Made by a program: the position numbers and the translations under genes | The notes under the pieces: model-generated | Seen by the model: the letters and a program-made list of their open reading frames with translations, nothing else | Told to the model about the DNA's origin: nothing | Databases searched by the model: none | NCBI GenBank assembly: GCA_944386475.1 | Contig: CALXBH010000079.1 | Coordinates: 62,001-126,000, forward strand | Source of the DNA: an uncultured Clostridia bacterium | GTDB taxonomy: Bacteria > Bacillota > Clostridia > Oscillospirales > Ruminococcaceae | Direction of reading: 5' to 3' | Length of the DNA: 64,000 bases | In this document: positions 1 to 64,000 of the stretch, piece by piece | Layout: each line of letters starts with the position of its first letter | Position numbering within the stretch: position 1 is the stretch's first letter

Positions 1-688
<688 letters not shown>

Positions 689-729
689 TCACAAATTCCC
701 CGGAAATATAGGATGCCCGAAAAAGGATC

Positions 730-750
730 AAAAACGGCGGTAACCCCCGT
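730..750 (-). terminator. weak terminator overlapping the stop of the YfhO-like gene
   Basis: On the minus strand a short imperfect stem (ACGG..CCGT, with a G-G mismatch) is followed by TTTTTG. It overlaps the stop codon at 750-752. The stem is modest, so read-through toward pyrH is possible. Confidence 0.4.
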
Positions 751-3362
751 CAGTTCCCGGTGGAAAGCAGCGCCGGTTCCGGCTGTTTTTTGCGGCGCTT
801 ATTCCACACCACAAGGCCTATCCCCAGCCCGATGCTTACCACCGAAACGGCGGCCCCCATTTTTAATCCCCGGGGGAAGAAGCTTAATTCCACATAATGC
901 TCCCCCTGAGAAAGCGGGATGCACAAAAGGGTATCCTCAAAGCTTTGCGGCTCCACTGTTTCGCCGTCCACCTTGACTGTCCATCCTTTGTCCGCCAGAA
1001 TGGAGGTTACTAACACCCCGTCCCGGCCGGCGTTGATCGTTCCGCTGACCTGGGTATTTTCAAAGGTGTCCACCGACAGGGAAGTATCCGCCAGCAGGCT
1101 GTAGGCCGCCTCCCAGGCGGAAAGGTCAAGCCGGTAAAATTCGGGATTAGAAAACTCCGCTGTATCCCCTGACAGCCGGAGAGTAACCCGCACCTCTTCC
1201 CCGGCTTCAAAGGAGCCCAGAAGATGGGTACAGGTGGTTTCGTTGGTAAAAATGCTGCCTAAGTTCTCACCGTTAACATACAGCCGGCAGGAACGTTTGA
1301 CCACCGACGGGAACGACAGATAGATGGGCTCGTCGCTAACAGCAGTAAAGGTATAGGTGACAGACGCCGCCATATCATCATTCCGTTTTGTAAATTTCGT
1401 GCGGCCGCTGTTCCCGGCGGTGAGTGTCAGGTTTTGATAAGAGCGCTGCCAGTCTGTGATCTTTACAAAGCAGTCCGCATCCGTGCCTGACATCGCCTTC
1501 ACCATGGCGTTTTGGTTTTGGATCCCCTTCCCTTCTTCCAAGGACAGGGAAAGGATCTCGGAATCCGCCAGATAACCCAGAGGCAGCGCTGTGGGATTTT
1601 CGTACAGGTCAATATCCCCTGAAGAGGTCACATAGCGGGAATATCCGTCCCCCGGGTATTTTGTCATAACATATTTAATCCCCAAAAGGCTGTCGGTGAC
1701 AATCGTAGAGCCGTAGTCCGAGCACCACATGTGGTACTGGGCCATTCCCAGATTGGATAAAAACTCATTGAGCGCCCGGCTGTATACCGAGCTGTAATGG
1801 GTGATTCCCTTGTAGCCCAGATTAAGCGCGTCGTTTTTGCTTCGCTCAAAGGTTTTCCGCACCCGGTAAAAAGCGCCGGAATCCTGCTGCATTTTTTCCA
1901 CAAGGGGCTGCATTTCCTCCTGAAAACCCGTGTAGTTTTCCAGCGTTTTATAGTGGAACTGGCTGTCTAAACCCTCTATCATTTTGCCGGCGTTGTAATA
2001 GCCCTCCCCGGCAGCGGCGACGAGTAAAACGGCCATCCACACGGTAGCCGCTTTAGCTTTGAACCGAAGGCCCAAAAGAATCCCGCTGTAAACAAGGAAC
2101 AGCGCGGCCGTCGCTCCGTAGGACTCCCAAGAGACCAAATCATCCCCGCCGATCAGCTTCACGCCGGTGGCGGCGATCAAGAGAAATCCCAGCACGGCGG
2201 CGATTTTCCACCACTCGACTTCTGCCAGCTTTAAAAACATACGATAGCCTAACGCCAGCACAAAAAAGCAGAATACAAACGCATACCGGTAAGGGAACCA
2301 GTTGGGGTACTGGAACATGTGCCAGGCCATGTCCAGATGTTTAAAGCAAAAGCTTAAAACGAAAAACAACAGTACGCCGCCCGCCATCAGCTTATCTTTA
2401 ACCGAAAAGCCTTTGTGCAGGAAAAACAATAGCGCCAAAACGGTCACCGAGACCGAACAGAAGATGCTGGGAAGGCCGCTGTTGGTGATGCTGTCGTAAT
2501 TTCCTACAAACAGTTTGCCCATCAGCTGGGGCAGGAAAAAGTTAAACACTCCCGGCGCGGTATAGTTATAGCCGCCCACCTTTCCGGCAAACATGGAAAT
2601 CGCCGTGGGGAGCAAAAGAACCATGGACATCCCCGCTGCCAAAAGAGCGCATCCCAAAAAGCGAAGCCCTTTTCGGACAAACAACCCCATCCCCTTTTGC
2701 CCGGAGACCACAAACCGGTAGATAAAATAGGCGGCGCAGAAAATCCCCACCATATAGGATATGTAATAGTTGGAGAAAAATAAAACCGCAAGCCCTACTG
2801 TAAACAGCACGCATTTGTTTTCTTTTAAGAGCTTTTCCACACCGATGAGCAGGATGGGCAGCCAGATCACCCCGTCGAGCCACATCAGCGACATGGAATA
2901 CACGATGTTATAGGACATCAGCGCGTAAAAGACCGAAAACGCCGCTGCCGACAGATCATGCCGGTGGTACCGGTACTCCAGATAAAAGGAAAACGTCATG
3001 CCGCAAAGCCCCACCTTGAGCAGGTTGAGCACCATAATCGCCAGCGGCAGCTGTTTAGCCGGGAACAAAAGGGTGATAAGCGACAAGGGGCTTGCCAGAT
3101 AATAGGCAAAGATCCCCAAAAAGCTGCCTCCAAGCCCCATGTCCCAGGTGTATAAAAAGCTGTCCGGACCTAAAATCATCTCCCGCATGGCGGCGAAAAA
3201 GTCCACATACTGCTGATCCAAATCCATGATGAGGACGGTTTTGTCTCCATAAGGCGACATGCCGAATACCGCGTAGGCGATCAGCAAAACCGAAATGGAC
3301 ACAAAAAACACACAAATCCCCGTTAATAAATAATTTTGAACCGTTGTCCTTGAGGTTTTCAC
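750..3362 (-). CDS. YfhO-family polytopic membrane protein
   Basis: An 870-residue protein with about a dozen hydrophobic segments in its N-terminal two thirds (from residue 10 to about 470), then a long extracytoplasmic domain and a final membrane helix near residues 838-855 before a basic tail (NKRRKK). The N-terminal GDKTVLIMDLDQQYVDFF and MGLGGSFLG stretches are typical of YfhO proteins, which in Bacillus and Listeria help decorate lipoteichoic acid or other wall polymers with sugars. Here the substrate is not known. The start is GTG 3362, behind AGGAGGAGTAGAGGA. A hairpin at 3385-3407 (CTGCCGCC/GGCGGCAG) lies in the 46-base gap after the U32 gene, and the genes may be co-transcribed. Family call is firm, function is inferred. 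Confidence 0.85.
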   Translation of the reverse strand: MKTSRTTVQNYLLTGICVFFVSISVLLIAYAVFGMSPYGDKTVLIMDLDQQYVDFFAAMREMILGPDSFLYTWDMGLGGSFLGIFAYYLASPLSLITLLFPAKQLPLAIMVLNLLKVGLCGMTFSFYLEYRYHRHDLSAAAFSVFYALMSYNIVYSMSLMWLDGVIWLPILLIGVEKLLKENKCVLFTVGLAVLFFSNYYISYMVGIFCAAYFIYRFVVSGQKGMGLFVRKGLRFLGCALLAAGMSMVLLLPTAISMFAGKVGGYNYTAPGVFNFFLPQLMGKLFVGNYDSITNSGLPSIFCSVSVTVLALLFFLHKGFSVKDKLMAGGVLLFFVLSFCFKHLDMAWHMFQYPNWFPYRYAFVFCFFVLALGYRMFLKLAEVEWWKIAAVLGFLLIAATGVKLIGGDDLVSWESYGATAALFLVYSGILLGLRFKAKAATVWMAVLLVAAAGEGYYNAGKMIEGLDSQFHYKTLENYTGFQEEMQPLVEKMQQDSGAFYRVRKTFERSKNDALNLGYKGITHYSSVYSRALNEFLSNLGMAQYHMWCSDYGSTIVTDSLLGIKYVMTKYPGDGYSRYVTSSGDIDLYENPTALPLGYLADSEILSLSLEEGKGIQNQNAMVKAMSGTDADCFVKITDWQRSYQNLTLTAGNSGRTKFTKRNDDMAASVTYTFTAVSDEPIYLSFPSVVKRSCRLYVNGENLGSIFTNETTCTHLLGSFEAGEEVRVTLRLSGDTAEFSNPEFYRLDLSAWEAAYSLLADTSLSVDTFENTQVSGTINAGRDGVLVTSILADKGWTVKVDGETVEPQSFEDTLLCIPLSQGEHYVELSFFPRGLKMGAAVSVVSIGLGIGLVVWNKRRKKQPEPALLSTGN

Positions 3363-3408
3363 TCCTCTACTCCTCCTTGCCGGTCTGCCGCCTGTAAAAG
3401 GCGGCAGA

Positions 3409-4650
3409 TCAATCCCCCGTTTTCTGCTTCCGAATGATCGAGCCCGCCTGCGCCCCCTGCGCCGACGGAAGCATAAAGTTCATCAAAGCGTGCCGGGTGT
3501 CCGGAATCGGTTCCCCCTGCTCGTCATACAGCGCCTCTACCGTCATGGAAAAAGGCGGCTTTCCAGGCTCTAAAACCTCCACCTGATCGCCTATAGCCAT
3601 CTTGTTGCGCTGGCTGCACAACAGGCGGCCGTTTTCATATCCGGTCGCCATAGCGACCACGTCATAATTTCGCTCATACCCTCCGTTTTCGTAATACTGC
3701 CCTTCTTCCAGCGGGCCGTAGTAAAAGCCGGTGCAGTAGCGCCGGTGGCTGACTTTTTGCACCTCTTGCAAAAGCCATGCCGGGAGGGTGAATTTTCCCG
3801 GGGAGCCCTGCTCTTTCCACTGAAGATAGGCGTCCACCCCGCAGCGGTAGGCGTTTGTCACCACCGACACATAGTAGGAGGATTTCGCCCTCCCCTCGAT
3901 CTTTAAGCTGGTGATCCCCGCCTCGCACAGCTCATCAATGTGCTCGATCATACACAAATCCTTGCTGTTAAGGATATACGTCCCCTTTTCGTCCTCGTAA
4001 ACGGGAAAATACTGCCCCGGCCGCTTTTCCTCCATCAGATGATAACCCCAGCGGCAGGGCTGGGCGCATTCTCCCCGGTTGGCGTCCCGGCCAACGATGT
4101 AATTGGATAAAAGGCACCGGCCGGAAAACGAGACGCACATCGCCCCGTGAACAAAAGCTTCGATCTCCAGATCTTGGGGCGTTTTCTGGCGGATTTCCCG
4201 GATCTCCGGAAAACTTAACTCCCGTGCTAATACCACACGCTTGGCTCCCATCCGGTAAAAGGCGTTTGCTGTGGCATAATTGACTACCCCCGCCTGGGTG
4301 GAGATATGAACCTCCATGTTTGGGCAATGCTCTTTAACGAGTGACAGCACGCCGATATCCGAGACAATCAGCGCGTCCACCCCTGCCTGTTCCGTGTTTT
4401 TTAAAAACCCCGGAAGTTTTGCAAGCTCCTCGTTGCGGGGCAGGGTGTTACAGGTGACATATACCTTCACCCCGCGGCTGTGGGCGTATTCCACCGCCCG
4501 GGGCAGCGACTCTTCCGAAAAATTGGCGGGAGACGCCCGCATCCCGAAAGCTTCCCCGCCTAAGTAAACCGCATCGGCACCAAAGCGGACGGCTGCCTCC
4601 AGGCGCTCCCAATCCCCGGCGGGCGCTAACACTTCCGGCCGGACATCCAT
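3409..4650 (-). CDS. U32 peptidase-family protein, likely tRNA uridine-34 hydroxylation factor (TrhP-like)
   Basis: A 413-residue protein beginning MDVRPEVLAPAGDWE, with the U32 signature ..EAFVHGAMCVSFSGRCLLS.. and a cluster of cysteines (MCVSFSGRC, GECAQPCRWGY) that suits an iron-sulfur cluster. TrhP/YegQ/YrrO proteins take part in prephenate-dependent 5-hydroxylation of uridine 34 in tRNA; older annotation as collagenase is probably misleading. The upstream neighbour is mltG; in Bacillus subtilis yrrL(mltG)-yrrM-yrrN-yrrO are also linked, but the yrrM methyltransferase is absent here. The start at 4650 is preferred over 4683 because AGGAGAGG stands 8 bases upstream. Only one U32 gene is present, where Bacillus has two. 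Confidence 0.8.
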   Translation of the reverse strand: MDVRPEVLAPAGDWERLEAAVRFGADAVYLGGEAFGMRASPANFSEESLPRAVEYAHSRGVKVYVTCNTLPRNEELAKLPGFLKNTEQAGVDALIVSDIGVLSLVKEHCPNMEVHISTQAGVVNYATANAFYRMGAKRVVLARELSFPEIREIRQKTPQDLEIEAFVHGAMCVSFSGRCLLSNYIVGRDANRGECAQPCRWGYHLMEEKRPGQYFPVYEDEKGTYILNSKDLCMIEHIDELCEAGITSLKIEGRAKSSYYVSVVTNAYRCGVDAYLQWKEQGSPGKFTLPAWLLQEVQKVSHRRYCTGFYYGPLEEGQYYENGGYERNYDVVAMATGYENGRLLCSQRNKMAIGDQVEVLEPGKPPFSMTVEALYDEQGEPIPDTRHALMNFMLPSAQGAQAGSIIRKQKTGD

Positions 4651-4681
4651 AAACAATCCTCTCCTTTCCTCAAGACACAGC

Positions 4682-4717
4682 AAAAGGCGGAAAGCGGCGT
4701 CGCTTTCCGCCTTTTTT
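4682..4717 (-). terminator. terminator after mltG
   Basis: A perfect 15-bp stem (4682-4696 with 4701-4715) with a four-base loop, flanked by A and T tracts, lies just past the mltG stop. The opposite strand also has a T run, so it could act both ways. Confidence 0.85.
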
Positions 4718-4722
4718 AAAGA

Positions 4723-6069
4723 CTATCGAAGCCCGGCCTTTCTGAGATTGGCGTTATGCTGCTGCAATGTTTTGGCGTAGAAAAACTCTTTTGTCTCCAG
4801 GTTGGAGCAGAAATAATAGTAATCGTTATCCTCCGGATACAAAGCCGCTTTGATGGCGTCCAACCCCGGGTTGCAGATGGGTCCCGGCGGCAGGCCGTCC
4901 CCCTCATAGGTGTTATAAGCCTTGTACATCTCCTCGTTTTCCAACGCGTCGTAGGGCTTGATATACTCCTCTACATATTTGCGGGTGGGGTCGCTTTCCA
5001 GCTTGGGATATTCCTCAGGGTTTTCCAGCCGGTTATAAAAGACGCCGGCCACCTTTTTCATTTCAGCCGGATCGCCGGCTTCCGCCTGGATGATAGAAGC
5101 CAGGGTGATGGTATCCTCCAGGGACATATTCAGCTCCTCCATTCGGCCCCACAAATCGGTGGTGATTTTGTTCTCAAAATTGGTCAAAATCGTTTTGGCC
5201 ACCGATTCCGGCGCCTGGCCAAGGTAAAATTCATAGGTATCGGGGAACACATACCCTTCAATGCGATGGAATTTTAAGGGATCGTTTTCCACATACTCTT
5301 CAAAGGGCAGATCAAAGGTCTGCTTGTTGATGACGTTGATAAAATCTTCCGCCGGACAAACCTCGGCGTCTTCCAGCGCCTGGGCCACATCCTGCAGCGT
5401 CTCCCCTTCCTTGATGGTAATCCTGACCGCGTCCAGCTTGGGGGCGTTTTGCTGCAGCTCGTCGATAATCTCCTCATAGGGCATCTGGCTATTAAGGTTA
5501 TAGATGCCATACTGGAAATTTCCGCCCTCGCCGTTCATCTTCACCACAAACCGGAACAGCCAGGCGTGGTTGATAACGCCGTTTTCCTGCAAGATCTCGG
5601 CGATATCCTTGGTGGTAGAATCCCGGGGAATAATAACCTGGATGTCCTTATCTTCTTTGTAAAGGCCCATCACGTCGTTAAGGGTGAGCAGGATAAACCC
5701 GGCAAGCAGCACCGAAATCCCCACAATAACCCCTGTAAAGGCAATGACGACGCCCAGGCTCTTTTGTTTTTTCTTTTTCTTCTTTTTCTTGCCGCCGCCT
5801 TTTTGGGGCGCGGCGTCCGAAGGCGCCTCCTCCAGAGGATTAAGGCTGTCCATCGCCTCGTCGTCCAAATTCAAGGTGAATTTGGGCTTTTCCTCTTCCG
5901 CAGCGTCCTCTGCTTTGGCTTCGTCTTCTCCGGCGGGGGATTCCTCCGCCGGCGCCGCCTGCTCCGGCTCCCGTGTTTCCTGCACCGGGTTTTCCCCAGC
6001 TGTCTTTTCCCGGGGTACCACTTGCTCTTTTTCCGGGGTTACGTCCTGATCCTTCCGATTTTCGTCCAC
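4723..6069 (-). CDS. mltG: endolytic murein transglycosylase MltG
   Basis: MltG cuts nascent glycan strands at the outer face of the membrane and so limits peptidoglycan strand length. The protein (about 448 residues) has a long acidic, proline-rich cytoplasmic N-terminus (to about residue 95), a lysine tract (KKKKKKKKQK), one membrane helix (about 107-130), and a YceG domain. The active-site region reads TLASIIQAEAGD; the conserved glutamate is present, although the usual ExE is QxE here. VAGVFYNRL and a C-terminal DYYYFCS are typical. The start is taken as GTG 6069 because GGAGAGG lies 8 bases upstream; GTG 6078 would overlap that site. A strong terminator follows. The N-terminal extension is longer than in Escherichia coli. 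Confidence 0.9.
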   Translation of the reverse strand: MDENRKDQDVTPEKEQVVPREKTAGENPVQETREPEQAAPAEESPAGEDEAKAEDAAEEEKPKFTLNLDDEAMDSLNPLEEAPSDAAPQKGGGKKKKKKKKQKSLGVVIAFTGVIVGISVLLAGFILLTLNDVMGLYKEDKDIQVIIPRDSTTKDIAEILQENGVINHAWLFRFVVKMNGEGGNFQYGIYNLNSQMPYEEIIDELQQNAPKLDAVRITIKEGETLQDVAQALEDAEVCPAEDFINVINKQTFDLPFEEYVENDPLKFHRIEGYVFPDTYEFYLGQAPESVAKTILTNFENKITTDLWGRMEELNMSLEDTITLASIIQAEAGDPAEMKKVAGVFYNRLENPEEYPKLESDPTRKYVEEYIKPYDALENEEMYKAYNTYEGDGLPPGPICNPGLDAIKAALYPEDNDYYYFCSNLETKEFFYAKTLQQHNANLRKAGLR

Positions 6070-6180
6070 GTTTCTCACCTCTCCCCGCTGGACTCAGCGG
6101 AGAAACTCCTTTCCTGATAAGATACCTTTTGTTGTCATACCCGGCACACATGATTTTCGGACAGGATCTCCTGTCTTTGT

Positions 6181-6209
6181 AACCTCTTTCACTGTTTTGG
6201 CATAGGATA
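6181..6209 (+). promoter_or_regulatory. sigma-K-like promoter of the small CCC peptide gene
   Basis: AACC (6181-6184), 16 bases, then CATAGGATA (6201-6209) fits the Bacillus sigma-K pattern mACm-N16-CATAnnnTA at every defined position. It lies about 30 bases ahead of the start at 6239. Whether this species' sigma-K uses the same consensus is inferred. Confidence 0.55.
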
Positions 6210-6238
6210 AAGCAAAACACGGAAACGAGGTGAACGCA

Positions 6239-6316
6239 ATGTGTGGCAACGGTTTTGGCGGTAACTGCACCTGGATCATCCTGCTGATTTTGGTGTTCGT
6301 GTGCTGCTGCGATTAA
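6239..6316 (+). CDS. 25-residue cysteine-rich membrane peptide, possible spore protein
   Basis: A very short reading frame, ATG 6239 to TAA 6316, behind GAGGTGA with 6-base spacing. The product starts MCGNGFGGNCTW, then has a hydrophobic run (IILLILVFV) and ends in CCCD. The layout of a glycine/asparagine/cysteine head followed by one membrane-length helix resembles the small YjcZ-like and cysteine-rich peptides seen in spore-formers. The sigma-K-like promoter and the terminator at 6368-6395 frame it as a separate transcript. Function is unknown; the sporulation link is inference from promoter and composition. Confidence 0.7.
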   Translation: MCGNGFGGNCTWIILLILVFVCCCD

Positions 6317-6367
6317 TCCTTGGTACATCCCGATTTTATCCGGTTGTTTCAAAACTCATCCTCACGC

Positions 6368-6395
6368 AAAAACGCTCCCGCCCGGGGGCGTTTTT
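6368..6395. terminator. bidirectional terminator
   Basis: AAAAACGC (6368-6375) pairs with GCGTTTTT (6388-6395), with a further CCC/GGG inside. It sits between the convergent small peptide gene and the folate cyclo-ligase gene and has T tracts on both strands. Confidence 0.85.
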
Positions 6396-6398
6396 GTC

Positions 6399-6995
6399 TT
6401 ACAGAGGATCTTTTGCAAACCGCTTTACATATTTTTCGGTAATTAAAATATCCACCGGGCGGTCATACCGCCCGTGGGGAAGCCGGTTTTGCATACAGGC
6501 ATTGTAGCAAACCCCAGCCGTTGTCCCTGGAAAGCCCGCTAAAAAACGATCGTAATACCCTTTTCCATACCCCAAGCGGAAGCCCTGCATATCAAATCCC
6601 AGGCCGGGAACAATGCAAAAAGCGCCGGAAAAATCCGTGAGCTTTTTACATTTTGCAGGAACAGGTTCCAATACCGAAAAGGTGCGGGGCTCTAAATCTT
6701 CGAAACTTGTGATACGGTAAAACTCCATGAGGCTCGTCCCGTCGATGCACCGGGGAACGGCTACAGCCTTTCCCTCATCCAGCGCTTCGGCGATCAGCCG
6801 ATGGGTGTCCACCTCAATGGGGGTGGACACAAACGTCAGCAGCAAGGAGGCCTCCCGGTATTCTTTTAAGGAGAGAACTTTTTTGAAAATCTCCTCGTCC
6901 TTTTGCTCCTTTACTGCGGGGAGCATCTCCCGCCGGATGGCCTTAAAACGGTCCCGCAGGTCCTTTTTGACCTGCCGGATGTCTACCCTTCCCAT
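6399..6995 (-). CDS. 5-formyltetrahydrofolate cyclo-ligase
   Basis: Converts 5-formyl-THF to 5,10-methenyl-THF with ATP, returning a folate storage form to the one-carbon pool. The 198-residue protein carries the family signature PGLGFDMQGFRLGYGKGYYDRFL (about residues 129-151), split here by name only, and the N-terminal basic helix typical of the family. Its ATG at 6995 overlaps the end of the upstream DJ-1 gene by 13 bases, so the two are very likely translated from one message. ThyX nearby also uses a folate substrate, which makes the local grouping sensible though not proven. Confidence 0.92.
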   Translation of the reverse strand: MGRVDIRQVKKDLRDRFKAIRREMLPAVKEQKDEEIFKKVLSLKEYREASLLLTFVSTPIEVDTHRLIAEALDEGKAVAVPRCIDGTSLMEFYRITSFEDLEPRTFSVLEPVPAKCKKLTDFSGAFCIVPGLGFDMQGFRLGYGKGYYDRFLAGFPGTTAGVCYNACMQNRLPHGRYDRPVDILITEKYVKRFAKDPL

Positions 6996-7528
6996 TGAAC
7001 GGAGGCCGCCAGCTTATAGGCGCGGTCTTCCCCGCAAAGCTGTTTGGCCAAGGCAAAGGCGAACTGGTTGGCAGCGCCGGCGCCTTTAGCGGTGATGATT
7101 TTGCCGTCGACGCAGACCGGCTTTGCAAGCACCTCCGCGCCGGCAAGCTCTTTTTCAAAGCCGGGGAAGCAAACCGCCCGCTTGCCGTTTAAAAAGCCTT
7201 TATGCCCCAAAATAGAGGGCGCGGCGCAGATGGCGCCGATATAAGCGCCTTTCTCCCACGCGGCGTCCAGCACCTGCTGAACCACCTTGGATTTTTCTAA
7301 ATTCAGCGTACCCGGCATTCCGCCTGGCAGCACCACCATTTGCATCTCCGAAAAATCCGCTTTCTTATCTTCGCAGTCGCAGGTGATCGTAATCCCATGA
7401 GAACCGGTAACCGTCTTTTTGCCGATCCCCACCGTCGTCACCTTGACGCCCTCACACCGGCGCAGGTAGTCGATGGGGGTAATCGCCTCGACCTCTTCAA
7501 ATCCGTCTGCCAACAATACATAGACCAT
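6983..7528 (-). CDS. DJ-1/PfpI family protein
   Basis: A 181-residue class I glutamine amidotransferase-like fold. It starts MVYVLLADGFEEVEAI, has the conserved glutamate near residue 14 and the nucleophile cysteine in GAICAAPSIL (Cys101). Proteins of this group include YajL/ThiJ and human DJ-1, implicated in protein or nucleotide deglycation and oxidative stress; the exact reaction here cannot be read from sequence. The start at 7528 is chosen over an upstream in-frame start at 7792 because GGGAGG stands 9 bases before it and the protein begins at the canonical strand. It overlaps the folate cyclo-ligase gene by 13 bases. Confidence 0.88.
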   Translation of the reverse strand: MVYVLLADGFEEVEAITPIDYLRRCEGVKVTTVGIGKKTVTGSHGITITCDCEDKKADFSEMQMVVLPGGMPGTLNLEKSKVVQQVLDAAWEKGAYIGAICAAPSILGHKGFLNGKRAVCFPGFEKELAGAEVLAKPVCVDGKIITAKGAGAANQFAFALAKQLCGEDRAYKLAASVQWEG

Positions 7529-7551
7529 TGCTTGCGACCTCCCGACTTTTG

Positions 7552-8397
7552 TCAATCGTCCAACATCAGCGCCATGTACGGCGCCTGTGAAAGTCCAGAA
7601 AGCGCCCGTGAAAACTCCTCCGACAAGGGGCGGCACATGCCGTAAGGCACGCCGTCCTCCCCCAAGGGGGCATACTCCGCCACTCGAACGGCCGGGGAAC
7701 CTTCTGTCCTTATATGGGACAAAAACGCTTTTTCCCCTTCCCGCGGCAGGTCGGTTTCCATTAAGGCTGCTTTCCTTTCTATCATATAACAAATCCCATA
7801 GCCTTGTCCAGATTTTTCCCTAAATTTATAGGATTTTCCGCCAAAAAAACAAAGCTCCCGATAAACATAATCCAAAAGCTTTTCCCCCTGCTCCACATAA
7901 GCGGGATACCGGCGCAGATAATTCCGATGCAGCCGGACAAACTCCTGTTGGGAGAGCGCGGAAACCGTCCCCTTTGGCTTTTGCGGAACTGCTACCTCCC
8001 GCCACCGGCGGTAAAAGGCCGTTTGAAACCCAAGCCGTTTATAAAAACCGAACAATTCCGGCGTGGCAGGCACTAAAATGATCCCCTGCGCGCCTTTTAA
8101 GGCGCATTCCCGGCAGACTTCGTTAAGCAGCCGGCTCATGCACCCTTTCCCCTGAAAATCCGGGTGGGTGGCCGCCGCGAACACATACTGCAAAGGGAAA
8201 GACCTTTCCCCTATCCACAGCGTACAGTCAAACAGCCGGAGCATCGACGCGATTCGGCCATCCTGGCGCAGCACCGCCGTCTCCTGAGGCACAAAGGCCG
8301 TGTCAAAATAAAAATCGATCCCCTCATCCCGGTCGCCAAAGCAGCGCTTCCAAAGCTGCCAAAGCTCCTCCCGGTCAGAGACAGACGCCCATTCCAC
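7552..8397 (-). CDS. GNAT-family N-acetyltransferase
   Basis: A 281-residue protein with an N-terminal GNAT domain (about 1-140). The acetyl-CoA loop region is QGKGCMSRLLN, preceded by the strand FAAATHPDFQ; LFGFYKRLGFQ is also typical. The C-terminal half resembles the Eis-like/sterol-carrier-type second domain found in two-domain acetyltransferases, but I cannot assign a substrate. The start is GTG 8397 with AAGGAGG 8 bases upstream; the longer in-frame extension to 8616 overlaps the preceding gene and looks non-coding. It lies 13 bases after the DUF2156 gene and 23 before the DJ-1 gene, so an operon is likely. Confidence 0.82.
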   Translation of the reverse strand: MEWASVSDREELWQLWKRCFGDRDEGIDFYFDTAFVPQETAVLRQDGRIASMLRLFDCTLWIGERSFPLQYVFAAATHPDFQGKGCMSRLLNEVCRECALKGAQGIILVPATPELFGFYKRLGFQTAFYRRWREVAVPQKPKGTVSALSQQEFVRLHRNYLRRYPAYVEQGEKLLDYVYRELCFFGGKSYKFREKSGQGYGICYMIERKAALMETDLPREGEKAFLSHIRTEGSPAVRVAEYAPLGEDGVPYGMCRPLSEEFSRALSGLSQAPYMALMLDD

Positions 8398-8410
8398 CTG
8401 TATTTCCTCC

Positions 8411-9301
8411 TTACACCGGCTCCCGCCGGGCGGTAAACTTCTCCAGTAAAATCGCCGGGCGGTAGGAAAGCTTTGCTTTCCTAAGCCCCTCGGAGCCGGT
8501 GTCGTCTTCCCGGTTGATATACTGGTAATCCGAGGCCGCGTATCTGGCATACTCCTGATTGATGGCCGGATAGGCCCCCTGGATGTCGGCAAAGGCCTTT
8601 TCAATGTGCACCACATAGGTGTTGCTGTTTAAAGGCTCTCCCACCGTAAAGGCGATCACCCTGCCGTCCACCCGCAAAAGACCGCCGGTAAATCCCAAAT
8701 CAAAATAATAATCCAGGGCCTTGAGCACCGCGCAGGACTCCGCTTTTTTGGAGCAGTTGTGCTCGCAGTCGTTAATCACGCACCACTCCTTGTGCATTTG
8801 CCGGCATTCCTCCAGGTTTTCCCGGGTAATCGGCTCAAAACGCCAGTCGTTTTCCTGAAACCGCCGGATGTGGTTGCGCTTCCCGTGGTATTTTTTCCCC
8901 GAAAGGGTGATCAGATCCTGAGCGTTATAGATATAATCAAAGGTGTCCCGATCGGAGGTAAAAGAAAACTCCCCCGGAAAAAGGCTTTCCAGCTTGTGGC
9001 GGGAGCTTTCCAGCACCGAGTGAAACTGCAAAGGCTTGTCCCGCTCCCGGCAGTATTCCGCTAGCTTATCCACACAGGCTTTTAAATCGCCGTTTCCCAC
9101 CGGGAACAAAAAGGAAAAGTCCTCCTCCCCGCCGGCTTTGGCTACATACATCCCCTCCACCTGGGCGATCTGCACCCCGTAGGCTTCGCTCCAGATAAAG
9201 TTCCCGCCGAAGGTGTATTCACAGCCCGGCAGGTTCCCCGCCGCGATCAGCGGTTTTGCCCAGCTTTGATCCTCCAGACGCATGTCTGCAAAGTGTAGCA
9301 T
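8411..9301 (-). CDS. DUF2156 / phosphatidylglycerol lysyltransferase C-terminal-domain protein
   Basis: A 296-residue soluble protein matching the DUF2156 (LPG_synthase_C) pattern: KYHGKRNHIRRFQEN, HKEWC, VVHIEKAFADIQGAYPAINQE and an end with REDDTGSEGLRKAKLSYRP. These are tandem GNAT folds related to the catalytic part of MprF, but this protein has no membrane segments, so it probably acts on a soluble or aminoacyl-tRNA-type substrate not identified here. ATG 9301 has AGGAGGAATTT upstream. The adjacent gene is also GNAT-like; the two may be used together. Confidence 0.85.
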   Translation of the reverse strand: MLHFADMRLEDQSWAKPLIAAGNLPGCEYTFGGNFIWSEAYGVQIAQVEGMYVAKAGGEEDFSFLFPVGNGDLKACVDKLAEYCRERDKPLQFHSVLESSRHKLESLFPGEFSFTSDRDTFDYIYNAQDLITLSGKKYHGKRNHIRRFQENDWRFEPITRENLEECRQMHKEWCVINDCEHNCSKKAESCAVLKALDYYFDLGFTGGLLRVDGRVIAFTVGEPLNSNTYVVHIEKAFADIQGAYPAINQEYARYAASDYQYINREDDTGSEGLRKAKLSYRPAILLEKFTARREPV

Positions 9302-9325
9302 AAATTCCTCCTACCTGATACCAAA

Positions 9326-9985
9326 TTATAAAAGCAAATATTCAATCTCCCGCCAAAGGGATTCCTCCACCGTTTCCACCGGCAAAGGTTCCTCCCCTTC
9401 GCTGCATCGGATCACTGTCCAGCCGTCCGCCTTGGCGGCGTACCGGGCCGCCTTTTCACAGCGGGCCATATACTCCCGATTTTGTTCGTGCAGGTCCTTT
9501 TTGGCCTCGTCCCCCTGATACCGGGACAAAAGAAGCCTGTCCGCCACCGGGCGGGGCATATCCAGATAGATGACTTTATTAGGTTGCGGAAGCCCCAGCC
9601 GATTATACTCAAAATCCCGGAGCCAATCCATAAATTCCGGCCACCGATCTTCCGGGAGTTTGCTCATCTGGTGCATCATGTTGGAAGTCACATAGCGGCT
9701 CGCCAAAATCACCGTGCCCGCCCGGTAATCCTGTTCCCAGAATTTTTTAAAAGAAGCGTACCGGTCCACCGCGTAAAAGCTGGAGGCGGCATAGGCGTTG
9801 ACTCCATCGGCGCTTTGGGAAAGCTCGCCGTTTAAATACATTTTCACCAGCGCGGAGGAGGGCTGACTGTAGTCCGGGAAGGAGATAAGCTTTACCTGCT
9901 TTCCTGTCCGGCGTATCCGCTTTGCCACCCGGTCTGCCTGGGTGGATTTTCCCGAGCCGTCCAGGCCGTCGATCACAATCAGCAT
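9326..9985 (-). CDS. tmk: thymidylate kinase
   Basis: Phosphorylates dTMP to dTDP. The 219-residue protein starts MLIVIDGLDGSGKSTQA, a P-loop of the Tmk type, and has VDRYAS (DR motif) and the lid region LLLSRYQGDEAKKDLHEQ. It lies 3 bases after thyX, so synthesis of dTMP and its first phosphorylation are made from one message. The protein is a little more divergent than typical Tmk (for example FPDYSQPSS in place of the common FPR..T), but length and motifs fit. Confidence 0.88.
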   Translation of the reverse strand: MLIVIDGLDGSGKSTQADRVAKRIRRTGKQVKLISFPDYSQPSSALVKMYLNGELSQSADGVNAYAASSFYAVDRYASFKKFWEQDYRAGTVILASRYVTSNMMHQMSKLPEDRWPEFMDWLRDFEYNRLGLPQPNKVIYLDMPRPVADRLLLSRYQGDEAKKDLHEQNREYMARCEKAARYAAKADGWTVIRCSEGEEPLPVETVEESLWREIEYLLL

Positions 9986-9988
9986 AGC

Positions 9989-10756
9989 TTACTCCCCTTT
10001 CATCTCCCGGTAGCGGGCGCGTACCTGCTCCATCTTCCCGCAGCTCATCTTTCCTTCGGAGCAGCCGCCCCGCACGCAGGAAGGCCCTGCGTTTTTAAAC
10101 AAGGTAGGCGCTACCTCATACACCAGCCGCAGCATCTCGTCCGCCACCGCCCGGATCTCCCACTGGGCCCGGTTGCAGCAGCGGTGCTTAAAGAAGTTCA
10201 TTAAGCTCCTGGCGTTCATGGTGAGGATCATCTTGGTGTCACAGGCGTTGGGAAGCACAAAGCGGGCATCCTCGATGGCCTTTTTTTCCGCCATGCTTTT
10301 GGCCTGTTTTTCAGTTTTTCCTTCCTCTAAAAATATCTGGTAGTGCTTTTGCGACAGGATGTCCGCCAGTTTATTATAGCTTTTTAAGGAGGCGTCCATG
10401 GCCTTTAAAAATTCCTCTTTCGCTTGGGGGACAGCTTCGATCTCCGGCGGAGTGACAAACGCAAAATCGTTTTCCTTTACATACCGCTGGCTCTGTACCG
10501 AAAAGGAGGCGAGCCTATGCCGGGTGATCTGGGCTAACAGCGACCGGGACACCCCTTCGATGCCGAAGGTAAAGCTCACATGCTCGATGGGGCTTTCATG
10601 GCCCAACCCCGCCAGCATCTCCACAAAATCCGAAGCCTTTTCCTCGGTGAGCCCCTCATAAACCGTGTCAATAGTGCTGGCGGAGTAACAGAGCCTGGCC
10701 GCACAGGCGATGGTTTTTTCGGGATTAGGCGTGTAAGTAAGCAATGTGACCTTCAT
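9989..10756 (-). CDS. thyX: flavin-dependent thymidylate synthase
   Basis: Makes dTMP from dUMP using FAD, NADPH and methylene-THF. The 255-residue protein contains the ThyX signature RHR-x7-S as RHRLASFSVQSQRY (about residues 78-91). It also has HESPIEHVSFTF and the arginine-rich C-terminal half (FKHRCCNRAQWEIR). The C-terminal 35 residues hold extra cysteines (SCVRGGCSEGKMSCGK), which is less usual. ATG 10756 has AAGGAAG upstream. Tmk follows at once. No thyA is seen in the window. Confidence 0.96.
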   Translation of the reverse strand: MKVTLLTYTPNPEKTIACAARLCYSASTIDTVYEGLTEEKASDFVEMLAGLGHESPIEHVSFTFGIEGVSRSLLAQITRHRLASFSVQSQRYVKENDFAFVTPPEIEAVPQAKEEFLKAMDASLKSYNKLADILSQKHYQIFLEEGKTEKQAKSMAEKKAIEDARFVLPNACDTKMILTMNARSLMNFFKHRCCNRAQWEIRAVADEMLRLVYEVAPTLFKNAGPSCVRGGCSEGKMSCGKMEQVRARYREMKGE

Positions 10757-10835
10757 GGTAAACTTCCTTTCTGATTGGGCGGGCTTGTCCGCCGTCTTAT
10801 CAATAAAATCTGTCTCTCGCTATATAACATGGGGT

Positions 10836-10866
10836 TTTTGGGGGCGGAAAACGCCCGCCCCCAAAA
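10836..10866 (-). terminator. terminator after the interrupted cysteine-rich gene
   Basis: TTTTGGGGGCGG (10836-10847) pairs with CCGCCCCCAAAA (10855-10866). It is 10 bases past the stop of the C-terminal segment at 10876. Confidence 0.75.
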
Positions 10867-10875
10867 TACCCTCTG

Positions 10876-11241
10876 TCAGCACTCGGTGCTGGGGATGTCG
10901 TCGCAGTCCATTTCAGACAGCCGCGGCGGGAAGAACTCGTTAACCGGGAACTTAATGCGCTTAAACAGCTCGCAGGGATCGTCGGAGGTGGAAACACATT
11001 CCTTATCCGGCACGCAGTAATCGTATACCGGCACCATCGTCTGCACCGAACGCTCCAGCTGCACGATGGAGAACAGCCCCAGCGTCACCAGCACCAGGCG
11101 GTTGGTCGTGCCTCCGGTAAAGTTGCCTTCAAACCGGGCCGCAATCGCCGCAGGGATGTTGACAGCGGGCTCGCACCGGTTGGCCGGACAGTCGCACACA
11201 TGGCTGGAAAGGCAGATAGGATCCACCACCTGTACACTTGC
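10876..11241 (-). pseudogene. C-terminal segment of the cysteine-rich gene split by the integrative element
   Basis: The frame from the attachment core (GCA AGT GTA CA, 11231-11241) reads ASVQVVDPICLSS and continues to LSEMDCDDIPSTEC at 10876. It has no start of its own with a ribosome binding site, and a TAG stands just upstream inside the element, so it is not a separate gene. Joined to the segment at 18170-18618 it gives one 267-residue protein with 17 or more cysteines. I do not recognise a named family. By memory, similar cysteine-rich proteins with a DxCxDKDCLEDL motif occur in spore-forming clostridia, but that recollection is unverified. The segment is intact, so it is a displaced exon-like part rather than a decayed gene. 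Confidence 0.85.
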
Positions 11242-11255
11242 TCCCTATTAGGAAG
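11231..11255. other. left attachment site (attL) with inverted repeat
   Basis: The core TGTACACTTGC (11231-11241) is followed by one base and the 13-bp end repeat CCCTATTAGGAAG (11243-11255). The recombinase stop codon is at 11258, three bases further in. Confidence 0.8.
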
Positions 11256-11257
11256 GT

Positions 11258-12763
11258 TTAAACCTCCACAGTTTGCAGTCTTTTTAAGTAAACTTTTATG
11301 TTGCCGTCCTGATGGACAATGATCTTGTCAAGGATTTCCCTGAGCTCTACATTGGTCCAGGTGCCAAGGTTTAAAAACCGTTCAATCTTGGATGCCGCCT
11401 GTTGGACGGCATCTTCGTCTTCCCGGAAGGGGACGCACAGGGACTGAGCCTGTTTCACTACCTGCTGAATGCGTTCTTTTTCCTGCTCGATCTTTTTTAT
11501 GTTTGCTTCCAGTTCCTCAATGGTGATAATATCCCTGGCGTACATATTTTTATACTTGTCTTTTAAAGATTCCATTTTAAGAAGCTGTTTTTGGGTGCCT
11601 TCTAAGTCATACTGCTGTATCGTTTTCTGGTATTGCCGCTGGTATTCCTGCATCACCGAAGCGATAAATTCGGATTTGTGTTCCACAAATCCGCCCAGAT
11701 ACGCCGTCAGCCTCTGCGTAAGCTCCCCTTCGTCAACAGCAAAATGATTAGGGCACCGGGAAGCTGTATACTGATCGTTCATAGGGCAGCGCCAGCGGAT
11801 ATAGGTGTTTTTGTACCGGTATACCTTTCTGGAAAACGAATATCCGCAGTGTCCGCATTGTATGAGCGTGCTGAAAAGATGCTTCGTGCTGTATCTTCCG
11901 GGCATGTGCGTATCATGGGTTTGATGCAGCTGCCGCCTTTGCTCCATAATGGCCAAAGCCCTGCAAAAAGTTTCTTTGGGGATGATCGCTAACTCCGGCC
12001 GGTCATGAACGAAATGCTCGGATTCCGGCAGCAAAACCTGCTTTCCGGTGATAAAATCCACCGTTTCATATTTGTTGTTAATGAGCGTCCCGCAGTAGAT
12101 GGGATTTGTTAACAGCCGTCTGACCGTTTTGGAGCACCACAGCCCGTTTCGTTTTCCCCGGATTCCCGCTTCGTTTAAGGAAAGAGCGATTTTTCGGGAG
12201 CCATACCCTTCTTTTGTATACAGCTTAAAAATCTGCCGGACAACCGCCGCCTCTTCCTCGTTAACAGCCAGATGGAACGTGTCTGTCTGGTCATAGCCAT
12301 AGATCAGGTTGGGAACCCTTCCCTTTCGGGCGTTCTCTTTTTTCCCAAAGCGAACCCGCTTGGAAAGGTTCTGGCTTTCCTCCTGGGCCAAGGCGCTGAA
12401 AAGGGTTAACACAAATTCCGACCCGCCCAAAATGGTTTGGTTGTTGGAAAGAAACTGCACCTCAATATTTTCTCTGCGCAGTTCCCGTGTGGCGTTTAAA
12501 AAGTCCACGGTATTCCTGGCAAACCGGGAAATATCCTTTACCACCACCATATCGAATAAGCCCCGTTTGGCGTCCTCAAGCATCCTCATAAACTCTTTTC
12601 TGTTAGCCGTCTGCTTGCCGGAAATCCCCTCGTCCGCATAGATCCGAATCAGGTTGTGGCCCTGCTTTTCCGCAAATTCTTCAAAAAAGGTTTTTTGGTT
12701 TTCCAGAGATTCCAGCTGCGCCTCTTTCTCTGTACTCACCCGGCAATACGCTACTAACCGCAT
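11258..12763 (-). CDS. large serine recombinase
   Basis: A 501-residue site-specific recombinase. The N-terminal resolvase domain starts MRLVAYCRVSTEKEAQ, with catalytic serine 10 in CRVSTE and IYADEGISGKQTANR. A recombinase domain follows (KEGYGSRKIALSLNEAGIRGKRNGLWCSKTVRRLLTNPIY, quoted in parts: GLWCSKTVRRLLTNPIY at about 220). Next is a zinc ribbon (CGHCGYSF ... RCPMND ... RCPNHF), then a long coiled coil (about 385-450). Ribosome binding site GAAGGAGGAAAAG precedes ATG 12763, and a good promoter lies at 12807-12835. The 3' end abuts attL, as expected for an integrase coding for its own element. Transposon or skin-type excision enzymes such as SpoIVCA belong to the same class. Confidence 0.95.
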   Translation of the reverse strand: MRLVAYCRVSTEKEAQLESLENQKTFFEEFAEKQGHNLIRIYADEGISGKQTANRKEFMRMLEDAKRGLFDMVVVKDISRFARNTVDFLNATRELRRENIEVQFLSNNQTILGGSEFVLTLFSALAQEESQNLSKRVRFGKKENARKGRVPNLIYGYDQTDTFHLAVNEEEAAVVRQIFKLYTKEGYGSRKIALSLNEAGIRGKRNGLWCSKTVRRLLTNPIYCGTLINNKYETVDFITGKQVLLPESEHFVHDRPELAIIPKETFCRALAIMEQRRQLHQTHDTHMPGRYSTKHLFSTLIQCGHCGYSFSRKVYRYKNTYIRWRCPMNDQYTASRCPNHFAVDEGELTQRLTAYLGGFVEHKSEFIASVMQEYQRQYQKTIQQYDLEGTQKQLLKMESLKDKYKNMYARDIITIEELEANIKKIEQEKERIQQVVKQAQSLCVPFREDEDAVQQAASKIERFLNLGTWTNVELREILDKIIVHQDGNIKVYLKRLQTVEV

Positions 12764-12806
12764 CTTTTCCTCCTTCGCCGGTTAGCAGTGCGTCAAACCT
12801 TGTATT

Positions 12807-12835
12807 ATTCTACCATTTTCGGTATCTTTGGTCAA
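12807..12835 (-). promoter_or_regulatory. sigma-A-type promoter of the recombinase
   Basis: On the minus strand TTGACC (12830-12835), 17 bases, TAGAAT (12807-12812). The start codon is 43 bases downstream. It resembles a vegetative promoter rather than sigma-E or sigma-K. Confidence 0.7.
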
Positions 12836-12853
12836 CACACCGCCGGATACAGC

Positions 12854-13024
12854 AAAGGGAGTGGAAAACCACTCCCTTTACAGCTTGTCGACAAAGTCGA
12901 CTGCGCTTAGAAGAGGGGCCAAGCCCCCTTCTAACATCCCCCTGCAAATCCTGCAATAGCCGGATTTGCTATTATAAAAGCAACTAAAATAAGTTCTTGA
13001 CGGTCTACAAAGGTGTAAAACACC
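12854..13024. repeat. cluster of four hairpins, possible dispersed palindromic repeat
   Basis: No gene is seen from 12764 to 13035. Four inverted repeats stand in a row: an 11-bp stem with AAAA loop (12854-12879), TTAGAAG-GGGGC type (12907-12934), GCAAATCC/GGATTTGC (12944-12969), and GGTG/CACC (13012-13024). TTGTCGACAA lies between the first two. The first and last share AAAGG(A/G)AGTGG, as if from a duplicated unit. They lack good T tracts, so they are not classic terminators. Confidence 0.5.
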
Positions 13025-13035
13025 ACTTCCTTTGC

Positions 13036-13164
13036 TTAAGGATTTATTTTTTCATCCAATAGTTTTTGGACGATGATTTTTTTTAATTGTTCCTGAACGG
13101 CCTTCGTTGTATTGGGGTTTATAAATGTGAATTTCACCTTGGCTTTTGGGGATTTTTTCTCCAA
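13036..13164 (-). CDS. 42-residue basic peptide upstream of the recombinase
   Basis: The frame from TTG 13164 to TAA 13036 has GGGGAG 8 bases upstream. The product begins LEKKSPKAKVKFTFINPN and ends KIIVQKLLDEKINP; a beta strand, an asparagine-proline turn and a basic amphipathic helix can be seen. It lies on the same strand as the recombinase, 272 bases upstream. Small genes of this FxFxNPN type often sit by serine recombinases in firmicute elements as I recall them. A role as recombination directionality factor or regulator is only a hypothesis. It was too short for routine ORF calling. Confidence 0.55.
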   Translation of the reverse strand: MEKKSPKAKVKFTFINPNTTKAVQEQLKKIIVQKLLDEKINP

Positions 13165-13573
13165 CTGCACCACTCCCCGCGTTTTGCTAGTATATCTCTA
13201 TATCTCTATGTCCCCCGCAGACTGTATATTCCTGCGCTCTCAAAACCGCCGGACTCCGGGACGGCACCTTCCGGATGGAAAATACGCCAGGCCCGGTATC
13301 CAGCGAGTGCGGATCTTCTTGGCTTTGACTGGCTTTAAGAAAACGAAGCTTTTATGATTTTCAATTTTGCAAAATACATAAAAATAAGTTTTTGTTTGGG
13401 CGATAATCAAGCTTTTTGTCAAAAAAATTTAAGTATTTTGTTAAATAAAAGTAAGCGCTTTGTTAAATACACGGATTGTATTTTTGAATTCAAAAATATA
13501 TGATGAATATAGAAGAAGCTGCTTCTTGTATTCGTCAAACCATGAAGAAAATATACGCAAAGGAGGAGATCGC
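13165..13573. other. intergenic region with short tandem repeat and palindrome
   Basis: A 409-base stretch between the minus-strand small peptide and the plus-strand exporter operon. It holds an 8-base tandem repeat (TATATCTC twice, 13191-13207), an AT-rich part from 13370, and a perfect 20-bp palindrome at 13479-13498. Short open frames on both strands (for example minus 13240-13422) look like chance. Divergent promoters must lie here, but no clear -35/-10 pair stands out. Confidence 0.6.
13479..13498. promoter_or_regulatory. 20-bp perfect palindrome upstream of the exporter operon
   Basis: The sequence is TATTTTTGAA followed by its exact reverse complement. It lies 75 bases before the first permease start. 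The size and position suit an operator for a dimeric regulator, but none is coded in the element; alternatively it is a chance AT-rich palindrome. Confidence 0.45.
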
Positions 13574-14653
13574 TTGAAAAACATACCCATTTTCTTGCGC
13601 CAGCTTTGGCAAAGCATAAAAAGCAATGGATCGACCTATCTGCTCTTTTTTCTGGTGTTGTCCGTTACCATTTCTGGCATCCTTTATTTTTTTGTTTCAG
13701 CAAAAACCCATGATGCGGAACAGATGCAGTATAACGAGAATACGCAGGTTGTAACAGTGGGGCTAGAAAGCAACCCTTCCCAGGATCAAATCTTAAAAAT
13801 AGCCGAAACAAAAGAATTTCCTTTTGAAAACATCCTTTTTTATGGGCAGCTGGACGCCGCTTCGGAAGAGGCAGACGCACCGGTAATTTATGCCGAATTT
13901 ACATCCACCAATCGTATGGTTTATGGCGAAGGGATCACGCCGCAAAGCACCCAAAGCCAGGCGGACGTGGTCGTGGTGCCCACCGCTTATAAAAATGCTC
14001 ATCCGGGGGAGGACAGCGTTACCCTTAACGGGAAAACCTATCAAATTACCGGAGAGTGGAATACCCCCCGGAACGCTTTTTGGCTCCCCTATTCCACCCT
14101 GCTGAAAGACCGGTTCCGGCTGGATCAAATGCTTATTCAGCTGCACTCCCCTTTCACCCAAAAAGAGCTGGATTCTGTCCGGACGGTGGTTGAAAACGCC
14201 GGCATTTCGTTTTCGAATATTCAAGTCCCGGAATACGATATGGAACTGCAAAACAGCATGCAGTTCAGCGTCCTCATGACGGCAGGGGTTTATTTTATAG
14301 CTGTTATTAATTTTGCATATTTGTATTTTTATCTGCTGCAAAAACGCCGGCATACATACGCCATTTACCGGACGGTCGGCATGTCCAAACAAAAGGCTGT
14401 GCTTTATCTTGCCGCCGAGGTCATCCTGTTGTTCACCCTCAGCTACATCGCAGGAGCGCTGTTGGCGCAGTTTGGTATGATCGATCTGCTCGCCAAGCTT
14501 CTTGATTTAAGCGTTATGGCCCTGTCTGTCAAAGACGCGCTCTTCCTTTATCTGGTTATGCTGATCCCGACGCTTGCGGTTATGTTGGTGGCAATTTTTA
14601 GATTCCTGCACGTTCCGGCCGTTCAGGAACTGAAAGAAAGCGAGGGGGTATAG
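13574..14653 (+). CDS. FtsX-like ABC transporter permease (first)
   Basis: A 359-residue permease starting at TTG 13574, chosen because AAAGGAGGAGATCGC precedes it directly; the longer frame from 13460 has no such site. One membrane helix near residues 19-39 is followed by an extracytoplasmic region of about 190 residues and three helices near the C-terminus (about 240-262, 290-318, 325-347). This is the MacB/FtsX layout. The stop is two bases before the second permease, and the ATPase follows, so this is one operon. MacB-type exporters move peptides, lipoproteins or toxins, or give resistance to antimicrobial peptides; the substrate here is unknown. Confidence 0.85.
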   Translation: MKNIPIFLRQLWQSIKSNGSTYLLFFLVLSVTISGILYFFVSAKTHDAEQMQYNENTQVVTVGLESNPSQDQILKIAETKEFPFENILFYGQLDAASEEADAPVIYAEFTSTNRMVYGEGITPQSTQSQADVVVVPTAYKNAHPGEDSVTLNGKTYQITGEWNTPRNAFWLPYSTLLKDRFRLDQMLIQLHSPFTQKELDSVRTVVENAGISFSNIQVPEYDMELQNSMQFSVLMTAGVYFIAVINFAYLYFYLLQKRRHTYAIYRTVGMSKQKAVLYLAAEVILLFTLSYIAGALLAQFGMIDLLAKLLDLSVMALSVKDALFLYLVMLIPTLAVMLVAIFRFLHVPAVQELKESEGV

Positions 14654-14655
14654 GC

Positions 14656-15933
14656 ATGAAGACACTGCTTCTTTCGATTAAAATACTTAGAAAAAACAAG
14701 ATACTCAGTATTTTGCTGTGCATCGAAATGATCGCCGCTTTAATTTTACTGTCCACAACCATCAACAGCTGGGACCGCACCTATAAGGAATTTAACATTA
14801 TCCACCGCGCCGGGCTGGAAGATTCCTTGTTTTTTATGGGAAGAATGTCTACGCCTGTGGAAGTACAGGAAAACGGCAACACCGTCATGCACCAAAAAAC
14901 CGATGAATCCTATAAACAAGACATGCTGCAATATTTGTCCGGCATCGACGGCTATTTAGGGCGAAGCTCCCACACGGGGATTTCACTGAACAACGGAACC
15001 AATACAACGTTTGTCAGTTCTTTTGACCCGCTGACTTCCGAAAAACTCCGGCAACCCACCACTAAAGGGGACTGGTATACCGATGTTACGCTGGACAACG
15101 GCAGGATTCCCTGCGTTATCATGGATACCCACGCCACCCCTTCCAGCTACCGCATCGGCGATGTGATTAAAGGAACGCCGACTGTTTATTACAATGACGA
15201 ATATGACGATGTAGAAAAAAATTATTCTTTTGAGCTGGAGTTCCAGGTTGTGGGAATTGTAGACCGCATGAACGCTTTCATGCTGAATAATGGCGATACG
15301 GCCATCTATGGCGAGGACGCCGCCGCCCTCAGAGACATATTCTACCGCGTGCGGCCCAACACGACGACTGTCTTGTGCGGCGAAGTCCCGGGCGTTGAGC
15401 CGGAGGACCAGATGTACGGCCTTCTCTACTTTGACAATCAAAAAATTGACGAGACCCAGCTTGAGCAAATTCACGATAAGATTTCGCAATACGGTTACTG
15501 CTACAAGATTTCCGACATGGCTAAAACAACACAGCGGGTCATCAAGCAGGATAACCGTATTCAGATCCCCCAGGCGCTTGTTCTCAGCATGATTGTGATT
15601 ACCGGGCTTATCTGCATTACACTGCTCAACGCCAAAAAACAAATAAGGACCTTTGGTATTTATGGATTATGCGGGGCAAGCTGGCCTCGCTGCCTGTTTA
15701 TCTATTTCTGTTACTTTTTCATCCTGCTGCTGGCATCCTTCCTAGTGTTTATCGTCTTTATGGCTTGTAACTATATGGCCGACAGCAGAGGCTTGTTTTA
15801 CCTATACTATTTATCCGCCAAAACAGTAGGGCTTTCTTTGCTGGTCTGTGTGGTTATTTCTTTGCTGTCCACCCTGATTCCTTATGCAGGCGTTAAAAAG
15901 AAATCCCTGATTTCCAGATATCACACCAATTAG
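14656..15933 (+). CDS. FtsX-like ABC transporter permease (second)
   Basis: A 425-residue protein with one N-terminal helix (about 17-37), a large extracytoplasmic domain (about 38-300) and three C-terminal helices (about 305-325, 345-370, 385-408), then a basic end (KKKSLISRYHTN). It follows the first permease after two bases and probably pairs with it as a heterodimer. Bases 15934-15950 separate it from the ATPase. Codon use is AT-richer than in the flanking chromosome, in keeping with an imported element. Confidence 0.85.
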   Translation: MKTLLLSIKILRKNKILSILLCIEMIAALILLSTTINSWDRTYKEFNIIHRAGLEDSLFFMGRMSTPVEVQENGNTVMHQKTDESYKQDMLQYLSGIDGYLGRSSHTGISLNNGTNTTFVSSFDPLTSEKLRQPTTKGDWYTDVTLDNGRIPCVIMDTHATPSSYRIGDVIKGTPTVYYNDEYDDVEKNYSFELEFQVVGIVDRMNAFMLNNGDTAIYGEDAAALRDIFYRVRPNTTTVLCGEVPGVEPEDQMYGLLYFDNQKIDETQLEQIHDKISQYGYCYKISDMAKTTQRVIKQDNRIQIPQALVLSMIVITGLICITLLNAKKQIRTFGIYGLCGASWPRCLFIYFCYFFILLLASFLVFIVFMACNYMADSRGLFYLYYLSAKTVGLSLLVCVVISLLSTLIPYAGVKKKSLISRYHTN

Positions 15934-15950
15934 GCCGGGAGGAAAAGACA

Positions 15951-16616
15951 ATGATTGAACTGAAAACACTGAACAAAATCTATAACAAAGGAAAATCCAA
16001 TGCGTTCCACGCCCTGAAAGATATTGACTTTACCGTCAGTCAAGGAGAAATGGTGGCGATTATGGGGCCGTCTGGCGCGGGAAAATCCACCCTGATGCAT
16101 GTGATTGGAACGGTGGACAGTTTTGAAAACGGCGTATATTTGTTTCAGGGGAAAAACGTCGGGCTTATGTCCGAAAAACGGAAAGCGGCTTTGCGGGCGA
16201 AAAAAATCGGCTTTGTGTTACAGGATTTCGGGCTGATCTCCGATGAAACAGCGCTCAGCAACGTGATGACGCCGCTGTTTTTCGGAAAAGCCCGCCTGCG
16301 GGATATGAAGGCTAAGGCCCTTCAGGCTTTAAAGGCTGTTGGAATCGAAAACCTGGCCAAAAAGAAGGTTAAGAATTTATCCGGCGGGCAAAAACAGCGG
16401 GTGGCGATTGCAAGGGCGATTGTCAGCGATCCTGTGCTGCTTCTGGCAGATGAGCCGACAGGAGCGCTGGACACCAAAACCTCCGCCGAGATTATGGATA
16501 TCTTTGCAAACCTGCATCAGAAGGGAAAAACTATTTTAATTGTCACCCACAATGATGAAGTCGCCGCACAATGCGAGCGGACAGTCCAAATTGTCGACGG
16601 CAAAATAATTGAGTAG
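15951..16616 (+). CDS. ABC transporter ATP-binding protein (MacB/LolD type)
   Basis: A 221-residue ATPase with Walker [10 protein letters not shown] (about 41-49), Q-loop FVLQDFGLI, signature [14 protein letters not shown], Walker [13 protein letters not shown] and H-loop VTHND. It powers the two FtsX-like permeases just upstream. The group is that of LolD, MacB and BceA. GGGAGGAAAAGACA gives the ribosome binding site. A double hairpin terminator follows at 16661-16729, which closes the operon. Confidence 0.95.
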
Positions 16617-16660
16617 AAATTTTGTGTTTTTTAAGGGGGTTGTTGTTATCGGATATGAAG

Positions 16661-16729
16661 GGAAGAGCCAGACGAAACGCCCGGCTCTTCCAATTCCCCG
16701 GAGCATTTTGCTCCGGGGATTTTCTTTTT
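16661..16729 (+). terminator. double-hairpin terminator after the ABC operon
   Basis: A 9-bp stem GGAAGAGCC/GGCTCTTCC (16661-16691) is followed by a 10-bp stem TCCCCGGAGC/GCTCCGGGGA (16695-16719) and the T tract TTTTCTTTTT. Confidence 0.9.
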
Positions 16730-16730
16730 A

Positions 16731-16760
16731 TTGGACAGTGTGGGAGGAATGTGGTAGACT
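16731..16760 (+). promoter_or_regulatory. possible promoter of the two unknown cargo genes
   Basis: TTGGAC (16731-16736), 18 bases, TAGACT (16755-16760). It stands just after the terminator and about 65 bases before the next start. Confidence 0.4.
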
Positions 16761-16825
16761 GAGGGTGAAAGAAAGCCTGAATACTATGGGAGGACATTGG
16801 CGGATAGGAGGGTATATTTTTTCAT

Positions 16826-17326
16826 ATGAAAGTGTTAGGCATTGTTTATGAGGACTTAATTAGAAATTATAAAGCCTTTTTGGAATATGCTTTCAAAAAC
16901 AGTGATGTTTTTTCCGTTATTACCCATTTGAAGAATCCTGATTTTAATCCGCTGTCTACTGAGTGCCGGCATGATAAAATATTACAGACACTGAAACCAT
17001 ACTTGGTTAGGCAAATAATCGGAATTCAAAGATGGAGTAATGATAATTCCAGTGATAATCATACTGTCATGAAAATCTATGCAAGCAACAAAGACTCGTT
17101 AGAAAAAATGTATTTGCTTGACAATTTTCTATTATCCATACAGAATGATTTGCCTGAAGATCTGTGTTTTTATAAGAAGAACAAGATATGGATTTCTACG
17201 GTCTCGCACGAGGATCTGGCTTTTCTTTACTCCACGTCCAAAAACGATTTGCATTTTTTGGAGAGCAATCATATAGATTTCTTTTCAGAAGGGTCTATCT
17301 CCCCTTATAAGCTTCCCCAAAAATAG
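16826..17326 (+). CDS. hypothetical protein, element cargo
   Basis: A 166-residue AT-rich gene I do not recognise. The protein has no signal peptide or membrane segment and starts MKVLGIVYEDLIRNYKAF. It holds one histidine-rich spot (DNHTVMK) and a phenylalanine-rich C-terminal half. AGGAGGG lies about 13 bases before ATG 16826, a little far, so a later start is possible. With the next gene it forms a pair on the plus strand with clearly lower GC than the chromosome. A defence, immunity or toxin-related role would fit such cargo, but nothing in the sequence shows it. Confidence 0.65.
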   Translation: MKVLGIVYEDLIRNYKAFLEYAFKNSDVFSVITHLKNPDFNPLSTECRHDKILQTLKPYLVRQIIGIQRWSNDNSSDNHTVMKIYASNKDSLEKMYLLDNFLLSIQNDLPEDLCFYKKNKIWISTVSHEDLAFLYSTSKNDLHFLESNHIDFFSEGSISPYKLPQK

Positions 17327-17392
17327 GGAAAAAGAATCAGGTGTTTTACCCAGCCTTTCTTCGGAAAACAGTATGATAAAGAGGTGAAATTG

Positions 17393-17989
17393 ATGACTTA
17401 TGAGGAAGAAATTGCATATCGCGAAGAACTTCTTCAAAAAGCACGTGATGGCATGAAAGTTACATCTGAAGAACGTCTTTGGTCGCAAACACATTCCGTA
17501 TATAATAGGCGATTTGGCTTTCCTTATTATAATGTTTCTATTGAAACTCTAGAACCGAATCAGTGGTATTCACTTGCCATAAACATGGAGTCCATTGGAT
17601 ACAAAGACAGGATTTTACCCATTATCTCTGTCCCTGCTGGAAAAGGACAAATTATTACCGACTTTGAATTAACCGATTTACGCGGTAATAAAAGTCTTGG
17701 AAAGCCTGTTAAGATGTTGGGGCTTACGCTGGATTTAGCACATCGGGAATGTAATGTTAAGTACTATTCTGCATTAGGCATTTTAGCAGTAGGGTATGAA
17801 TGTGATTATCTTGATACAGCGCAAAATCTGCATATGCGAGAGTCATCCTCTACTGGGGCTACGAATTTTGCCATGACAAAACAAATGGTTAATGATCATA
17901 TGGTACGATACCATTGTAAATCTCCTGTGGAGGATTCATTTGACGCCATGATTTTTACAATCAAATGGACCAAGTGTAATGCGCGCTGA
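17393..17989 (+). CDS. hypothetical protein, element cargo
   Basis: A 198-residue soluble, AT-rich protein of unknown family. It begins MTYEEEIAYREELLQKARD, an acidic helix, then has mixed strands (NQWYSLAINMESIGYKD, ILPIISVPAGKGQIIT). The start at 17393 is chosen because GAGGTG stands 6 bases before it; a GTG three codons earlier overlaps that site. A terminator at 18040-18072 ends the unit. It is 66 bases after the preceding unknown gene, so they may share a message. No catalytic motif was recognised. Confidence 0.7.
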   Translation: MTYEEEIAYREELLQKARDGMKVTSEERLWSQTHSVYNRRFGFPYYNVSIETLEPNQWYSLAINMESIGYKDRILPIISVPAGKGQIITDFELTDLRGNKSLGKPVKMLGLTLDLAHRECNVKYYSALGILAVGYECDYLDTAQNLHMRESSSTGATNFAMTKQMVNDHMVRYHCKSPVEDSFDAMIFTIKWTKCNAR

Positions 17990-18039
17990 AATAGAAACAT
18001 CAGGTGCATAAACAAGTATAACACTTGGTGAAAACTTAG

Positions 18040-18072
18040 AAAAAGGTCCTGGCAAAACGCCTGGACCTTTTT
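18040..18072. terminator. terminator near the right end of the element
   Basis: AAAAAGGTCC (18040-18049) pairs with GGACCTTTTT (18063-18072), with an inner GGC/GCC. T tracts on both strands allow use in both directions. Confidence 0.88.
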
Positions 18073-18146
18073 CTATTCATATGCTCTGTAATTGTTTACA
18101 TAAAACAAGCGCACAGCCAGCAAACCTCCTATCATGCTCTTACCAT

Positions 18147-18180
18147 CTTCCTAATAGGGGGCAATTATGTGTACACTTGC
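18147..18180. other. right attachment site (attR) with inverted repeat
   Basis: The end repeat CTTCCTAATAGGG (18147-18159) is followed by ten bases and the core TGTACACTTGC (18170-18180). Placed before attL in a circle, the two ends make a near-palindromic 48-bp attP centred on the first two bases (TG) of the core. Confidence 0.8.
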
Positions 18181-18618
18181 CTTAGGCAGGTTGTTATGGG
18201 CCAGATTGTCGTCTGCCGTATCCGAAGAAAAGACGCGCACGCTGCCCTCGCTGCCGTACAGAATGACCTTTTTGCTGAACATCGCCAGGCCAGATGCCTG
18301 AACCGGGGACGCTGTAGGCGACTGGAAGATCTCCACTTTTACTTCAAAGAAGAAGGTCATATCCACCGAGTAAAAACCTTTGTTAAAAGGCACAGGCTCG
18401 GTGTCGATATAGACGTTAAGTACTTCGACTTTCCGGCACTTTACATTGAGTGCCGAGTCGATCAGCGGCTGGGTAGTATCGGTAAAATACACCTGCAAAT
18501 CTTCCAGGCAGTCTTTGTCGCTGCACGAGTCGAAAATCCTGCCGGCGTCGATGCACACCGCTTCTTTAAAGCAGTTGCTTCCAGCGCTTCCCAGTGGCGA
18601 ACAATTTTTGTCAACCAT
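18170..18618 (-). pseudogene. N-terminal segment of the cysteine-rich gene split by the integrative element
   Basis: ATG 18618 lies behind AGGAGGAATTTTTCTTA and the frame reads MVDKNCSPLGSAGSNCF. It goes on through DSCSDKDCLEDLQVYF and MTFFFEVKVEIFQS to NNLPKASV at the core. In the present state it adds six element-coded residues (HIIAPY) and stops at 18151. Residues 1-149 of the whole protein are here. The sequence suggests a beta-rich, disulfide-capable, secreted-type or coat-type structure, but there is no signal peptide. The truncated product may still be made. A sigma-K-like site precedes it. Confidence 0.85.
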
Positions 18619-18663
18619 AAGAAAAATTCCTCCTAATAGTTATTAAAGCGTTTGCCTCAATAC

Positions 18664-18690
18664 CATAGTATGAGGAAGTTTCCAATTCGT
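18664..18690 (-). promoter_or_regulatory. possible sigma-K-like promoter of the interrupted gene
   Basis: On the minus strand AC (18689-18690), 16 bases, CATACTATG (18664-18672). It matches CATAnnnTA at all but the last base; the -35 element is only the AC pair. It is about 45 bases before the start codon. Confidence 0.35.
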
Positions 18691-18712
18691 GACGTTTTTC
18701 CATTAGAACCTA

Positions 18713-21079
18713 TCAGACTTTTTGCAGTTTTGCAAAGTTCGCCATGATTTTTTTGGTCCCCACTTTGTCAAAATTCACTTCCACCAGGATATCGTTGGCC
18801 ATAGGCGACATGCTGACCACCACGCCGTTTCCAAAAATCTTGTGGGAAACCGTATCCCCTACTCCGTAATCGATGGATGCTGTCTTCGGTTCCTTTTTTA
18901 AGCCCACCGTGCTTTCCACCGGCTGTACCCGGCGGGCGGCCGGCGGCGTATAGGCAGGGGTCTGCCGCATAACCTTTACTGTGGAATCGGTGACATCTTT
19001 AAGTTCGTCGGGGATCTCTCCGATAAAGCGGGAGGGGCGGTTGCGGTTTGTCTGGCCAAAGATCATCCGCTGGGCGGCGTTTGTGATATAGAGCTTTTCC
19101 TTGGCGCGGGTGATACCCACATAAGCAAGCCGGCGCTCCTCCTGCATTTCTTCCATGCTGTTTAAGGACAGATACCCCGGGAAGATCCCATCCTCCATCC
19201 CCGCGATGAACACAAAGGGAAACTCCAGCCCTTTGGCCGCGTGCATGGTCATCATAACCACATAGTCGTCATCGTCGTTTAAACTGTCGAGGTCGGTGTA
19301 AAGGGCGACCTCCTCCAAAAAGCCGGCCAGGGTGGGTTCGTCGTTTTCCTCACTGTATTTGATGATGTTTGTTTTTAACTCGTTGACGTTTTCCAGGCGG
19401 TTTCTGCCCTCTTCCCCCTGGGCCTCCAAAGCCGTCCGGTAGCCGGAAACCTCGATGAGCTCGTCAAACAGCTCCTCTAAATCCCCTTCCTGCTCTTTTT
19501 GGCGCAAAGTCTCGATCATATCGGTAAAGGCGGTCAAAGGCTTTGCCTTTTTGGCAAGCGCCGGGAAGGTGTCCGCCTCCCGGAGCACATGGTATAAGCT
19601 CTCCCCCATGCCGTCGGCGATTTCTTCCGCGGTGGTCAGGGTGGCGGCGCCGATCCCCCGCTTGGGTTCGTTGATAATCCGCTTGAGGCGCACGCTGTCG
19701 CTTGGATTGTCGATTACGCACAGGTAGGACAACACGTCCTTGACCTCCTTGCGGTCAAAAAACTTGGTGCCGCCCACAATTTTATAGGTGATCCCCATTT
19801 TCACAAAACAGCGCTCGATACTGGCCGACTGGGCGTTCATCCGGTAAAGTACCGCATGATCGGAAAACTTTCTCCCCTTCGCCACGTTTTCCATGATTTT
19901 GGAGGCGATAAACTCCCCTTCCGCCATCTCGTCGTACGCCCGGTAGACCTCTACCTTTTCCCCTTCCCCGTTGGCGGTCCACAAATTTTTCCCCTTGCGC
20001 TCGATGTTGTTGCGGATCACGTCGTTGGCGGCGTTTAAAATATTCTGGGTGGAACGGTAGTTTTGCTCTAAGCGGATCACCACCGCATTGTCAAACTGGT
20101 TTTCAAAGCTCAGGATATTTTCGATGGTGGCACCCCGGAACCGGTAGATACTCTGGTCATCGTCACCCACCACGCAGAGGTTCTGATGCTTGGCGCTTAA
20201 AAGGCTCACCAGCTTGTACTGAGCGGTGTTGGTATCCTGATATTCGTCCACCAGGATATAGCGGTAGCGGTTCTGGTATTTTTCCAGCACGTCGGGAAAC
20301 TCCGAGAACAACCGCACCGTCAGACAGATAATATCGTCAAAATCCACGGCGTTGGAGTTTAACAGCCGGCGCTGATAGCTCTCATAAATTCGGCCGATCA
20401 CCTGCCGGCGGTAATCATCCCCGGCGGTGCGCAGGTATTCCTGGGGGTCGACCATCTTGTCCTTGCTGCGGCTGATCTCCCCCAAAACGGATTTGGGCGG
20501 GAAATTTTTATCGCTGATGTTAAGCTCCTTGATGACATCCTTGAGCACCCGCTGGCTGTCGTCGGTGTCGTAGATGGTAAAGCTCCCGGTGTAGCCCAGC
20601 CGCTCGATCTCCCGGCGCAAAATCCGCACGCAGGAGGAATGGAAGGTGCCGGCGTTGATGTCCAGCGCTTTATCCCCCAGCATGGCGTACAGCCGGTCCT
20701 TCATCTCGTTGGCGGCTTTGTTGGTAAAGGTGATCGCCAAAATATTCCAGGGATTGACGGGATAGACCGCCAACAGCCGCTTTTGACGCTCTTTATCCTC
20801 CGCTTTTCCCGCAGCTGCCTGCCGCAGAAAATCCAAATCCTCCCCGTCTAAGGAATCCGGCATAAAATCAGACAGGTAGGCATTTCCGTAATCGATTAAA
20901 TACGCGATGCGGTTGACAATCACGGTGGTTTTGCCGCTGCCCGCTCCCGCCAGGATCAGCACCGGGCCTTTTGCCTGGAATACCGCTTTTTTCTGCATAT
21001 CGTTCATACGGGAAAAATCCCTGTCCAAAATCTTCCGCTTTAACGACTGAAACTCTTCTGCTTGCTCCTTGGAAACCAT
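18713..21079 (-). CDS. pcrA: ATP-dependent DNA helicase PcrA/UvrD
   Basis: A 788-residue superfamily 1A helicase used in repair, replication of rolling-circle plasmids and removal of blocked RNA polymerase. Motifs in order: Q motif MNDMQKKAVF, Walker A LAGAGSGKTT, TFTNKAANEM (Ia), DEYQDTN (II), GDDDQSIYRFRGA (III), EQNYRST (IV), MTMHAAKGLEFP (V) and YVGITRAKEKL (VI). The C-terminus (about 725-785) has the short Tudor-like region GDTVSHKIFGNGVV that binds RNA polymerase in PcrA. GAAGGAGAGTTAC precedes ATG 21079. It ends 95 bases before the interrupted gene's start with no clear terminator between, so some read-through into that gene's upstream region is possible on the minus strand. Confidence 0.96.
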   Translation of the reverse strand: MVSKEQAEEFQSLKRKILDRDFSRMNDMQKKAVFQAKGPVLILAGAGSGKTTVIVNRIAYLIDYGNAYLSDFMPDSLDGEDLDFLRQAAAGKAEDKERQKRLLAVYPVNPWNILAITFTNKAANEMKDRLYAMLGDKALDINAGTFHSSCVRILRREIERLGYTGSFTIYDTDDSQRVLKDVIKELNISDKNFPPKSVLGEISRSKDKMVDPQEYLRTAGDDYRRQVIGRIYESYQRRLLNSNAVDFDDIICLTVRLFSEFPDVLEKYQNRYRYILVDEYQDTNTAQYKLVSLLSAKHQNLCVVGDDDQSIYRFRGATIENILSFENQFDNAVVIRLEQNYRSTQNILNAANDVIRNNIERKGKNLWTANGEGEKVEVYRAYDEMAEGEFIASKIMENVAKGRKFSDHAVLYRMNAQSASIERCFVKMGITYKIVGGTKFFDRKEVKDVLSYLCVIDNPSDSVRLKRIINEPKRGIGAATLTTAEEIADGMGESLYHVLREADTFPALAKKAKPLTAFTDMIETLRQKEQEGDLEELFDELIEVSGYRTALEAQGEEGRNRLENVNELKTNIIKYSEENDEPTLAGFLEEVALYTDLDSLNDDDDYVVMMTMHAAKGLEFPFVFIAGMEDGIFPGYLSLNSMEEMQEERRLAYVGITRAKEKLYITNAAQRMIFGQTNRNRPSRFIGEIPDELKDVTDSTVKVMRQTPAYTPPAARRVQPVESTVGLKKEPKTASIDYGVGDTVSHKIFGNGVVVSMSPMANDILVEVNFDKVGTKKIMANFAKLQKV

Positions 21080-21125
21080 GTAACTCTCCTTCTAATCCTT
21101 TTGATAAACAGACGCTATTGATGGT

Positions 21126-21134
21126 ATTATAGCA
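21126..21134 (-). promoter_or_regulatory. extended -10 promoter of pcrA
   Basis: On the minus strand TGCTATAAT (TG at 21133-21134, TATAAT at 21126-21131) lies 47 bases before the pcrA start. No good -35 is seen, as is common for extended -10 promoters. Confidence 0.6.
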
Positions 21135-21240
21135 TACTGGAACACAATTTGGTAGGCAAAAATTTTTGTTTCATGCTCCTGCCCTTGTGCATATCCGAAA
21201 AATCCTCTTTCCATACTAATAAAAAGGGGGTGCCGGCGTT

Positions 21241-21546
21241 ATGCTGAAAAAATCGGAACCAACATTTGAAAAAGCGGTGGATTGTTTCACTATTAAAGAC
21301 GCCACCTTACTTCAGGAAAGACAAAAGCCAATAAGCCCAGCGCCGCCGTTTGGCGTTTGTTTAAACATCCGGCAGCCTTTTTGCTGGATATTGCCGCCTA
21401 AAAGCTGGGAGCACTGGCGCGGGCGCTTCCCGAAGAGAATTGCCGGTTCAAAAGACTTTTCGCCGCCGTGGGAAGCAAAGGAGCCCGGTTTCCCACGACG
21501 GTTTCCTCCGTGCTGACAAGGGGCTTTCAAAAGAATCAAATCAGCA
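21241..21546 (+). other. unresolved possible small or frameshifted gene
   Basis: The 593-base gap between pcrA and the amidase holds a frame from ATG 21241 (91 codons) with AAGGGGGTG upstream, but its second half (proline- and tryptophan-rich) does not look like a protein. Another frame reads more naturally from about 21318 to 21546 (KPSAAVWRLFKHPAAFLLDI, stop, then LARALPEENCRFKRLFAAV). A remnant with a frameshift and a stop is possible. A strong hairpin follows at 21550-21586. Confidence 0.25.
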
Positions 21547-21549
21547 GGT

Positions 21550-21586
21550 AAAAGATGGGGCCGCATACAGTGCGGCCCCATCTTTT
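21550..21586. terminator. bidirectional terminator
   Basis: A perfect 16-bp stem, AAAAGATGGGGCCGCA with its complement, and a five-base loop TACAG. It has A and T tracts at both ends. Confidence 0.9.
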
Positions 21587-21603
21587 CTATAAAAACACCG
21601 GAA

Positions 21604-21630
21604 ACTATCGCCTTTTCCTTTCATACACTA
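21604..21630 (+). promoter_or_regulatory. mother-cell-type (sigma-E/sigma-K-like) promoter of the amidase
   Basis: CATACACTA (21622-21630) fits the sigma-K -10 CATAnnnTA fully and the sigma-E -10 CATACAnT as well. AC stands 16 bases upstream (21604-21605). It is about 40 bases before the chosen start. Confidence 0.45.
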
Positions 21631-21672
21631 TCACTGAACCCCTATTTTCAGATGCGGAAAGGAATGGCGTCC

Positions 21673-22413
21673 ATGCCCACTATCTATTTAAGCCCCTCCA
21701 CCCAGGAGAGCAATCTATACGTCAACGGCGGTACCGAGGAATACTACATGAACCGGATCGCCGACGCGATGATCCCCTATCTGCGCTCCAGCGGCATCCA
21801 GTACACCCGCAACACGCCCCAGATGACCGCCGCTTCCTCCATCCGGCAGTCCAACGCCGGCAACTATGACCTGCATGTGTCCATCCACTCCAATGCCGCG
21901 CCGGAATCCCGGTACGGACAGGTGCAGGGCACCGATGTTTATTACGCTCCCAACAGCCAAAGCGGCAAACGGTTTGCCGAGATTTTAGCGAACAACATGA
22001 AGCGGATCTATCCCAATCCCGACCTGGTGCGGGCGCTGCCCACCACTTCGTTAGGGGAGGTCACCCGCACCCGTGCACCGGCCGCCCTGATCGAGGTGGC
22101 GTATCATGACAATCCCGAAGATGCCCAGTGGATCAAAAGCAACATCGAAAACATCGCCCGCGTTATCGTCCAGTCTATCGACGAATATTTCGGCCTGCCC
22201 TTTGTCCCGCCGCAGACGCCCCAAACCGGCACGGTCCGGGTAAATTCCGGGCGCTTAAACATCCGCAGCAAGCCGTCTGTGAATTCCGCTATTCTGGCGC
22301 AGGCCCCCAACGGAAGCACCCTAACCGTGCTGGGGGAATACCGCGACTGGTATGTGGTCAACTACCAGGGGACGGTGGGGTACGCAAACAAGGCCTATAT
22401 CAATCTCATGTAG
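21673..22413 (+). CDS. N-acetylmuramoyl-L-alanine amidase (Amidase_3) with SH3 domain, CwlC-like
   Basis: Cuts the amide bond between muramic acid and the stem peptide. The 246-residue protein has an Amidase_3 domain (about 1-175) and a bacterial SH3 domain (about 188-246, VNSGRLNIRSKPSVNS). The glutamate of GGTEEYYMN, the histidine of LHVSIHSNA and the glutamate of ALIEVAYHDN are in place. The first zinc histidine (usually in DxGHGG) is replaced by LSPSTQESN, a form known from some firmicute amidases. There is no signal peptide, as in mother-cell lytic CwlC. ATG 21673 has AAGGA 10 bases upstream; the start at 21652 lacks a site. Confidence 0.85.
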   Translation: MPTIYLSPSTQESNLYVNGGTEEYYMNRIADAMIPYLRSSGIQYTRNTPQMTAASSIRQSNAGNYDLHVSIHSNAAPESRYGQVQGTDVYYAPNSQSGKRFAEILANNMKRIYPNPDLVRALPTTSLGEVTRTRAPAALIEVAYHDNPEDAQWIKSNIENIARVIVQSIDEYFGLPFVPPQTPQTGTVRVNSGRLNIRSKPSVNSAILAQAPNGSTLTVLGEYRDWYVVNYQGTVGYANKAYINLM

Positions 22414-22441
22414 ATAAGACATCAAACCGGCACAGATACGC

Positions 22442-22487
22442 AAAGGAGCTGCTGCAAAGCTTTTGTTTTGCAGCAGCTCCTTTTATA
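22442..22487. terminator. bidirectional terminator
   Basis: A 17-bp perfect stem (22442-22458 with 22467-22483) around an eight-base loop, ending in TTTT. It separates the convergent amidase and ZIP genes. Confidence 0.92.
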
Positions 22488-22525
22488 ACGGCAATTCCCG
22501 GTTTACAAGAGCGAACGGGGGCAGG

Positions 22526-23317
22526 TTATCCCAAGGCGATGTCCAGCACCATCATCACCGCAAAGCCCAGCATTGCCCCAAACGTCCCCGCATGGGAGTG
22601 GCCGCCTCCGTGTGCTTCGGGAACCAGTTCCTCCACCACTACGTAGATCATCGCCCCGGCGGCAAAGGACAGCAAAAACGGCATGACCTGGGCCACCGTG
22701 ACCGCCAGCACCACGCCGATGATACCGGCCACCGGCTCCACAACGCCCGAAAGGGTTCCATACAAAAACGCCTTGGGGGAAGATACCCCTTCCTTTTTCA
22801 GGGGCAGAGAGATGGCCGCCCCCTCCGGCAGGTTTTGCAGCGCCATACCGATGGACAGCGCCAGCGCTCCGGCAAAGGTGGCGGGGGCGCCGGTTTCGGC
22901 GGCCAGGGCAAAGGACAACCCCACCGCCATCCCCTCGGGGATGTTGTGAAGGGTCACCGCCAGCACCAGCATGGTAGTGCGTTTAAAAGAGCTGTGAACT
23001 CCTTCCGGCTTGTCCGCCCCCACATGAAGGTGGGGCAGAATTTTATCCAGTAAAAACAAAAACAGACCGCCGATGACAAACCCTCCGGCGGCGGGGATCC
23101 ATTCCGCCATGCCCTGTTCTTCCGCCATCTCAATGGCGGGCAGCAAAAGAGACCACACCGAAGCCGCGATCATCACGCCGGAGGCAAAGCCCAAAAACGC
23201 CTTGTGGGCGCTGACCGAGCCGTCCTTTTTGACGAAAAACACCGCGGCCGAGCCGATCATGGTGGCCAAAAACGTAAAACCTGTTCCCAACAGCGCTAAG
23301 ACAAGGGGATTATTCAC
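22526..23317 (-). CDS. ZIP-family metal transporter
   Basis: A 263-residue membrane protein with about eight helices that imports zinc or other divalent metals. The metal-site motifs HNIPEGMAVGLS (helix 4) and LQNLPEGAAISLP (helix 5) are clear, the second with Q in place of H. A short variable loop after helix 3 contains HLHVGADKPEG. It matches ZupT/GufA-type members. It begins 34 bases after the cysteine synthase-like gene, so co-transcription is likely. Confidence 0.93.
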   Translation of the reverse strand: MNNPLVLALLGTGFTFLATMIGSAAVFFVKKDGSVSAHKAFLGFASGVMIAASVWSLLLPAIEMAEEQGMAEWIPAAGGFVIGGLFLFLLDKILPHLHVGADKPEGVHSSFKRTTMLVLAVTLHNIPEGMAVGLSFALAAETGAPATFAGALALSIGMALQNLPEGAAISLPLKKEGVSSPKAFLYGTLSGVVEPVAGIIGVVLAVTVAQVMPFLLSFAAGAMIYVVVEELVPEAHGGGHSHAGTFGAMLGFAVMMVLDIALG

Positions 23318-23351
23318 AGCCCCACATCCTTTCTGTTTCGATCTGTCCCCG

Positions 23352-24350
23352 TTACCGGTGGGCGATCATCTCCAAAAGCTCCACGTCCTTGGAGAGCATT
23401 CCCTCCTTCACCACCGGCGGGTCGGAGTAATCGGTGGACAGATATTTTTTATTATCATCGGCAAAAACCGTGACGATGATACTGTCCGGGCCTAAAATCT
23501 CCTGAGCTTTAATGCAGCCTAGAAAGTTTGCCCCGGAAGAAACGCCGATGCCGATGCCAAACCGCTGAGACAGCATCCGGGCCATGACAATGGAATCCCC
23601 GTCGTCCACGGCGATGATATCATCCACCTTGTTCCGGGTGATGATGTCCGGCACAAACTCGTCCGAAATCCCCTGGATCCGGTGGCGGCCTACCCGGTAG
23701 CCGGTGGACAGGGTGGGAGAGTTTTCTGGCTCTAACGGAAAGGTTTTCGCATCCGGATTTTTTTCTTTGAGCCTCCTGCCGATTCCCACGGCAGTGCCGC
23801 CGGTGCCCACGCCCGCCACCACTCCGTCCGGGACAAGGGAAAGCGCTTCCAGCTGGCGGAGGATCTCCTCCCCGGTACCGTAATAATGAGCCTCGATATT
23901 ATCTTCGTTTTCAAACTGCCTGGGCAGGAAAACATGGCCGTTTTGGGCCAGCTCTTCCGCCATGCGGATGGAACCTAAAAAGCCCCCTTCTTCCCGGGAG
24001 ACCAGGCGCACCGTGGCGCCAAAGCTTTCCATCAGCGAGATGCGCTCCCGGCTCATCCAATCGGGCATAAAGATCACCACCGGATGGCCTAAATACCGGC
24101 CGATGGCGGAAAAGGATATCCCCGTATTGCCGCTGGTGGCCTCCGCAATGGTGTCGCCGGGCTGGATGGTCCCCTCCCGGTAAGCCTTTTCCAAAATATA
24201 AAAGGCCACCCGGTCTTTGACACTGCCGGTCATGTTATACCATTCCGCCTTGGCAAACAGCCGGCGGAGCTGCCCCCGGTACCGGTAGCGGATCTCCAGC
24301 AAAGGGGTGTTCCCCACCATCGGCGACAGTTTCTCGAACAACTCGTTCAT
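23352..24350 (-). CDS. PLP-dependent cysteine synthase-family protein
   Basis: A 332-residue fold-type II PLP enzyme. The PLP lysine lies in NMTGSVKDR (Lys45). The substrate loop is EATSGNTGIS, the phosphate loop GVGTGGTAVG and the C-terminal EPENSPTLSTG. It could make cysteine from O-acetylserine and sulfide, or cystathionine from serine and homocysteine; the CBS-like SVKDR form and lack of a regulatory domain leave this open. The C-terminal 30 residues (YLSTDYSDPPVVKEGML) are as in the short CBS-like group. ATG 24350 follows AAGGGACGAATAGG. It heads a likely operon with the ZIP gene. Confidence 0.85.
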   Translation of the reverse strand: MNELFEKLSPMVGNTPLLEIRYRYRGQLRRLFAKAEWYNMTGSVKDRVAFYILEKAYREGTIQPGDTIAEATSGNTGISFSAIGRYLGHPVVIFMPDWMSRERISLMESFGATVRLVSREEGGFLGSIRMAEELAQNGHVFLPRQFENEDNIEAHYYGTGEEILRQLEALSLVPDGVVAGVGTGGTAVGIGRRLKEKNPDAKTFPLEPENSPTLSTGYRVGRHRIQGISDEFVPDIITRNKVDDIIAVDDGDSIVMARMLSQRFGIGIGVSSGANFLGCIKAQEILGPDSIIVTVFADDNKKYLSTDYSDPPVVKEGMLSKDVELLEMIAHR

Positions 24351-24447
24351 CCTATTCGTCCCTTCATGGCTTTTCTGTCTTTTAAAGGAAAAGCCGTCTC
24401 AGTCTGTTGGTTAATTGTCTGTCTTGGTTGTATTTATCATATGTTAT

Positions 24448-24804
24448 TGTATGCACTCGCCCACCAGCTTGTTGACCAAGGCTCCGTCGGCTTTTCCCAA
24501 AGAGAAAAGCCAGCTTAATTTGCTAGTGAGCTATTTTGACTATGCTTATTGTATGCACTCGCCCACCAGCTTGTTGACCAAGGCTCCGTCGGCTTTTCCC
24601 AAAGGGAAAAGCCAGCTTAATTTGCTAGTGAGCTATTTTGACTATGCTTACTGTATGCACTCGCCCACCAGCTTGTTGACCAAGGCTCCATCGGCTTTTC
24701 ACAAAGGGAAAAGCCAGCTTAATTCGCTAGTGAGCTATCTTGACCGTGCTTACTGTATACACTCGCCCACCAGTTTGTTGACTAAAGCGCCATCGGCTTT
24801 TCCC
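24448..24804. repeat. 102-bp tandem repeats derived from the 3' end of yqeY
   Basis: Three units begin at 24448, 24550 and 24652, each 102 bases, and a partial fourth copy (24754-24804) is the end of the yqeY gene itself. Units one and two are nearly identical; unit three has several changes and the gene copy has more. Each full unit holds a copy of the last 17 codons of yqeY (..ADGALVNKLVGECIQ) and a hairpin GGCTTTTCCC/GGGAAAAGCC with a three-base loop. Another GGCTTTTC..GGAAAAGCC pair stands at 24369-24396. Confidence 0.9.
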
Positions 24805-25196
24805 TTTACTTTAGGCATCAGCACCTTCATAATAGCGCCCTTATCCTTGGCGGAGGGTTCTGAAATACCAAGCTCTTTTAAAACTTCGCCGATCACCTGG
24901 CGGATCTCCTCCTCGCTCATGGACTTGGGGGCATACTGCTCCATCACCTGGATGCGCAGGCGGCACTGGTCGATAATGTCCGTCCGGTCGGAAGGCGCGC
25001 TTTCCATGGTCTCCCGAGTCTGCTTGATTTCTTTTAAGATGATGGCGTCTTCCTCCTGCTCGGTGAGGTCTTCCCGCTTATCCTTTGCTTTCCCCTTTAA
25101 GGCGGTCAGCAGGATGGAGAGGGCGTCTTTTTTCTCCATCTCCTTGTTTTTAAGCGCCTGCATCATCGCTTTTTGAATATCCTGTGTCTTGCTCAT
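24750..25196 (-). CDS. yqeY: GatB/YqeY domain protein
   Basis: A 148-residue protein of the YqeY family, which resembles the tRNA-binding tail of GatB. It begins MSKTQDIQKAMMQALK and has the typical IxxxxxxRxxxxEQYxP pattern as LRIQVMEQYAPKSMSEEEIRQVI. The end KGAIMKVLMPKVKGKADGALVN is conserved. Its role is not settled; some members affect amidation of misacylated tRNA. The start at 25196 is preferred over 25250 on family length. The last codons are copied in the 102-bp repeats just downstream, and the stop TAA at 24750 is kept. Confidence 0.88.
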   Translation of the reverse strand: MSKTQDIQKAMMQALKNKEMEKKDALSILLTALKGKAKDKREDLTEQEEDAIILKEIKQTRETMESAPSDRTDIIDQCRLRIQVMEQYAPKSMSEEEIRQVIGEVLKELGISEPSAKDKGAIMKVLMPKVKGKADGALVNKLVGECIQ

Positions 25197-25229
25197 AGCT
25201 ACTCGTCCCTTTCTGAACAAATATATGGA

Positions 25230-25259
25230 AAAAAGAGGATGAGCGCTCATCCTCTTTTT
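25230..25259 (-). terminator. terminator after the lectin gene
   Basis: A perfect 30-base palindrome with A5 and T5 ends and GAGGATGAGC as the stem core. It is 19 bases past the lectin stop and also precedes yqeY. Confidence 0.85.
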
Positions 25260-25278
25260 CTGGCACTATCCGTTTGTG

Positions 25279-26070
25279 TTATTTTTTGGAGCCGGAAACG
25301 GGTTTTTCGGGTTTTTCCGGCGCCGCTTTTTTGTCCGCAGCTTTAGCAGCGGGTTTTGCTTCCACAACAGCTACCGGCTCGGGCTTTTTCTCTACAATTT
25401 TAGCGGGTTCCTCTTTTTTCTCCGCCAGCTTGGCCGGAGCCGCTTTAGTGATCGCAGCTTTCTTTTCCGCCGCTTTAGGAGCCGCCTTTTTCTCCGCAGC
25501 TTTGGAGGCCGTTTTCTTGGTTGCTTTAGAAGCTGTCTTTTCCGCCGTTTTGGATGCGGTCTTTTTAGCTGCCGGTTTTTTCGCGGGAGCTTTTTTCTCC
25601 GCCGGAGGCTCGCCCACGGCTTCTAAAACCCACTGCTGGTTTTCGCCGTTTACATCCTCCCAGATCTGGATGTGATTGCCTTCTACTGCACTGATTCCCA
25701 CAACATCCAGGCACTTGTTGGCAGCCTTGCAGAGAATGGTGTAAGCGCCGCCATCCTTGGTTTTGCGAATCGACCACTCCTGAGTGGGAGCGTCGATATC
25801 CTCCCACAAATGAACCCAAACGCCGCTGTCCATAGCGCCATACATAATATCGATCACATCGCCGTTTGCGCAGTTCACAATCTTATAGGCACCGCCGGCT
25901 AATTTTTTCAGCTTCCAGCGCTGGCTGTCGCTGCCGTTGGGGGCCGCCAGAATGATGGAGCCGTCACTGGCCTGAAGGGCAAGTTCGTTTACTCTCGTCA
26001 GGATCACATATTCGCCGCCTGACTTAACCGGGCTTAACGTGCGTTTTTGCTCCTGCATATTTTTGTCCAT
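25279..26070 (-). CDS. ricin-type lectin domain protein with histone H1-like lysine/alanine tail
   Basis: A 263-residue protein of two parts. Residues about 20-150 form a ricin B-type beta-trefoil with QxW repeats (SQRWKLKK, TQEWSIRK, NQQWVLEA) that bind carbohydrate. Residues about 155-263 are almost only K, A, E, P and T (KKAPAKKPAAKKTASKTAEK and similar), like histone H1 or bacterial HctB/AlgP tails that bind DNA or polyanions. No signal peptide or anchor is seen. The start at 26070 is chosen since the ATG at 26079 is two bases from AGGAG. A full-consensus promoter suggests high expression. The repeat tail is of a kind that changes length among strains. Confidence 0.85.
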   Translation of the reverse strand: MDKNMQEQKRTLSPVKSGGEYVILTRVNELALQASDGSIILAAPNGSDSQRWKLKKLAGGAYKIVNCANGDVIDIMYGAMDSGVWVHLWEDIDAPTQEWSIRKTKDGGAYTILCKAANKCLDVVGISAVEGNHIQIWEDVNGENQQWVLEAVGEPPAEKKAPAKKPAAKKTASKTAEKTASKATKKTASKAAEKKAAPKAAEKKAAITKAAPAKLAEKKEEPAKIVEKKPEPVAVVEAKPAAKAADKKAAPEKPEKPVSGSKK

Positions 26071-26124
26071 CACAATCATACTCCTTTAAAAGAAAGGTTA
26101 ACTCCGGGGTTTTTATATAAGGCT

Positions 26125-26154
26125 ATTATATAGCAATTTCCCCGTGGCTGTCAA
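26125..26154 (-). promoter_or_regulatory. consensus sigma-A promoter of the lectin gene
   Basis: On the minus strand TTGACA (26149-26154), 18 bases, TATAAT (26125-26130), both perfect. It stands 55 bases before the start codon and is the best vegetative promoter noticed in the window. Confidence 0.85.
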
Positions 26155-26269
26155 CAGATTTCACCGCTTCTTTACACGGAAAATGCCCTGTTTAAGCGGT
26201 TTGACACAACCATAGTGTACAATATTCCCCTTGCGAAAAAAGCCGAAAAGCGCGTCTTTATCCAGACCG

Positions 26270-26911
26270 TCAGATCCACTGCAAAAGATCATGAGGGGTG
26301 TCTGCCAGATAATCCGCACCGGCATCCATAAGCTCCTTGCGGGGACGAAACCCCCAGGTCACCCCTACCGCTTTGACGCCTGCGTTGTGGCCGGTGAAGA
26401 TGTCCACGTTGGAATCCCCGATAAACAGGGTCTCCTCCGGGGAACCCCCAAGGGTTTCCATAGTAAATGAAAGGGAGGCGGGATCGGGTTTTTTCGGGAA
26501 TTTTGGGCTGTTTCCCATCGCGCAGTCAAAAAACCCGGGGGCAAACTCCGACACGATCTGCACCGCAAACTCATGAGGCTTGTTGGAGATCACCGCCAGC
26601 TTGATCCCCTTTTGCTTTAATTCCTGAAGCAGCGGAAGAATCCCCGGGTAAAACGCGGTATGCACATGATAATGGGTGGCGTAATAAGCGTCAAAATCCG
26701 CCTTAATTTTTTTAAGAAGCTCGGGAGTCCCTTTCCCGCCTGCGGCGCGCTCCACCAGCTTAAACACCCCGTCCCCTACAAAATAACGGTATTCCTCCAG
26801 TTCTTTTGCAGGCAGGCCGTTTTTTTTAAGGGCAAAGTTGGTAGCGCAGGCTAAATCCTCCAACGAATTGACCAGCGTACCGTCCAAATCAAATACACAG
26901 CAACGGATCAT
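26270..26911 (-). CDS. HAD-family phosphatase, phosphoglycolate phosphatase-like
   Basis: A 213-residue HAD hydrolase with motif I DLDGTLVNS (Asp8 nucleophile, Asp10), motif II VISNKPHE, motif III lysine in FPKKPDP and motif IV FIGDSNVDI. A helical cap lies between residues 15 and 80. It is of the Gph/PpaX group that removes phosphate from 2-phosphoglycolate or similar small molecules. Its ATG shares one base with the trmB stop (TAATG), so its translation is coupled to trmB. Confidence 0.88.
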   Translation of the reverse strand: MIRCCVFDLDGTLVNSLEDLACATNFALKKNGLPAKELEEYRYFVGDGVFKLVERAAGGKGTPELLKKIKADFDAYYATHYHVHTAFYPGILPLLQELKQKGIKLAVISNKPHEFAVQIVSEFAPGFFDCAMGNSPKFPKKPDPASLSFTMETLGGSPEETLFIGDSNVDIFTGHNAGVKAVGVTWGFRPRKELMDAGADYLADTPHDLLQWI

Positions 26912-27594
26912 TACTCGTTCTCCTCTCTCTGCTCACTTTTTTCACAGCGTGCAATTAAAAAATAAATTGGTTTTCCTTCTTCAGAGAACATTCTCTCATG
27001 CTCCGTCTCAATATTGCCCTCTATTCCGGCGCGGTGGAGATCCTCCGTGCAAAAACGGATGGAAAAGCCGCTTTCGGCAAAATAGCCTTTGGAGTCCATA
27101 AACAGCTCCCGGTCATCTGTTTTAAACCAGATCTCGCCCCCCGGCTGTAAAAACGTCCGGTAGGTGGTAAGCTGGCGGGTGTGGGTCAGCCGGTGTTTTT
27201 GATAGCTCCGCTTAGGCCATGGATTGCAAAAGTTAATGTAGATCCGCTCCACCACGTCTTCAGGCGACAATACAAGGCTAAGCCGTTCAATGTCGTGCGC
27301 GAACAAAAGGACATTGTCCACCGCTCTTCCTGCGGCGGCAAACTCCCCCTCAATATTGCGCTTGCAAAGGGCAAGCATCTCGCTTTTAATGTCCACCGCC
27401 AGGTAGTTAATGTCGGGATTTTGGCTTGCCAGTTTCGCCATAAAGCCGCCTTTCCCGCAGCCTAACTCCAGATGCAAAGACTGCAGGCGGACAAACTGCT
27501 CCCGCCAAATACCCCGGTTTAACTCAGGGTTCTTTTTATAAAAAGGGCAGGCGTCCAGCTCTGGACGGGCCCAGGGTTTATGCCGAATGCGCAT
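26911..27594 (-). CDS. trmB: tRNA (guanine-N7)-methyltransferase
   Basis: Methylates guanine 46 in the variable loop of tRNA with S-adenosylmethionine. The 227-residue protein starts MRIRHKPWARPELDA, a typical TrmB opening. It has the SAM motif LELGCGKGGFMAKLA, then INFCNPWPKRSYQKHRLTH and the C-terminal FKTDDRELF. The tRNA-Gln gene lies 220 bases away on the other strand. A TAATG overlap links it to the HAD phosphatase. Confidence 0.95.
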   Translation of the reverse strand: MRIRHKPWARPELDACPFYKKNPELNRGIWREQFVRLQSLHLELGCGKGGFMAKLASQNPDINYLAVDIKSEMLALCKRNIEGEFAAAGRAVDNVLLFAHDIERLSLVLSPEDVVERIYINFCNPWPKRSYQKHRLTHTRQLTTYRTFLQPGGEIWFKTDDRELFMDSKGYFAESGFSIRFCTEDLHRAGIEGNIETEHERMFSEEGKPIYFLIARCEKSEQREENE

Positions 27595-27675
27595 ATAATG
27601 TTATCTCCTGTGTTGCACGTCTACCGAAAAGCAAGGACAGCTTGATGAATTGTCCTAGCCGGTTCTCCGGGATTT

Positions 27676-27684
27676 ATTATAGCA
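27676..27684 (-). promoter_or_regulatory. extended -10 promoter of trmB
   Basis: On the minus strand TGCTATAAT (TATAAT at 27676-27681, TG at 27683-27684), about 82 bases before trmB. The -35 is weak. Confidence 0.55.
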
Positions 27685-27767
27685 TGTCTGACGCAAAAAG
27701 AAAACCCGGGCCTTAGGCGTTATAAAAGCTCCTGAAAAAGATTTTTTCAAAAAAATGAAAAAAGGGC

Positions 27768-27795
27768 TTGCTTTTTCTAATTTTTGTGATATAAT
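27768..27795 (+). promoter_or_regulatory. promoter of tRNA-Gln
   Basis: TTGCTT (27768-27773), 16 bases, TATAAT (27790-27795), with the extended TGA before it. The tRNA begins 21 bases later. Confidence 0.7.
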
Positions 27796-27815
27796 AATTA
27801 GCGTTGATTCAATAT

Positions 27816-27891
27816 TGGGGTGTCGCCAAGGGGTAAGGCAACGGTCTCTGACTCCGTCATTCCGAGGGTTCAAATCCTTCCACCCCAACCA
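27816..27891 (+). tRNA. tRNA-Gln (anticodon CUG)
   Basis: A 76-base cloverleaf with acceptor stem TGGGGTG/CACCCCA, D-arm GCC/GGC, anticodon loop CTCTGAC (anticodon CTG at 27848-27850), T-arm GAGGG TTCAAAT CCTTC, discriminator A and encoded CCA. The anticodon stem has a U31-U39 mismatch at its loop end. It is a single-gene transcript with its own promoter and a 20-bp-stem terminator that starts at the CCA. Confidence 0.95.
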
Positions 27892-27936
27892 AAAAGAAAC
27901 GACAATTTTCGATCAGAAAATTGTCGTTTCTTTTTG
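27892..27936 (+). terminator. terminator of tRNA-Gln
   Basis: A 19- to 20-bp perfect stem (27891-27910 with 27916-27935), loop GATCA, ending in TTTTT. It begins directly at the tRNA 3' end. Confidence 0.92.
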
Positions 27937-28123
27937 TCCTTTTCGCTATTCAATTTTTATTTTTTCTCTTTTCTAAAAAAGTTTTGAGGCCGGCTTCAAA
28001 AACAGTATCTTCTTTATACTAATTTTTCTTTGCTTTACAAATTGAAGAGGGCAGCCGGTAAAAGTGCTTTGATTTTCATCGTTCAAACAATAAATACTCT
28101 TGTAGACAAAAAGGGAGAAAAAT

Positions 28124-28690
28124 ATGAAACACGGGATTGTTGTCGTTGGGGCAAATGGCAGCGGAAAAACCACGTTTGCTACGGGCCTCGCCGCTGCCCT
28201 TGGTTATACTCATATGGATATAGAAACATATTCTTTTTATGATTCTGCTATTCCTTATAAAAGCCCCCGGCCCCGGGAAGAAGTGCAGAGGCTTCTTTTT
28301 TCAGATATGAAAAAACATGAACGATTTGTTTTTTCCGCTGTAAACGGTGATTTCGGTGAGGAAATAAACGCCTTATATGACTGTGTGATTTATATGGAGG
28401 CCCCTCTTTCCGTTAGGCTTGAACGCGTAAGGCAAAGAAGCTTTGCAAAATTTGGGAGCCGCGTTTTAAAGGGTGGCGATCTATACGAACAGGAACAGCA
28501 GTTTTTGGATTTTGTCGCCACCCGGACGATGGATAAAACCGAAATGTGGTTAAAAAAATCAAGCTGTCCTATCCTCTATATTGATGGGACAAAGTCCGTT
28601 AAAGATAATGTTGCGATGGTAAAAAAACACCTATCAGTTCTCTTTCCTCCTTTGGGCAGAAAACATGTAGATACATCCTTTAACGGCTGA
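28124..28690 (+). CDS. P-loop NTPase, small-molecule kinase-like
   Basis: A 188-residue AAA_18/adenylate-kinase-like protein. The Walker A motif is VVGANGSGKTTFATGLA (about 7-23), and a kinase-like Walker B region is YDCVIYMEAPLSVRLERVRQRS (two arginines as in nucleoside or shikimate kinases; quoted region about residues 85-106). The substrate cannot be told. GGGAG stands 6-7 bases before ATG 28124. The gene is AT-richer than its neighbours, lies alone just past a tRNA gene, and may be acquired. A terminator follows at 28721. Confidence 0.75.
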   Translation: MKHGIVVVGANGSGKTTFATGLAAALGYTHMDIETYSFYDSAIPYKSPRPREEVQRLLFSDMKKHERFVFSAVNGDFGEEINALYDCVIYMEAPLSVRLERVRQRSFAKFGSRVLKGGDLYEQEQQFLDFVATRTMDKTEMWLKKSSCPILYIDGTKSVKDNVAMVKKHLSVLFPPLGRKHVDTSFNG

Positions 28691-28720
28691 CAACTATTTT
28701 TCATCCTTTCCAAGATCCAT

Positions 28721-28760
28721 GGAGCGGGCTACAGAGATACAGCCCGCTCCTGTTGCTTTT
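28721..28760 (+). terminator. terminator after the P-loop kinase gene
   Basis: GGAGCGGGCT (28721-28730) pairs with AGCCCGCTCC (28741-28750), followed by TGTTGCTTTT. Confidence 0.75.
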
Positions 28761-28809
28761 CCCCCCGTTTTGCAAGTGCATAAAGCCGGAATACCCTTAT
28801 AAAATGAAT

Positions 28810-28827
28810 AAAACGAATTATCGTTTT
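28810..28827. promoter_or_regulatory. inverted repeat upstream of the rhamnosidase gene
   Basis: AAAACGA-ATTA-TCGTTTT. The 298-base gap 28691-28988 holds this repeat, a possible -10 TATAGT near 28882 without a good -35, a small AAAATGC/GCATTTT stem near 28953, and the ribosome binding site GGGAGG. The repeat could be a sugar-responsive operator; no regulator gene is adjacent. Confidence 0.4.
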
Positions 28828-28988
28828 GATGATTTATCTATAAATTTTATATAGTTTATAGATTTTTTGTGTTATCTGTGGTATAGTAAAACTGTAATGC
28901 AATAGGAAATATATGTAAGAAAGGAGACAAAGCTAAAAAATCGGGTATCCAAAATGCAAAAGGCATTTTAAATTAGGGAGGTCAGAAA

Positions 28989-31900
28989 ATGAAACTGCAC
29001 AAACGGATACTGGCGCTGCTTTTATCCATGTCGCTAGCAGCGACAGTGATCGGCCCGGCACAGATTCTAGCGTCCGGCGCTGAGGGAACCAAGATCGTCG
29101 ACTTAAAAACGGAGGATCTCACAAATCCTGTGGGAATCGATGCGGCTAACCCCACATTCAGCTGGAAGATGGAGTCCTCTGTTGTCGGCCAAAAGCAAAC
29201 TTCCTACCACATCGTGGTAGCAGAAGACCGCGCGTTAACCAGGGTCGTCTGGGATGACACCCAGCAAAGCGATCTCTCCGTAGGAATCAAGTACCAGGGC
29301 GATGAGCTGAAGTCCTCCACCACCTATTACTGGCAGGTAACCGTACAGGATAAGGACGGAGCGGAGGTAAAATCCGACATCGCCACCTTTGAAATGGGGC
29401 TGTTGGACGCAAACGCCTTCGATGATACCCAGTGGATCGGGTACACCGACAGCTTGTCGGATACAACCACCTATACCATTGACTTTGATTTTATCATCGA
29501 CCGGTTAAATCAGGGCTTCAGCTTTGGAATGCAAAACACCGGCACCTTTATTATGTGGCAGGTCAACACCGCCGACAGCGACAGGGTGCTGCTGCGCCCC
29601 CACTTTAAGGAAAACGGAACCTGGACAGCCTATCCCGGCGGCCCGGGCAACGTGCAGGCCGTGGATGTCTCCGACGCGGTGGGGTATACCTCCAGCGAAA
29701 TGATCGGCAAGCAGATCCACGAGCGGATCGAGGTGGACGGCGCCACCATCCGCACCTATTTTGGCCCCAGCGCGGATAATCTGACCCTGGCCAGCACCTA
29801 CACTCACTCGGAGGCCGTCCCCCTTGGCACCATCGGCTTCCGCCATGAAAACGGGGAAAATTATGAACCCGCCCGGTACGACAATATAGTCGTCAAGGAC
29901 GGCGAGGGAAACACCCTTTATGAAAACGACTTTTCTTCCGGTACAGGCGACTTTACTGGCAACGGAAATCTTCAGGTAGTAGACGGTATGCTGCGGATCG
30001 GCGACAACGGCGCGGGCGCTAACGAGCTGATCTTCATGCACAGCGAAAACGGCAGCTACCTGCCCGCCTTCCGGAAAACCATTACCCCCAAACAGGATCT
30101 TGTATCGGCGAAATTATACACCTCCGGCCTGGGCGTATATGAGTCTTACATCAACGGCGAGCGTGTCGGCCGTCAGATGGAAGACGGCAGCGTTACCTAC
30201 GACGAATTAAAGCCCGGCTTTACCCAGCCTGGCAAGCGGGTGTTCTATAACACCTATGACGTCACCTGGATGCTGGAGCCTGGAAAGGAAAACGTCCTTT
30301 CCTCCATCGTCACCAGCGGCTGGTGGAGCGGCGGGGTTGCCGGAAATTACGGCAAAGAGGACGCTTATCTCGCCAAACTGATCCTCACCTATTCGAACGG
30401 AAGCCAGGAGGTCGTAAACACCGACACCACCTGGAAAACTTCCCGGGCCAGTGCTTTGCAGCTGGCGGATATCTTTAACGGCGAAACCTATGACGCCAGA
30501 GTGGATCAGTCCTGGATGCTGCCCGGCTATGATGACAGCGACTGGGGCAATGTAAAAATCAATACAGAGTTCACCGGCGAGATCAGCGCGTGGAGCGGCT
30601 CCCCCATCACGGTGCGGGAAGACCTGCAGCAGGATGTCCAGAGCGTCACGGTGTACCAGGGCGTCACTGGCGCTACTAGCAGCCAGCACGGAAAGATCAA
30701 CGTAGTGCGCACCTATGGGGACGAAAGCTTCACCTTAAATCCCGGCGAAACTGCTGTGGTGGACTTCGGCCAGAACTTTGCGGGCTGGGAAGCCTTTGAG
30801 GTAGAGGGCGAAGCCGGCACCACCTTGACCATTGAACACGGCGAGATCTTAAACGACAACAACGGTGAAATGTCCCGCGGCAACGACGGGCCGGAAGGCA
30901 GTATCTACAACGCCAACTACCGCACCGCCATCGCTACCACCCGCTATATTTTAAACGGCAAAGGGGTGGAAAGCTATCATCCCTCCTTTACCTTCTATGG
31001 ATTCCGCTATATCCAGATCACCACAGACAAACCGGTCACCTTCCACAGCATGGACGGCCAGGTGGTCACCTCGGTGGAGGAGCAGGAAACCGGCTTTATG
31101 GAGACATCGGATAAAGATGTCAATCAATTAATCAGCAACATCCGCTGGGGCATGTACAGTAACTATCTAAGCGTTCCCACCGACTGCCCCCAGCGTGACG
31201 AACGCCAGGGCTGGACGGCGGACACCCAGGTCTTTGCCGAAGCGGGTAGTTATCTGGGCTTCTCCAAGAGCTTTTTGATGAAGTTTATGGAGGACATGCG
31301 GGATGCTCAGCTGAGCAACGGCAACTATCCCACCACCGCTCCCCAGGCCCGATTTATTGAAAACGGCACCCTGGGCTGGGCCGACGCGGGCGTCATCGTC
31401 CCCTATATCGTCTATATGATGTACGGCGACACCACCGTGATCACCGAAAACTGGGAGTCCATGGAGAAATTCATGGATTACATGACCACCACCAACAAGT
31501 GGGGCGGCGATATCGTCCACGGTGACTGGCTTTCTTATGAAAGCAATGATGACCAGATCAAACGGATGCTGGGCGTATCCTATTATGCCTGGGACGCCTT
31601 GTTAATGGCCGAAATGGCCGAGGCCATCGGCCTGGAAGATGACGTGAACAAGTACATGGCGGTCTACGAGGACGAAAAGGCGTTTTATCAGCAGAACTTC
31701 ATCAACGAGGACGGCACCTTAGTCCGGGGCGAACAGTCTGTTTGCCTGTATGCCCTTTATCTGGACCTTCTGCCGGATGAAAACTCGGTGAAAGCGGTCA
31801 CCGATCAGCTGACGTCTAACTTTGAGCGCACCGGGAACCGGCTCCAGACCGGATTTTTGGGCACGGCAATCATCATGAACACCCTCACCAAGATCGATCA

Positions 31901-34388
31901 TGACGACATCGCGTATAAGCTCTTGCTCCAGCATGAGAATCCCTCCTGGCTGTACTCGGTAGACCAGGGCGCTACGACAGTTTGGGAGCGCTGGAATTCC
32001 TACACCAAAGCCTCCGGATTCGGCGATGTTTCCATGAACTCGTTTAACCATTACGCCTACGGCGCGGTGGCTGGATGGATGTTCCACCATATGGCGGGCA
32101 TCGGCTATGACACCGAAAATCCCGGCTTTAAGCATATCCTTTTAGCGCCGCAGCCCGACCAGCTGCTGGGATATGTCAATGCTTCCTATGATTCCGCCTA
32201 CGGCGAAATCATCAGCAACTGGAAATACGAAGACGGCAGTTGGATTTATGACGCAACCATCCCCGCCAACACCACCGCCACCATCTCCATCCCTGTGGAG
32301 GATGGCAAAACCCTTACCGTCAACGGGAAAGTTCCCGAAGCTGTAACCACCCAAGCGGATGGACTCCGCTACGCCGGAACGGAAAACGGCGTTGCCACCT
32401 TTGAAGCGGTGGCCGGCTCCTACCAGTTTACTACTGAAGTAACCGAGCGCTGCTACATCACCATTGTCAACGGAGATGAAGCTGCGCAGAGCACCGTATC
32501 GGTCAACGGCGGCGATTATCAGAACCTGTCCGTTACCCTGGAAGTCCCCGTGGGAGAATCGGTTACACTGGAAGCCAAACCGGTCAACGATGTGGATTAT
32601 GCATTTGCCAGCTGGGGCGGCGATATTACCTCCACCGAGGCTACGCTTACCATCACCCCCACTGAAAATCTTAACCTGGCGGTCAACAACGCTTGGATTG
32701 GGCTGGAAAACCTGGCGGAAAACCACACGGTAACCAGCAACTGTGCCTGGACGACTGCCGGCTGGGCTCCCCAGCACCTGGTGGACGGCATTTTGACCAC
32801 CGAGTCTGCCAGCGCGGGCTTTACCAGCCAGCAGAACAACTCGGCCAACGTGGACTACTGGATTGAGATTGATTTGGGCCAAAACACCGACTTTAACAAG
32901 ATCCATCTCTATCCCCGCTCGGATACGGTGGGCGTAAACGGCGGCGTTCCCTCCTTCCCCCGGGACTTCTCCTTTGAGGTCCGGCAGGACGGCTCCAGCG
33001 AATACACCACCATCGCCTCCTATACCGACTACGAAGGACAGCAGGGCAAGCCCTCTGTGTTTGAGTTTGACACGGTAAACGCCCGATATGTGCGCCTGCA
33101 CATCACCGAACTGGGCGAAGCGGCTCAGGCGGACCCCAACTACCGCTATGTCCAGTTGGCAGAAATGGGCGTTTATAACGCGGAAGAGCCCGCCCAAGTG
33201 GATAAATCCGCTTTGGAAACTCTCTACAACGATTTAAAGGATACCGATCTTGACCGGTATGAAGACGGCGAGGCGAAGGACAACTTTACTGCTCAGCTGG
33301 AAAACGCTCAGGAAATCCTCGCCAGCGACACGGCCACCCAGGGGCAGGTAAACAGCGCGGTCACCGCTTTGCAGGAAGCCTTTGACTCACTGGAGGAAAA
33401 ATCCGAAGAACCTGAACCGGTGGACAAAACGAGCCTGAAAGAGGCAATTGATGAAGCGAACGCCTTAAAAGAGACCGACACTTATCAAAACGCCGGGCAG
33501 CAGGCCAAAGAGGCCTTTGACAGCGCCTTAGCCGCCGCACAGGATGTCTATGACGATCCGGAAGCCACCCAGCAGGAGGTCGCCGCCGCACAGCTTAAAC
33601 TGGCCCAGGCGGCTGAAGGGCTGAATACCCCGGCCGGAGATAAAGCCTCCTTACAGGAGCTGTACGATCAGGTCAAAGGCACCGATCTAAGCGAATATGC
33701 CGACGGCGCGGCCAAGGAGAATTTTGAAACCGCTCTGGCCAATGCTCAGGCCGTCCTGGAGGACGAAAACGCCACCCAGGCGGAGATCGACAAGGCGGTA
33801 AGCGACCTGCAAGCGGCCTTTGACGCGTTGGAGAAGCCCTCCGGCGAGACGCCTGACAAGAGCCAGCGGGAAGATCTCCTTGACTGGTGCGGCGGGTATA
33901 CGCAAAATAACTACACCCCCGCGACTTGGGCCACCTTCGCCACAAGCCTTGCCGCCGCTCAGGAGGTATATGACGATCCTGATGCCACCCAGCAGCAGAT
34001 CGACACGGCAGTGGACGATCTCAACGCCGGTATGCTGCAGCTGGCGCTGAAAGCGGACAAATCCGCTTTGTCCGCCGCGCTGGAAGCGGCGGGACAGATT
34101 GATCCCAGCGGCTACACCAAAGAAAGCTACGCGGCCCTTCAATCGGTTGTCAATCGGGCCAACGAGCTGATGGCGGACGAAAACGCCACCCAGGCTCAGG
34201 TGGACGCGATCGTCCAGTCGATCACCACGGCGATCAACGGCCTGACTGCCACAGGCGGCCAGAACCAGACCCCCACGCCGGGCGGCAGTTCTCCCCAAAC
34301 GGGAGACGTTCCCCTGGCAGTGAGCGTTGCGGCTATTATGGCGGCCGGCGCTGCGGTCTTACTGGTCCGCAAAAAACGCAAAGCGTAA
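28989..34388 (+). CDS. cell-wall-anchored alpha-L-rhamnosidase (GH78), 1799 residues
   Basis: Secreted enzyme that removes terminal rhamnose from plant glycans, flavonoid glycosides or bacterial polysaccharides. Order: signal peptide (1-29), Ig-like domain (about 35-150), a LamG-like insertion (about 155-345), rhamnosidase N-terminal beta domains (about 355-670), (alpha/alpha)6 catalytic domain (about 690-1035) with TDCPQRDERQGWTAD near 731 holding acidic catalytic residues, a C-terminal beta domain, an InlB-like repeat (about 1154-1234), an F5/8 type C carbohydrate-binding domain (1240-1397) and five FIVAR-like helical repeats (1404-1760, each with an ATQ motif). It ends with SPQTG near 1767, a hydrophobic helix and KKRKA. 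The sorting signal has S in place of L. GGGAGG precedes the start; the gene is monocistronic. Confidence 0.92.
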   Translation: MKLHKRILALLLSMSLAATVIGPAQILASGAEGTKIVDLKTEDLTNPVGIDAANPTFSWKMESSVVGQKQTSYHIVVAEDRALTRVVWDDTQQSDLSVGIKYQGDELKSSTTYYWQVTVQDKDGAEVKSDIATFEMGLLDANAFDDTQWIGYTDSLSDTTTYTIDFDFIIDRLNQGFSFGMQNTGTFIMWQVNTADSDRVLLRPHFKENGTWTAYPGGPGNVQAVDVSDAVGYTSSEMIGKQIHERIEVDGATIRTYFGPSADNLTLASTYTHSEAVPLGTIGFRHENGENYEPARYDNIVVKDGEGNTLYENDFSSGTGDFTGNGNLQVVDGMLRIGDNGAGANELIFMHSENGSYLPAFRKTITPKQDLVSAKLYTSGLGVYESYINGERVGRQMEDGSVTYDELKPGFTQPGKRVFYNTYDVTWMLEPGKENVLSSIVTSGWWSGGVAGNYGKEDAYLAKLILTYSNGSQEVVNTDTTWKTSRASALQLADIFNGETYDARVDQSWMLPGYDDSDWGNVKINTEFTGEISAWSGSPITVREDLQQDVQSVTVYQGVTGATSSQHGKINVVRTYGDESFTLNPGETAVVDFGQNFAGWEAFEVEGEAGTTLTIEHGEILNDNNGEMSRGNDGPEGSIYNANYRTAIATTRYILNGKGVESYHPSFTFYGFRYIQITTDKPVTFHSMDGQVVTSVEEQETGFMETSDKDVNQLISNIRWGMYSNYLSVPTDCPQRDERQGWTADTQVFAEAGSYLGFSKSFLMKFMEDMRDAQLSNGNYPTTAPQARFIENGTLGWADAGVIVPYIVYMMYGDTTVITENWESMEKFMDYMTTTNKWGGDIVHGDWLSYESNDDQIKRMLGVSYYAWDALLMAEMAEAIGLEDDVNKYMAVYEDEKAFYQQNFINEDGTLVRGEQSVCLYALYLDLLPDENSVKAVTDQLTSNFERTGNRLQTGFLGTAIIMNTLTKIDHDDIAYKLLLQHENPSWLYSVDQGATTVWERWNSYTKASGFGDVSMNSFNHYAYGAVAGWMFHHMAGIGYDTENPGFKHILLAPQPDQLLGYVNASYDSAYGEIISNWKYEDGSWIYDATIPANTTATISIPVEDGKTLTVNGKVPEAVTTQADGLRYAGTENGVATFEAVAGSYQFTTEVTERCYITIVNGDEAAQSTVSVNGGDYQNLSVTLEVPVGESVTLEAKPVNDVDYAFASWGGDITSTEATLTITPTENLNLAVNNAWIGLENLAENHTVTSNCAWTTAGWAPQHLVDGILTTESASAGFTSQQNNSANVDYWIEIDLGQNTDFNKIHLYPRSDTVGVNGGVPSFPRDFSFEVRQDGSSEYTTIASYTDYEGQQGKPSVFEFDTVNARYVRLHITELGEAAQADPNYRYVQLAEMGVYNAEEPAQVDKSALETLYNDLKDTDLDRYEDGEAKDNFTAQLENAQEILASDTATQGQVNSAVTALQEAFDSLEEKSEEPEPVDKTSLKEAIDEANALKETDTYQNAGQQAKEAFDSALAAAQDVYDDPEATQQEVAAAQLKLAQAAEGLNTPAGDKASLQELYDQVKGTDLSEYADGAAKENFETALANAQAVLEDENATQAEIDKAVSDLQAAFDALEKPSGETPDKSQREDLLDWCGGYTQNNYTPATWATFATSLAAAQEVYDDPDATQQQIDTAVDDLNAGMLQLALKADKSALSAALEAAGQIDPSGYTKESYAALQSVVNRANELMADENATQAQVDAIVQSITTAINGLTATGGQNQTPTPGGSSPQTGDVPLAVSVAAIMAAGAAVLLVRKKRKA

Positions 34389-34402
34389 AATACTGCACGA
34401 CT

Positions 34403-34442
34403 AAAAAGCCTGGGGCCGCCAAATGGCGGTCCCAGGCTTTTT
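34403..34442 (+). terminator. terminator after the rhamnosidase gene
   Basis: AAAAAGCCTGGG pairs with CCCAGGCTTTTT, with an inner CCGCC/GGCGG and loop AAAT. T tract follows. Confidence 0.92.
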
Positions 34443-34443
34443 A

Positions 34444-34484
34444 TGTGACGTAGTCACGGTCAAATTTTAAAGATCTGCTATAAT
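34444..34484 (+). promoter_or_regulatory. thioredoxin promoter with Crp-like palindrome near -40
   Basis: An extended -10, TGCTATAAT (34476-34484), has no matching -35. In its place stands GTGAC-GTA-GTCAC (34445-34457), centred about 40 bases before the expected start of transcription. This is the place of a class II Crp/Fnr activator site. The half sites TGTGA/TCACG resemble Crp, with a spacing one base short. Confidence 0.55.
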
Positions 34485-34532
34485 AACCATATACCGGATA
34501 CGGTGTAATGATTTTGATAAAGGAGAATGACG

Positions 34533-34844
34533 ATGTCTGTAATAACGGTTACCAAAGAAAATTTTGAAGCGGAGGTTTTGCACGCGCAAACAACCGTACT
34601 GCTGGACTTCTGGGCTTCCTGGTGCGGCCCCTGCCGGATGGTTTCGCCGATTATCGACGAGATCGCCAAAGAGAATCCGTCCATCAGGGTGGGAAAAGTC
34701 AATGTGGATGAACAGCCGGAACTGGCCCAGGCCTTCCGGGTAATGAGTATCCCCACGCTGGCAGTCATAAAAGACGGGAAGGTAGTAAATCAGTCTGCCG
34801 GCGCCCGCCCCAAAGAGGCAATCCTCGCCATGTTAAACAGTTAA
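34533..34844 (+). CDS. trxA: thioredoxin
   Basis: A 103-residue thioredoxin with active site WASWCGPCRM and the cis-proline in MSIPTLAVIKDG. It reduces disulfides in cytoplasmic proteins. The start at 34533 is preferred to 34527 because AAGGAGA then has the right spacing. Its 3' end overlaps the convergent Crp/Fnr gene by 12 bases, so each stop region serves both genes. No thioredoxin reductase is next to it; the flavoprotein nearby could link to it in disulfide handling, but that is not shown. Confidence 0.95.
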   Translation: MSVITVTKENFEAEVLHAQTTVLLDFWASWCGPCRMVSPIIDEIAKENPSIRVGKVNVDEQPELAQAFRVMSIPTLAVIKDGKVVNQSAGARPKEAILAMLNS

Positions 34845-35510
34845 CGCACGCAGCTTTTGTTTATCAAGAATCTTGATCCCGCCCCGTGATTGTTCCACGA
34901 TCCCCTCGGCGGCAAAGTACTTGAGCATCCGGGACACCGCCTCCCGGGCAGAGCCCATATACCGGGCGATCTGCTCCTGTGTCAAGCGGATGACCGGCTC
35001 CCCGGTTTTGGCCATCTCGTCGTTTAAAAAGACGGCCAGGCGTTTGTCCAGGCTCATAAACATAATCTGCTGCATTACCCACATCACGTCGGAAAAACGG
35101 CTGACGGCGGTTTGCAGGGCAAAGTTTTCCACCAGCAGGTTTTGCTCGCTTAATTCGGCAAAGGTCTTCCCGCTGATAATCAGGCATTCGCTGTCCTCCT
35201 CCGCGTCCACGAACACGTCAAAGGTGATGGCCTTGAGCACGCAGGAAGCGGAAAGCATACAGATATCCCCCGGATACAGGCGGTAAAGGGTGACCTCTTT
35301 CCCCTCATCCGACAAAAGGTAGGCCCTGAGGCAGCCGGTTTTAACAACAATGCCGCCGGTGCAGTTCCCGCTGCCGCCGTGGATGTTCTGCCCTTTCTGA
35401 TAAACGGCGCTGACGGTATGGCGGCAAAAAGCTGCCTGCTCTGCGGAGGAAAGCTTGTTCCAAAAGGGGAAAACCTTTTCCAACACCGTTTGAAAATCTT
35501 GTGGCTGCAT
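34833..35510 (-). CDS. Crp/Fnr-family transcription regulator
   Basis: A 225-residue regulator with an N-terminal cyclic-nucleotide-binding-type beta roll (about 15-120, TLYRLYPGDICMLSASCVL) and a C-terminal winged helix (about 150-225, LTQEQIARYMGSAREAVSRML as recognition part, given here in name). There is no N-terminal cysteine cluster of the Fnr type, but the effector domain has three cysteines (GNCTGG, TGCLRA, SCVLK) that may sense redox state. The start at 35510 has AGGGAG 10 bases upstream; the long extension to 35705 runs over the divergent gene. It is divergent from the CoA-disulfide-reductase-like gene and convergent with trxA, and probably controls one or both. Confidence 0.88.
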   Translation of the reverse strand: MQPQDFQTVLEKVFPFWNKLSSAEQAAFCRHTVSAVYQKGQNIHGGSGNCTGGIVVKTGCLRAYLLSDEGKEVTLYRLYPGDICMLSASCVLKAITFDVFVDAEEDSECLIISGKTFAELSEQNLLVENFALQTAVSRFSDVMWVMQQIMFMSLDKRLAVFLNDEMAKTGEPVIRLTQEQIARYMGSAREAVSRMLKYFAAEGIVEQSRGGIKILDKQKLRALTV

Positions 35511-35529
35511 CTTTATAAAACTCCCTTCC

Positions 35530-35546
35530 GGTACCAAAAGGGTACC
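35530..35546. promoter_or_regulatory. candidate operator between the regulator and the flavoprotein gene
   Basis: GGTACC-AAAAG-GGTACC, a 17-base inverted repeat in the 73-base divergent gap. It lies 20 bases before the regulator start and 38 before the flavoprotein start. Use by the Crp/Fnr regulator is inference. Confidence 0.45.
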
Positions 35547-35583
35547 CTGCATCTTGCTAAAAAATAAAGGAGATGACCTTTTT

Positions 35584-37275
35584 ATGAAAACTGTGATTAT
35601 CGGGGGCGTCGCAGGAGGCGCTTCTGCCGCTGCCCGTTTGCGGCGCCTGGACGAATCCGCCGAGATTATCATCCTGGAGCGGGGCGAATACGTTTCGTTT
35701 GCCAACTGCGGCCTGCCTTACTACATCGGCGGCGCCATCAAGGAAAAAGCAAACCTTACCTTGCAGACGCCCCAGAGCTTCCGGGCCCGGTTTCGCATCG
35801 ACGTAAGGGTGCAAAACGAGGCCACCGCCATCGATCCGGACAGCAAAACCGTCACCGTCAAAGAGCTTGCCACCGGACGCGTCTATCAGGAAAGCTATGA
35901 CAACCTGATTTTATCCCCCGGGGCGGAGCCGGTCCTCCCGGATATTCCCGGCATCCACTCTTCCCGGGTGTTCACCCTGCGCAACATCCCCGACACGCTG
36001 AAGATCACAAACGCGATCGAAACCCTAAAACCCAAAGAGGCCATTGTGGTGGGCGGCGGCTATATCGGCGTGGAGATGGCGGAAAACCTAAAGCAGGCGG
36101 GACTTTCTGTCACCATTGTGGAATTATCCGACCACCTGATCGGCCCGCTGGATTACGATATGGCGGCGGACATCCACCGGCACATCCGGGAAAAGGGCGT
36201 CCAGCTCATTTTAAAAAACGGCGTGGAGAAAATTGAAGAAAAAAACGGCCGGCTGGCCGTCACCCTGCAAAAAGGGACGGTTACCGGCGATATCCTGATT
36301 ATGGCGGTGGGCGTAAGGCCGGAAACCGGCCTTGCCAAAGCCTGCGGTATCGCTGCAAACAAGCGGGGCTCTATCCTGGTAAACCGGCAGATGAAAACCT
36401 CCAAGGAGGGGATCTACGCGGTGGGCGACGCGGTGGAAATCGAGGATTTTGTCTTAAAACAGCCGGGCTTTATCCCTTTAGCCGGCCCCGCCAACAAGCA
36501 GGGGCGGATCGCCGCCGACAACATCTGCGGCATTCCCAGCGAGTACCGCGGCACTCAGGGCTCCTCCATATTAAAGATGTTTGACATGACGGCGGCCTCC
36601 ACCGGTATCAGCGAAAAAACCGCCGTCGCCGCCGGGATCGACTATGACAAAACCTACACCTATTCCGCTTCCCACGCCAGCTATTATCCCGGGGCGCAAA
36701 ACATGTCGGTCAAGGCGCTGTGGGACAAAAAGACCGGCGCTTTACTGGGCGCCCAGATCACCGGCTTTGAAGGGGTGGACAAACGCATCGACGTGCTGGC
36801 CACCGCCATCCGGCTGGGGGCCAAGGTGACCGATTTGACCCAGCTGGAGCTTTGCTACGCCCCGCCCTACTCCAGCGCCAAGGACCCGGTGAACATGCTG
36901 GGGTATGTGGCCGAAAATATCATCTCCGGGAAGATGGGCCAGTTTTTCTGGCACGACGTAAACACCCTTCCCCGGGACGGAAGCGTCACCCTGCTTGATG
37001 TGCGCACACCCCTGGAGGTCTCCCGGGGACATATCGAAGGCTTTCAGAATATCCCCCTAGACAGCCTGCGGGAGCATCTCTCAGAGATCCCCAAGGATAA
37101 ACCGGTTTATGTCCACTGCCACAGCGGCCTGCGCAGCTATATCGCCTGCCGGATCCTTACGGGCAACGGATACACCTGCTACAATCTGGCGGGAGGCTGG
37201 CGCCTTTATGAGTCGGTCATTCATGAGAAAACCGTTCCCGAATACATCTGCACCGAGTGTGAACGCCATGAATAA
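35584..37275 (+). CDS. CoA-disulfide reductase/NADH oxidase-like flavoprotein with C-terminal rhodanese domain
   Basis: A 563-residue fusion. The flavoprotein part (1-450) has the FAD motif IIGGVAGGASAAARL, the redox cysteine in SFANCGLPYYIGG (Cys42), the NAD motif VVGGGYIGVEMAE and the second FAD motif GIYAVGDAVE. The rhodanese part (about 460-550) holds the active cysteine in VHCHSGLRS. Such CoADR-rhodanese (CoADR-RHD, Npsr-like) proteins reduce CoA disulfides, polysulfide or persulfides with NAD(P)H. The tail CTECERHE adds two cysteines. The start at 35584 has GGAG 11 bases upstream. It overlaps the rhodanese lipoprotein gene by eight bases. Confidence 0.9.
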   Translation: MKTVIIGGVAGGASAAARLRRLDESAEIIILERGEYVSFANCGLPYYIGGAIKEKANLTLQTPQSFRARFRIDVRVQNEATAIDPDSKTVTVKELATGRVYQESYDNLILSPGAEPVLPDIPGIHSSRVFTLRNIPDTLKITNAIETLKPKEAIVVGGGYIGVEMAENLKQAGLSVTIVELSDHLIGPLDYDMAADIHRHIREKGVQLILKNGVEKIEEKNGRLAVTLQKGTVTGDILIMAVGVRPETGLAKACGIAANKRGSILVNRQMKTSKEGIYAVGDAVEIEDFVLKQPGFIPLAGPANKQGRIAADNICGIPSEYRGTQGSSILKMFDMTAASTGISEKTAVAAGIDYDKTYTYSASHASYYPGAQNMSVKALWDKKTGALLGAQITGFEGVDKRIDVLATAIRLGAKVTDLTQLELCYAPPYSSAKDPVNMLGYVAENIISGKMGQFFWHDVNTLPRDGSVTLLDVRTPLEVSRGHIEGFQNIPLDSLREHLSEIPKDKPVYVHCHSGLRSYIACRILTGNGYTCYNLAGGWRLYESVIHEKTVPEYICTECERHE

Positions 37276-37717
37276 CCGTCTTCCTCCCATTCTTGCGGCC
37301 GCTTTGCTGACAGCCGCCCTGCTGGCCGGATGCACCTCCTCTCCGGCGGAAAGCACCTCCCAAACGGGAGAGAGCTCCCCGGCGGAAATCGTTTCCCAGT
37401 CAGGGGACGGCTATCAGTCGGTCACTCCCCAGCAGGCAAAGGAGCTTATGGACTCTACACAAGATTATATCATCTTAGACGTGCGCACACAACCGGAATA
37501 TGACGAAGGGCATCTGCCGGACGCGGTACTGATTCCGGATACCGAGATCGCCTCCCGGGCTGAGCGGGAGCTCCCCAAAAAGGATCAGCTGATTTTCGTT
37601 TACTGCCGCAGCGGCCGCCGGAGCAAAAACGCCTCCCGAGAGCTGGCGGCTATGGGGTACACCAATATCAAGGAGTTTGGCGGCATTATCGACTGGCCTT
37701 ACGAAATCGTCCAGTAA
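37268..37717 (+). CDS. rhodanese-domain lipoprotein
   Basis: A 149-residue protein with a lipoprotein signal (LLTAALLAGC, lipidated Cys22), a serine/threonine-rich linker and one rhodanese domain (about 50-149) with active cysteine in FVYCRSGRRS. It is expected on the outer face of the membrane. It would handle sulfane sulfur outside the cell, while the upstream fused rhodanese acts inside. The eight-base overlap with the preceding gene shows coupled translation. Confidence 0.92.
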   Translation: MNNRLPPILAAALLTAALLAGCTSSPAESTSQTGESSPAEIVSQSGDGYQSVTPQQAKELMDSTQDYIILDVRTQPEYDEGHLPDAVLIPDTEIASRAERELPKKDQLIFVYCRSGRRSKNASRELAAMGYTNIKEFGGIIDWPYEIVQ

Positions 37718-37754
37718 CAGCGTTTTAAACCGTCCTGAGCCTATTTCCGCAAAA

Positions 37755-37776
37755 GGAAGGGCCTCGCCCTCCCTGG
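37755..37776 (-). terminator. terminator after the D,D-carboxypeptidase gene
   Basis: On the minus strand GGGAGGGC-GAG-GCCCTTCC followed by TTTT, with one G-T pair. It lies between convergent genes. Confidence 0.6.
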
Positions 37777-37792
37777 TATCAGAAGCTGCTTG

Positions 37793-38761
37793 CTACAGCC
37801 GGTTATAGACAGTCAAAGCGTCCAGCAGATGAAAAGGCTGCGTTTGATGACTGCCCTTCGCCCCGGCGGTAACCAGGATGTATTCCTTGCCGTCCACTGT
37901 GGCCAGGCTTGCCAGGCACAGACCGGCCTCGGCGGTGTAGCCGGTTTTTCCGCCCAGCAGTTCGCCGCCGGCGATACCCCTATTGTCCAGGCTGTCCAGC
38001 AGGCTGAACATACTGCTGTAAAAGGTAAAGCCCTCGGGGTGCTGCAAGGTAGGTTTGACGCTGTGCCGTTTAGCGCAAAAAATCTCCCGAAACGCCGGAT
38101 TATCCAAAGCATACCGAAGCAGAATAGCGATATCCTCCGCGGTGGAATAGTGGTTTTTATCGTGCAGGCCGGTGGTATTGCAAAAATGGGTGTTTTTCAT
38201 CCCCAACTCGGCGGCCTTCTCGTTCATCTTTTCCACAAACGCCTGATCGGAACCGGCCGTCTGCTGGGCGGCCGCCAGGCAGCATTCCGCCCCGGAGGGG
38301 AGCAGCATCCCATAAACCAGGTCGCTCAGCGTAACCTCCTCCCCGGGAGCAAACCCCGCCATCGAAGCCTCCGCTTCATAAAGGGGCGGAAAAATTTCTT
38401 CCGGGAGGCGGACGGTTCTGTCTAGATCCTCCGCTCCTTCGATGACTAGGATGGCGGTCATGATTTTGGTGAGGGAAGCGGGATAGATCCGCTCCTTCTC
38501 CCCTTTTCCGGCGAGGATTCCCCCTGTTTCAAGATCCGCTAAAACGGCGTGCGGGCTGTGCAGTCCCTCAAGCGGGGAAGCCGTTTCCCCTGTTTCGCCG
38601 CTGATACTGGAGATTCCCTTTAAATAGCCGGATAAATGTCCTGCCGTCATCCCCCATACACCAAGCAAAAAAGCGGTCAGAAGGATCACCGCCGTCACGG
38701 CGCATCCCCTCCGGCGAGAGCCGCTTTTTCTTCTCTGTTTGTTATTCATGTTCGGTACCAT
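37793..38761 (-). CDS. D-alanyl-D-alanine carboxypeptidase (penicillin-binding, DacA/VanY-D type)
   Basis: Removes the terminal D-alanine of peptidoglycan stem peptides. The 322-residue protein has a basic N-terminus, one membrane helix (about 20-40) and an S11 peptidase domain. SxxK is seen as PASLTKIMTA and KTG as GGKTGYTAEAG. The SxN motif is changed to SGA in LLPSGAECCL, an alteration seen in some members. There is no C-terminal amphipathic anchor of the DacA kind. It is next to VanS/VanR-like genes, on the same strand but behind a terminator, and could be their target, like VanY-D. Confidence 0.85.
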   Translation of the reverse strand: MVPNMNNKQRRKSGSRRRGCAVTAVILLTAFLLGVWGMTAGHLSGYLKGISSISGETGETASPLEGLHSPHAVLADLETGGILAGKGEKERIYPASLTKIMTAILVIEGAEDLDRTVRLPEEIFPPLYEAEASMAGFAPGEEVTLSDLVYGMLLPSGAECCLAAAQQTAGSDQAFVEKMNEKAAELGMKNTHFCNTTGLHDKNHYSTAEDIAILLRYALDNPAFREIFCAKRHSVKPTLQHPEGFTFYSSMFSLLDSLDNRGIAGGELLGGKTGYTAEAGLCLASLATVDGKEYILVTAGAKGSHQTQPFHLLDALTVYNRL

Positions 38762-38778
38762 GCCTTCCTTAAAGATTT

Positions 38779-38821
38779 AAAAGCTTCCCCTTTGTATCCA
38801 TTTTACAAAGGGGAAGCTTTT
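38779..38821 (-). terminator. terminator after the sensor kinase gene
   Basis: An 18-bp stem (38779-38796 with 38804-38821) with A and T tracts. Upstream on the plus side, TTAAGAAAAGC-CTAAGGAAACC (38850-38871) forms an 11-base direct repeat that may be a response-regulator site for the D,D-carboxypeptidase gene. Confidence 0.88.
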
Positions 38822-38887
38822 TGTGTTTTAATATTTTCTTGTTGGTTGTTTAAGAAAAGCCTAAGGAAACCGCACCGTATCCTGACG

Positions 38888-40039
38888 TTAGCGCAACGGG
38901 AGCGTCACACGGAAGGTGGTTATCTCTTCCCGGCTGTCCGCCGTGATCGTCCCGCCGTGCAGGGTGATAATCTCTTTGGCGATGGCAAGGCCCAGCCCCG
39001 CTCCTCCGGTGTTGGTGGAACGGGATTCATCCAGCCGGAAAAACTTCTCAAAAATAGCGTCCAGCTTTTGAGCGGGAATGGTTTTTCCCTGATTTTGGAC
39101 GGTGATTTCCATCTGATGCTCCATTTGTCTGGCGGTGATGGCGATCACCGTATCAGGATAACTGTAGGAGATAGCATTTTTTAAGATGTTATTAAACACC
39201 CGGGCCAGTTTTTCCGGATCGCCGTATACACAGGCGTTTTCCTCCACGTTGAGCTGGACGGTGTTGCCGTGAGCTTGCAGCAGCGGAAAAAATTCATCGG
39301 TCAGCTGCACCAGCATATAGGAAAGGTCGATCCGCTCTTTTTCCAGGTGGATCTGCTGCAGATTATACCGGGTGATCTCGAAAAACTCGTTGATAAGCCT
39401 TTCCAGCCGCTGAGCCTTGTCCAACGTGATGTGCACATATTTGGCCCGCTGTTTTTGGGGCATGTCCGGCGCTTCATCCAAAAGGCTTAAATACCCGATC
39501 ACCGACGTCAGCGGCGTTTTTAAATCGTGGGCCAGATAAGCGATCAAGTCGTTTTTCCGGGAGGCTTCCTCCTTTAAAATCTGCTCATGGCGCTGCATGG
39601 TGGATTTAATTTCGGTCATCTGGGCGGCGATCTCCGCATATCCCTTGGGGAATACCTCCGCCGCTTCTTTGTCCTGGGTCATATAGCTGTGAAGCATCTG
39701 ACTAATCGAGGTGACCGACTGCTTGACCTTTTTGCGCGCCCGAAAGCAGGATAATATGCCTGCGATGGCAAGACAGACTGCCGCTGCGCACAGAAACGCC
39801 CAAAAAATCAGATGTTTAATGGCGATCCAGTCGGGATAACACACCACAGTATAGGCGTCTTTATCCGCCAGATAGCGGTTTTCATAGATCATGTAATGGC
39901 TGTCGAACCATTCCACAAATACGCCGTTGAACACGTTGTCCACCAGGAAGTAAAGCCCTATGCAAAAAACAAACCCCACCGCGCAGACAGTTAAAACAAC
40001 GGCGATATCTTTCAGTCTACTTTTCAATTTTATAGCCAC
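38888..40039 (-). CDS. VanS-like sensor histidine kinase
   Basis: A 383-residue membrane kinase. Two helices (about 12-34 and 75-97) flank a short external loop. A linker is followed by the histidine box YLAHDLKTPLTSVIGYLSLL, the N box ARVFNNILKNAISYS and the G boxes GGAGLGLAIAKE. The stretch around DEAPDMP and KYVHITLDKAQRLE is close to enterococcal VanS as I remember it. The start is GTG 40039, giving MAIKLKSRLKD, which aligns with VanS-A MVIKLK and overlaps the regulator gene by 23 bases. The longer start at 40096 lacks support. vanH, vanA and vanX are absent, so it is an orphan or intrinsic wall-stress system. Confidence 0.88.
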   Translation of the reverse strand: MAIKLKSRLKDIAVVLTVCAVGFVFCIGLYFLVDNVFNGVFVEWFDSHYMIYENRYLADKDAYTVVCYPDWIAIKHLIFWAFLCAAAVCLAIAGILSCFRARKKVKQSVTSISQMLHSYMTQDKEAAEVFPKGYAEIAAQMTEIKSTMQRHEQILKEEASRKNDLIAYLAHDLKTPLTSVIGYLSLLDEAPDMPQKQRAKYVHITLDKAQRLERLINEFFEITRYNLQQIHLEKERIDLSYMLVQLTDEFFPLLQAHGNTVQLNVEENACVYGDPEKLARVFNNILKNAISYSYPDTVIAITARQMEHQMEITVQNQGKTIPAQKLDAIFEKFFRLDESRSTNTGGAGLGLAIAKEIITLHGGTITADSREEITTFRVTLPLR

Positions 40040-40712
40040 ATCCCCACACAGTTTTAATATATTTTGGCTCCTCAAAGGAATCCCCCATCTTTTCACGCAG
40101 GTGACGAATATGGACGGTGATGGTGTTGTTGTTTTTATGGTAATATTCGTCGCCCCAGATCTGATGGAACAACTCCTCCGAGCTGACCACCTGCCCCCTG
40201 TTCTGGCACAGGATGCGCAGAATGGAAAATTCCGTAGGCGTCAGGGATAAAGGCTTTTCGTTTAAGGTGCATTCGTGGGTTTTTACATTAATCACCAGCC
40301 CCGAATGGACGATGACGTCCTCCTCCGGGCCGGCGCCTGTGTTATACCGCTTATACCGCCTCAGCTGGGCCTTAACGCGGGCGACCAGCTCCAGCGGCAG
40401 GAAAGGCTTGGTGATATAATCATCGGCGCCTAGTGCCAAGCCGTTGATCTTATCCATTTCCTCCCCTTTGGCCGTCAGCATGATGACCGGAAAACGGTAA
40501 AACTCCCGGATTTTCCGGCAGATTTGGAAGCCGTCCATTCCGGGGAGCATGACATCCAGGATGGCCAGATCCGGCGTTTTTTGCTGGATGCAGTTCCAGG
40601 CATCCATACCGCTGTAAAAGGTGCATACAGTATAGCCCTCGTTTTTTAAATACAAAGCGACAAGATCGGCAATTTCCGGTTCGTCGTCCACAATCAGGAT
40701 GGTGTCCGGCAT
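40017..40712 (-). CDS. VanR-like response regulator (OmpR family)
   Basis: A 231-residue regulator. The receiver has the acidic pair DDE (10-12), phosphoacceptor in LAILDVMLPG (Asp53) and lysine in YITKPF. The winged-helix domain ends VWGCGYKIEK. HSGLVINVKTHECTLNEK and LSLTPTEFSILRILC are strongly VanR-like. AAGGAGAGAGAATC precedes ATG 40712. Two direct repeats resembling VanR boxes lie in its promoter, suggesting self-activation. Confidence 0.92.
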   Translation of the reverse strand: MPDTILIVDDEPEIADLVALYLKNEGYTVCTFYSGMDAWNCIQQKTPDLAILDVMLPGMDGFQICRKIREFYRFPVIMLTAKGEEMDKINGLALGADDYITKPFLPLELVARVKAQLRRYKRYNTGAGPEEDVIVHSGLVINVKTHECTLNEKPLSLTPTEFSILRILCQNRGQVVSSEELFHQIWGDEYYHKNNNTITVHIRHLREKMGDSFEEPKYIKTVWGCGYKIEK

Positions 40713-40742
40713 GATTCTCTCTCCTTTTCTAACCTGAATTTT

Positions 40743-40809
40743 ATTATAACAAACTGTGGGAAGAGATAGATAATCGTTTTCCTAAGAGAATCTTAATAAT
40801 TTCCTAAGA
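40743..40809 (-). promoter_or_regulatory. vanR-like promoter with two direct-repeat regulator boxes
   Basis: On the minus strand an extended -10 TGTTATAAT (TATAAT at 40743-40748) has no -35. Upstream, TCTTAGGAAATT (40798-40809) and TCTTAGGAAAAC (40776-40787) repeat with a 22-base period, two helical turns. They are close to the enterococcal VanR box TCGTANGAAANT as I recall it. Confidence 0.6.
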
Positions 40810-40812
40810 TAA

Positions 40813-40838
40813 AGGCGTGCTGCAAAATGCAACACGCC
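40813..40838 (-). terminator. terminator after the DUF362 gene
   Basis: On the minus strand GGCGTG..TGC-ATTTT-GCA..CACGCC followed by TTTATC. It lies just upstream of the vanR-like boxes. Confidence 0.65.
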
Positions 40839-40893
40839 CTATTAAAATCACTGACAACACGCCTTTGGATGAAAGGCTTAACCCTCCGGCGGC

Positions 40894-42024
40894 TTACAGC
40901 TTAATCAACTCGTACTCCCGGGTGCCGACGCCGATTTTTTCTGCATGGGCCAGACAGGTTTTCCACTCAGATTCCGGGGTAGAGTTGGTAAAATGATCGT
41001 GATGATCTACAAAGCCCGGTTTTGCCATGTTGTTGGCAAGCTGGCTTCCCGGCATGGGGGAAGCCGCCAGGCAGGCGTCCACGCACGCCTGATCCAGCGC
41101 TAAAGGATCAAAGGAGGCGAACATGCCGATATCCGGCAGGATGGGCATATCGTTTTCGCAGTGGCAGTCGCAGTTGGGGGATACATCCACCACCAGCGAA
41201 ATGTGGAAGTTGGGCCGCCCGTCGATCACCGCCTTGGTGTACTCCGCCATGCGGCAGTTTAAATCGGATACCGCCGCATAGCTGGAAAACGCGATGGCGT
41301 CAAAGTTGCAGGCGCCGATACATCTTCCGCAGCCCACGCAGTGTTTGGTATCCACCGCCATTTTCCGGGTCTTTTCATCAAACACAAGGCCCTCATTGGC
41401 GCATTCTTTCTGACATTTTTTGCAGCCCCGGCAAAGCTCCGGGTCAATCTGGGGCTGGCCGTCGTTATGCTGCTCTTTTTTGCCGGTACGGGAGCCGCAG
41501 CCCATGCCGATATTTTTGATCGCGCCGCCAAAGCCGGTCATCTCGTGGCCCTTAAAATGGGTCAGGCTGATAAACACGTCCGCATCCATAATCGCCCGGC
41601 CAATCCAGGCTTCTTTGATATATTCACCGCCCTCGACGGGAACGGCTATATCGTCGGTTCCCTTTAAACCGTCGCCGATTAGGATAGGGCATCCCACCGA
41701 CAAGGGCGTAAAGCCGTTTTCCCAGGCGCACTCCAAATGCTCCAGAGCGTTTTTGCGGCTTCCGGGATACAGGGTGTTGCAGTCGGTGAGGAAGGGCTTG
41801 CCGCCCAGCTCCTTCACTACGTCCACCACCGCCTTGGCATAGTTAGGCCGCAGGTAGCTGATATTCCCCAGCTCCCCAAAGTGGATTTTGATCGCCACGA
41901 ATTTGCCGTCCAGATCAAGTTTTTCGATCCCCGCCTTTTTAATGAGCTTTTTGAGCTTTACCGGCAGGCCGTCGCCAAACGCCACGGTGTGAAAAACCCT
42001 AAAATAAACCTTTGCCTTTTCCAT
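40894..42024 (-). CDS. DUF362 protein with two 4Fe-4S ferredoxin motifs
   Basis: A 376-residue protein. The N-terminal DUF362 domain (about 1-185) has FVAIKIHFGELGN and SLTHFKGHEMTGFGGAIKNIGMG in parts. It is followed by two 4Fe-4S motifs, CRGCKKCQKEC (about 200) and CVGCGRCIGAC (about 232), then a second DUF362 part with SPNCDCHCEND. Such proteins are common in anaerobes; the reaction is not known, but electron transfer is implied by eight cluster cysteines. Single gene with a terminator behind it. Confidence 0.88.
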   Translation of the reverse strand: MEKAKVYFRVFHTVAFGDGLPVKLKKLIKKAGIEKLDLDGKFVAIKIHFGELGNISYLRPNYAKAVVDVVKELGGKPFLTDCNTLYPGSRKNALEHLECAWENGFTPLSVGCPILIGDGLKGTDDIAVPVEGGEYIKEAWIGRAIMDADVFISLTHFKGHEMTGFGGAIKNIGMGCGSRTGKKEQHNDGQPQIDPELCRGCKKCQKECANEGLVFDEKTRKMAVDTKHCVGCGRCIGACNFDAIAFSSYAAVSDLNCRMAEYTKAVIDGRPNFHISLVVDVSPNCDCHCENDMPILPDIGMFASFDPLALDQACVDACLAASPMPGSQLANNMAKPGFVDHHDHFTNSTPESEWKTCLAHAEKIGVGTREYELIKL

Positions 42025-42073
42025 TGTGGTTCATCCTTTCTTGTCAAGTGGTTATAAATATTCCCGCCGTTTT

Positions 42074-42745
42074 TTAATCGTCCAGCTGCCAGCAAACCGG
42101 CTGTTCTCCCACGCTTTGTAAAAACTCGTTGGTCTTGGAAAAATGCCGGCAGCCAAAAAATCCGTTATAGGCGGATAGGGGGCTTGGATGCGCCGCTGTA
42201 AGGACACGGTGGGCGGGGTTGGTAATGAGTTTTCCTTTTTCCCGGGCGTTTGCCCCCCACAGCAAAAACACCATTGGTTTTTCCCGCTCATTTAAAAGCT
42301 CGATCACCTGGTCGGTGAAGATTTCCCAGCCCATGCCCCGGTGGCTGTTGGCTCTTCCCGCCCGCACCGTGAGCACGGTGTTTAAAAGCAACACGCCCTG
42401 CTTGGCCCACTGGGTAAGCTCCCCATGGGAGGGAGGGGCAATTCCTAAATCATTTTGAATCTCCGTAAAGACGTTGCACAGTGAGGGCGGCGGCGCCACC
42501 CCTTTTTTCACCGAAAAGCACAGTCCATGAGCCTGTCCCGGCCCGTGGTAAGGGTCCTGCCCTAAAATCACCGCCTTAACCCCGTGATAGGGGGTGAGCT
42601 TTAAGGCGTTAAAGATATCGTACATATCCGGATAGATGGTGTCGTGGCTGTACTCATACTTTAAAAAACGGCGCAGATTTTGATAATAGGGCTTTGCAAA
42701 TTCATCCTTTAACAGCTCGTCCCAGTCGTTTTCAAAGGTAACCAT
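42074..42745 (-). CDS. ung: uracil-DNA glycosylase (family 1)
   Basis: Removes uracil from DNA as the first step of base excision repair. The 223-residue protein has the water-activating motif GQDPYHGPGQAHGLCFS (about 62-78), LLNTVLTVRAG, FLLWGANA and the DNA-intercalation loop HPSPLSAYNGFFG. All family 1 residues appear to be kept. ATG 42745 has GGAAAGAAGG upstream. Confidence 0.97.
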   Translation of the reverse strand: MVTFENDWDELLKDEFAKPYYQNLRRFLKYEYSHDTIYPDMYDIFNALKLTPYHGVKAVILGQDPYHGPGQAHGLCFSVKKGVAPPPSLCNVFTEIQNDLGIAPPSHGELTQWAKQGVLLLNTVLTVRAGRANSHRGMGWEIFTDQVIELLNEREKPMVFLLWGANAREKGKLITNPAHRVLTAAHPSPLSAYNGFFGCRHFSKTNEFLQSVGEQPVCWQLDD

Positions 42746-42771
42746 CGTCTCTTCCTTTCTTCCGCGAAAAC

Positions 42772-42830
42772 GGCGCGGGGTTTTGGGGACAACCCTTTGT
42801 TTTTCGGACTGTCCCCCATCACCCCGCGCC
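42772..42830 (-). terminator. long hairpin after the transketolase genes
   Basis: GGCGCGGGGT (42772-42781) pairs with ACCCCGCGCC (42821-42830), with a second stem GGGGAC/GTCCCC inside. On the minus strand TTTTCGCG follows, a weak T tract. Confidence 0.6.
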
Positions 42831-42853
42831 GGATATTGCTAGAAGCCTTTCGG

Positions 42854-43801
42854 CTATTTTTTCAGCGTTAAAGCGTATTTTGCCTTTTCCACGATGTTTT
42901 CCGCGCACAGGCCGAATACCTGCAACAGCTCCTTGGCGGGGCCGGACATGCCGAAGCGGTCATTAACCCCTACCCGCACCACGGGAACCGGGCAGATGCC
43001 GGCTAACGCTTCGCACACCGCGCCGCCCATGCCGCCGATGATGTTATGCTCCTCCACCGTGACGATCACGCCGGTTTCCCGGGCCGCAGCGGCCAAAATT
43101 TCCTCATCCAGCGGTTTGATGGTGTGCAGGTTGATAACCCGGGCGGAGATCCCCTGGTTTTTTAAAAGCTCCGCCGCCGCCAAGGCTTCTCCCACCATCA
43201 GGCCGGTAGCCACGATGGAAACGTCGCTCCCCTCGGTTAAAAGCTCCCCTTTTCCCAGCTGGAACTGATAGGAAGCGTCGTGAAACGCCGGAACCGCCAG
43301 CCGCCCCAGGCGCAGGTACACCGGCCCATCCAGCTGGGCAGCGGCGCGCACGGCCGCTTTGGCCTCGTAATGATCGGCAGGGTTAATCACCGTCATGCCG
43401 GGGATCACCCGCATCAGGGCAATATCCTCGCAGCACTGATGGGTAGCGCCGTCCTCCCCCACCGAGATACCCGCATGGGTCGCCCCGATCTTAACGTTTA
43501 AATGAGGGTAGCCGATAGAGTTGCGGATAATCTCAAAGGCGCGGCCGGCGGCAAACATGGCAAAGGAACTGGCAAACACCAGTTTTCCCGTCGCAGCCAT
43601 TCCCGCCGCGACGCCCATCATATCCGCTTCCGCAATGCCGCAGTCAAAAAAACGGTCGGGAAATTTCTTTTTAAACATCCCTGTTTTGGTGGCGGCGGCA
43701 AGGTCCGCGTCCAGCACCACCAGATTGGGATATTCCTCCCCCAGCTCGCACAGCGCTTCGCCGTAGCTTTCACGGGTTGCTTTTTTGATTACATCTGCCA
43801 T
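42854..43801 (-). CDS. transketolase, C-terminal subunit
   Basis: A 315-residue subunit with the pyrimidine-binding domain of transketolase (GIAEADMMGVAAGMAATGK) and the C-terminal domain (VEEHNIIGGMGGAVCEAL). With the N-terminal subunit it makes the enzyme of the non-oxidative pentose phosphate pathway. The glutamate of GIAEADM is the residue that activates the TPP ring. The ATG at 43801 shares its A with the stop TAA of the other subunit, so equal amounts of both are likely. Confidence 0.93.
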   Translation of the reverse strand: MADVIKKATRESYGEALCELGEEYPNLVVLDADLAAATKTGMFKKKFPDRFFDCGIAEADMMGVAAGMAATGKLVFASSFAMFAAGRAFEIIRNSIGYPHLNVKIGATHAGISVGEDGATHQCCEDIALMRVIPGMTVINPADHYEAKAAVRAAAQLDGPVYLRLGRLAVPAFHDASYQFQLGKGELLTEGSDVSIVATGLMVGEALAAAELLKNQGISARVINLHTIKPLDEEILAAAARETGVIVTVEEHNIIGGMGGAVCEALAGICPVPVVRVGVNDRFGMSGPAKELLQVFGLCAENIVEKAKYALTLKK

Positions 43802-44649
43802 TATTCTTTCGCCTCCCACTGATCCAGCGCTGCTTTGAGTTCCTTCATCGCCGTTTCGTATTCCTGCTCGCTGGGCGCGACGCCGTGCCAGGAAACCTGA
43901 TTTTCCATAAACGACACGCCTTTGCCCTTAATGCTCTTCTGAATGATCGCCACCGGTTTTCCCGTCAGCGAAAGGGCCTTTTGGAAGGTGCGCTCGATAT
44001 CCTGAAAATCGTGGGCGTCCATGGTCAGCACATGCCAGCCAAAGGCTTCAAACTTATCGGTGACCGGTTCGGGAGACATGACGTCTTTCACCGCTCCGTC
44101 GATCTGAAGGCCGTTAAAATCCACCACGGCGATCAGGTTGTCAAGTCCGTAATGGGCGGCGAACATGGCCGCTTCCCACACCTGGCCTTCCTGAATCTCG
44201 CCGTCTCCCAGGATCGCATACACCCGGTAGGGCTCGTGAAAACGCTTGGCAGACAGCGCCATGCCGCAGGCCGCGGAAATCCCCTGGCCCAAAGAACCGG
44301 TGCTCATATCCACGCCGGGGGTTCCCTTCATATCCGGGTGTCCCTGAAGCATGGCTCCCGTATGCCGCAGCTTTTTAAGCTCTTCCTTGGGGAAAAAGCC
44401 TTTCTCAGCCAAAATGGCGTAAAGAGCGGGCGCGCAGTGCCCTTTGGAAAGCACCAGCCGGTCCCGGTCGGGCATTTGGGGATTTTTCGGGTCTACCCGC
44501 ATCACCTTTTCATACAAATAGGTCAGGGTGTCCGCGATGGACAACGACCCGCCCGGGTGCCCGGATTTAGCGTGATACACGCCCTCCACAACACCCATGC
44601 GCACTCTGCACGCTATTTTGGAAAGTTCGATTTCAACTGCTTTTTCCAT
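43801..44649 (-). CDS. transketolase, N-terminal subunit
   Basis: A 282-residue subunit with the TPP diphosphate-binding domain. GHPGGSLSIADTL and the TPP motif GDGEIQEGQVWEAAMFAAHYGLDNLIAVVDFNG (in parts: GDGEIQEGQ at about 153, then VDFNGLQ) are typical. Split transketolases are widespread in Clostridia and archaea. It overlaps the C-terminal subunit by one base. Confidence 0.94.
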   Translation of the reverse strand: MEKAVEIELSKIACRVRMGVVEGVYHAKSGHPGGSLSIADTLTYLYEKVMRVDPKNPQMPDRDRLVLSKGHCAPALYAILAEKGFFPKEELKKLRHTGAMLQGHPDMKGTPGVDMSTGSLGQGISAACGMALSAKRFHEPYRVYAILGDGEIQEGQVWEAAMFAAHYGLDNLIAVVDFNGLQIDGAVKDVMSPEPVTDKFEAFGWHVLTMDAHDFQDIERTFQKALSLTGKPVAIIQKSIKGKGVSFMENQVSWHGVAPSEQEYETAMKELKAALDQWEAKE

Positions 44650-44681
44650 TCCAAGTGCTCATCCTTTCACTGTGTATCCTA

Positions 44682-45503
44682 TCAGGAATTCTCCTGTAAA
44701 AGTCCTTCAATCAGCTGTTTTAAGCCGTCCTCATTGTTGGAGGCGACCACCCGGTCCGCCGCCTGCTTGACCGCCGGCAAAGCGTTGCCCATCGCGACGC
44801 CGATTCCCGCCCGCCGGATCATCTCAATATCGTTGTTATAGTCCCCCACGGTGACGGTGTTCTCAACAGGGATCCCCGTAAGCGCCGACAGATGGGACAG
44901 CGCCTCCCCTTTGGAATTCCCCGCCGGGAGCATCTCGTAATAATGCTCCGCCGACTCCACATAGCAGACGCCTGCAAAGCGCTGCTCCTCCATAAAGCGG
45001 GCAAATTCGGGGATCAGCTCATGCTCCAAGGCGAACAACACCTTGATCGCCCCGGGAGGAATCTCATCTAGCTCCGCTATTTGGTAAGGAAGATGCTCGA
45101 TCTCCAGGTGCTCTTTGACAAAGCGGTTAAAGGTCGCCACGAAGGTGGTCTTTTCCCCCAGCACCTCGATGCCCACCTGAGGATACCGCTCTTTCACCAC
45201 CGCCAGGTAGCGAAGGGTATCCGGCGGCATCACAGTGTGCCAAAGCATCTCCCGGCGATGGTAGTCATAAATCGCCGCGCCGTTAAACAAAATCGCCGGC
45301 CCGTCCAGCAGCACGCCGTTTTGATGAAGCAGGCCCACATATTTGGCCGCCGAGATAATCGACCGGCCGGTGGCGATGGTAAAACGCCCTCCGGCAGCCT
45401 GAAACGCCTTGATCGCCTCCAGATTTCCCGGGGAAATCGTTTTCTGATCGGTCAGCAGCGTCCCGTCCATATCGGATATTAAAAGCATCTGCGAAATCTT
45501 CAT
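44682..45503 (-). CDS. Cof-type HAD-IIB phosphatase
   Basis: A 273-residue HAD protein with motif I LLISDMDGTLLTDQ, motif II FTIATGRS, the lysine in AGNSKGEAL and motif IV VTVGDYNNDIEMI. The cap is of the C2B type. Members dephosphorylate sugar phosphates, FMN or pyridoxal phosphate; the substrate here is not clear. The start at 45503 has GGGAGAG upstream. It comes 32 bases before the transketolase subunits and may share their message. Confidence 0.88.
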   Translation of the reverse strand: MKISQMLLISDMDGTLLTDQKTISPGNLEAIKAFQAAGGRFTIATGRSIISAAKYVGLLHQNGVLLDGPAILFNGAAIYDYHRREMLWHTVMPPDTLRYLAVVKERYPQVGIEVLGEKTTFVATFNRFVKEHLEIEHLPYQIAELDEIPPGAIKVLFALEHELIPEFARFMEEQRFAGVCYVESAEHYYEMLPAGNSKGEALSHLSALTGIPVENTVTVGDYNNDIEMIRRAGIGVAMGNALPAVKQAADRVVASNNEDGLKQLIEGLLQENS

Positions 45504-45567
45504 GTAGCTCTCCCAAAACAACTTGTGGGGCGTTTTCGATAAGGATCCTCCAAAAACGCCAGGAAAT

Positions 45568-45596
45568 ATTATAGCATAGTTGCGCTTTTACCGCAA
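45568..45596 (-). promoter_or_regulatory. promoter ahead of the Cof phosphatase gene
   Basis: On the minus strand TTGCGG (45591-45596), 17 bases, TATAAT (45568-45573), with the extended TGC. It overlaps the end of rluD. A GGCGTTTT/AAAACGCC stem (45528-45560) follows in the leader. Confidence 0.65.
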
Positions 45597-46502
45597 TGTT
45601 TTTAAAAAAGAGGTAAAATAGTCAGGCAAAGGTGAAGAAAATTCCAGGTACTCCCCGGTGCGGGGATGAACAAAGCCGATGGTTCTGGCGTGCAGACACT
45701 GCCCCTGCAAAGAGGCAATCACCTTTTTAGGGCCATACACCGGATCCCCCGCCACCGGGTGGCCGATATACGCCATGTGCACCCGTATCTGATGGGTGCG
45801 GCCGGTCTCCAGCCGCAGGCGCAGATGGGTAAAACGCTCAAACCGCTCCAGCACCCGGTAATGGGTCACCGCCCGGCGGGAACCCCGGTCGGTGACGCAC
45901 ATCTTTTTCCGGTCGGTGCTGCTTCGCCCGATGGGGGCGTCCACCGTCCCCTCGTCCGGCCCCAGCCGGCCGTATACCACCGCCTCGTATTCCCGGGTAA
46001 AGCTGTGCTCTTTAATCTGTTCGGCCAGCTTTTGGTGGGCGGTATCGTTTTTGGCTACGATCAAAAGGCCGCTTGTATCCTTGTCGATACGGTGGACGAT
46101 CCCCGGCCGGATCACCCCGTTGATGCCGGACAGGCTCTCCCCGCAGTGAAACAGCAGGGCGTTGACCAGCGTGCCGGTGTAGTTGCCCGCCGCCGGATGG
46201 ACGACCATCCCCTTGGGCTTGTTGACCACCAGCAGATCCTCGTCCTCATAGACGATGGAAAGAGGGATATCCTCTGGCAGAACGTCCAAAACCTCCGGCT
46301 CCGGCACCGAGACGGTCAGGGCATCTCCCGGTTTTACCCGGTAATTTTTCCCCGCCGCTCCCTGCTTGAGCGCAACGCACCCGTCCTCCAGAAGCTTTTG
46401 TACAAATGACCGGGATTTATCCGGCATCTGCTCGGCCAAAAAGCGGTCCAACCGTTTTCCGGCGTCCTGCTCCCCGGCGGTAAAAAGGCGTATCTCAGGC
46501 AT
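45588..46502 (-). CDS. rluD: RluA-family pseudouridine synthase
   Basis: Isomerises uridines in ribosomal RNA. The 304-residue protein has an N-terminal S4 RNA-binding domain (about 12-70) and the catalytic motif VHRIDKDTSGLLIVAKN with the active aspartate in HRIDKDT. The C-terminal GRTHQIRVHMAYIGHPVAGD is family-specific. RluD is the most likely member because of the S4 domain and linkage to lspA. Its ATG overlaps lspA by eight bases. Confidence 0.92.
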   Translation of the reverse strand: MPEIRLFTAGEQDAGKRLDRFLAEQMPDKSRSFVQKLLEDGCVALKQGAAGKNYRVKPGDALTVSVPEPEVLDVLPEDIPLSIVYEDEDLLVVNKPKGMVVHPAAGNYTGTLVNALLFHCGESLSGINGVIRPGIVHRIDKDTSGLLIVAKNDTAHQKLAEQIKEHSFTREYEAVVYGRLGPDEGTVDAPIGRSSTDRKKMCVTDRGSRRAVTHYRVLERFERFTHLRLRLETGRTHQIRVHMAYIGHPVAGDPVYGPKKVIASLQGQCLHARTIGFVHPRTGEYLEFSSPLPDYFTSFLKTLR

Positions 46503-47100
46503 CGTGGGATCCTTCTGCCGGGGCTTCCGGCGTATTGGAAGCCTCTGTCTCTGGGGCGGACTCCTCGGCTGCTTGCTCTTCCAGCTGTTCCTGTTCCAAC
46601 TCCCCTTCGATTACGTCTTCTTCGATCTGATCCAGCAGCCTTTCTTCCTTTTTAGGCTGGACAAACAAAACATAAATGAGCGCCAGAATTGTTCCTATCA
46701 CCACGCAGCAGTCAGCCAGGTTAAACACTGCAAAGCCGATCAGCTGTACGTCAATGTAGTCGATCACATAATGGCGGAAAACCCGGTCAATGAGATTTCC
46801 CAAGCCGCCTGCGATAATCAGCGACACGGTATACACAAGAAACGGCGTATGGATTCGTTTGGTGACAATCAGAAAAACGAGCAGGGCGAGCAGCAAAGCC
46901 GTCACTACGATCAAAATCCACTGCATCCCGCCGAACAGGCCAAAGGCCGCCCCGTCGTTTTCCAGATAGGTCAAATGCAGCATATCCTGAATGATCGGCA
47001 CCGACCCTTTGGGGGCCAGATAGGTGGCTGCCAGGAATTTAATCAGCTGATCCGCCCCCACCAGGGCGACGATCATACCGAGAGCAATATAAAGCGTCAT
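46495..47100 (-). CDS. lspA: signal peptidase II with acidic C-terminal tail
   Basis: Cleaves lipoprotein signal peptides after lipidation. The 201-residue protein has four helices, the catalytic aspartates in GNLIDRV and FNLADCCVVIG, and the asparagine-rich ENDGAAFG loop. A tail of about 50 residues (from LLDQIEED to the end) is rich in glutamate and unusual for LspA. The start is at 47100, where GGGAGGTCC stands upstream; the frame to 47157 lacks a site. It precedes rluD, the usual firmicute order. The rhodanese lipoprotein in this window would be one of its substrates. Confidence 0.93.
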   Translation of the reverse strand: MTLYIALGMIVALVGADQLIKFLAATYLAPKGSVPIIQDMLHLTYLENDGAAFGLFGGMQWILIVVTALLLALLVFLIVTKRIHTPFLVYTVSLIIAGGLGNLIDRVFRHYVIDYIDVQLIGFAVFNLADCCVVIGTILALIYVLFVQPKKEERLLDQIEEDVIEGELEQEQLEEQAAEESAPETEASNTPEAPAEGSHDA

Positions 47101-47144
47101 AAAGGACCTCCCACCCTTTCGGGTTTTCTCTTTTCTACAAACAA

Positions 47145-47175
47145 GTTGCCGCAGCAAACAGGTTGCTGCGGCAAC
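47145..47175 (-). terminator. hairpin between ileS and lspA
   Basis: A perfect 13-bp stem GTTGCCGCAGCAA/TTGCTGCGGCAAC with a five-base loop. The following TTGTTTGT is T-rich but broken, so it may only partly end transcription. Confidence 0.6.
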
Positions 47176-47181
47176 GCTTGC

Positions 47182-49977
47182 TTATTCGCCTTGTTTGATC
47201 ACAGATGCACAGCGTTTGCAAAGGGTAGGATGTTCCGCATCCTGCCCGACCGTTTCGCTGTAGCACCAGCAGCGCTCGCATTTTTCGCCGTCCGCAGAGG
47301 TGACTGTCACCGACAGATCCTCCCGGTCGCCAGTAAACTCGCCTTTCCCGTCTTTGACAACCTCCACCTGAGAGACGATGAACACCTGGGCAAGTTCCTC
47401 TTTGTGGGCGGCGGCAAAGTCGTAAAGCTCTCCGCCGCAGTACAGAGTCACCTTGGCTTCCAGGGAGGCGCGGATGGCTTTTTCCACCCGTTTTAACTCC
47501 AGCGCCTTCTGGACATCCTCCCGGATGCTGTAAATGGTATCCCATTTCTGGGCAAACGCCTCATCCGGCAGAACTTCCCGCGCCTTGGGCATCTGGTTAT
47601 AATAGACGCTTTCGCTGTCGTCCCCCGCTTCATGAGGCATACTCTTCCAGATCTCATCCGAGGTAAACGCCAGAATCGGCGCGATTAAGCGGGTTAAGCC
47701 GCTTAAAATCCGGTACATGGCCGTCTGGGCCGCCCGGCGCTGTACGCTGGTTTTCGGCTCGCAGTACAGGCGGTCTTTGATGATATCCAGATAGAAGTTG
47801 GACATATCCACCACGCAGAAGTTGCGGATAGCGTGGTAAACCACATGGAAATCAAAGGCGTTGTAGCCCTCTTCCGTTTTGCGGATTAAGTCGTCGAATT
47901 TATACAGAGCCCACCGGTCAAGCTCCAAAAGCTCGTCGTCGGAGACCTGGTCGGTATTGGGGTCAAAGCCGTTTAGGTTGCCCAGCATATACCGGGCGGT
48001 GTTGCGGATCTTGCGGTAACCCTCGGAAAGCTGTTTTAAGATATCCTTGGAGATCCGGATGTCCGCATGATAGTCGCTGGAAGCCACCCACAGCCGCAGG
48101 ATATCCGCGCCGTACTGCTGGATAATCTCCTCCGGCATGATGCCGTTTCCCAAGGACTTGGACATCTTTTTGCCTTCGCCGTCCACCACCCAGCCGTGGG
48201 TGCACACTGCGTCGTAGGGGGCTCTGCCCTTCCACGCCACCGAGGTAAGCAACGAGGACTGGAACCAGCCGCGGTATTGGTCGGCGCCTTCCAGATACAA
48301 GTCGGCAGGCCATTTTAATTCTGGACGCTCGCACAGTACCGCTGCATGGGACACACCGCTGTCAAACCAAACGTCCATGATGTCCATTTCTTTTGTAAAC
48401 TCGTGGCAGCCGCACTCGCACTTGACGCTGTCCGGCAGCACTTCGTTGATATCGCAGGTATACCAGGCGTCGGAGCCCTCTTTGCGGAACAGGTCGGAGA
48501 TCGCCTTGATGGTGTCGTCGTTGACGATGGGCTTGCCGCAGTCTTTGCAATAGACGATCGGGATGGGCACGCCCCAGGTGCGCTGGCGGGAAATGCACCA
48601 GTCGCTGCGGTCGCGGACCATGCCCTTGATGCGCTCTTCGCCCCACTCGGGGATCCACTTGACGTTTTTGATGGCTTCAATGGTCTCGTCCTTAAAGCCC
48701 TCCACCGAGCAGAACCACTGTTCGGTGGCACGGAACATCACCGGCTCTTTGCAGCGCCAGCAGTGGGGATACTGGTGGATGATCTTCTGGATGGCCAAAA
48801 GATTTCCCGTCTCCTCCAGCTTTTTGGCGATGGCCTTGTTGGCGTCATCGGTGAGCATCCCGCCGCACTCGCCGGCCAGCTCGTTTAAACGGCCCTCCGA
48901 ATCCACCGGCACCGGGATAGGAAGTTCTTTATAGTTTTTGCAGACCTCAAAGTCCTCAATACCATGGCCGGGAGCGGTGTGGACACAGCCGGTGCCGCTT
49001 TCCAGCGTTACATGGTCGCCCACGATCACCAAAGACTCCCGATCCAGGAAGGGATGGGCGGTCTTGATATACTCTAACTCTTTTCCGGTAAAGCTGCCCA
49101 CCGTCTCGTAGTCGGCAATGCCGGCGGCTTCCATGGTGGATTTTACTAACTCCGCCGCCATGACAAGATACTGCCCGCCGGTTTTCACCAGGGTGTACTC
49201 ATACACCGGGCCCAGACAGATGGCCACGTTGCCGGGCAGCGTCCAAGTGGTGGTGGTCCAGATCACAAAGTAGACGTCGGAGGGGTTGATCCCCATTCCG
49301 GAAAAGACGCCCTTGTCGTCAGTCACCTGGAATTTCACATAGATAGAATGGCAGGGATCCTCGGAATACTCGATCTCCGCCTCGGCCAGCGCAGTGGAGC
49401 ATTCGGGGCACCAATAAACCGGCTTTAAGCCCTTATAGATATAGCCCTGTTTGGCCATCTCCCCGAAGATCTCGATCTGCTTGGCTTCAAACTCCGGCTT
49501 CAGGGTCAAGTAAGGGTCGTCAAAATCCCCTAAAACCCCCAGGCGCTTAAACTCCTGCTTTTGGTTTTCCACATAGGTAAGCGCAAACTCCCGGCAGTGA
49601 CGGCGAAGCTCCACCGGGGAAACCTTCGCGTTTTTGTCGATCCCCACCTTTTTCATCGCTTTAAGCTCGATGGGAAGGCCGTGGGTATCCCAGCCGGGGA
49701 CATAGGGCGCCTGATAACCGGACATGTTTTTCTGTTTGACAATAATATCTTTTAACACCTTGTTGAGCGCGGTGCCCAGGTGGATGTCGCCGTTGGCATA
49801 GGGCGGTCCGTCGTGCAAAACGTATAAAGGCTTGCCCTTGTTTTTCTCCACCATTTTATAATAGGTTCTCTGCCGCTCCGATTCCTCCAGCATCTGAGGC
49901 TCCCGCTGGGGAAGGCCCGCCCGCATGGGAAAATCGGTCTCGGGAAGATTCAGTGTCTTGTTGTAATCCTGTGCCAT
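47182..49977 (-). CDS. ileS: isoleucyl-tRNA synthetase
   Basis: A 931-residue class Ia synthetase. It has the HIGH-type motif DGPPYANGDIHLGTALNK, the editing domain with GTGCVHTAPGHG, the KMSKS motif GKKMSKSLGN and a C-terminal zinc site CERCWCYSE..CKRC. This is the bacterial-type IleS with zinc ribbon. Only 51 bases separate it from divIVA and no T-box leader is present, so it is probably read from the division-gene operon. Confidence 0.97.
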   Translation of the reverse strand: MAQDYNKTLNLPETDFPMRAGLPQREPQMLEESERQRTYYKMVEKNKGKPLYVLHDGPPYANGDIHLGTALNKVLKDIIVKQKNMSGYQAPYVPGWDTHGLPIELKAMKKVGIDKNAKVSPVELRRHCREFALTYVENQKQEFKRLGVLGDFDDPYLTLKPEFEAKQIEIFGEMAKQGYIYKGLKPVYWCPECSTALAEAEIEYSEDPCHSIYVKFQVTDDKGVFSGMGINPSDVYFVIWTTTTWTLPGNVAICLGPVYEYTLVKTGGQYLVMAAELVKSTMEAAGIADYETVGSFTGKELEYIKTAHPFLDRESLVIVGDHVTLESGTGCVHTAPGHGIEDFEVCKNYKELPIPVPVDSEGRLNELAGECGGMLTDDANKAIAKKLEETGNLLAIQKIIHQYPHCWRCKEPVMFRATEQWFCSVEGFKDETIEAIKNVKWIPEWGEERIKGMVRDRSDWCISRQRTWGVPIPIVYCKDCGKPIVNDDTIKAISDLFRKEGSDAWYTCDINEVLPDSVKCECGCHEFTKEMDIMDVWFDSGVSHAAVLCERPELKWPADLYLEGADQYRGWFQSSLLTSVAWKGRAPYDAVCTHGWVVDGEGKKMSKSLGNGIMPEEIIQQYGADILRLWVASSDYHADIRISKDILKQLSEGYRKIRNTARYMLGNLNGFDPNTDQVSDDELLELDRWALYKFDDLIRKTEEGYNAFDFHVVYHAIRNFCVVDMSNFYLDIIKDRLYCEPKTSVQRRAAQTAMYRILSGLTRLIAPILAFTSDEIWKSMPHEAGDDSESVYYNQMPKAREVLPDEAFAQKWDTIYSIREDVQKALELKRVEKAIRASLEAKVTLYCGGELYDFAAAHKEELAQVFIVSQVEVVKDGKGEFTGDREDLSVTVTSADGEKCERCWCYSETVGQDAEHPTLCKRCASVIKQGE

Positions 49978-50028
49978 GTGTTAACTCTCCTCAAACAATG
50001 TGTTAAAAGCGCCTGGGCTGCGGAAGTT

Positions 50029-50721
50029 TTAGTCCCGCTTAAAATTCTTGCCGAATTTCAATTCGCCGAATTTGGACTCAAAGGTATTGTCTTTATCACC
50101 CTTGTGCGCCTCGATAGGATCTTTTACCGGGGAATTTGCAGGCTCCTCTTTTTTGGGGGCAGACTCTTTCTTTTCCTCCTGCGCCTTTTCCTCAGCCGCC
50201 GGTTTTTCCGGCTCCTTTTCCGCAGGAGCGGGCTTTTTATTATCCTCCACCTCGGGAAGGCTGGTAATCAGATCCAAATGGGATTTATAAATCGTCAGCA
50301 GTTTGGATTTGAAGTTGGAAACCTCTTTCTGCATCCGAATGAGATTTTTCTCTTCCTGCTCCACCTGCACCTTGACGTTGTTGACCGTCTGGTTAGCTTT
50401 GTTCTTCGCCTCGGTGAGAATCGCTTCCGCCTGTGCCTTGGACTGGGTCAAAAGCTCCTCCGCTTTCTGCTTGGCCTCCGCCACCACGTTTTGCCCCAGG
50501 CGCTGGGCGCCGATCAAGGCTTCCTTCATGCTGTCCTCATCCTTGCGGTATTCCTCGATCTTATCCGCCAGGACAGCCATTTTTTTCTCCATGACCTTCT
50601 TTTCGCCTTCTAAGCCCTCGATATAGGCGCAAATCTGCTCTAAAAACTGTTCGACCTCCTCCGGTTTATAGCCGAAGGCCGCTTTGTCAAATTTCTGATC
50701 CCGAATATCCTGCGTAGTCAC
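50029..50721 (-). CDS. divIVA: DivIVA-domain cell-division protein
   Basis: A 230-residue coiled-coil protein. The N-terminus DQKFDKAAFGYKPEEVEQFLEQI is the DivIVA membrane-binding part that senses curved membrane at poles and septa. A coiled coil covers about 30-155, and the C-terminal 70 residues are charged (EKEPEKPAAEEKAQ). It lies between ylmH and ileS, as in Bacillus. Confidence 0.92.
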   Translation of the reverse strand: MTTQDIRDQKFDKAAFGYKPEEVEQFLEQICAYIEGLEGEKKVMEKKMAVLADKIEEYRKDEDSMKEALIGAQRLGQNVVAEAKQKAEELLTQSKAQAEAILTEAKNKANQTVNNVKVQVEQEEKNLIRMQKEVSNFKSKLLTIYKSHLDLITSLPEVEDNKKPAPAEKEPEKPAAEEKAQEEKKESAPKKEEPANSPVKDPIEAHKGDKDNTFESKFGELKFGKNFKRD

Positions 50722-50732
50722 AGTAAAACCTC

Positions 50733-51500
50733 CTAAACATATTTTTGTACAATCAAATAAATCCGGTCTTTTTTGGTTGTGCGCATCTCACCGGTTATCA
50801 AAAACTTACCATATCCTCGTATGCGAAGGATGTCTTCCGGCGCAAGAGGGGCGCTCACACTCTGCTCCGCGGCGTAGTTGATGGTGACCTCGCCGGAGCG
50901 GATCAGCGCCTGGGCCTTTTCCCGGCTGAGGCCGGTCACCATAGCGGTCACCGCATCCAGCCGCAGGGAGGAAACCGTCCCCTCCACGGGAACAAGGGTT
51001 TTGCCCGGCGGAAGCTCTCCTATTATTCCCGGAAAAAGCTTTACGCCTACCCGGCCGATCTTTTTAAGTTCCGAAAACACCAGCGGCGCCGCCGCTTCTC
51101 CCAAAAACAGCACGCACCTGCCCGGCTCCGGCAGGATGTCTCCCACCATTTCCCGCTTGATTTTCAGGGCCATCAAAGAACCCAAAAAATCCCGGTGGGA
51201 AAGGGCATCTTCCCGGCGGAAGGTAACCGTCACCGGGGAGAGAGGAAACGCCTCTTCCGAAGGAGGGAGATAGTCGGGAAAAACGCCCAGCATCACCCGC
51301 TCGGCGTTTTCATAGCCACCGTAAAACAGATAAGGCTGTTCTTGCCGTTGGGCGTACATCTTAGCCAGATAGGCCTGGCGTTCGTCGAGAAAATGAGAAA
51401 ACTTTGCGATGTTCCGATTCCGGGAAACCGCAAAGATATCCTCGATTCTAGACAGGAACTCCCGGTCGCCTTCCGACGGCCTTGGCATGTCTTTTCCCAT
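50733..51500 (-). CDS. ylmH: YlmH-type S4 RNA-binding protein
   Basis: A 255-residue protein with an S4 domain near the C-terminus (about 180-245, RLDAVTAMVTGLSREKAQALI). YlmH-family proteins bind RNA or ribosomes, and some help rescue stalled large subunits. It is next to sepF and divIVA in the usual order ylmE-sepF-ylmH-divIVA (ylmG is missing here). Confidence 0.9.
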   Translation of the reverse strand: MGKDMPRPSEGDREFLSRIEDIFAVSRNRNIAKFSHFLDERQAYLAKMYAQRQEQPYLFYGGYENAERVMLGVFPDYLPPSEEAFPLSPVTVTFRREDALSHRDFLGSLMALKIKREMVGDILPEPGRCVLFLGEAAAPLVFSELKKIGRVGVKLFPGIIGELPPGKTLVPVEGTVSSLRLDAVTAMVTGLSREKAQALIRSGEVTINYAAEQSVSAPLAPEDILRIRGYGKFLITGEMRTTKKDRIYLIVQKYV

Positions 51501-51508
51501 CTTCGCTA

Positions 51509-51991
51509 TTAAAAATAGACGCCGTTGTTTTCCAGCTCATCTAACAGATCGCCCATAATGTCCACATTATAAGGCGTGATGATAAACGTGCTGTTGGCCA
51601 CCCGCTTAATCTGTCCGTTGTTGGCATAAGCCACACCGCTTAAAAAGTCCACCAGCCGGCGGGAGATCTCTTTATTGGTGGATTCCAGATTAAGGACCAC
51701 CGTCCGCTTGGCGTTTAAATGATCTGCCACCGAGCTTGCGTCTTCAAAGCGCTCCGGCTTTACCAGAACAACTTTAAGCTGGGTGGTCGCGTGGATGTTA
51801 ACCACTTTATTGCGCTTGTTGGCGCTGGTCATCTGCTCATTTCCATCGTAGTCATACGCCTGGTTGTCATCATCGTGTTTTTTAGTAATAATCGTATCCA
51901 TATCCTCATCCTGATTCATTTCGTCAGATTCTTCATAGTCTTCATCGTCGGCAGCGCCGATCATCACTTTGATCTTGTCCATGAAACTCAT
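51509..51991 (-). CDS. sepF: cell division protein SepF
   Basis: A 160-residue FtsZ-binding protein. An N-terminal amphipathic membrane anchor (MSFMDKIKVMIGA) is followed by an acidic linker and the SepF core (about 75-155: KPERFEDASSVADHLNAKR, LVDFLSGVAYANNGQI). It links the Z ring to the membrane. It starts nine bases after ylmE/yggS. Confidence 0.95.
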   Translation of the reverse strand: MSFMDKIKVMIGAADDEDYEESDEMNQDEDMDTIITKKHDDDNQAYDYDGNEQMTSANKRNKVVNIHATTQLKVVLVKPERFEDASSVADHLNAKRTVVLNLESTNKEISRRLVDFLSGVAYANNGQIKRVANSTFIITPYNVDIMGDLLDELENNGVYF

Positions 51992-52003
51992 CGCGCGTTC
52001 CTC

Positions 52004-52717
52004 CTAATAATTTCTGCGGCCGAACATCGCTGTGCCGATCCTGACGATCGTCGCACCGTATCGAACCGCGTCCTCATAATCCGAGGACATTCCCATGGAT
52101 AAAATATTCATAGTACTATTATCTCTGTTTTTTGCGGTAATGTCAACAAACAACTGCTGCATTTTCGCAAAAAATACCGTATTTTTTCCCGGCGGAGGAA
52201 TCGTCATCAGGCCGCGCAGCCTTAAATGGGAAAAGTCGGTTAATTTTTTTGTCATCTCCAGGCAGTGCTCCGGCATAATCCCGCTTTTGGTCTCTTCCTT
52301 CCCGATGTTGACCTCCAGCAAAACATCCATGGGCGCGTCCAAACGGGCGGCGTATTTATCCAGTTCTTTGGCGAGCTCCAGGGAGTCCAGAGACTCCACC
52401 ATCGATACTTTGTCATAGATCTGCCGCACCTTGTTGGTTTGCAGATGGCCGATAAAATGGATGTTTTCCCGGCCCAGCGTGTAGTGGGGAAACTTTTCCA
52501 AAAGCTCCTGAGCGCGGTTTTCGCCCAGCAGGGTGATCCCGCAGCCAATCGCCGCATTAACCGTCTCCCACGGCACCGTTTTGGTCACCGCCATCACGGT
52601 AATCTCCTCCGGGCTGCGGCCGCTCTGAGCTGCGGCGGTGCTGATATTTTCCCGGATGCGAAGGATGTTTTGACACACTTCCGCTGCGGAAAGGCTATTT
52701 GATCTGTTTTCCGTCAT
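52004..52717 (-). CDS. PLP homeostasis protein YggS/YlmE
   Basis: A 237-residue alanine-racemase-fold protein that binds PLP and buffers its supply. The PLP lysine is in TVMAVTKTVPWE, and HFIGHLQTNK and GLMTIPPPG are typical. It overlaps the 3' end of the HlyD-like gene by 23 bases and precedes sepF, as in Bacillus ylmE-ylmF. Confidence 0.94.
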   Translation of the reverse strand: MTENRSNSLSAAEVCQNILRIRENISTAAAQSGRSPEEITVMAVTKTVPWETVNAAIGCGITLLGENRAQELLEKFPHYTLGRENIHFIGHLQTNKVRQIYDKVSMVESLDSLELAKELDKYAARLDAPMDVLLEVNIGKEETKSGIMPEHCLEMTKKLTDFSHLRLRGLMTIPPPGKNTVFFAKMQQLFVDITAKNRDNSTMNILSMGMSSDYEDAVRYGATIVRIGTAMFGRRNY

Positions 52718-53912
52718 ATAAATCCTTCCCCTTTACCACCACATCGTCATACAGCTCCAGATAATCGCTGTCCTCAGGATGCTGCTCGCTTAAAATATAG
52801 TCTTCGGTTTCGTAAATGATGTCCACCTGTTTAAACTGGAGCTCTCCTCCGAAAACCCGGTAAACGCCCTTTACCCCGTCGACGATATGCAGCGCGTCCT
52901 TGGTGACCTTCAGGCCACGGTTGTTTTCAAAGCTCACCTGCGCTTTGTCCACCCGAAGGGTGGACAGCCCCTCGTTTATCTCGGTTCCTTTAAAAAGCAC
53001 CAGCGCCTGTTCGCTGTCACCTTCGGTAATCACCTGCTGGATGGTAGCTTTTATGCCGGTATCCGCCAGAGTGGAAAAAGCCAGGGAAACAGTGGCCCCT
53101 TCCCGGTATTTTAATGTGTCGTTCGCGTCAATCACCGCCGCAAACGTCCATTCATGGCTGGTGATGATCTTGCCGATCACCTGGTCGTTTTTCTCCACAG
53201 GCTGCGCGATCAGTTCCTGCACCTGCTGGATGGTGGGGGGCTCGCCGTCTTTAAGCACCGCCGTCGTCTCAAAGCCGTCCACCTCGTCCACAAAGTAGCC
53301 GGAAACCGGCGTGGTCACCGATTGGGGGTTAGAGGAGCCTTGGCTTTCCAACTGCTTTTTTTCCTCGTTCAGTGTGTTAATCCGCTCCGAAAAATCTTTT
53401 TCCTGCCCAATGATAATCTGCCGTTTATTGAGGGAGGTCATCATATCATATTTAATATCGTCCAGATTGTTTAAGGAATGGCTGTCCACCGCCGCCAAAA
53501 GCTCCAGATAATTTTCATTGATCTGCTTGTTTAAAGCCTCGGTCTGGTTGGCGCCGGCGCTGGCCTGGTCCTGACACTCTTCCAGCATGGCAATTTCTTC
53601 GTCGATCTGTTTAATCCGGTACTGGTTTGTCACATCCTGTTCCCGCTCATAAATCTTGGCGATCTCGGAGTTCTTCGCCACCTTGGAGCCATTGGTGTAA
53701 TAACAGCTGACTACACCGTTTTTGGGGGTGTCCAATACCTGCTCTTCCCGAAACATGACCCCCTGCACCGTTTCCGCATCAGCGACAACGCTTTCAAACA
53801 CCGTTTCCGTCTTATAGGGGGAATAAAAATACTGATACACCTGGTATCCCACATATGCGAGGATAAACAACGCCATAATCCCGGAAATAACCTTGGCTAA
53901 TACCGAATTCAT
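52695..53912 (-). CDS. HlyD-like membrane-fusion/adaptor protein
   Basis: A 405-residue protein with one N-terminal helix (about 8-28), a long helical hairpin (about 95-195) and flanking beta-barrel/lipoyl parts (GVVSCYYTNGSKVAKNSEIA, TTPVSGYFVDEVDG). This is the periplasmic adaptor fold, used in Gram-positives at the wall side. No transporter is adjacent; its constant place by the sepF cluster in Clostridia suggests a part in division or envelope, but that is inference. Confidence 0.82.
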   Translation of the reverse strand: MNSVLAKVISGIMALFILAYVGYQVYQYFYSPYKTETVFESVVADAETVQGVMFREEQVLDTPKNGVVSCYYTNGSKVAKNSEIAKIYEREQDVTNQYRIKQIDEEIAMLEECQDQASAGANQTEALNKQINENYLELLAAVDSHSLNNLDDIKYDMMTSLNKRQIIIGQEKDFSERINTLNEEKKQLESQGSSNPQSVTTPVSGYFVDEVDGFETTAVLKDGEPPTIQQVQELIAQPVEKNDQVIGKIITSHEWTFAAVIDANDTLKYREGATVSLAFSTLADTGIKATIQQVITEGDSEQALVLFKGTEINEGLSTLRVDKAQVSFENNRGLKVTKDALHIVDGVKGVYRVFGGELQFKQVDIIYETEDYILSEQHPEDSDYLELYDDVVVKGKDLYDGKQIK

Positions 53913-53969
53913 TTAGGCTTGTCCTCCTTTGCCGAGCGGGATACCTGGAATCTTTTAAAAATGCGGTGT

Positions 53970-54230
53970 TTACTCTGCGTTGTCAGAAAACTCCGACAGA
54001 CGGTCGGAAGCCTCTAAAATCGCAATGGGGCGCACCGGAATAATGGTGGAAATCGCATGTTTGTAAACCACATTCTGTTTGCCGTCGCAGTCAAGAATCA
54101 CCGTATAGTTGTCAAAGCCCCGCACCATTCCTTTGAACTGGAACCCGTTGGTCAGATAAATGGTGACGGAAATTCTTTCTTTCCGCGCCTGATTCAAAAA
54201 GACATCCTGCAGATTCATGTTGTTTTTCAT
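53970..54230 (-). CDS. hfq: RNA chaperone Hfq
   Basis: An 86-residue Sm-like protein with Sm1 ([19 protein letters not shown]) and Sm2 ([10 protein letters not shown]) motifs; QDxFLN and FKG are present. It helps small RNAs pair with messages. The start at 54230 has TGGAGG 8 bases upstream; the in-frame start at 54245 would overlap it. The gene follows miaA as in many bacteria. A candidate small RNA lies at 62156-62300. Confidence 0.96.
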
Positions 54231-54315
54231 TGTGACAGCCTCCATTTTTATAAATTTTTATTTTGCCAACCCTGATTCCGCCCTATAATTTCGCATACAT
54301 TAGCTTATTAGATAT

Positions 54316-54324
54316 ATTATATCA
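54316..54324 (-). promoter_or_regulatory. extended -10 promoter ahead of hfq
   Basis: On the minus strand TGATATAAT, with TATAAT at 54316-54321, sits at the miaA stop. hfq starts 86 bases downstream. Confidence 0.5.
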
Positions 54325-55272
54325 TAGAATGCCGCTGGATTCCACGATTTTTTTTGCCTTTTGAACCGCTTCTTCAAAATTTTCGCACTCGTCCGGATAG
54401 ATCCACCGGATTCGCTCGTCCCGGCGGAACCAGGTGAGCTGCCTTTTGGCGTAGCGGCGGCTCTCCTGCTTGAGGGTGTCAAGCGCGTGGGCAAGGCTTA
54501 TCTGTCCCTCAAAATATCCTTCCAGCTCCTTATAGCCGATAGCCTGATAGGCGGTTTTTAAATCCTTTTGGGCGCAGATTTTCCGGGCTTCCTCCAAAAG
54601 GCCTGATTCCACCATACGATCCACACGGCGGTTGATCCGTTCGTACAAAACCTCCCTGTCCCGGTAATTAAGCCCGATCATGCAGGCGCGGTAAGGGGAC
54701 GGCGCAAGGCGGCTGTTTTTTTGATGCTCGGTCATGGTAATACCGGTCTTTAAATAGATCTCCAGCGCCCGGATCACCCGGATTTTGTTGTTGGGATGAA
54801 GTTTTTCGGCGTATTCCGGATCCACCTGGGCCAGTTCTCTCAGCAGAACCTCAGCCCCCTCTTCCTTTGCCCGGCGTTCCAGCTCCCGGCGGAGGCCGTC
54901 CTCTTTATCCTCTTCGGAAAACCGGATGCCGTCCACCACCGCCTGGATATAAAGCCCGGTCCCCCCCGCCAGGATGGGGAGCTTTTGCCGGCTGACAATC
55001 TCCCGGATGGTTTGGTTGGCGATCCCGGCATAATCCGCCACCGAAAAAGGCTGCTGGGGCTTTAAAATACCGATCAGGTGATGGGGGATTCCCTGCATTT
55101 CCTCCAAGGTGGGCTTGGCGGTGGCGATATCCATCCCTTCATAAAGCTGCATGGAATCCGCCGAGACCACCTCGCCGTCAAAGGCTTTTGCCAATTCCAC
55201 CGCCAGGGCGGTCTTTCCCGAGGCCGTCGGTCCCGTGATGACCAGCAGAGGGATTTTTGAAGCAAGCTCCAC
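54322..55272 (-). CDS. miaA: tRNA dimethylallyltransferase
   Basis: Adds a dimethylallyl group to adenine 37 of tRNAs that read U-starting codons. The 316-residue protein has the P-loop VITGPTASGKTAL, DSMQLYEGMDIATAKP, ILAGGTGLYIQAV and the C-terminal QLTWFRRD. The start is GTG 55272. MiaB, coded seven kilobases upstream, adds the methylthio group to the same base. Confidence 0.96.
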   Translation of the reverse strand: MELASKIPLLVITGPTASGKTALAVELAKAFDGEVVSADSMQLYEGMDIATAKPTLEEMQGIPHHLIGILKPQQPFSVADYAGIANQTIREIVSRQKLPILAGGTGLYIQAVVDGIRFSEEDKEDGLRRELERRAKEEGAEVLLRELAQVDPEYAEKLHPNNKIRVIRALEIYLKTGITMTEHQKNSRLAPSPYRACMIGLNYRDREVLYERINRRVDRMVESGLLEEARKICAQKDLKTAYQAIGYKELEGYFEGQISLAHALDTLKQESRRYAKRQLTWFRRDERIRWIYPDECENFEEAVQKAKKIVESSGIL

Positions 55273-55302
55273 TTTGTGTTTCGTTCCTTTCTTCTGGCCG
55301 GA

Positions 55303-57330
55303 TTATTGCTGACGGCCGAATTTTTTCTCAATCTCCCGCCGGGACATGGAAATCACCACCGGACGGCCGTGGGGGCAATACCGGATATCGTGGTTTACAT
55401 AGACCTCCCGGGCCAGCCTCTCCAGCTCCGCGGGGTCGTTATCGTCATGGGCCTTGATCGCCGCCTTGCAGGCCACCGAGTGATACAGATCCTCCAGCAC
55501 CTGGGGGCCCGCTTCCTTTTTCATACTGCGGATGTTCCCGGCGATCTCCCCCACCAGCTGGGGGATGTCCGCCTGATCTAAAATCACCGGTACCTCCCGC
55601 ACCAGCACGGCGGTGTTTCCAAAGTCCTCGATGGAAAAGCCAAGCTTTTCGGTGATCTCTTTATTGTCCAAAAGCGCCGCATGCTCCTCCTTGGAGAGGG
55701 TCACTACCGAGGGAGATAACAGCACCTGGCGGTCCAGATCGGCGGCGCCGCTTTTTAACTGCTCAAAGATGATTCGCTCATGAGCGGCGTGCTTGTCGAT
55801 CATGGCAAATTCCCCGTCCGCTTCCAGCAGGATATAGGTGCCAAAAAGCTCCCCGATCATCCGCAGGGCGGGGCCGGGGCCGGCCTCCGGCTGGATTTCC
55901 GGTTCCCCGTCAGTCACAGGGGCAGCCGGCGTATTAGCCATCTGAGGCTCCTCCTCCGGCATTTCGGGGGAAGGAGCAGCTTTTGCAGGCTCCTGAGGGC
56001 GGATATAGCGAAATTCCGGTTCCTCTTTCTCCGGCTCGGTCACCGGGGAGTAAAGGGGCTTCCCGCCGTCGGCGATCCGGCCTGCGGGAATGCTTTTGCC
56101 GGGAACAGCTCCCCCAGAGGGAACTGCGCCGCCGGACGGGGCCGCTTTGCTTTGCGAAATCATCCCGCCAGCCGGAGCGGCTTTGCTTTCAGACGCCCCG
56201 TGGCGGATGGAAAATCCGAAGGGAGCGGCAGGCGGCGCTTTTTGCTCTAAGGGCAGCTGCTCCCCCTTGGCGGGGGTAAAAGCCGCCGGTTTTGAGACGG
56301 TTGACGAGGCGGAGGACTCCTCCTTTTTCTCTCCAAAGCTGTCGTACCGGGACAAAGCGCTTTTGATAGCGAAATACACCCCGTCGAAAACCATTTTTTC
56401 ATTCACAAACCGCACCTCAATCTTCGCCGGGTGGACGTTGACATCCACCTGGGAAAGGGGCAGAGTCAGGTTGAGCACGCAGGCGGGGAACTTCCCCACC
56501 ATAATGGAGTTTTTATAGGCTTCCTCCATGGCGATGCCCGCCGTGCGGGTCTTGACATAGCGCCCGTTAATAAAAAAGTGCTGCATGGAGCGGTTGGCCC
56601 GGCTCTTCATGGGGATGGAGGCATAGCCTTTCACCTTGACGCCGTTGAGCTCATAGTCCACCGGCATCATCCCGGCGGCAAACTCCCGCCCCAAAACCGC
56701 GTAAATGGCGTTTAACAGGTCCCCGTCCCCCGGGGAGTGCATCTCCTGCTTCCCCTCCCGGATCATCTTAAAGGACACATCCGGGCGGCTCAGCGCTACC
56801 TTATCCACGATGGAGGCGATGGCATTGGCCTCCGACACGTCCTTTTTCATAAATTTAAGCCGGGCGGGGACGTTATAAAACAGATCCCGCACCATCACCG
56901 TGGTGCCGTCGGGGCAGCCGGCTTCCTCGCAGCCGGTGATCTCACCGCCCTCTACCGTAACCCGGGTGCCGAAGTCATCTTCCGGACGCTTGGTCAAAAG
57001 TTCCACCCTGGCCACCGCGCAGATAGAGGCCAGCGCCTCCCCCCGGAAGCCCAGCGTCCCGATTTGGGACAGATCCTCTTCGGTACGGACCTTGCTGGTG
57101 GCGTGGCGCAAAAACGCCACGGAGGCGTCCTCCCTAGCGATCCCGCAGCCGTTGTCGGTCACCCGAATATAGCGGACGCCGCCGTTTTTAATCTCCACCG
57201 TGACGGCGGTCGCCCCCGCGTCCACCGCATTCTCCAAAAGCTCCTTGACAATGGAGGCCGGGCGCTCGATCACCTCACCGGCGGCAATAAGCTCCGACAC
57301 CTGTTTATCCAATACCTGAATATGGGGCAT
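55303..57330 (-). CDS. mutL: DNA mismatch repair protein MutL
   Basis: A 675-residue protein. The N-terminal GHKL ATPase has ELLENAVDAGAT, DNGCGI and GFRGEAL. A proline-rich linker (about 340-480) with PSGGAV repeats is followed by the C-terminal nicking endonuclease domain with MIDKHAAHERIIFEQ; DQHA is changed to DKHA. The end has a CPHGRP motif that binds metal. GAGGTGA stands before ATG 57330; the frame to 57405 is not supported. Confidence 0.96.
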   Translation of the reverse strand: MPHIQVLDKQVSELIAAGEVIERPASIVKELLENAVDAGATAVTVEIKNGGVRYIRVTDNGCGIAREDASVAFLRHATSKVRTEEDLSQIGTLGFRGEALASICAVARVELLTKRPEDDFGTRVTVEGGEITGCEEAGCPDGTTVMVRDLFYNVPARLKFMKKDVSEANAIASIVDKVALSRPDVSFKMIREGKQEMHSPGDGDLLNAIYAVLGREFAAGMMPVDYELNGVKVKGYASIPMKSRANRSMQHFFINGRYVKTRTAGIAMEEAYKNSIMVGKFPACVLNLTLPLSQVDVNVHPAKIEVRFVNEKMVFDGVYFAIKSALSRYDSFGEKKEESSASSTVSKPAAFTPAKGEQLPLEQKAPPAAPFGFSIRHGASESKAAPAGGMISQSKAAPSGGAVPSGGAVPGKSIPAGRIADGGKPLYSPVTEPEKEEPEFRYIRPQEPAKAAPSPEMPEEEPQMANTPAAPVTDGEPEIQPEAGPGPALRMIGELFGTYILLEADGEFAMIDKHAAHERIIFEQLKSGAADLDRQVLLSPSVVTLSKEEHAALLDNKEITEKLGFSIEDFGNTAVLVREVPVILDQADIPQLVGEIAGNIRSMKKEAGPQVLEDLYHSVACKAAIKAHDDNDPAELERLAREVYVNHDIRYCPHGRPVVISMSRREIEKKFGRQQ

Positions 57331-57390
57331 TCTTTTTTCACCTCGCTTAAAATTCCTATCCGCATAAGCTGCAACAAACAAGTTTTTTGG

Positions 57391-57431
57391 AAGGGGCCGC
57401 TGCAAAATAGGAGGTTTTGCAGCGGCCCCTT
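57391..57431 (-). terminator. terminator after mutS
   Basis: A 17-bp perfect stem (57391-57407 with 57415-57431) followed by T on the plus side and CC on the minus side. It lies between mutS and mutL, so mutL may need its own promoter or read-through. Confidence 0.75.
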
Positions 57432-57437
57432 TTCCAT

Positions 57438-60038
57438 TTAGATCATCTTTTTCAGTTCGTACAATACATTGAGGGCCTCAATGGGGGTGAGGGTGTTCAG
57501 GTCGATAGAGGAAAGCTTTTCCAAAAGTTTGCTTTCGGTCTGCTGGCCAAAGCTCACCTGCGCCTCAGGCTCCTCCTGTAAAACAGGTACGGCAGTCCCT
57601 TGGTGTTTACCGGCTTCCAGCTCCGCCAGCACCTCTTTGGCCCTGTTTACCACCGGCGCGGGAACACCGGCGAGCTTTGCTACCTCGATGCCGTAGCTGT
57701 CGTCAGCCCCTCCCCGGACGATCTTCCGCAGAAAGATGATGTCGTCTCCCCGCTTTTTGGCCACGATGTTGTAGTTTTTCACCCCGGGAAGCTCTTTTTC
57801 CAGAATGCTAAGCTCGTGGTAGTGGGTGGCAAACAGGGTTTTGGCGCTTATCTTTTTGGTTTTGACGATATACTCCACCACCGCCCGGGCGATACTCATC
57901 CCGTCAAAGGTAGAGGTGCCCCGCCCGATCTCGTCCAGGATAATTAAGCTGTGGCTGGTGGCGTTTTTTAAGATGTTCGCCACCTCGCTCATCTCCACCA
58001 TAAAGGTGGACTGGCCGCTGGCTAAGTCATCCGATGCGCCCACCCGGGTGAAAATCTTGTCCACCACCCCGATTTTAGCGCTTTTAGCCGGCACATAGCA
58101 GCCCATCTGGGCCATGATGGTAATAATGGCCACCTGGCGCATATAGGTGGATTTTCCCGCCATGTTGGGACCGGTGATTACCGCCACCCGATTGTCCTTT
58201 TCGTCGAGCTTGGTGTCGTTTGGCACAAAAGGCGCGCCGCCCAGCATCTGTTCCACCACCGGGTGGCGGCCGTCTATGATCTCGATCTCCCCATCCACCG
58301 AAATCTCCGGGCAGACATACTGGTTGTCCACCGCCACCTGGGCAAAGGAGCACAGCACGTCCAGCTGCGCCACCGCGTAGGCGGTCTCCTGAACAGCGCC
58401 CAGCCTGCCGGCTACAAACCGCCGCACCTCGTCGAAGATGTCCTGCTCCAGCACGATCATCTTTTCGCTGGCGGTGAGCACACGGCTCTCCAGGCTTTTA
58501 AGCTCCTCGGTGATATAGCGTTCGCAGTTTGTCAGCGTCTGCTTGCGGATATAGGTATCCGGCACCAGGGAAACGTTCCCCTTGGAGACTTCTATGTAAT
58601 AGCCAAACACCCGGTTATAACCGATCTTCAGGTTTTTGATGCCGGTTTTTTCCCGCTCGCTTTGCTCAATCCCGGCGATGTAGCCCTTGGCGTTTTTGTA
58701 AAGATCCCGCAGCTCGTCCAGTTCCTTATTAAAACCGTCCTTAATAAAGCCCCCGTCCTTGAGCACCACCGGCGGGTCGTCCCCAATGGCCCGGTCGATC
58801 AAATCCCGGATGTCTTCCATCAGATCAATGCAGTCGTGAAGCTCCCCCAATAAGGGGCCGCTAAACCCCGCCGTCACCTTTTTAACAGCGGGCAGATGGG
58901 AGGCTGTATAGGACAGCGCCTTTAACTCCCTGGGATTCACCGAGCCGTAGATCACCTTGGTCATCAGCCGCTCCAGGTCGTAGACGTTGGACAGAGCCTC
59001 TCCCAGCTCGTCCCGGGCGGCGGGCGCGCCCACCAGTTCGGTCACGGCGTTTTGCCGCCGGACGATTTGGGCCACGTTTACTAACGGCTGTTCGATAAAC
59101 TTGCGCATCAGGCGCTTGCCCATAGCGGTTTTGGTGCGGTCAAGGACACCCAAAAGGCTCCCCCGCTTTTCCTTGTTGCGCATGGTCTCCAAAAGCTCCA
59201 GATTGCGCCGGGCGGTTAAGTCCAAGGCAAGATACTGCTCGTCGTTATAAAACGAAGCGGTGACAATCCGCTTGGCTCCCTGCCGCTGGGTGTAGTCAAG
59301 GTAGTATAAAAGCGCCCCCAGGCTTTTTTGGGCCATGGGATGCTCGTCAAGATTCAGGCTCTCCACTACCGTGGCTGGGAAATATTCTTTGATCCGCTTT
59401 TCCGCCGCTTGCTGCTCGTACCGGGCATCCTCCATCCGCTCGGCCAGGCAGCGGAGCTTGTTTTTCAAAAACGCCGCCACGCTGGAGAGTTTGACAAAGC
59501 TGTCGTTATACAAAACCTCGCTGGGAGAAAATTTGGAAAGCTCGTTAATCAAGCGGGCCTCCAGGTCTTTTCCCTCCATCTCGGTCAAAAACACCTCGCC
59601 GGTGGAGATATCCGCAAAGCTGACCCCAAAAAAGCCTTTTTCCACATAGACGCTGGCGATATAGTTGTTTTTCGCCTCGTCTAAAAAACCGCCCTCGGTC
59701 ACTGTTCCCGGCGTGATGATCCGGATAACGTCCCGCTTGACCACCCCTTTGGCCAGGGCGGGGTTTTCCATCTGCTCACAGATGGCCACCTTATATCCCT
59801 TGTCAATCAGGCGTTTAATATAGGCTTCACAGCTGTGGTGGGGAACCCCGCACATGGGCGCCCGCTCGGACAACCCGCAGTCCCGCCCCGTCAGGGTAAG
59901 CTCCAGCTCCCGGGAGACTAACAAAGCGTCCTCATAGAACATCTCGTAAAAATCGCCCAGCCGGAAAAACAGGATGCAATCGCTGTATTTCTGTTTGATC
60001 TCATGGTACTGCATCATCATCGGCGACGGTGACGGCAT
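57438..60038 (-). CDS. mutS: DNA mismatch recognition protein MutS
   Basis: An 866-residue MutS1. The mismatch-reading motif FFRLGDFYEMFYEDA (about 25-39, Phe-x-Glu as FYE) is near the N-terminus. The ATPase has GPNMAGKSTYMRQ (about 620), DEIGRGTSTFDG and THYHEL. The C-terminal tail suits tetramer formation. GGGAGGGAACC precedes the start. Confidence 0.97.
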   Translation of the reverse strand: MPSPSPMMMQYHEIKQKYSDCILFFRLGDFYEMFYEDALLVSRELELTLTGRDCGLSERAPMCGVPHHSCEAYIKRLIDKGYKVAICEQMENPALAKGVVKRDVIRIITPGTVTEGGFLDEAKNNYIASVYVEKGFFGVSFADISTGEVFLTEMEGKDLEARLINELSKFSPSEVLYNDSFVKLSSVAAFLKNKLRCLAERMEDARYEQQAAEKRIKEYFPATVVESLNLDEHPMAQKSLGALLYYLDYTQRQGAKRIVTASFYNDEQYLALDLTARRNLELLETMRNKEKRGSLLGVLDRTKTAMGKRLMRKFIEQPLVNVAQIVRRQNAVTELVGAPAARDELGEALSNVYDLERLMTKVIYGSVNPRELKALSYTASHLPAVKKVTAGFSGPLLGELHDCIDLMEDIRDLIDRAIGDDPPVVLKDGGFIKDGFNKELDELRDLYKNAKGYIAGIEQSEREKTGIKNLKIGYNRVFGYYIEVSKGNVSLVPDTYIRKQTLTNCERYITEELKSLESRVLTASEKMIVLEQDIFDEVRRFVAGRLGAVQETAYAVAQLDVLCSFAQVAVDNQYVCPEISVDGEIEIIDGRHPVVEQMLGGAPFVPNDTKLDEKDNRVAVITGPNMAGKSTYMRQVAIITIMAQMGCYVPAKSAKIGVVDKIFTRVGASDDLASGQSTFMVEMSEVANILKNATSHSLIILDEIGRGTSTFDGMSIARAVVEYIVKTKKISAKTLFATHYHELSILEKELPGVKNYNIVAKKRGDDIIFLRKIVRGGADDSYGIEVAKLAGVPAPVVNRAKEVLAELEAGKHQGTAVPVLQEEPEAQVSFGQQTESKLLEKLSSIDLNTLTPIEALNVLYELKKMI

Positions 60039-60087
60039 ATGGTGGTTCCCTCCCTGCTAAAAGTGATGGATGGTTTCCCGCCGACGA

Positions 60088-60492
60088 TTAGTGGCAGCCT
60101 GCGCAGCTGTCGCAGCTTCCCGAGCAGGAAGAGGTGATGTCACAGGTCTGGGGATCTTCCCCGTTAACCGCCATCACCAAGATCATATTAACCTGATTCA
60201 TCAGGTTGTCCATGGCCTGCTTGGCCACATTGTACGCCGCCATATGCTCGTTTTTCATAATCATCTCATAGATTTCCCGCACTTCGGCGTCTAACGCCTT
60301 CATCTTGTCGCTGTCACGGGGCACCTTGTTCATCTCGGCATTTAAGTCGATGCGCTTTAAGTTGAATTTCCTGATGAGATCCTCCAGCTCCGGATCCAGG
60401 TCGTTGGCGTTTTTCGCCGCCTCCAGCGCCTTGTATTCCTCGGTCTGCTGTACCGCAGAGCCCAAATCTCTCGCCAGTTTGATAACGTCCAT
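60088..60492 (-). CDS. YlbF/YmcA-family protein, probably RicA
   Basis: A 134-residue helical protein of the YlbF/YmcA family, starting MDVIKLARDLGSAVQQTEEY. RicA (YmcA), RicF (YlbF) and RicT (YaaT) form a complex that carries iron-sulfur clusters and helps RNase Y mature messages in Bacillus. The place between miaB and mutS is that of ymcA. The C-terminus has five cysteines in CDITSSCSGSCDSCAGCH, a likely cluster ligand set, richer than in Bacillus RicA as I recall. GGAGGAATTATACA precedes the start. Confidence 0.85.
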   Translation of the reverse strand: MDVIKLARDLGSAVQQTEEYKALEAAKNANDLDPELEDLIRKFNLKRIDLNAEMNKVPRDSDKMKALDAEVREIYEMIMKNEHMAAYNVAKQAMDNLMNQVNMILVMAVNGEDPQTCDITSSCSGSCDSCAGCH

Positions 60493-60558
60493 TGTATAAT
60501 TCCTCCGTTTTTCGTTGATTCCGGGAAGTTTTTTCCCGGTGATATTTATAAAACTGAA

Positions 60559-62019
60559 TCATTCAGGATTATAACAAGTTTCATCCGCCCGTTCACCCAA
60601 AAGCACCCCGGGCTTGGAACCGGTGATTTTTACCGAGACAAATTGGCCGATTAGATCGCCCGTGCCCGGAAAATCCACCAGGATGTTCCCGTAATTGCGC
60701 CCGGTGACGCGGCCGGGCGCCGACCGGCTTTCCCCTTCCACCAAAACCCGGAAGGTTTTCCCCTCCATCTGGCGGAAAAGCTCGATGCCGATGTCCTGCT
60801 GCACCGCGAGCATCTGCCGAAACCAGCGGCCCTTTTCCTCATCGGAAACAGGGTCGTCCATCTCCGCCGCTTTGGTGCCGGTGCGGCGGGAATATAAAAA
60901 GGTGAACAGCCCGTGATACCGAACAGCCTTAATCAGCTCCAACGTCTGCAAAAAGTCTTCTTCCTGCTCGCCGGGAAAGCCTACGATGATATCGCTGGTG
61001 AGCACCACGTCGGGCATTTTTTCCCGGGCGTAGGAGACAAGCTCCAGATAATCCTCCCGGGTGTAGTGCCGGTTCATGGCTTTTAAAATCCGGTTGCTCC
61101 CGCTCTGCACCGGGAGGTGGATATGATGGCACACCTTTTCGCAGCCGGCAATGGTATCGATGAGCCGTCTCGTGCAGTCTTTGGGGTGGCTTGTCATAAA
61201 CCGGATGACAAAATCTCCCGGAATGTCGTTAATCCGTTTAAGAAGTTCGGCAAAATCCACCCCGTCCGGAAGGGTCTTCCCATAACTGTTAACGTTTTGC
61301 CCCAGCAAAGTGATCTCTTTATACCCCTTTGCCACCAGATCCTCGGCTTCTGCAAGAACCGCCTCAGGCGTGCGGCTGCGCTCCCGCCCTCTAACATAGG
61401 GGACGATGCAGTAGGTACAGAAATTGTTGCAGCCGTACATCACCGGGAGGTTTGCCTTAAAGCTGCCTTCCCGCTGCACCGGAAGGCCCTCGGCAATCGT
61501 CCCGTCCATATTGTCTACCGAAAACACCCGTTTATCACCCGAAAGGGTCTGATACAAAAGCTCGGGCAGGCGGTGCAGGGCGTGGGTGCCGAACACCAGA
61601 TCCACATAGGGGTAGCTGTCTTTGATCTTTTGAGCGATCTGCTCCTGCTGGGTCATGCAGCCGCACAGGCCGATCACCAGGTCAGGGTGCTGCCTCTTGA
61701 GCTTTTTTAACGCCCCCACGTTGCCGAACACCCGGTCTTCCGCGTTTTCCCGGACGGCACAGGTGTTGTATAAAACGAGCCGCGCCCCCTCGGGGGAGTC
61801 GCAGAAGCCGTAGCCCATCTGGGCCAGCTGGCCTTTGAGCTTTTCCCCGTCGCTGACGTTTTGCTGGCAGCCATAGGAATGGACATACGCCAGCGGCGGC
61901 CCTTCGGGATAACGCCCGCCGATTAGTTCCCGCACCTTTTGTTCATACTGCCGCTGGCGGGCAAGCTCCCCGTCGGGTACGAAAACCGAAGAACTGTCAT
62001 TGGTTGTATGTGTATTCAA
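60559..62019 (-). CDS. miaB: tRNA-2-methylthio-N6-dimethylallyladenosine synthase
   Basis: A 486-residue radical-SAM methylthiotransferase. The N-terminal cluster cysteines lie in YGCQQNVSDGE, NTCAVRENAED and GLCGCMTQ. The radical SAM motif is GCNNFCTYCIVPYVRGRERSR (CxxxCxxC near 196-203). A TRAM domain is at the end. It acts after MiaA on tRNA A37. The start at 62019 has AGGAGGCGCC upstream. Confidence 0.96.
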   Translation of the reverse strand: MNTHTTNDSSSVFVPDGELARQRQYEQKVRELIGGRYPEGPPLAYVHSYGCQQNVSDGEKLKGQLAQMGYGFCDSPEGARLVLYNTCAVRENAEDRVFGNVGALKKLKRQHPDLVIGLCGCMTQQEQIAQKIKDSYPYVDLVFGTHALHRLPELLYQTLSGDKRVFSVDNMDGTIAEGLPVQREGSFKANLPVMYGCNNFCTYCIVPYVRGRERSRTPEAVLAEAEDLVAKGYKEITLLGQNVNSYGKTLPDGVDFAELLKRINDIPGDFVIRFMTSHPKDCTRRLIDTIAGCEKVCHHIHLPVQSGSNRILKAMNRHYTREDYLELVSYAREKMPDVVLTSDIIVGFPGEQEEDFLQTLELIKAVRYHGLFTFLYSRRTGTKAAEMDDPVSDEEKGRWFRQMLAVQQDIGIELFRQMEGKTFRVLVEGESRSAPGRVTGRNYGNILVDFPGTGDLIGQFVSVKITGSKPGVLLGERADETCYNPE

Positions 62020-62120
62020 CTGGGCGCCTCCTGCCGAAAGTGATAGATTTTATTTTATCATCTTTTTCCCTGTTTCGCAAGTTTTTCCGACAAAATAGAT
62101 GGGATTTTTTGCGGCATCAG

Positions 62121-62149
62121 TTGACCTTTTTCACCAGATGTTGTATGAT
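62121..62149 (+). promoter_or_regulatory. near-consensus promoter of the candidate small RNA
   Basis: TTGACC (62121-62126), 17 bases, TATGAT (62144-62149). Only one base in each box departs from consensus. Confidence 0.7.
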
Positions 62150-62155
62150 AATAAC

Positions 62156-62300
62156 CAGAAAGCACAAAATAAACGGGTTTTCTCCATAAATGAATCCCCT
62201 CCGCCCAAGGCGGGCGGATATACCATGCCTACTAAAGGTCTTCTCTCCCTCTCTTTCTGAGCCGGCCCCTGCCATTTTCAGCGGGGCCGGTTTTGTTTTT
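62156..62300 (+). ncRNA. candidate small RNA of about 145 nt
   Basis: The 426-base gap between miaB and the NYN gene has a strong promoter at 62121-62149 and, about 110 bases further, a terminator CCGGCCCC/GGGGCCGG (62262-62290) with TTTTGTTTTT. The transcript between has a small hairpin (CCGCC/GGCGG near 62203-62215) and a C/U-rich single-stranded part (GTCTTCTCTCCCTCTCTTTC). A possible 11-codon peptide (62225-62260, MPTKGLLSLSF) lacks a good ribosome binding site. Hfq is coded in the window. No known RNA family was recognised. Confidence 0.55.
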
Positions 62301-62363
62301 GCATCTTCCTACAAAAAACAAAGGGCGATCAGGCGGCAGTCCCCTGTTTTGACAGAATTTTCG

Positions 62364-62392
62364 TTGCATTCGCTATTTGGGCATGTTATGAT
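62364..62392 (+). promoter_or_regulatory. promoter of the NYN-LOTUS gene
   Basis: TTGCAT (62364-62369), 17 bases, TATGAT (62387-62392) with the extended TG. The start codon is 53 bases downstream. Confidence 0.65.
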
Positions 62393-62445
62393 AAAATTAG
62401 ATATTATTTTGATACAGCCTTTTCCGGCAGGGAGGACAAAACAAG

Positions 62446-63285
62446 ATGGAAAACGAAAAGCGGATCGCCGTGTTAATCGACGCGGACAACGTGTCCCAGA
62501 AATATATCAAATGCATTCTGGATGAGATCGTCACCCACGGCATTCCCACCTACAAGCGGATCTATGGAGACTGGACCAAACCCCAGCTGGGCTCCTGGAA
62601 GGATGTTTTGCTGGAATACTCCATCACTCCCATCCAGCAGTACAGCTACACCACAGGGAAAAACGCCACCGATTCGGCGCTGATTATCGACGCCATGGAT
62701 ATTCTGTACTCCCACAATGTGGACGGCTTTTGCATTGTATCCAGCGACAGCGATTTTACAAAACTCGCCTCCCGCCTGCGGGAAGCGGGGATGTTCGTCA
62801 TGGGAATCGGCGAAAAAAAGACGCCCCGCCCTTTTATTGCCGCCTGCGAAAAGTTTAAATATTTAGAATCTCTGTTGTCCGGCTCCCAGGCCTCCGACAG
62901 CGAGGCGGCGGAAGAAGAGGGAGCGGAGGAAACCTCCGCCGAACCCAAAAAGCACCAGTCCGCCAGCGCCAACGACCTCAAAAAGCTCGCCCGCTCCATC
63001 CGCAGCATCGTCACCGAGGTTTCCGACGAGGAAGGCTGGGCATATATGGGAGATGTAGGCAACATGCTCAACAAGCGGTTCCCGGACTTTGACACCCGCA
63101 ACTACGGCTTTGCAAAGCTCACCCCATTAGTCTCCTCCCTCAAGGAGTTTGAAATCGACAACCGAAAGACCAGCAACCCCCACATTGTACACAAATATAT
63201 CCGCAACAAGCAAAAGCGGGAGACAAAACGCCCTTCGGAGGTAAGCGCCTCCAACAAGATCAAATGCCAGAAAAACAACTGGTAA
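62446..63285 (+). CDS. NYN-domain protein with OST-HTH/LOTUS domain
   Basis: A 279-residue protein. The N-terminal NYN domain (about 1-145) has the PIN-like acidic residues in AVLIDADNVS and CIVSSDSDFTKLA, as in limkain and YacP-type RNases. The C-terminal OST-HTH/LOTUS domain (about 175-255) has LARSIRSIVTEVSDEEGWA and FDTRNYGFAKLTPLV and binds RNA. A nuclease acting on structured RNA is expected, not shown. GGGAGG lies 10 bases before ATG 62446. The gene ends in a 21-bp stem terminator shared with yebC. Confidence 0.9.
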   Translation: MENEKRIAVLIDADNVSQKYIKCILDEIVTHGIPTYKRIYGDWTKPQLGSWKDVLLEYSITPIQQYSYTTGKNATDSALIIDAMDILYSHNVDGFCIVSSDSDFTKLASRLREAGMFVMGIGEKKTPRPFIAACEKFKYLESLLSGSQASDSEAAEEEGAEETSAEPKKHQSASANDLKKLARSIRSIVTEVSDEEGWAYMGDVGNMLNKRFPDFDTRNYGFAKLTPLVSSLKEFEIDNRKTSNPHIVHKYIRNKQKRETKRPSEVSASNKIKCQKNNW

Positions 63286-63330
63286 GATAAAAAACATCCC
63301 ACGGCTATACCGTGGGATGTTTTTTATCTT
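63284..63330. terminator. bidirectional terminator
   Basis: A perfect 21-bp stem (63284-63304 with 63310-63330), loop CTATA, with A6/T6 runs. It overlaps the NYN stop codon and serves the convergent yebC gene too. Confidence 0.93.
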
Positions 63331-63338
63331 TTTCTTCT

Positions 63339-64000
63339 TTAAAACTCGTCCTCATTGTCCAGGTTGTGCCAGACGTTTTGCACGTCGTCGTTATCCTCCA
63401 AAGCGTCCAGCAACCGGCGCATTTTTACCTGGCTGTCCTCGTCGGTCAGCGAGATGGTGTTGGCGGGAACCTGCTCCACCTCAGCGGAGACGATGGAATA
63501 CCCCATCTGCTCAATGGCCTCCCGCACGGCGCTGAAGTCCGCGGGAGAGGTGGTGATTTCCGCGATGTTGTCCTCGTCGATGTTGTAATCGTCCGCCCCG
63601 GCGGTGATGAAATCCTCCATCGCCTTGTCCTCGTCGGTGACCGACTCCACCACGATGACTCCCTTCGGCTCAAACATAAAGGAAACGCAGCCGGTGGTTC
63701 CCAAATTGCCGCCGAATTTATCGAAATAGTGGCGAATGTCCGATGCGGTGCGGTTGCGGTTATCCGTCAGGCACTCCACGATCACGGCCGCGCCGCTGGG
63801 GCCGTAACCCTCGTACACAATGGTCTCGTAATCGTTTTTCTCGCCGCCGCCGGCCGCTTTTTTGATGATGCGGTCGATGTTGTCGTTGGGGACGTTGTTG
63901 GATTTCGCCTTGGCGATTAAATCCCGCAGTTTCGAGTTGGACGCGGGGTCGGCGCCCCCTTCCCGCACCGCCACGGAGATCTCCCGGCCGATTTTGGTAA
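63339..64000 (-). CDS. yebC: YebC/PmpR-family protein (partial, N-terminus outside window)
   Basis: About 220 residues of a YebC/TACO1-type protein. Visible motifs are LRDLIAKAKSNNVPNDNIDRIIKKA, given in part, YEGYGPSGAAVIVE, DNRNRT and GCVSFMFEPKG, all in the family order. Members were called transcription regulators; more recent work links many to translation of proline-rich stretches. The first 20 or so residues are cut by the window edge. Confidence 0.95.
   Translation of the reverse strand, partial: TKIGREISVAVREGGADPASNSKLRDLIAKAKSNNVPNDNIDRIIKKAAGGGEKNDYETIVYEGYGPSGAAVIVECLTDNRNRTASDIRHYFDKFGGNLGTTGCVSFMFEPKGVIVVESVTDEDKAMEDFITAGADDYNIDEDNIAEITTSPADFSAVREAIEQMGYSIVSAEVEQVPANTISLTDEDSQVKMRRLLDALEDNDDVQNVWHNLDNEDEF

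Follow-up and report, generated by a model that had tools for sequence, protein, structure and literature searches.

SpoVM of Bacillus is a small peptide of the forespore surface that forms a charged, amphipathic helix and is not known to carry a cluster of Cys, and YjcZ consists of a Gly-rich head and one hydrophobic stretch and is not known to have a Cys cluster or Cys tail. The spore proteins CsxA, CotY, ExsY and CdeC are of ordinary size. In an excerpt of PMC517825, yjcZ of B. subtilis is placed in the sigma-K regulon as a gene formerly missed by annotation, and several YjcZ family proteins per genome are reported for B. cereus (excerpt of PMC8313275). CsxA, CotY and ExsY build disulfide-linked spore lattices according to the excerpted text of PMC7333573, and CdeC (CD1067) of C. 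difficile is described in part of PMC3738446 as sigma-K regulated and forming resistant multimers. The sigma E and sigma K promoters of C. difficile have a common -10 element and differ at -35, ATA versus AC, and in the same excerpt (PMC3789822) the sigma-K regulon is given AC at -35 and CATANNNT at -10, about 16–17 bases apart, an arrangement that is found upstream of the gene described here.

The window, a stretch of 64,000 nucleotides, belongs to a genome of 2.32 Mb in 85 contigs (G000), and carries a real gene for a 25-residue peptide, the short form of a family of Cys/Gly/Asn peptides of 25–57 residues (Table 1). The initial annotation had claimed an AACC-N16-CATAGGATA promoter match and a ribosome binding site upstream of the gene, and both are present and conserved in G001, the same-genus genome used as close comparison. 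Read directly from the window, the gene starts with ATG at 6239 and stops with TAA at 6314–6316; the mechanical ORF list also gives a GTG start at 6230, leading to 28 residues, but since this GTG overlaps the ribosome site the ATG is favoured. The G001 peptide is identical over all 25 residues, and the nine coding differences between the two genomes are all synonymous, an outcome that did not arise once in 200,000 random draws. The promoter boxes are both unchanged although their spacer has diverged, and the ribosome site and the 15 bases upstream of the ATG are unchanged as well. A scan of 6060–6460 found no sigma-70-type promoter. The two neighbouring genes carry presumed names, given by the look of their sequences.

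Table 1. Features at the locus of the 25-residue peptide gene, in window coordinates.
Feature	Position	Strand	Basis and remarks
-35 element AACC	6181..6184	+	Sequence; sigma-K type (AC); kept in same-genus G001
-10 element CATAGGATA	6201..6209	+	Sequence; 16 bases downstream of AACC; kept in G001
Ribosome binding site GAGGTG	6227..6232	+	Sequence; 6 bases 5' of ATG; kept in G001
CDS, 25 aa, MCGNGFGGNCTWIILLILVFVCCCD + stop	6239..6316	+	Synonymous differences vs G001; family search
14-bp hairpin resembling a terminator, flanked by convergent genes	6366..6397	+	Fold energy
mltG-like gene (endolytic transglycosylase), divergent neighbour	4723..6078	-	ORF; adjoins family members elsewhere
5-formyltetrahydrofolate cyclo-ligase-like gene, convergent neighbour	6399..6995	-	ORF; adjoins family members elsewhere

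A terminator had also been claimed, and the hairpin is indeed found by folding, with -22.4 kcal/mol on the + strand (z -5.2, 0 of 200 shuffles as good) and -17 kcal/mol on the - strand (z -2.2), and it probably serves both strands. A simple terminator scan calls nothing at the locus, because its rule demands a T run after the stem and the T run of this hairpin sits within it.

Used alone as query against 61 relatives, the peptide matches 24 of them at E ≤ 1. A family profile built from 21 rows has matches in 131 of the 247 order genomes (E ≤ 0.01) and in 71 of 293 genomes of the class (E ≤ 0.001); both counts include some probably false hits located within long frames. The class of tiny peptides proposed at the outset is thereby borne out as a conserved family, and the search of related genomes for conservation, named beforehand as the refutation test, did not refute it. 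The CCC end, on the other hand, does not hold as the hallmark of the class: the architecture consists of a head of Cys, Gly and Asn, a Trp with a Cys a short way ahead of it, a stretch of some ten aliphatic residues and a cluster of Cys, and most members run on into a Gly/Cys/Asn tail, which is missing from the window copy. The second member in G000 is a 46-residue paralogue on contig C40, MACCNNGNLFSGFGGGNCTWILILILVLVCCCGDKNNDCGCGCGCD, located upstream of and divergent from two genes that are presumably ctsR- and mcsA-like. A gene for a 437-residue protein is convergent with this paralogue (L002:1675–2988, G000:C40), and related proteins are encoded near the family members in L029 (74%) and L007 (65%).

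In 69 family sequences Cys makes up 23.3%, Gly 21.7% and Asn 14.9% of the residues, and the longest aliphatic run is 8–12 residues, or 12–16 when Cys is counted, with 15 in 48 of the 69; both composition and run lengths are partly built in, because the members were chosen by a regular expression demanding Trp or Phe, a hydrophobic run and Cys. Members with a short upstream region or other shapes (e.g. L031, L033) were left out of the counts. A helix spanning a bilayer would need a longer hydrophobic run, and an AlphaFold2 model of the paralogue shows a helix of only 14 residues (19–32) at low confidence (mean pLDDT 55), so that the single helix described in the initial annotation is conjectural and the peptide may take a sheet-like or interfacial form in place of a plain transmembrane helix. 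Family members gave no meaningful match in Pfam and NCBIfam (the lowest E, 0.042, came from Pfam with a single member), the window peptide matched no Pfam family at E ≤ 10, and six of its relatives gave only unrelated weak Pfam matches. Among PDB sequences no solved chain matches the family, and no title or abstract describing it was found in a literature search that covered a minority of the subscription journals. The label "chorion class high-cysteine", a term of public annotation, led in the literature to the silkworm only and to nothing bacterial.

Comparison of the proteins of five neighbouring genes with 98 family loci reveals two places in which the peptide gene recurs. Place A, flanked by the mltG-like and the cyclo-ligase-like gene, is found with both neighbours and the peptide in eight genomes (the window's, G001, G007, G049, G143, G193, G163 and G222) and with the mltG-like neighbour only in G258, and G044 carries a diverged copy there (L031). 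All nine non-diverged loci have the promoter AC-N16-17-CATA, in some of them up to 161 bases upstream with a long leader, and the other copies at this place are 34 to 55 residues long, the window copy being the short form. Place B, divergent from ctsR (ctsR-mcsA), comprises 12 loci counted as non-duplicate records (L002, L029, L006, L008, L017, L034, L112–L116 and L121), and at each of them a strict sigma-K-type site precedes at least one copy. Both places are occupied in G000, G001 and G044. On G011:C3 (L006/L028/L119) three tandem family genes are divergent from ctsR, the first two with a sigma-K-type site of their own and the third with none.

The initial annotation had described the promoter as a full sigma-K match, and its AC-type -35 element is conserved before family members across the order and the class. 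For counting, grouping at above 70% ungapped identity left a single upstream region to each group, by which 87 genes gave 71 unique and 67 representative sequences. The pattern AC-N16-18-CATANNNT lies within 120 bp of the start in 47 of these 67 (29/41 discovery and 18/26 later loci), whereas neighbouring genes used as controls have it in 0/133 (first set) and 2/92 (second set); the controls are ORFs of at least 150 residues at the same loci, and some of their starts are wrong since they were taken as longest-frame starts. Widened to 200 bp the figures are 52/67 and 10/202, and the 15 representatives still without a strict site include, by eye, several near-misses or downstream copies of a tandem. 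An ATA-type, sigma-E-like -35 element was seen in a single representative, and the paralogue, like the 25-residue gene, has kept AACC-N16-CATAGGATA. Since sigma E and sigma K differ at -35 and the sites carry AC, the family promoters point to sigma K, which would then rather than sigma E control the gene in vivo.

The stricter pattern TAAC-N16-18-CATANNATR occurs six times in the 2.32 Mb of G000, twice before the two family genes, with three occurrences of the reversed pattern as control. The other four matches (L144, L145, L148 and L149) are on contigs C10, C12, C80 and C85; the one on C10 falls within long genes of the opposite strand, the one on C12 lies before no clear gene, and neither of these two inspected matches precedes an obvious spore gene. 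At L009, L037, L039 and L055, which come from a single family within the order, about 110 bases separate the site from the start codon, and the leader in between is conserved and GC-rich with inverted repeats, so that it may be structured.

Outside genomes that have spore sigma factors the family hardly occurs. The class sample divides into 228 genomes matching a spore-type sigma (TIGR02846, E ≤ 1e-35) and 65 that do not, out of 293, and the peptide is found in 70 of the former versus 1 of the latter (Fisher 4e-8, a value that ignores shared descent); the lone exception, in G499, lies inside a frame of 579 residues and looks false. Eight of the 247 genomes of the order have weak general sigma matches only (best E 2e-17 to 7e-21), and the peptide occurs in 131 of the 239 others versus none of these eight (Fisher 0.002, again ignoring shared descent, four of the eight being from one genus). 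Within genus g55 all seven genomes with the spore sigma factor have the peptide, and it is absent in G282, the one without. The family is not universal among sporulating genomes, 158 of the 228 class genomes with spore sigma having no detectable member.

In G000 itself sigK is represented by an N-terminal part only (TIGR02846, 144 bits, positions 2–113) on contig C70 (L072, G000:C70:3269–3604), ending in ...ATYASRCIEKPIPS followed by a stop, and the assembly yielded no second half. The gene is split after ...RCIE in both G000 and G011, with the common junction peptide KPIPS-stop, and in G011 (L097/L098, G011:C16) the second part follows on the same strand about 8 kb further on. In G001 sigK is intact (L082, 301.9 bits). 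This suggests a skin-like insertion, coming and going between close relatives, and because only the N-terminal part was found in G000, a working sigma K there has to be presumed on the strength of an excisable element and a missing piece. Sigma E of G000 is clear and full-length (365 bits).

The best explanation, which we consider moderately probable, is that the gene encodes a thiol-rich membrane or coat peptide of the mother cell, controlled by sigma K and having cross-linking Cys residues. RNA polymerase with sigma K would transcribe the gene in the mother cell late in sporulation, and the peptide would be produced beside the engulfed forespore, where its short aliphatic segment may enter a membrane surface, most likely that of the outer forespore membrane, or pack into the adjoining coat. 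The Cys residues at both ends might then join a disulfide- or metal-linked layer tying the coat to the membrane. Both the location, in line with the coat or outer-forespore-membrane place suggested in the initial annotation, and the cross-linking are inferred; disulfide-linked spore layers built by Cys-rich proteins are established (PMC7333573; for CD1067, PMC3738446). Against this explanation stand the shortness of the hydrophobic run, the 15 representatives with no strict site at 200 bp, the incomplete sigK of G000 and the many sporulating genomes in which no member was detected. With the same family and the same timing the thiols could instead bind metal or buffer redox in the maturing spore without forming a structural layer, a rather unlikely reading; the CCC(C) and GCGCGC tails, the few His and the near absence of charged residues agree with it, and binding rather than networking is conceivable because the window copy keeps five Cys and no tail, but there is no conserved Cys spacing resembling that of known metal sites, and the steady elements are limited to the CC-CCCC cluster and the Cys that precedes the Trp. 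It is also possible, if doubtful, that the peptides, whose hydrophobic run has a constant length insufficient for an ordinary transmembrane helix, line up laterally into a polymer in or on the outer forespore membrane, and that the Cys clusters lock the sheet upon lysis of the mother cell and oxidation by air; were this so, the family would be a clostridia-wide building block of the spore surface, so far unnamed, and would give strict anaerobes an oxygen-triggered seal.

Control by sigma E, the earlier mother-cell factor, with a role in engulfment or cortex formation, appears improbable. The -10 element is common to both factors (excerpt of PMC3789822), G000 has an entire sigma E and a partial sigK, and the mltG-like neighbour is a wall enzyme, but the -35 element is AC in nearly all members, and G001 combines an intact sigK with the same promoter. 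A membrane-active peptide, toxin-like or antimicrobial and freed when the mother cell lyses, would agree with the small size and the hydrophobicity and with the tandem copies of some genomes (L006); we regard it as very unlikely, as 57 of the 69 members have neither Lys nor Arg, the Gly/Cys/Asn tail is unlike that of a pore-former, no RNA family matches in 5900–6700 and the paralogue has no plasmid match. The same RNA search rules out an RNA gene. That 25 codons are below the cut-off of every gene finder would be compatible with a chance frame behind a chance promoter match, which has a negligible probability: the frame is ruled out as a chance one by the purely synonymous changes and by neighbourhoods that recur between genomes, together with the spread of the family, and the promoter by its conserved boxes around a diverged spacer and by the genome-wide pattern count.

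The sigma-K-controlled membrane or coat peptide that we favour bears on a subject that, C. difficile apart, is little known, the spore surface of gut Clostridia; proteins this short are dropped by gene callers. The family, detected in roughly every second genome sampled from the order and linked to sporulation by its promoter and its phyletic distribution, provides a concrete marker of sigma-K activity, and its members are candidates for the coat-membrane junction. Among the known systems, the YjcZ family (Pfam PF09680, YjcZ_2, a model of 24 positions) is tiny too, but the resemblance is at most in size and probable control; membership was rejected, as the YjcZ_2 profile has no match in G000 even at E 10 and none above the cut-off in seven genomes, whereas the B. 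subtilis control matches. SpoVM is similar in size and in its proposed place, and its Pfam model matches neither the window peptide at E ≤ 10 nor six relatives. CsxA, CotY, ExsY and CdeC are Cys-rich and linked to sporulation, and the family shares both features with these spore layer proteins, having 23.3% Cys and tracking the spore sigma factors, but it differs from them in its hydrophobic core and its 25–57 residues, and Pfam, NCBIfam and PDB sequences show no sequence relation to the CsxA/CotY/ExsY type. Tiny sporulation peptides are known as a kind, and what is new here is a family of them that has no Pfam or NCBIfam model, is clostridial and is rich in thiols.

Follow-up and report, generated by a model that had tools for sequence, protein, structure and literature searches.

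A small element with its own large serine recombinase and a near-palindromic attP splits a sigma-K-type gene in a gut Clostridia bacterium and is probably excised during sporulation

The window, a stretch of 64,000 nucleotides from the genome of an uncultured Clostridia bacterium of the Ruminococcaceae, contains a 6.94-kb element that lies within a protein-coding gene and divides it in two (Table 1). A complete reading frame for a large serine recombinase (LSR) occupies the left end of the element; the Resolvase catalytic domain, the Recombinase domain and the zinc ribbon are found together in this one protein of about 500 amino acids. The remaining content is a small open reading frame (ORF), an ABC transporter and two further ORFs. 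A domain search found no phage structural genes or conjugation genes between the element ends, and a prophage or conjugative origin was ruled out given this content.

Table 1. Features of the element and of the gene that it interrupts (window coordinates)
Feature	Position	Strand	Basis
Target gene, 3' part	10876..11241	-	ORFs, flank joining, comparison with G083
Left element end: core copy (11231-11241) and other attP arm (11242-11255)	11231..11255	+	End joining; axis test
Large serine recombinase (LSR), 501 aa; Resolvase, Recombinase, zinc ribbon	11258..12763	-	ORF and domain search
Recombinase sigma-A-like promoter, TTGACC-17-TAGAAT	12807..12835	-	Consensus match only; shuffles average 1.7 such sites
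42-aa ORF with F-x-N-P-N motif, candidate recombination directionality factor	13036..13164	-	Position and motif
Possible sigma-E-like promoter of 42-aa ORF, ATA-N17-CATA	13207..13229	-	Weak; pattern match only
Cargo ABC transporter: FtsX-type permease, second membrane protein, ATPase (15951-16616)	13577..16616	+	Domain search
Cargo: two ORFs of unknown function, 166 and 201 aa	16826..17989	+	ORF list; domain search
Right element end: attP outer and inner arm, core copy (18170-18180)	18147..18180	+	End joining; axis test
Target gene, 5' part, codons 1 to about 150	18170..18618	-	ORFs, flank joining, comparison with G083
Target gene sigma-K-type promoter, AC-N16-CATACTAT	18665..18690	-	Pattern in 25/30 homologues

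Joining 18147-18180 to 11242-11255 gives CTTCCTAATAGGGGGCAATTATGTGTACACTTGCTCCCTATTAGGAAG, a sequence of 48 bp in which 19 of 24 arm positions are complementary. Recomputation reproduced the perfect 13-bp outer arms and the inner GCAA match that had been described in the original prediction, together with its axis, which lies on the first two bases (TG; CA on the other strand) of the shared core, the 11-bp direct repeat TGTACACTTGC. The attP of a large serine integrase is about 50 bp long and symmetric about a central, non-palindromic dinucleotide within the shared core, and the joined ends have this form. The window holds a second inverted repeat that also pairs at 19/24 positions (34398-34446, centre 34422), so symmetry by itself is indecisive and support comes from the joint evidence. 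The LSR domains adjoin the site, the axis falls on TG/CA in ten elements and an empty site exists, all of which bears out the proposal of a large serine integrase attP with TG as its crossover.

The ten elements for which both ends could be defined range from 2.7 to about 20 kb, four of them (the one in the window included) lying in the same target gene as that of the window and six in spoIIID. In 10/10 the target has a GTACA motif whose CA is precisely where the attP axis falls, and 14-19 of the 24 arm positions pair. When the junctions of these elements were displaced by up to 70 bp, a pairing of at least 14/24 arose with a probability of 1.3e-3 and 17/24 was never reached. The core in the window and that of L049, a relative in the same gene, overlap in ACA only, which fixes the crossover at CA/TG. 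Crossover at AC, on the same axis, would add two bases to the rejoined gene and conflicts with the uninterrupted copy in G083, a genome of the same genus. GTACA is present at the insertion codons in 7 of 30 homologues that lack an insertion at this point versus all four of the interrupted ones tested, an enrichment with a p of about 0.007 in a simple hypergeometric test that ignores the kinship of these related genes. Symmetry in attB is weak (3-8 of 18 positions).

Removal of the element in silico leaves an open gene of 267 codons, rejoined in frame with the junction sequence GGCAAGTGTACAGGTGG. The uninterrupted gene in G083 has 90% identity to it and, as in the window, thyX lies nearby. The predicted protein had no match in Pfam, NCBIfam or PDB, and structure prediction for the 5' part (mean pLDDT 46.7) was too poor to be used. 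Upstream of the gene the pattern AC-N15-18-CATANNNT occurs in 25 of 30 homologues, against 0.6 on average and no more than 3 in shuffled sequences. In C. difficile it is the AC of the -35 region that separates sigma-K from sigma-E promoters, the -10 regions being similar in both (PMC3789822). Its promoter and the company kept by its recombinase make a late mother-cell role likely for the target gene. A second break in this gene, near codon 33, is seen in several genomes; it recurs in L029 (5384-6907), L030 (5137-6874), L102, L105 and L106, and in G097, G104 and G061 it adjoins a serine recombinase that is unrelated (24-28% identity).

The family, Anaerotruncus and other Clostridia all yielded relatives of the recombinase, with identities of 38-54%, and those that carry names belong to Anaerotruncus or to other Oscillospiraceae or Clostridia. 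Five elements (that of the window, L049, L029, L030 and L032) interrupt the target gene at the same codon, and all of the others with a readable flank are in spoIIID, where the insertion point is the stretch encoding S-T-V-H-K-D. The recombinase tree follows this division: those in the window's target gene cluster with support in a group that also takes in L047, in whose genome the target gene is cut at residue 152, and the spoIIID recombinases fall on the other side. SpoIIID, a mother-cell sporulation regulator, is required for sporulation in model species. Of the 298 family genomes, 247 gave a spoIIID match. In about 20 of these the match is weak or covers only part of the gene, which is what a split gene should produce, and 13 of these 20 or so carry the recombinase clade. 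Among the phage and plasmid collections, the relatives listed reach at most 35% recombinase identity, the exception being MT838016.1 (L094; 43%), a scaffold of faecal origin, deposited under the name 'Bacteriophage sp.', in which the recombinase precedes the 3' part of spoIIID. This scaffold is probably bacterial chromosome rather than phage; its spoIIID insertion has neither a terminal repeat nor a strong palindrome. The smallest element (L049:16083-18771; 2.7 kb) consists of an LrgA/LrgB pair, a small ORF, the recombinase and little else. In some relatives (L037:19029-19033, L029:11445-11455) the recombinase stop codon lies beyond the crossover, in chromosomal DNA, and integration in such cases would set the C-terminus of the protein.

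Judged by its promoter pattern, the recombinase in the window looks constitutive. A small ORF similar to that of the window lies upstream of the recombinase in L049, L029, L030, L048, L031 and L044, making seven elements in all, and it overlaps the recombinase start by 4 bp in the first three of these; no small ORF matching the motif was found in L037 and several other spoIIID-type elements. From its position and motif, our guess is that the 42-aa ORF encodes the directionality factor.

We propose, with a probability of roughly 0.7, that the joined ends are the attP of a small, non-phage, skin-like element that has its own LSR and is excised in the sporulating mother cell, rejoining a sigma-K-type gene. 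During growth the element would stay integrated in its target. In the mother cell the recombinase, together with a directionality factor that the element itself encodes and that is probably the product of the 42-aa ORF, would recombine attL with attR by crossover at the CA (TG) dinucleotide of the GTACA motif, releasing a circle that carries attP and restoring the reading frame of the target, while the spore genome would retain the element. We infer when and in which cell excision occurs, which protein is the directionality factor and what the target gene does. That the relatives sit in the same gene or in spoIIID suggests that elements of this recombinase clade are removed during sporulation, and the combination of a constitutive-looking recombinase, a small candidate factor and a target of mother-cell type fits the logic of the gin and skin elements.

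The locus might instead be an ordinary LSR genomic island with a conserved coding sequence for its attB, a gene inactivated by the insertion and an excision that is rare and unlinked to sporulation. LSRs often integrate into conserved coding genes, the element in the window does carry cargo, and its sporulation control is putative. The target gene, moreover, is present in 167 of 298 family genomes and absent from 131, so its loss is tolerated and it does not belong to the sporulation core. We nevertheless regard the island as unlikely, because the same recombinase clade is found in spoIIID across many genera, the target gene has a sigma-K-type promoter, and the split gene is conserved where its selection could be measured. 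That measurement compares L029 with L030, two Anaerotruncus genomes that have both target-gene insertions in common, and so concerns this pair rather than the window's own copy after insertion. The three gene pieces gave dN/dS values of 0.142, 0.008 and 0.036; the recombinase and a cargo flagellin, for comparison, gave 0.163 and 0.096. Strong purifying selection acts on the split target gene in these genomes. A gene that stayed in pieces would not be conserved in this way, and this one is presumably still used and reassembled in vivo.

A much more improbable reading is that of a dead remnant, an immobile element whose symmetric ends are left over. It could appeal to the viral contigs scanned, which had no exact match to the attP junction and no match to the window's recombinase, leaving neither a circle nor a close relative elsewhere, and to the nearest recombinases being merely 51-54% identical. 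Against it are the complete recombinase, the clean 11-bp core with its perfect outer arms, and a target gene that reads through once rejoined, the same features that support the earlier view of the element as intact and not a fossil.

Intervening elements are already known in sigK, spsM, spoVFB, spoVR, gerE and yabG. The gin element in gerE of Bacillus cereus is excised during sporulation by GirC and the 42-aa GirX (PMC5595907). Like the element described here it is not a phage, it interrupts a gene of mother-cell type (putatively so in our case), it uses a serine recombinase and rejoins its target in frame (a prediction for ours), and its attP is symmetric about the central dinucleotide while attB is not; the candidate ORF in the window is also 42 aa, the length of GirX (PMC5595907). 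The two differ in that gin is 28.6 kb long, has three recombinases and targets gerE (PMC5595907), whereas the element in the window is 6.9 kb, with relatives of 2.7 to about 20 kb, a single recombinase clade and targets consisting of spoIIID and an unannotated sigma-K-type gene; excision is known for gin and predicted here. In the skin element of Clostridioides difficile (CD1231, CD1234) a constitutive recombinase awaits a directionality factor that is controlled by sigma-E and SpoIIID (PMC5025042). An LSR (constitutive-looking in our case), a small factor (here a candidate) and an interrupted mother-cell gene (here a putative one) are shared features, but skin is prophage-like and lies in sigK, and its factor CD1234 is 72 aa with control by sigma-E and SpoIIID that has been shown (PMC5025042), whereas ours is a non-phage element in another gene with control guessed from a pattern match. 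Serine recombinases also excise SP-beta (in spsM), vfbin (in spoVFB), vrin (in spoVR) and yin (in yabG), which likewise intervene in sporulation genes, but these are prophages or prophage-like and have other targets (PMC4191935, PMC10747680). In a non-exhaustive search of the open-access literature we found no report of an insertion in spoIIID or in the target gene of the window. What appears to be new is the pair of targets, the small non-phage elements and the spread of one recombinase clade over many genera.

The host of the window has spoIVA and an intact spoIIID. Its sigK (contig C70 of the host assembly, G000; L098:3260-3643, minus strand) is broken after CIE(K), where the intact gene of its genus-mate G083 reads CIENEIL, and a search of the assembly did not recover the 3' part; this looks like a second intervening element of the skin type or an assembly gap. 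We give even odds to a broader proposal that takes in this sigK interruption. According to it, one LSR clade of Oscillospiraceae-type gut Clostridia would be dedicated to splitting mother-cell sporulation genes, having switched between spoIIID and an unrelated sigma-K-type gene that share the GTACA crossover, with small cargo elements being excised in spore development. If this is true, the host of the window would have at least two programmed excisions per sporulation.

In the papers that we found, intervening elements are mostly single cases, from Bacillus or from a small number of Clostridium species. The recombinase clade described here is distributed over many genera of one family and lies in sporulation-type genes wherever the flank is readable. 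As by-products, the analysis provides recombinases with defined attP/attB pairs and a pointer, through the target gene, to an uncharacterised and probably spore-related protein family. If the proposal is correct, genes that seem to be broken in assemblies would be functional, and DNA excision would be a common control step of spore formation in gut Clostridia.
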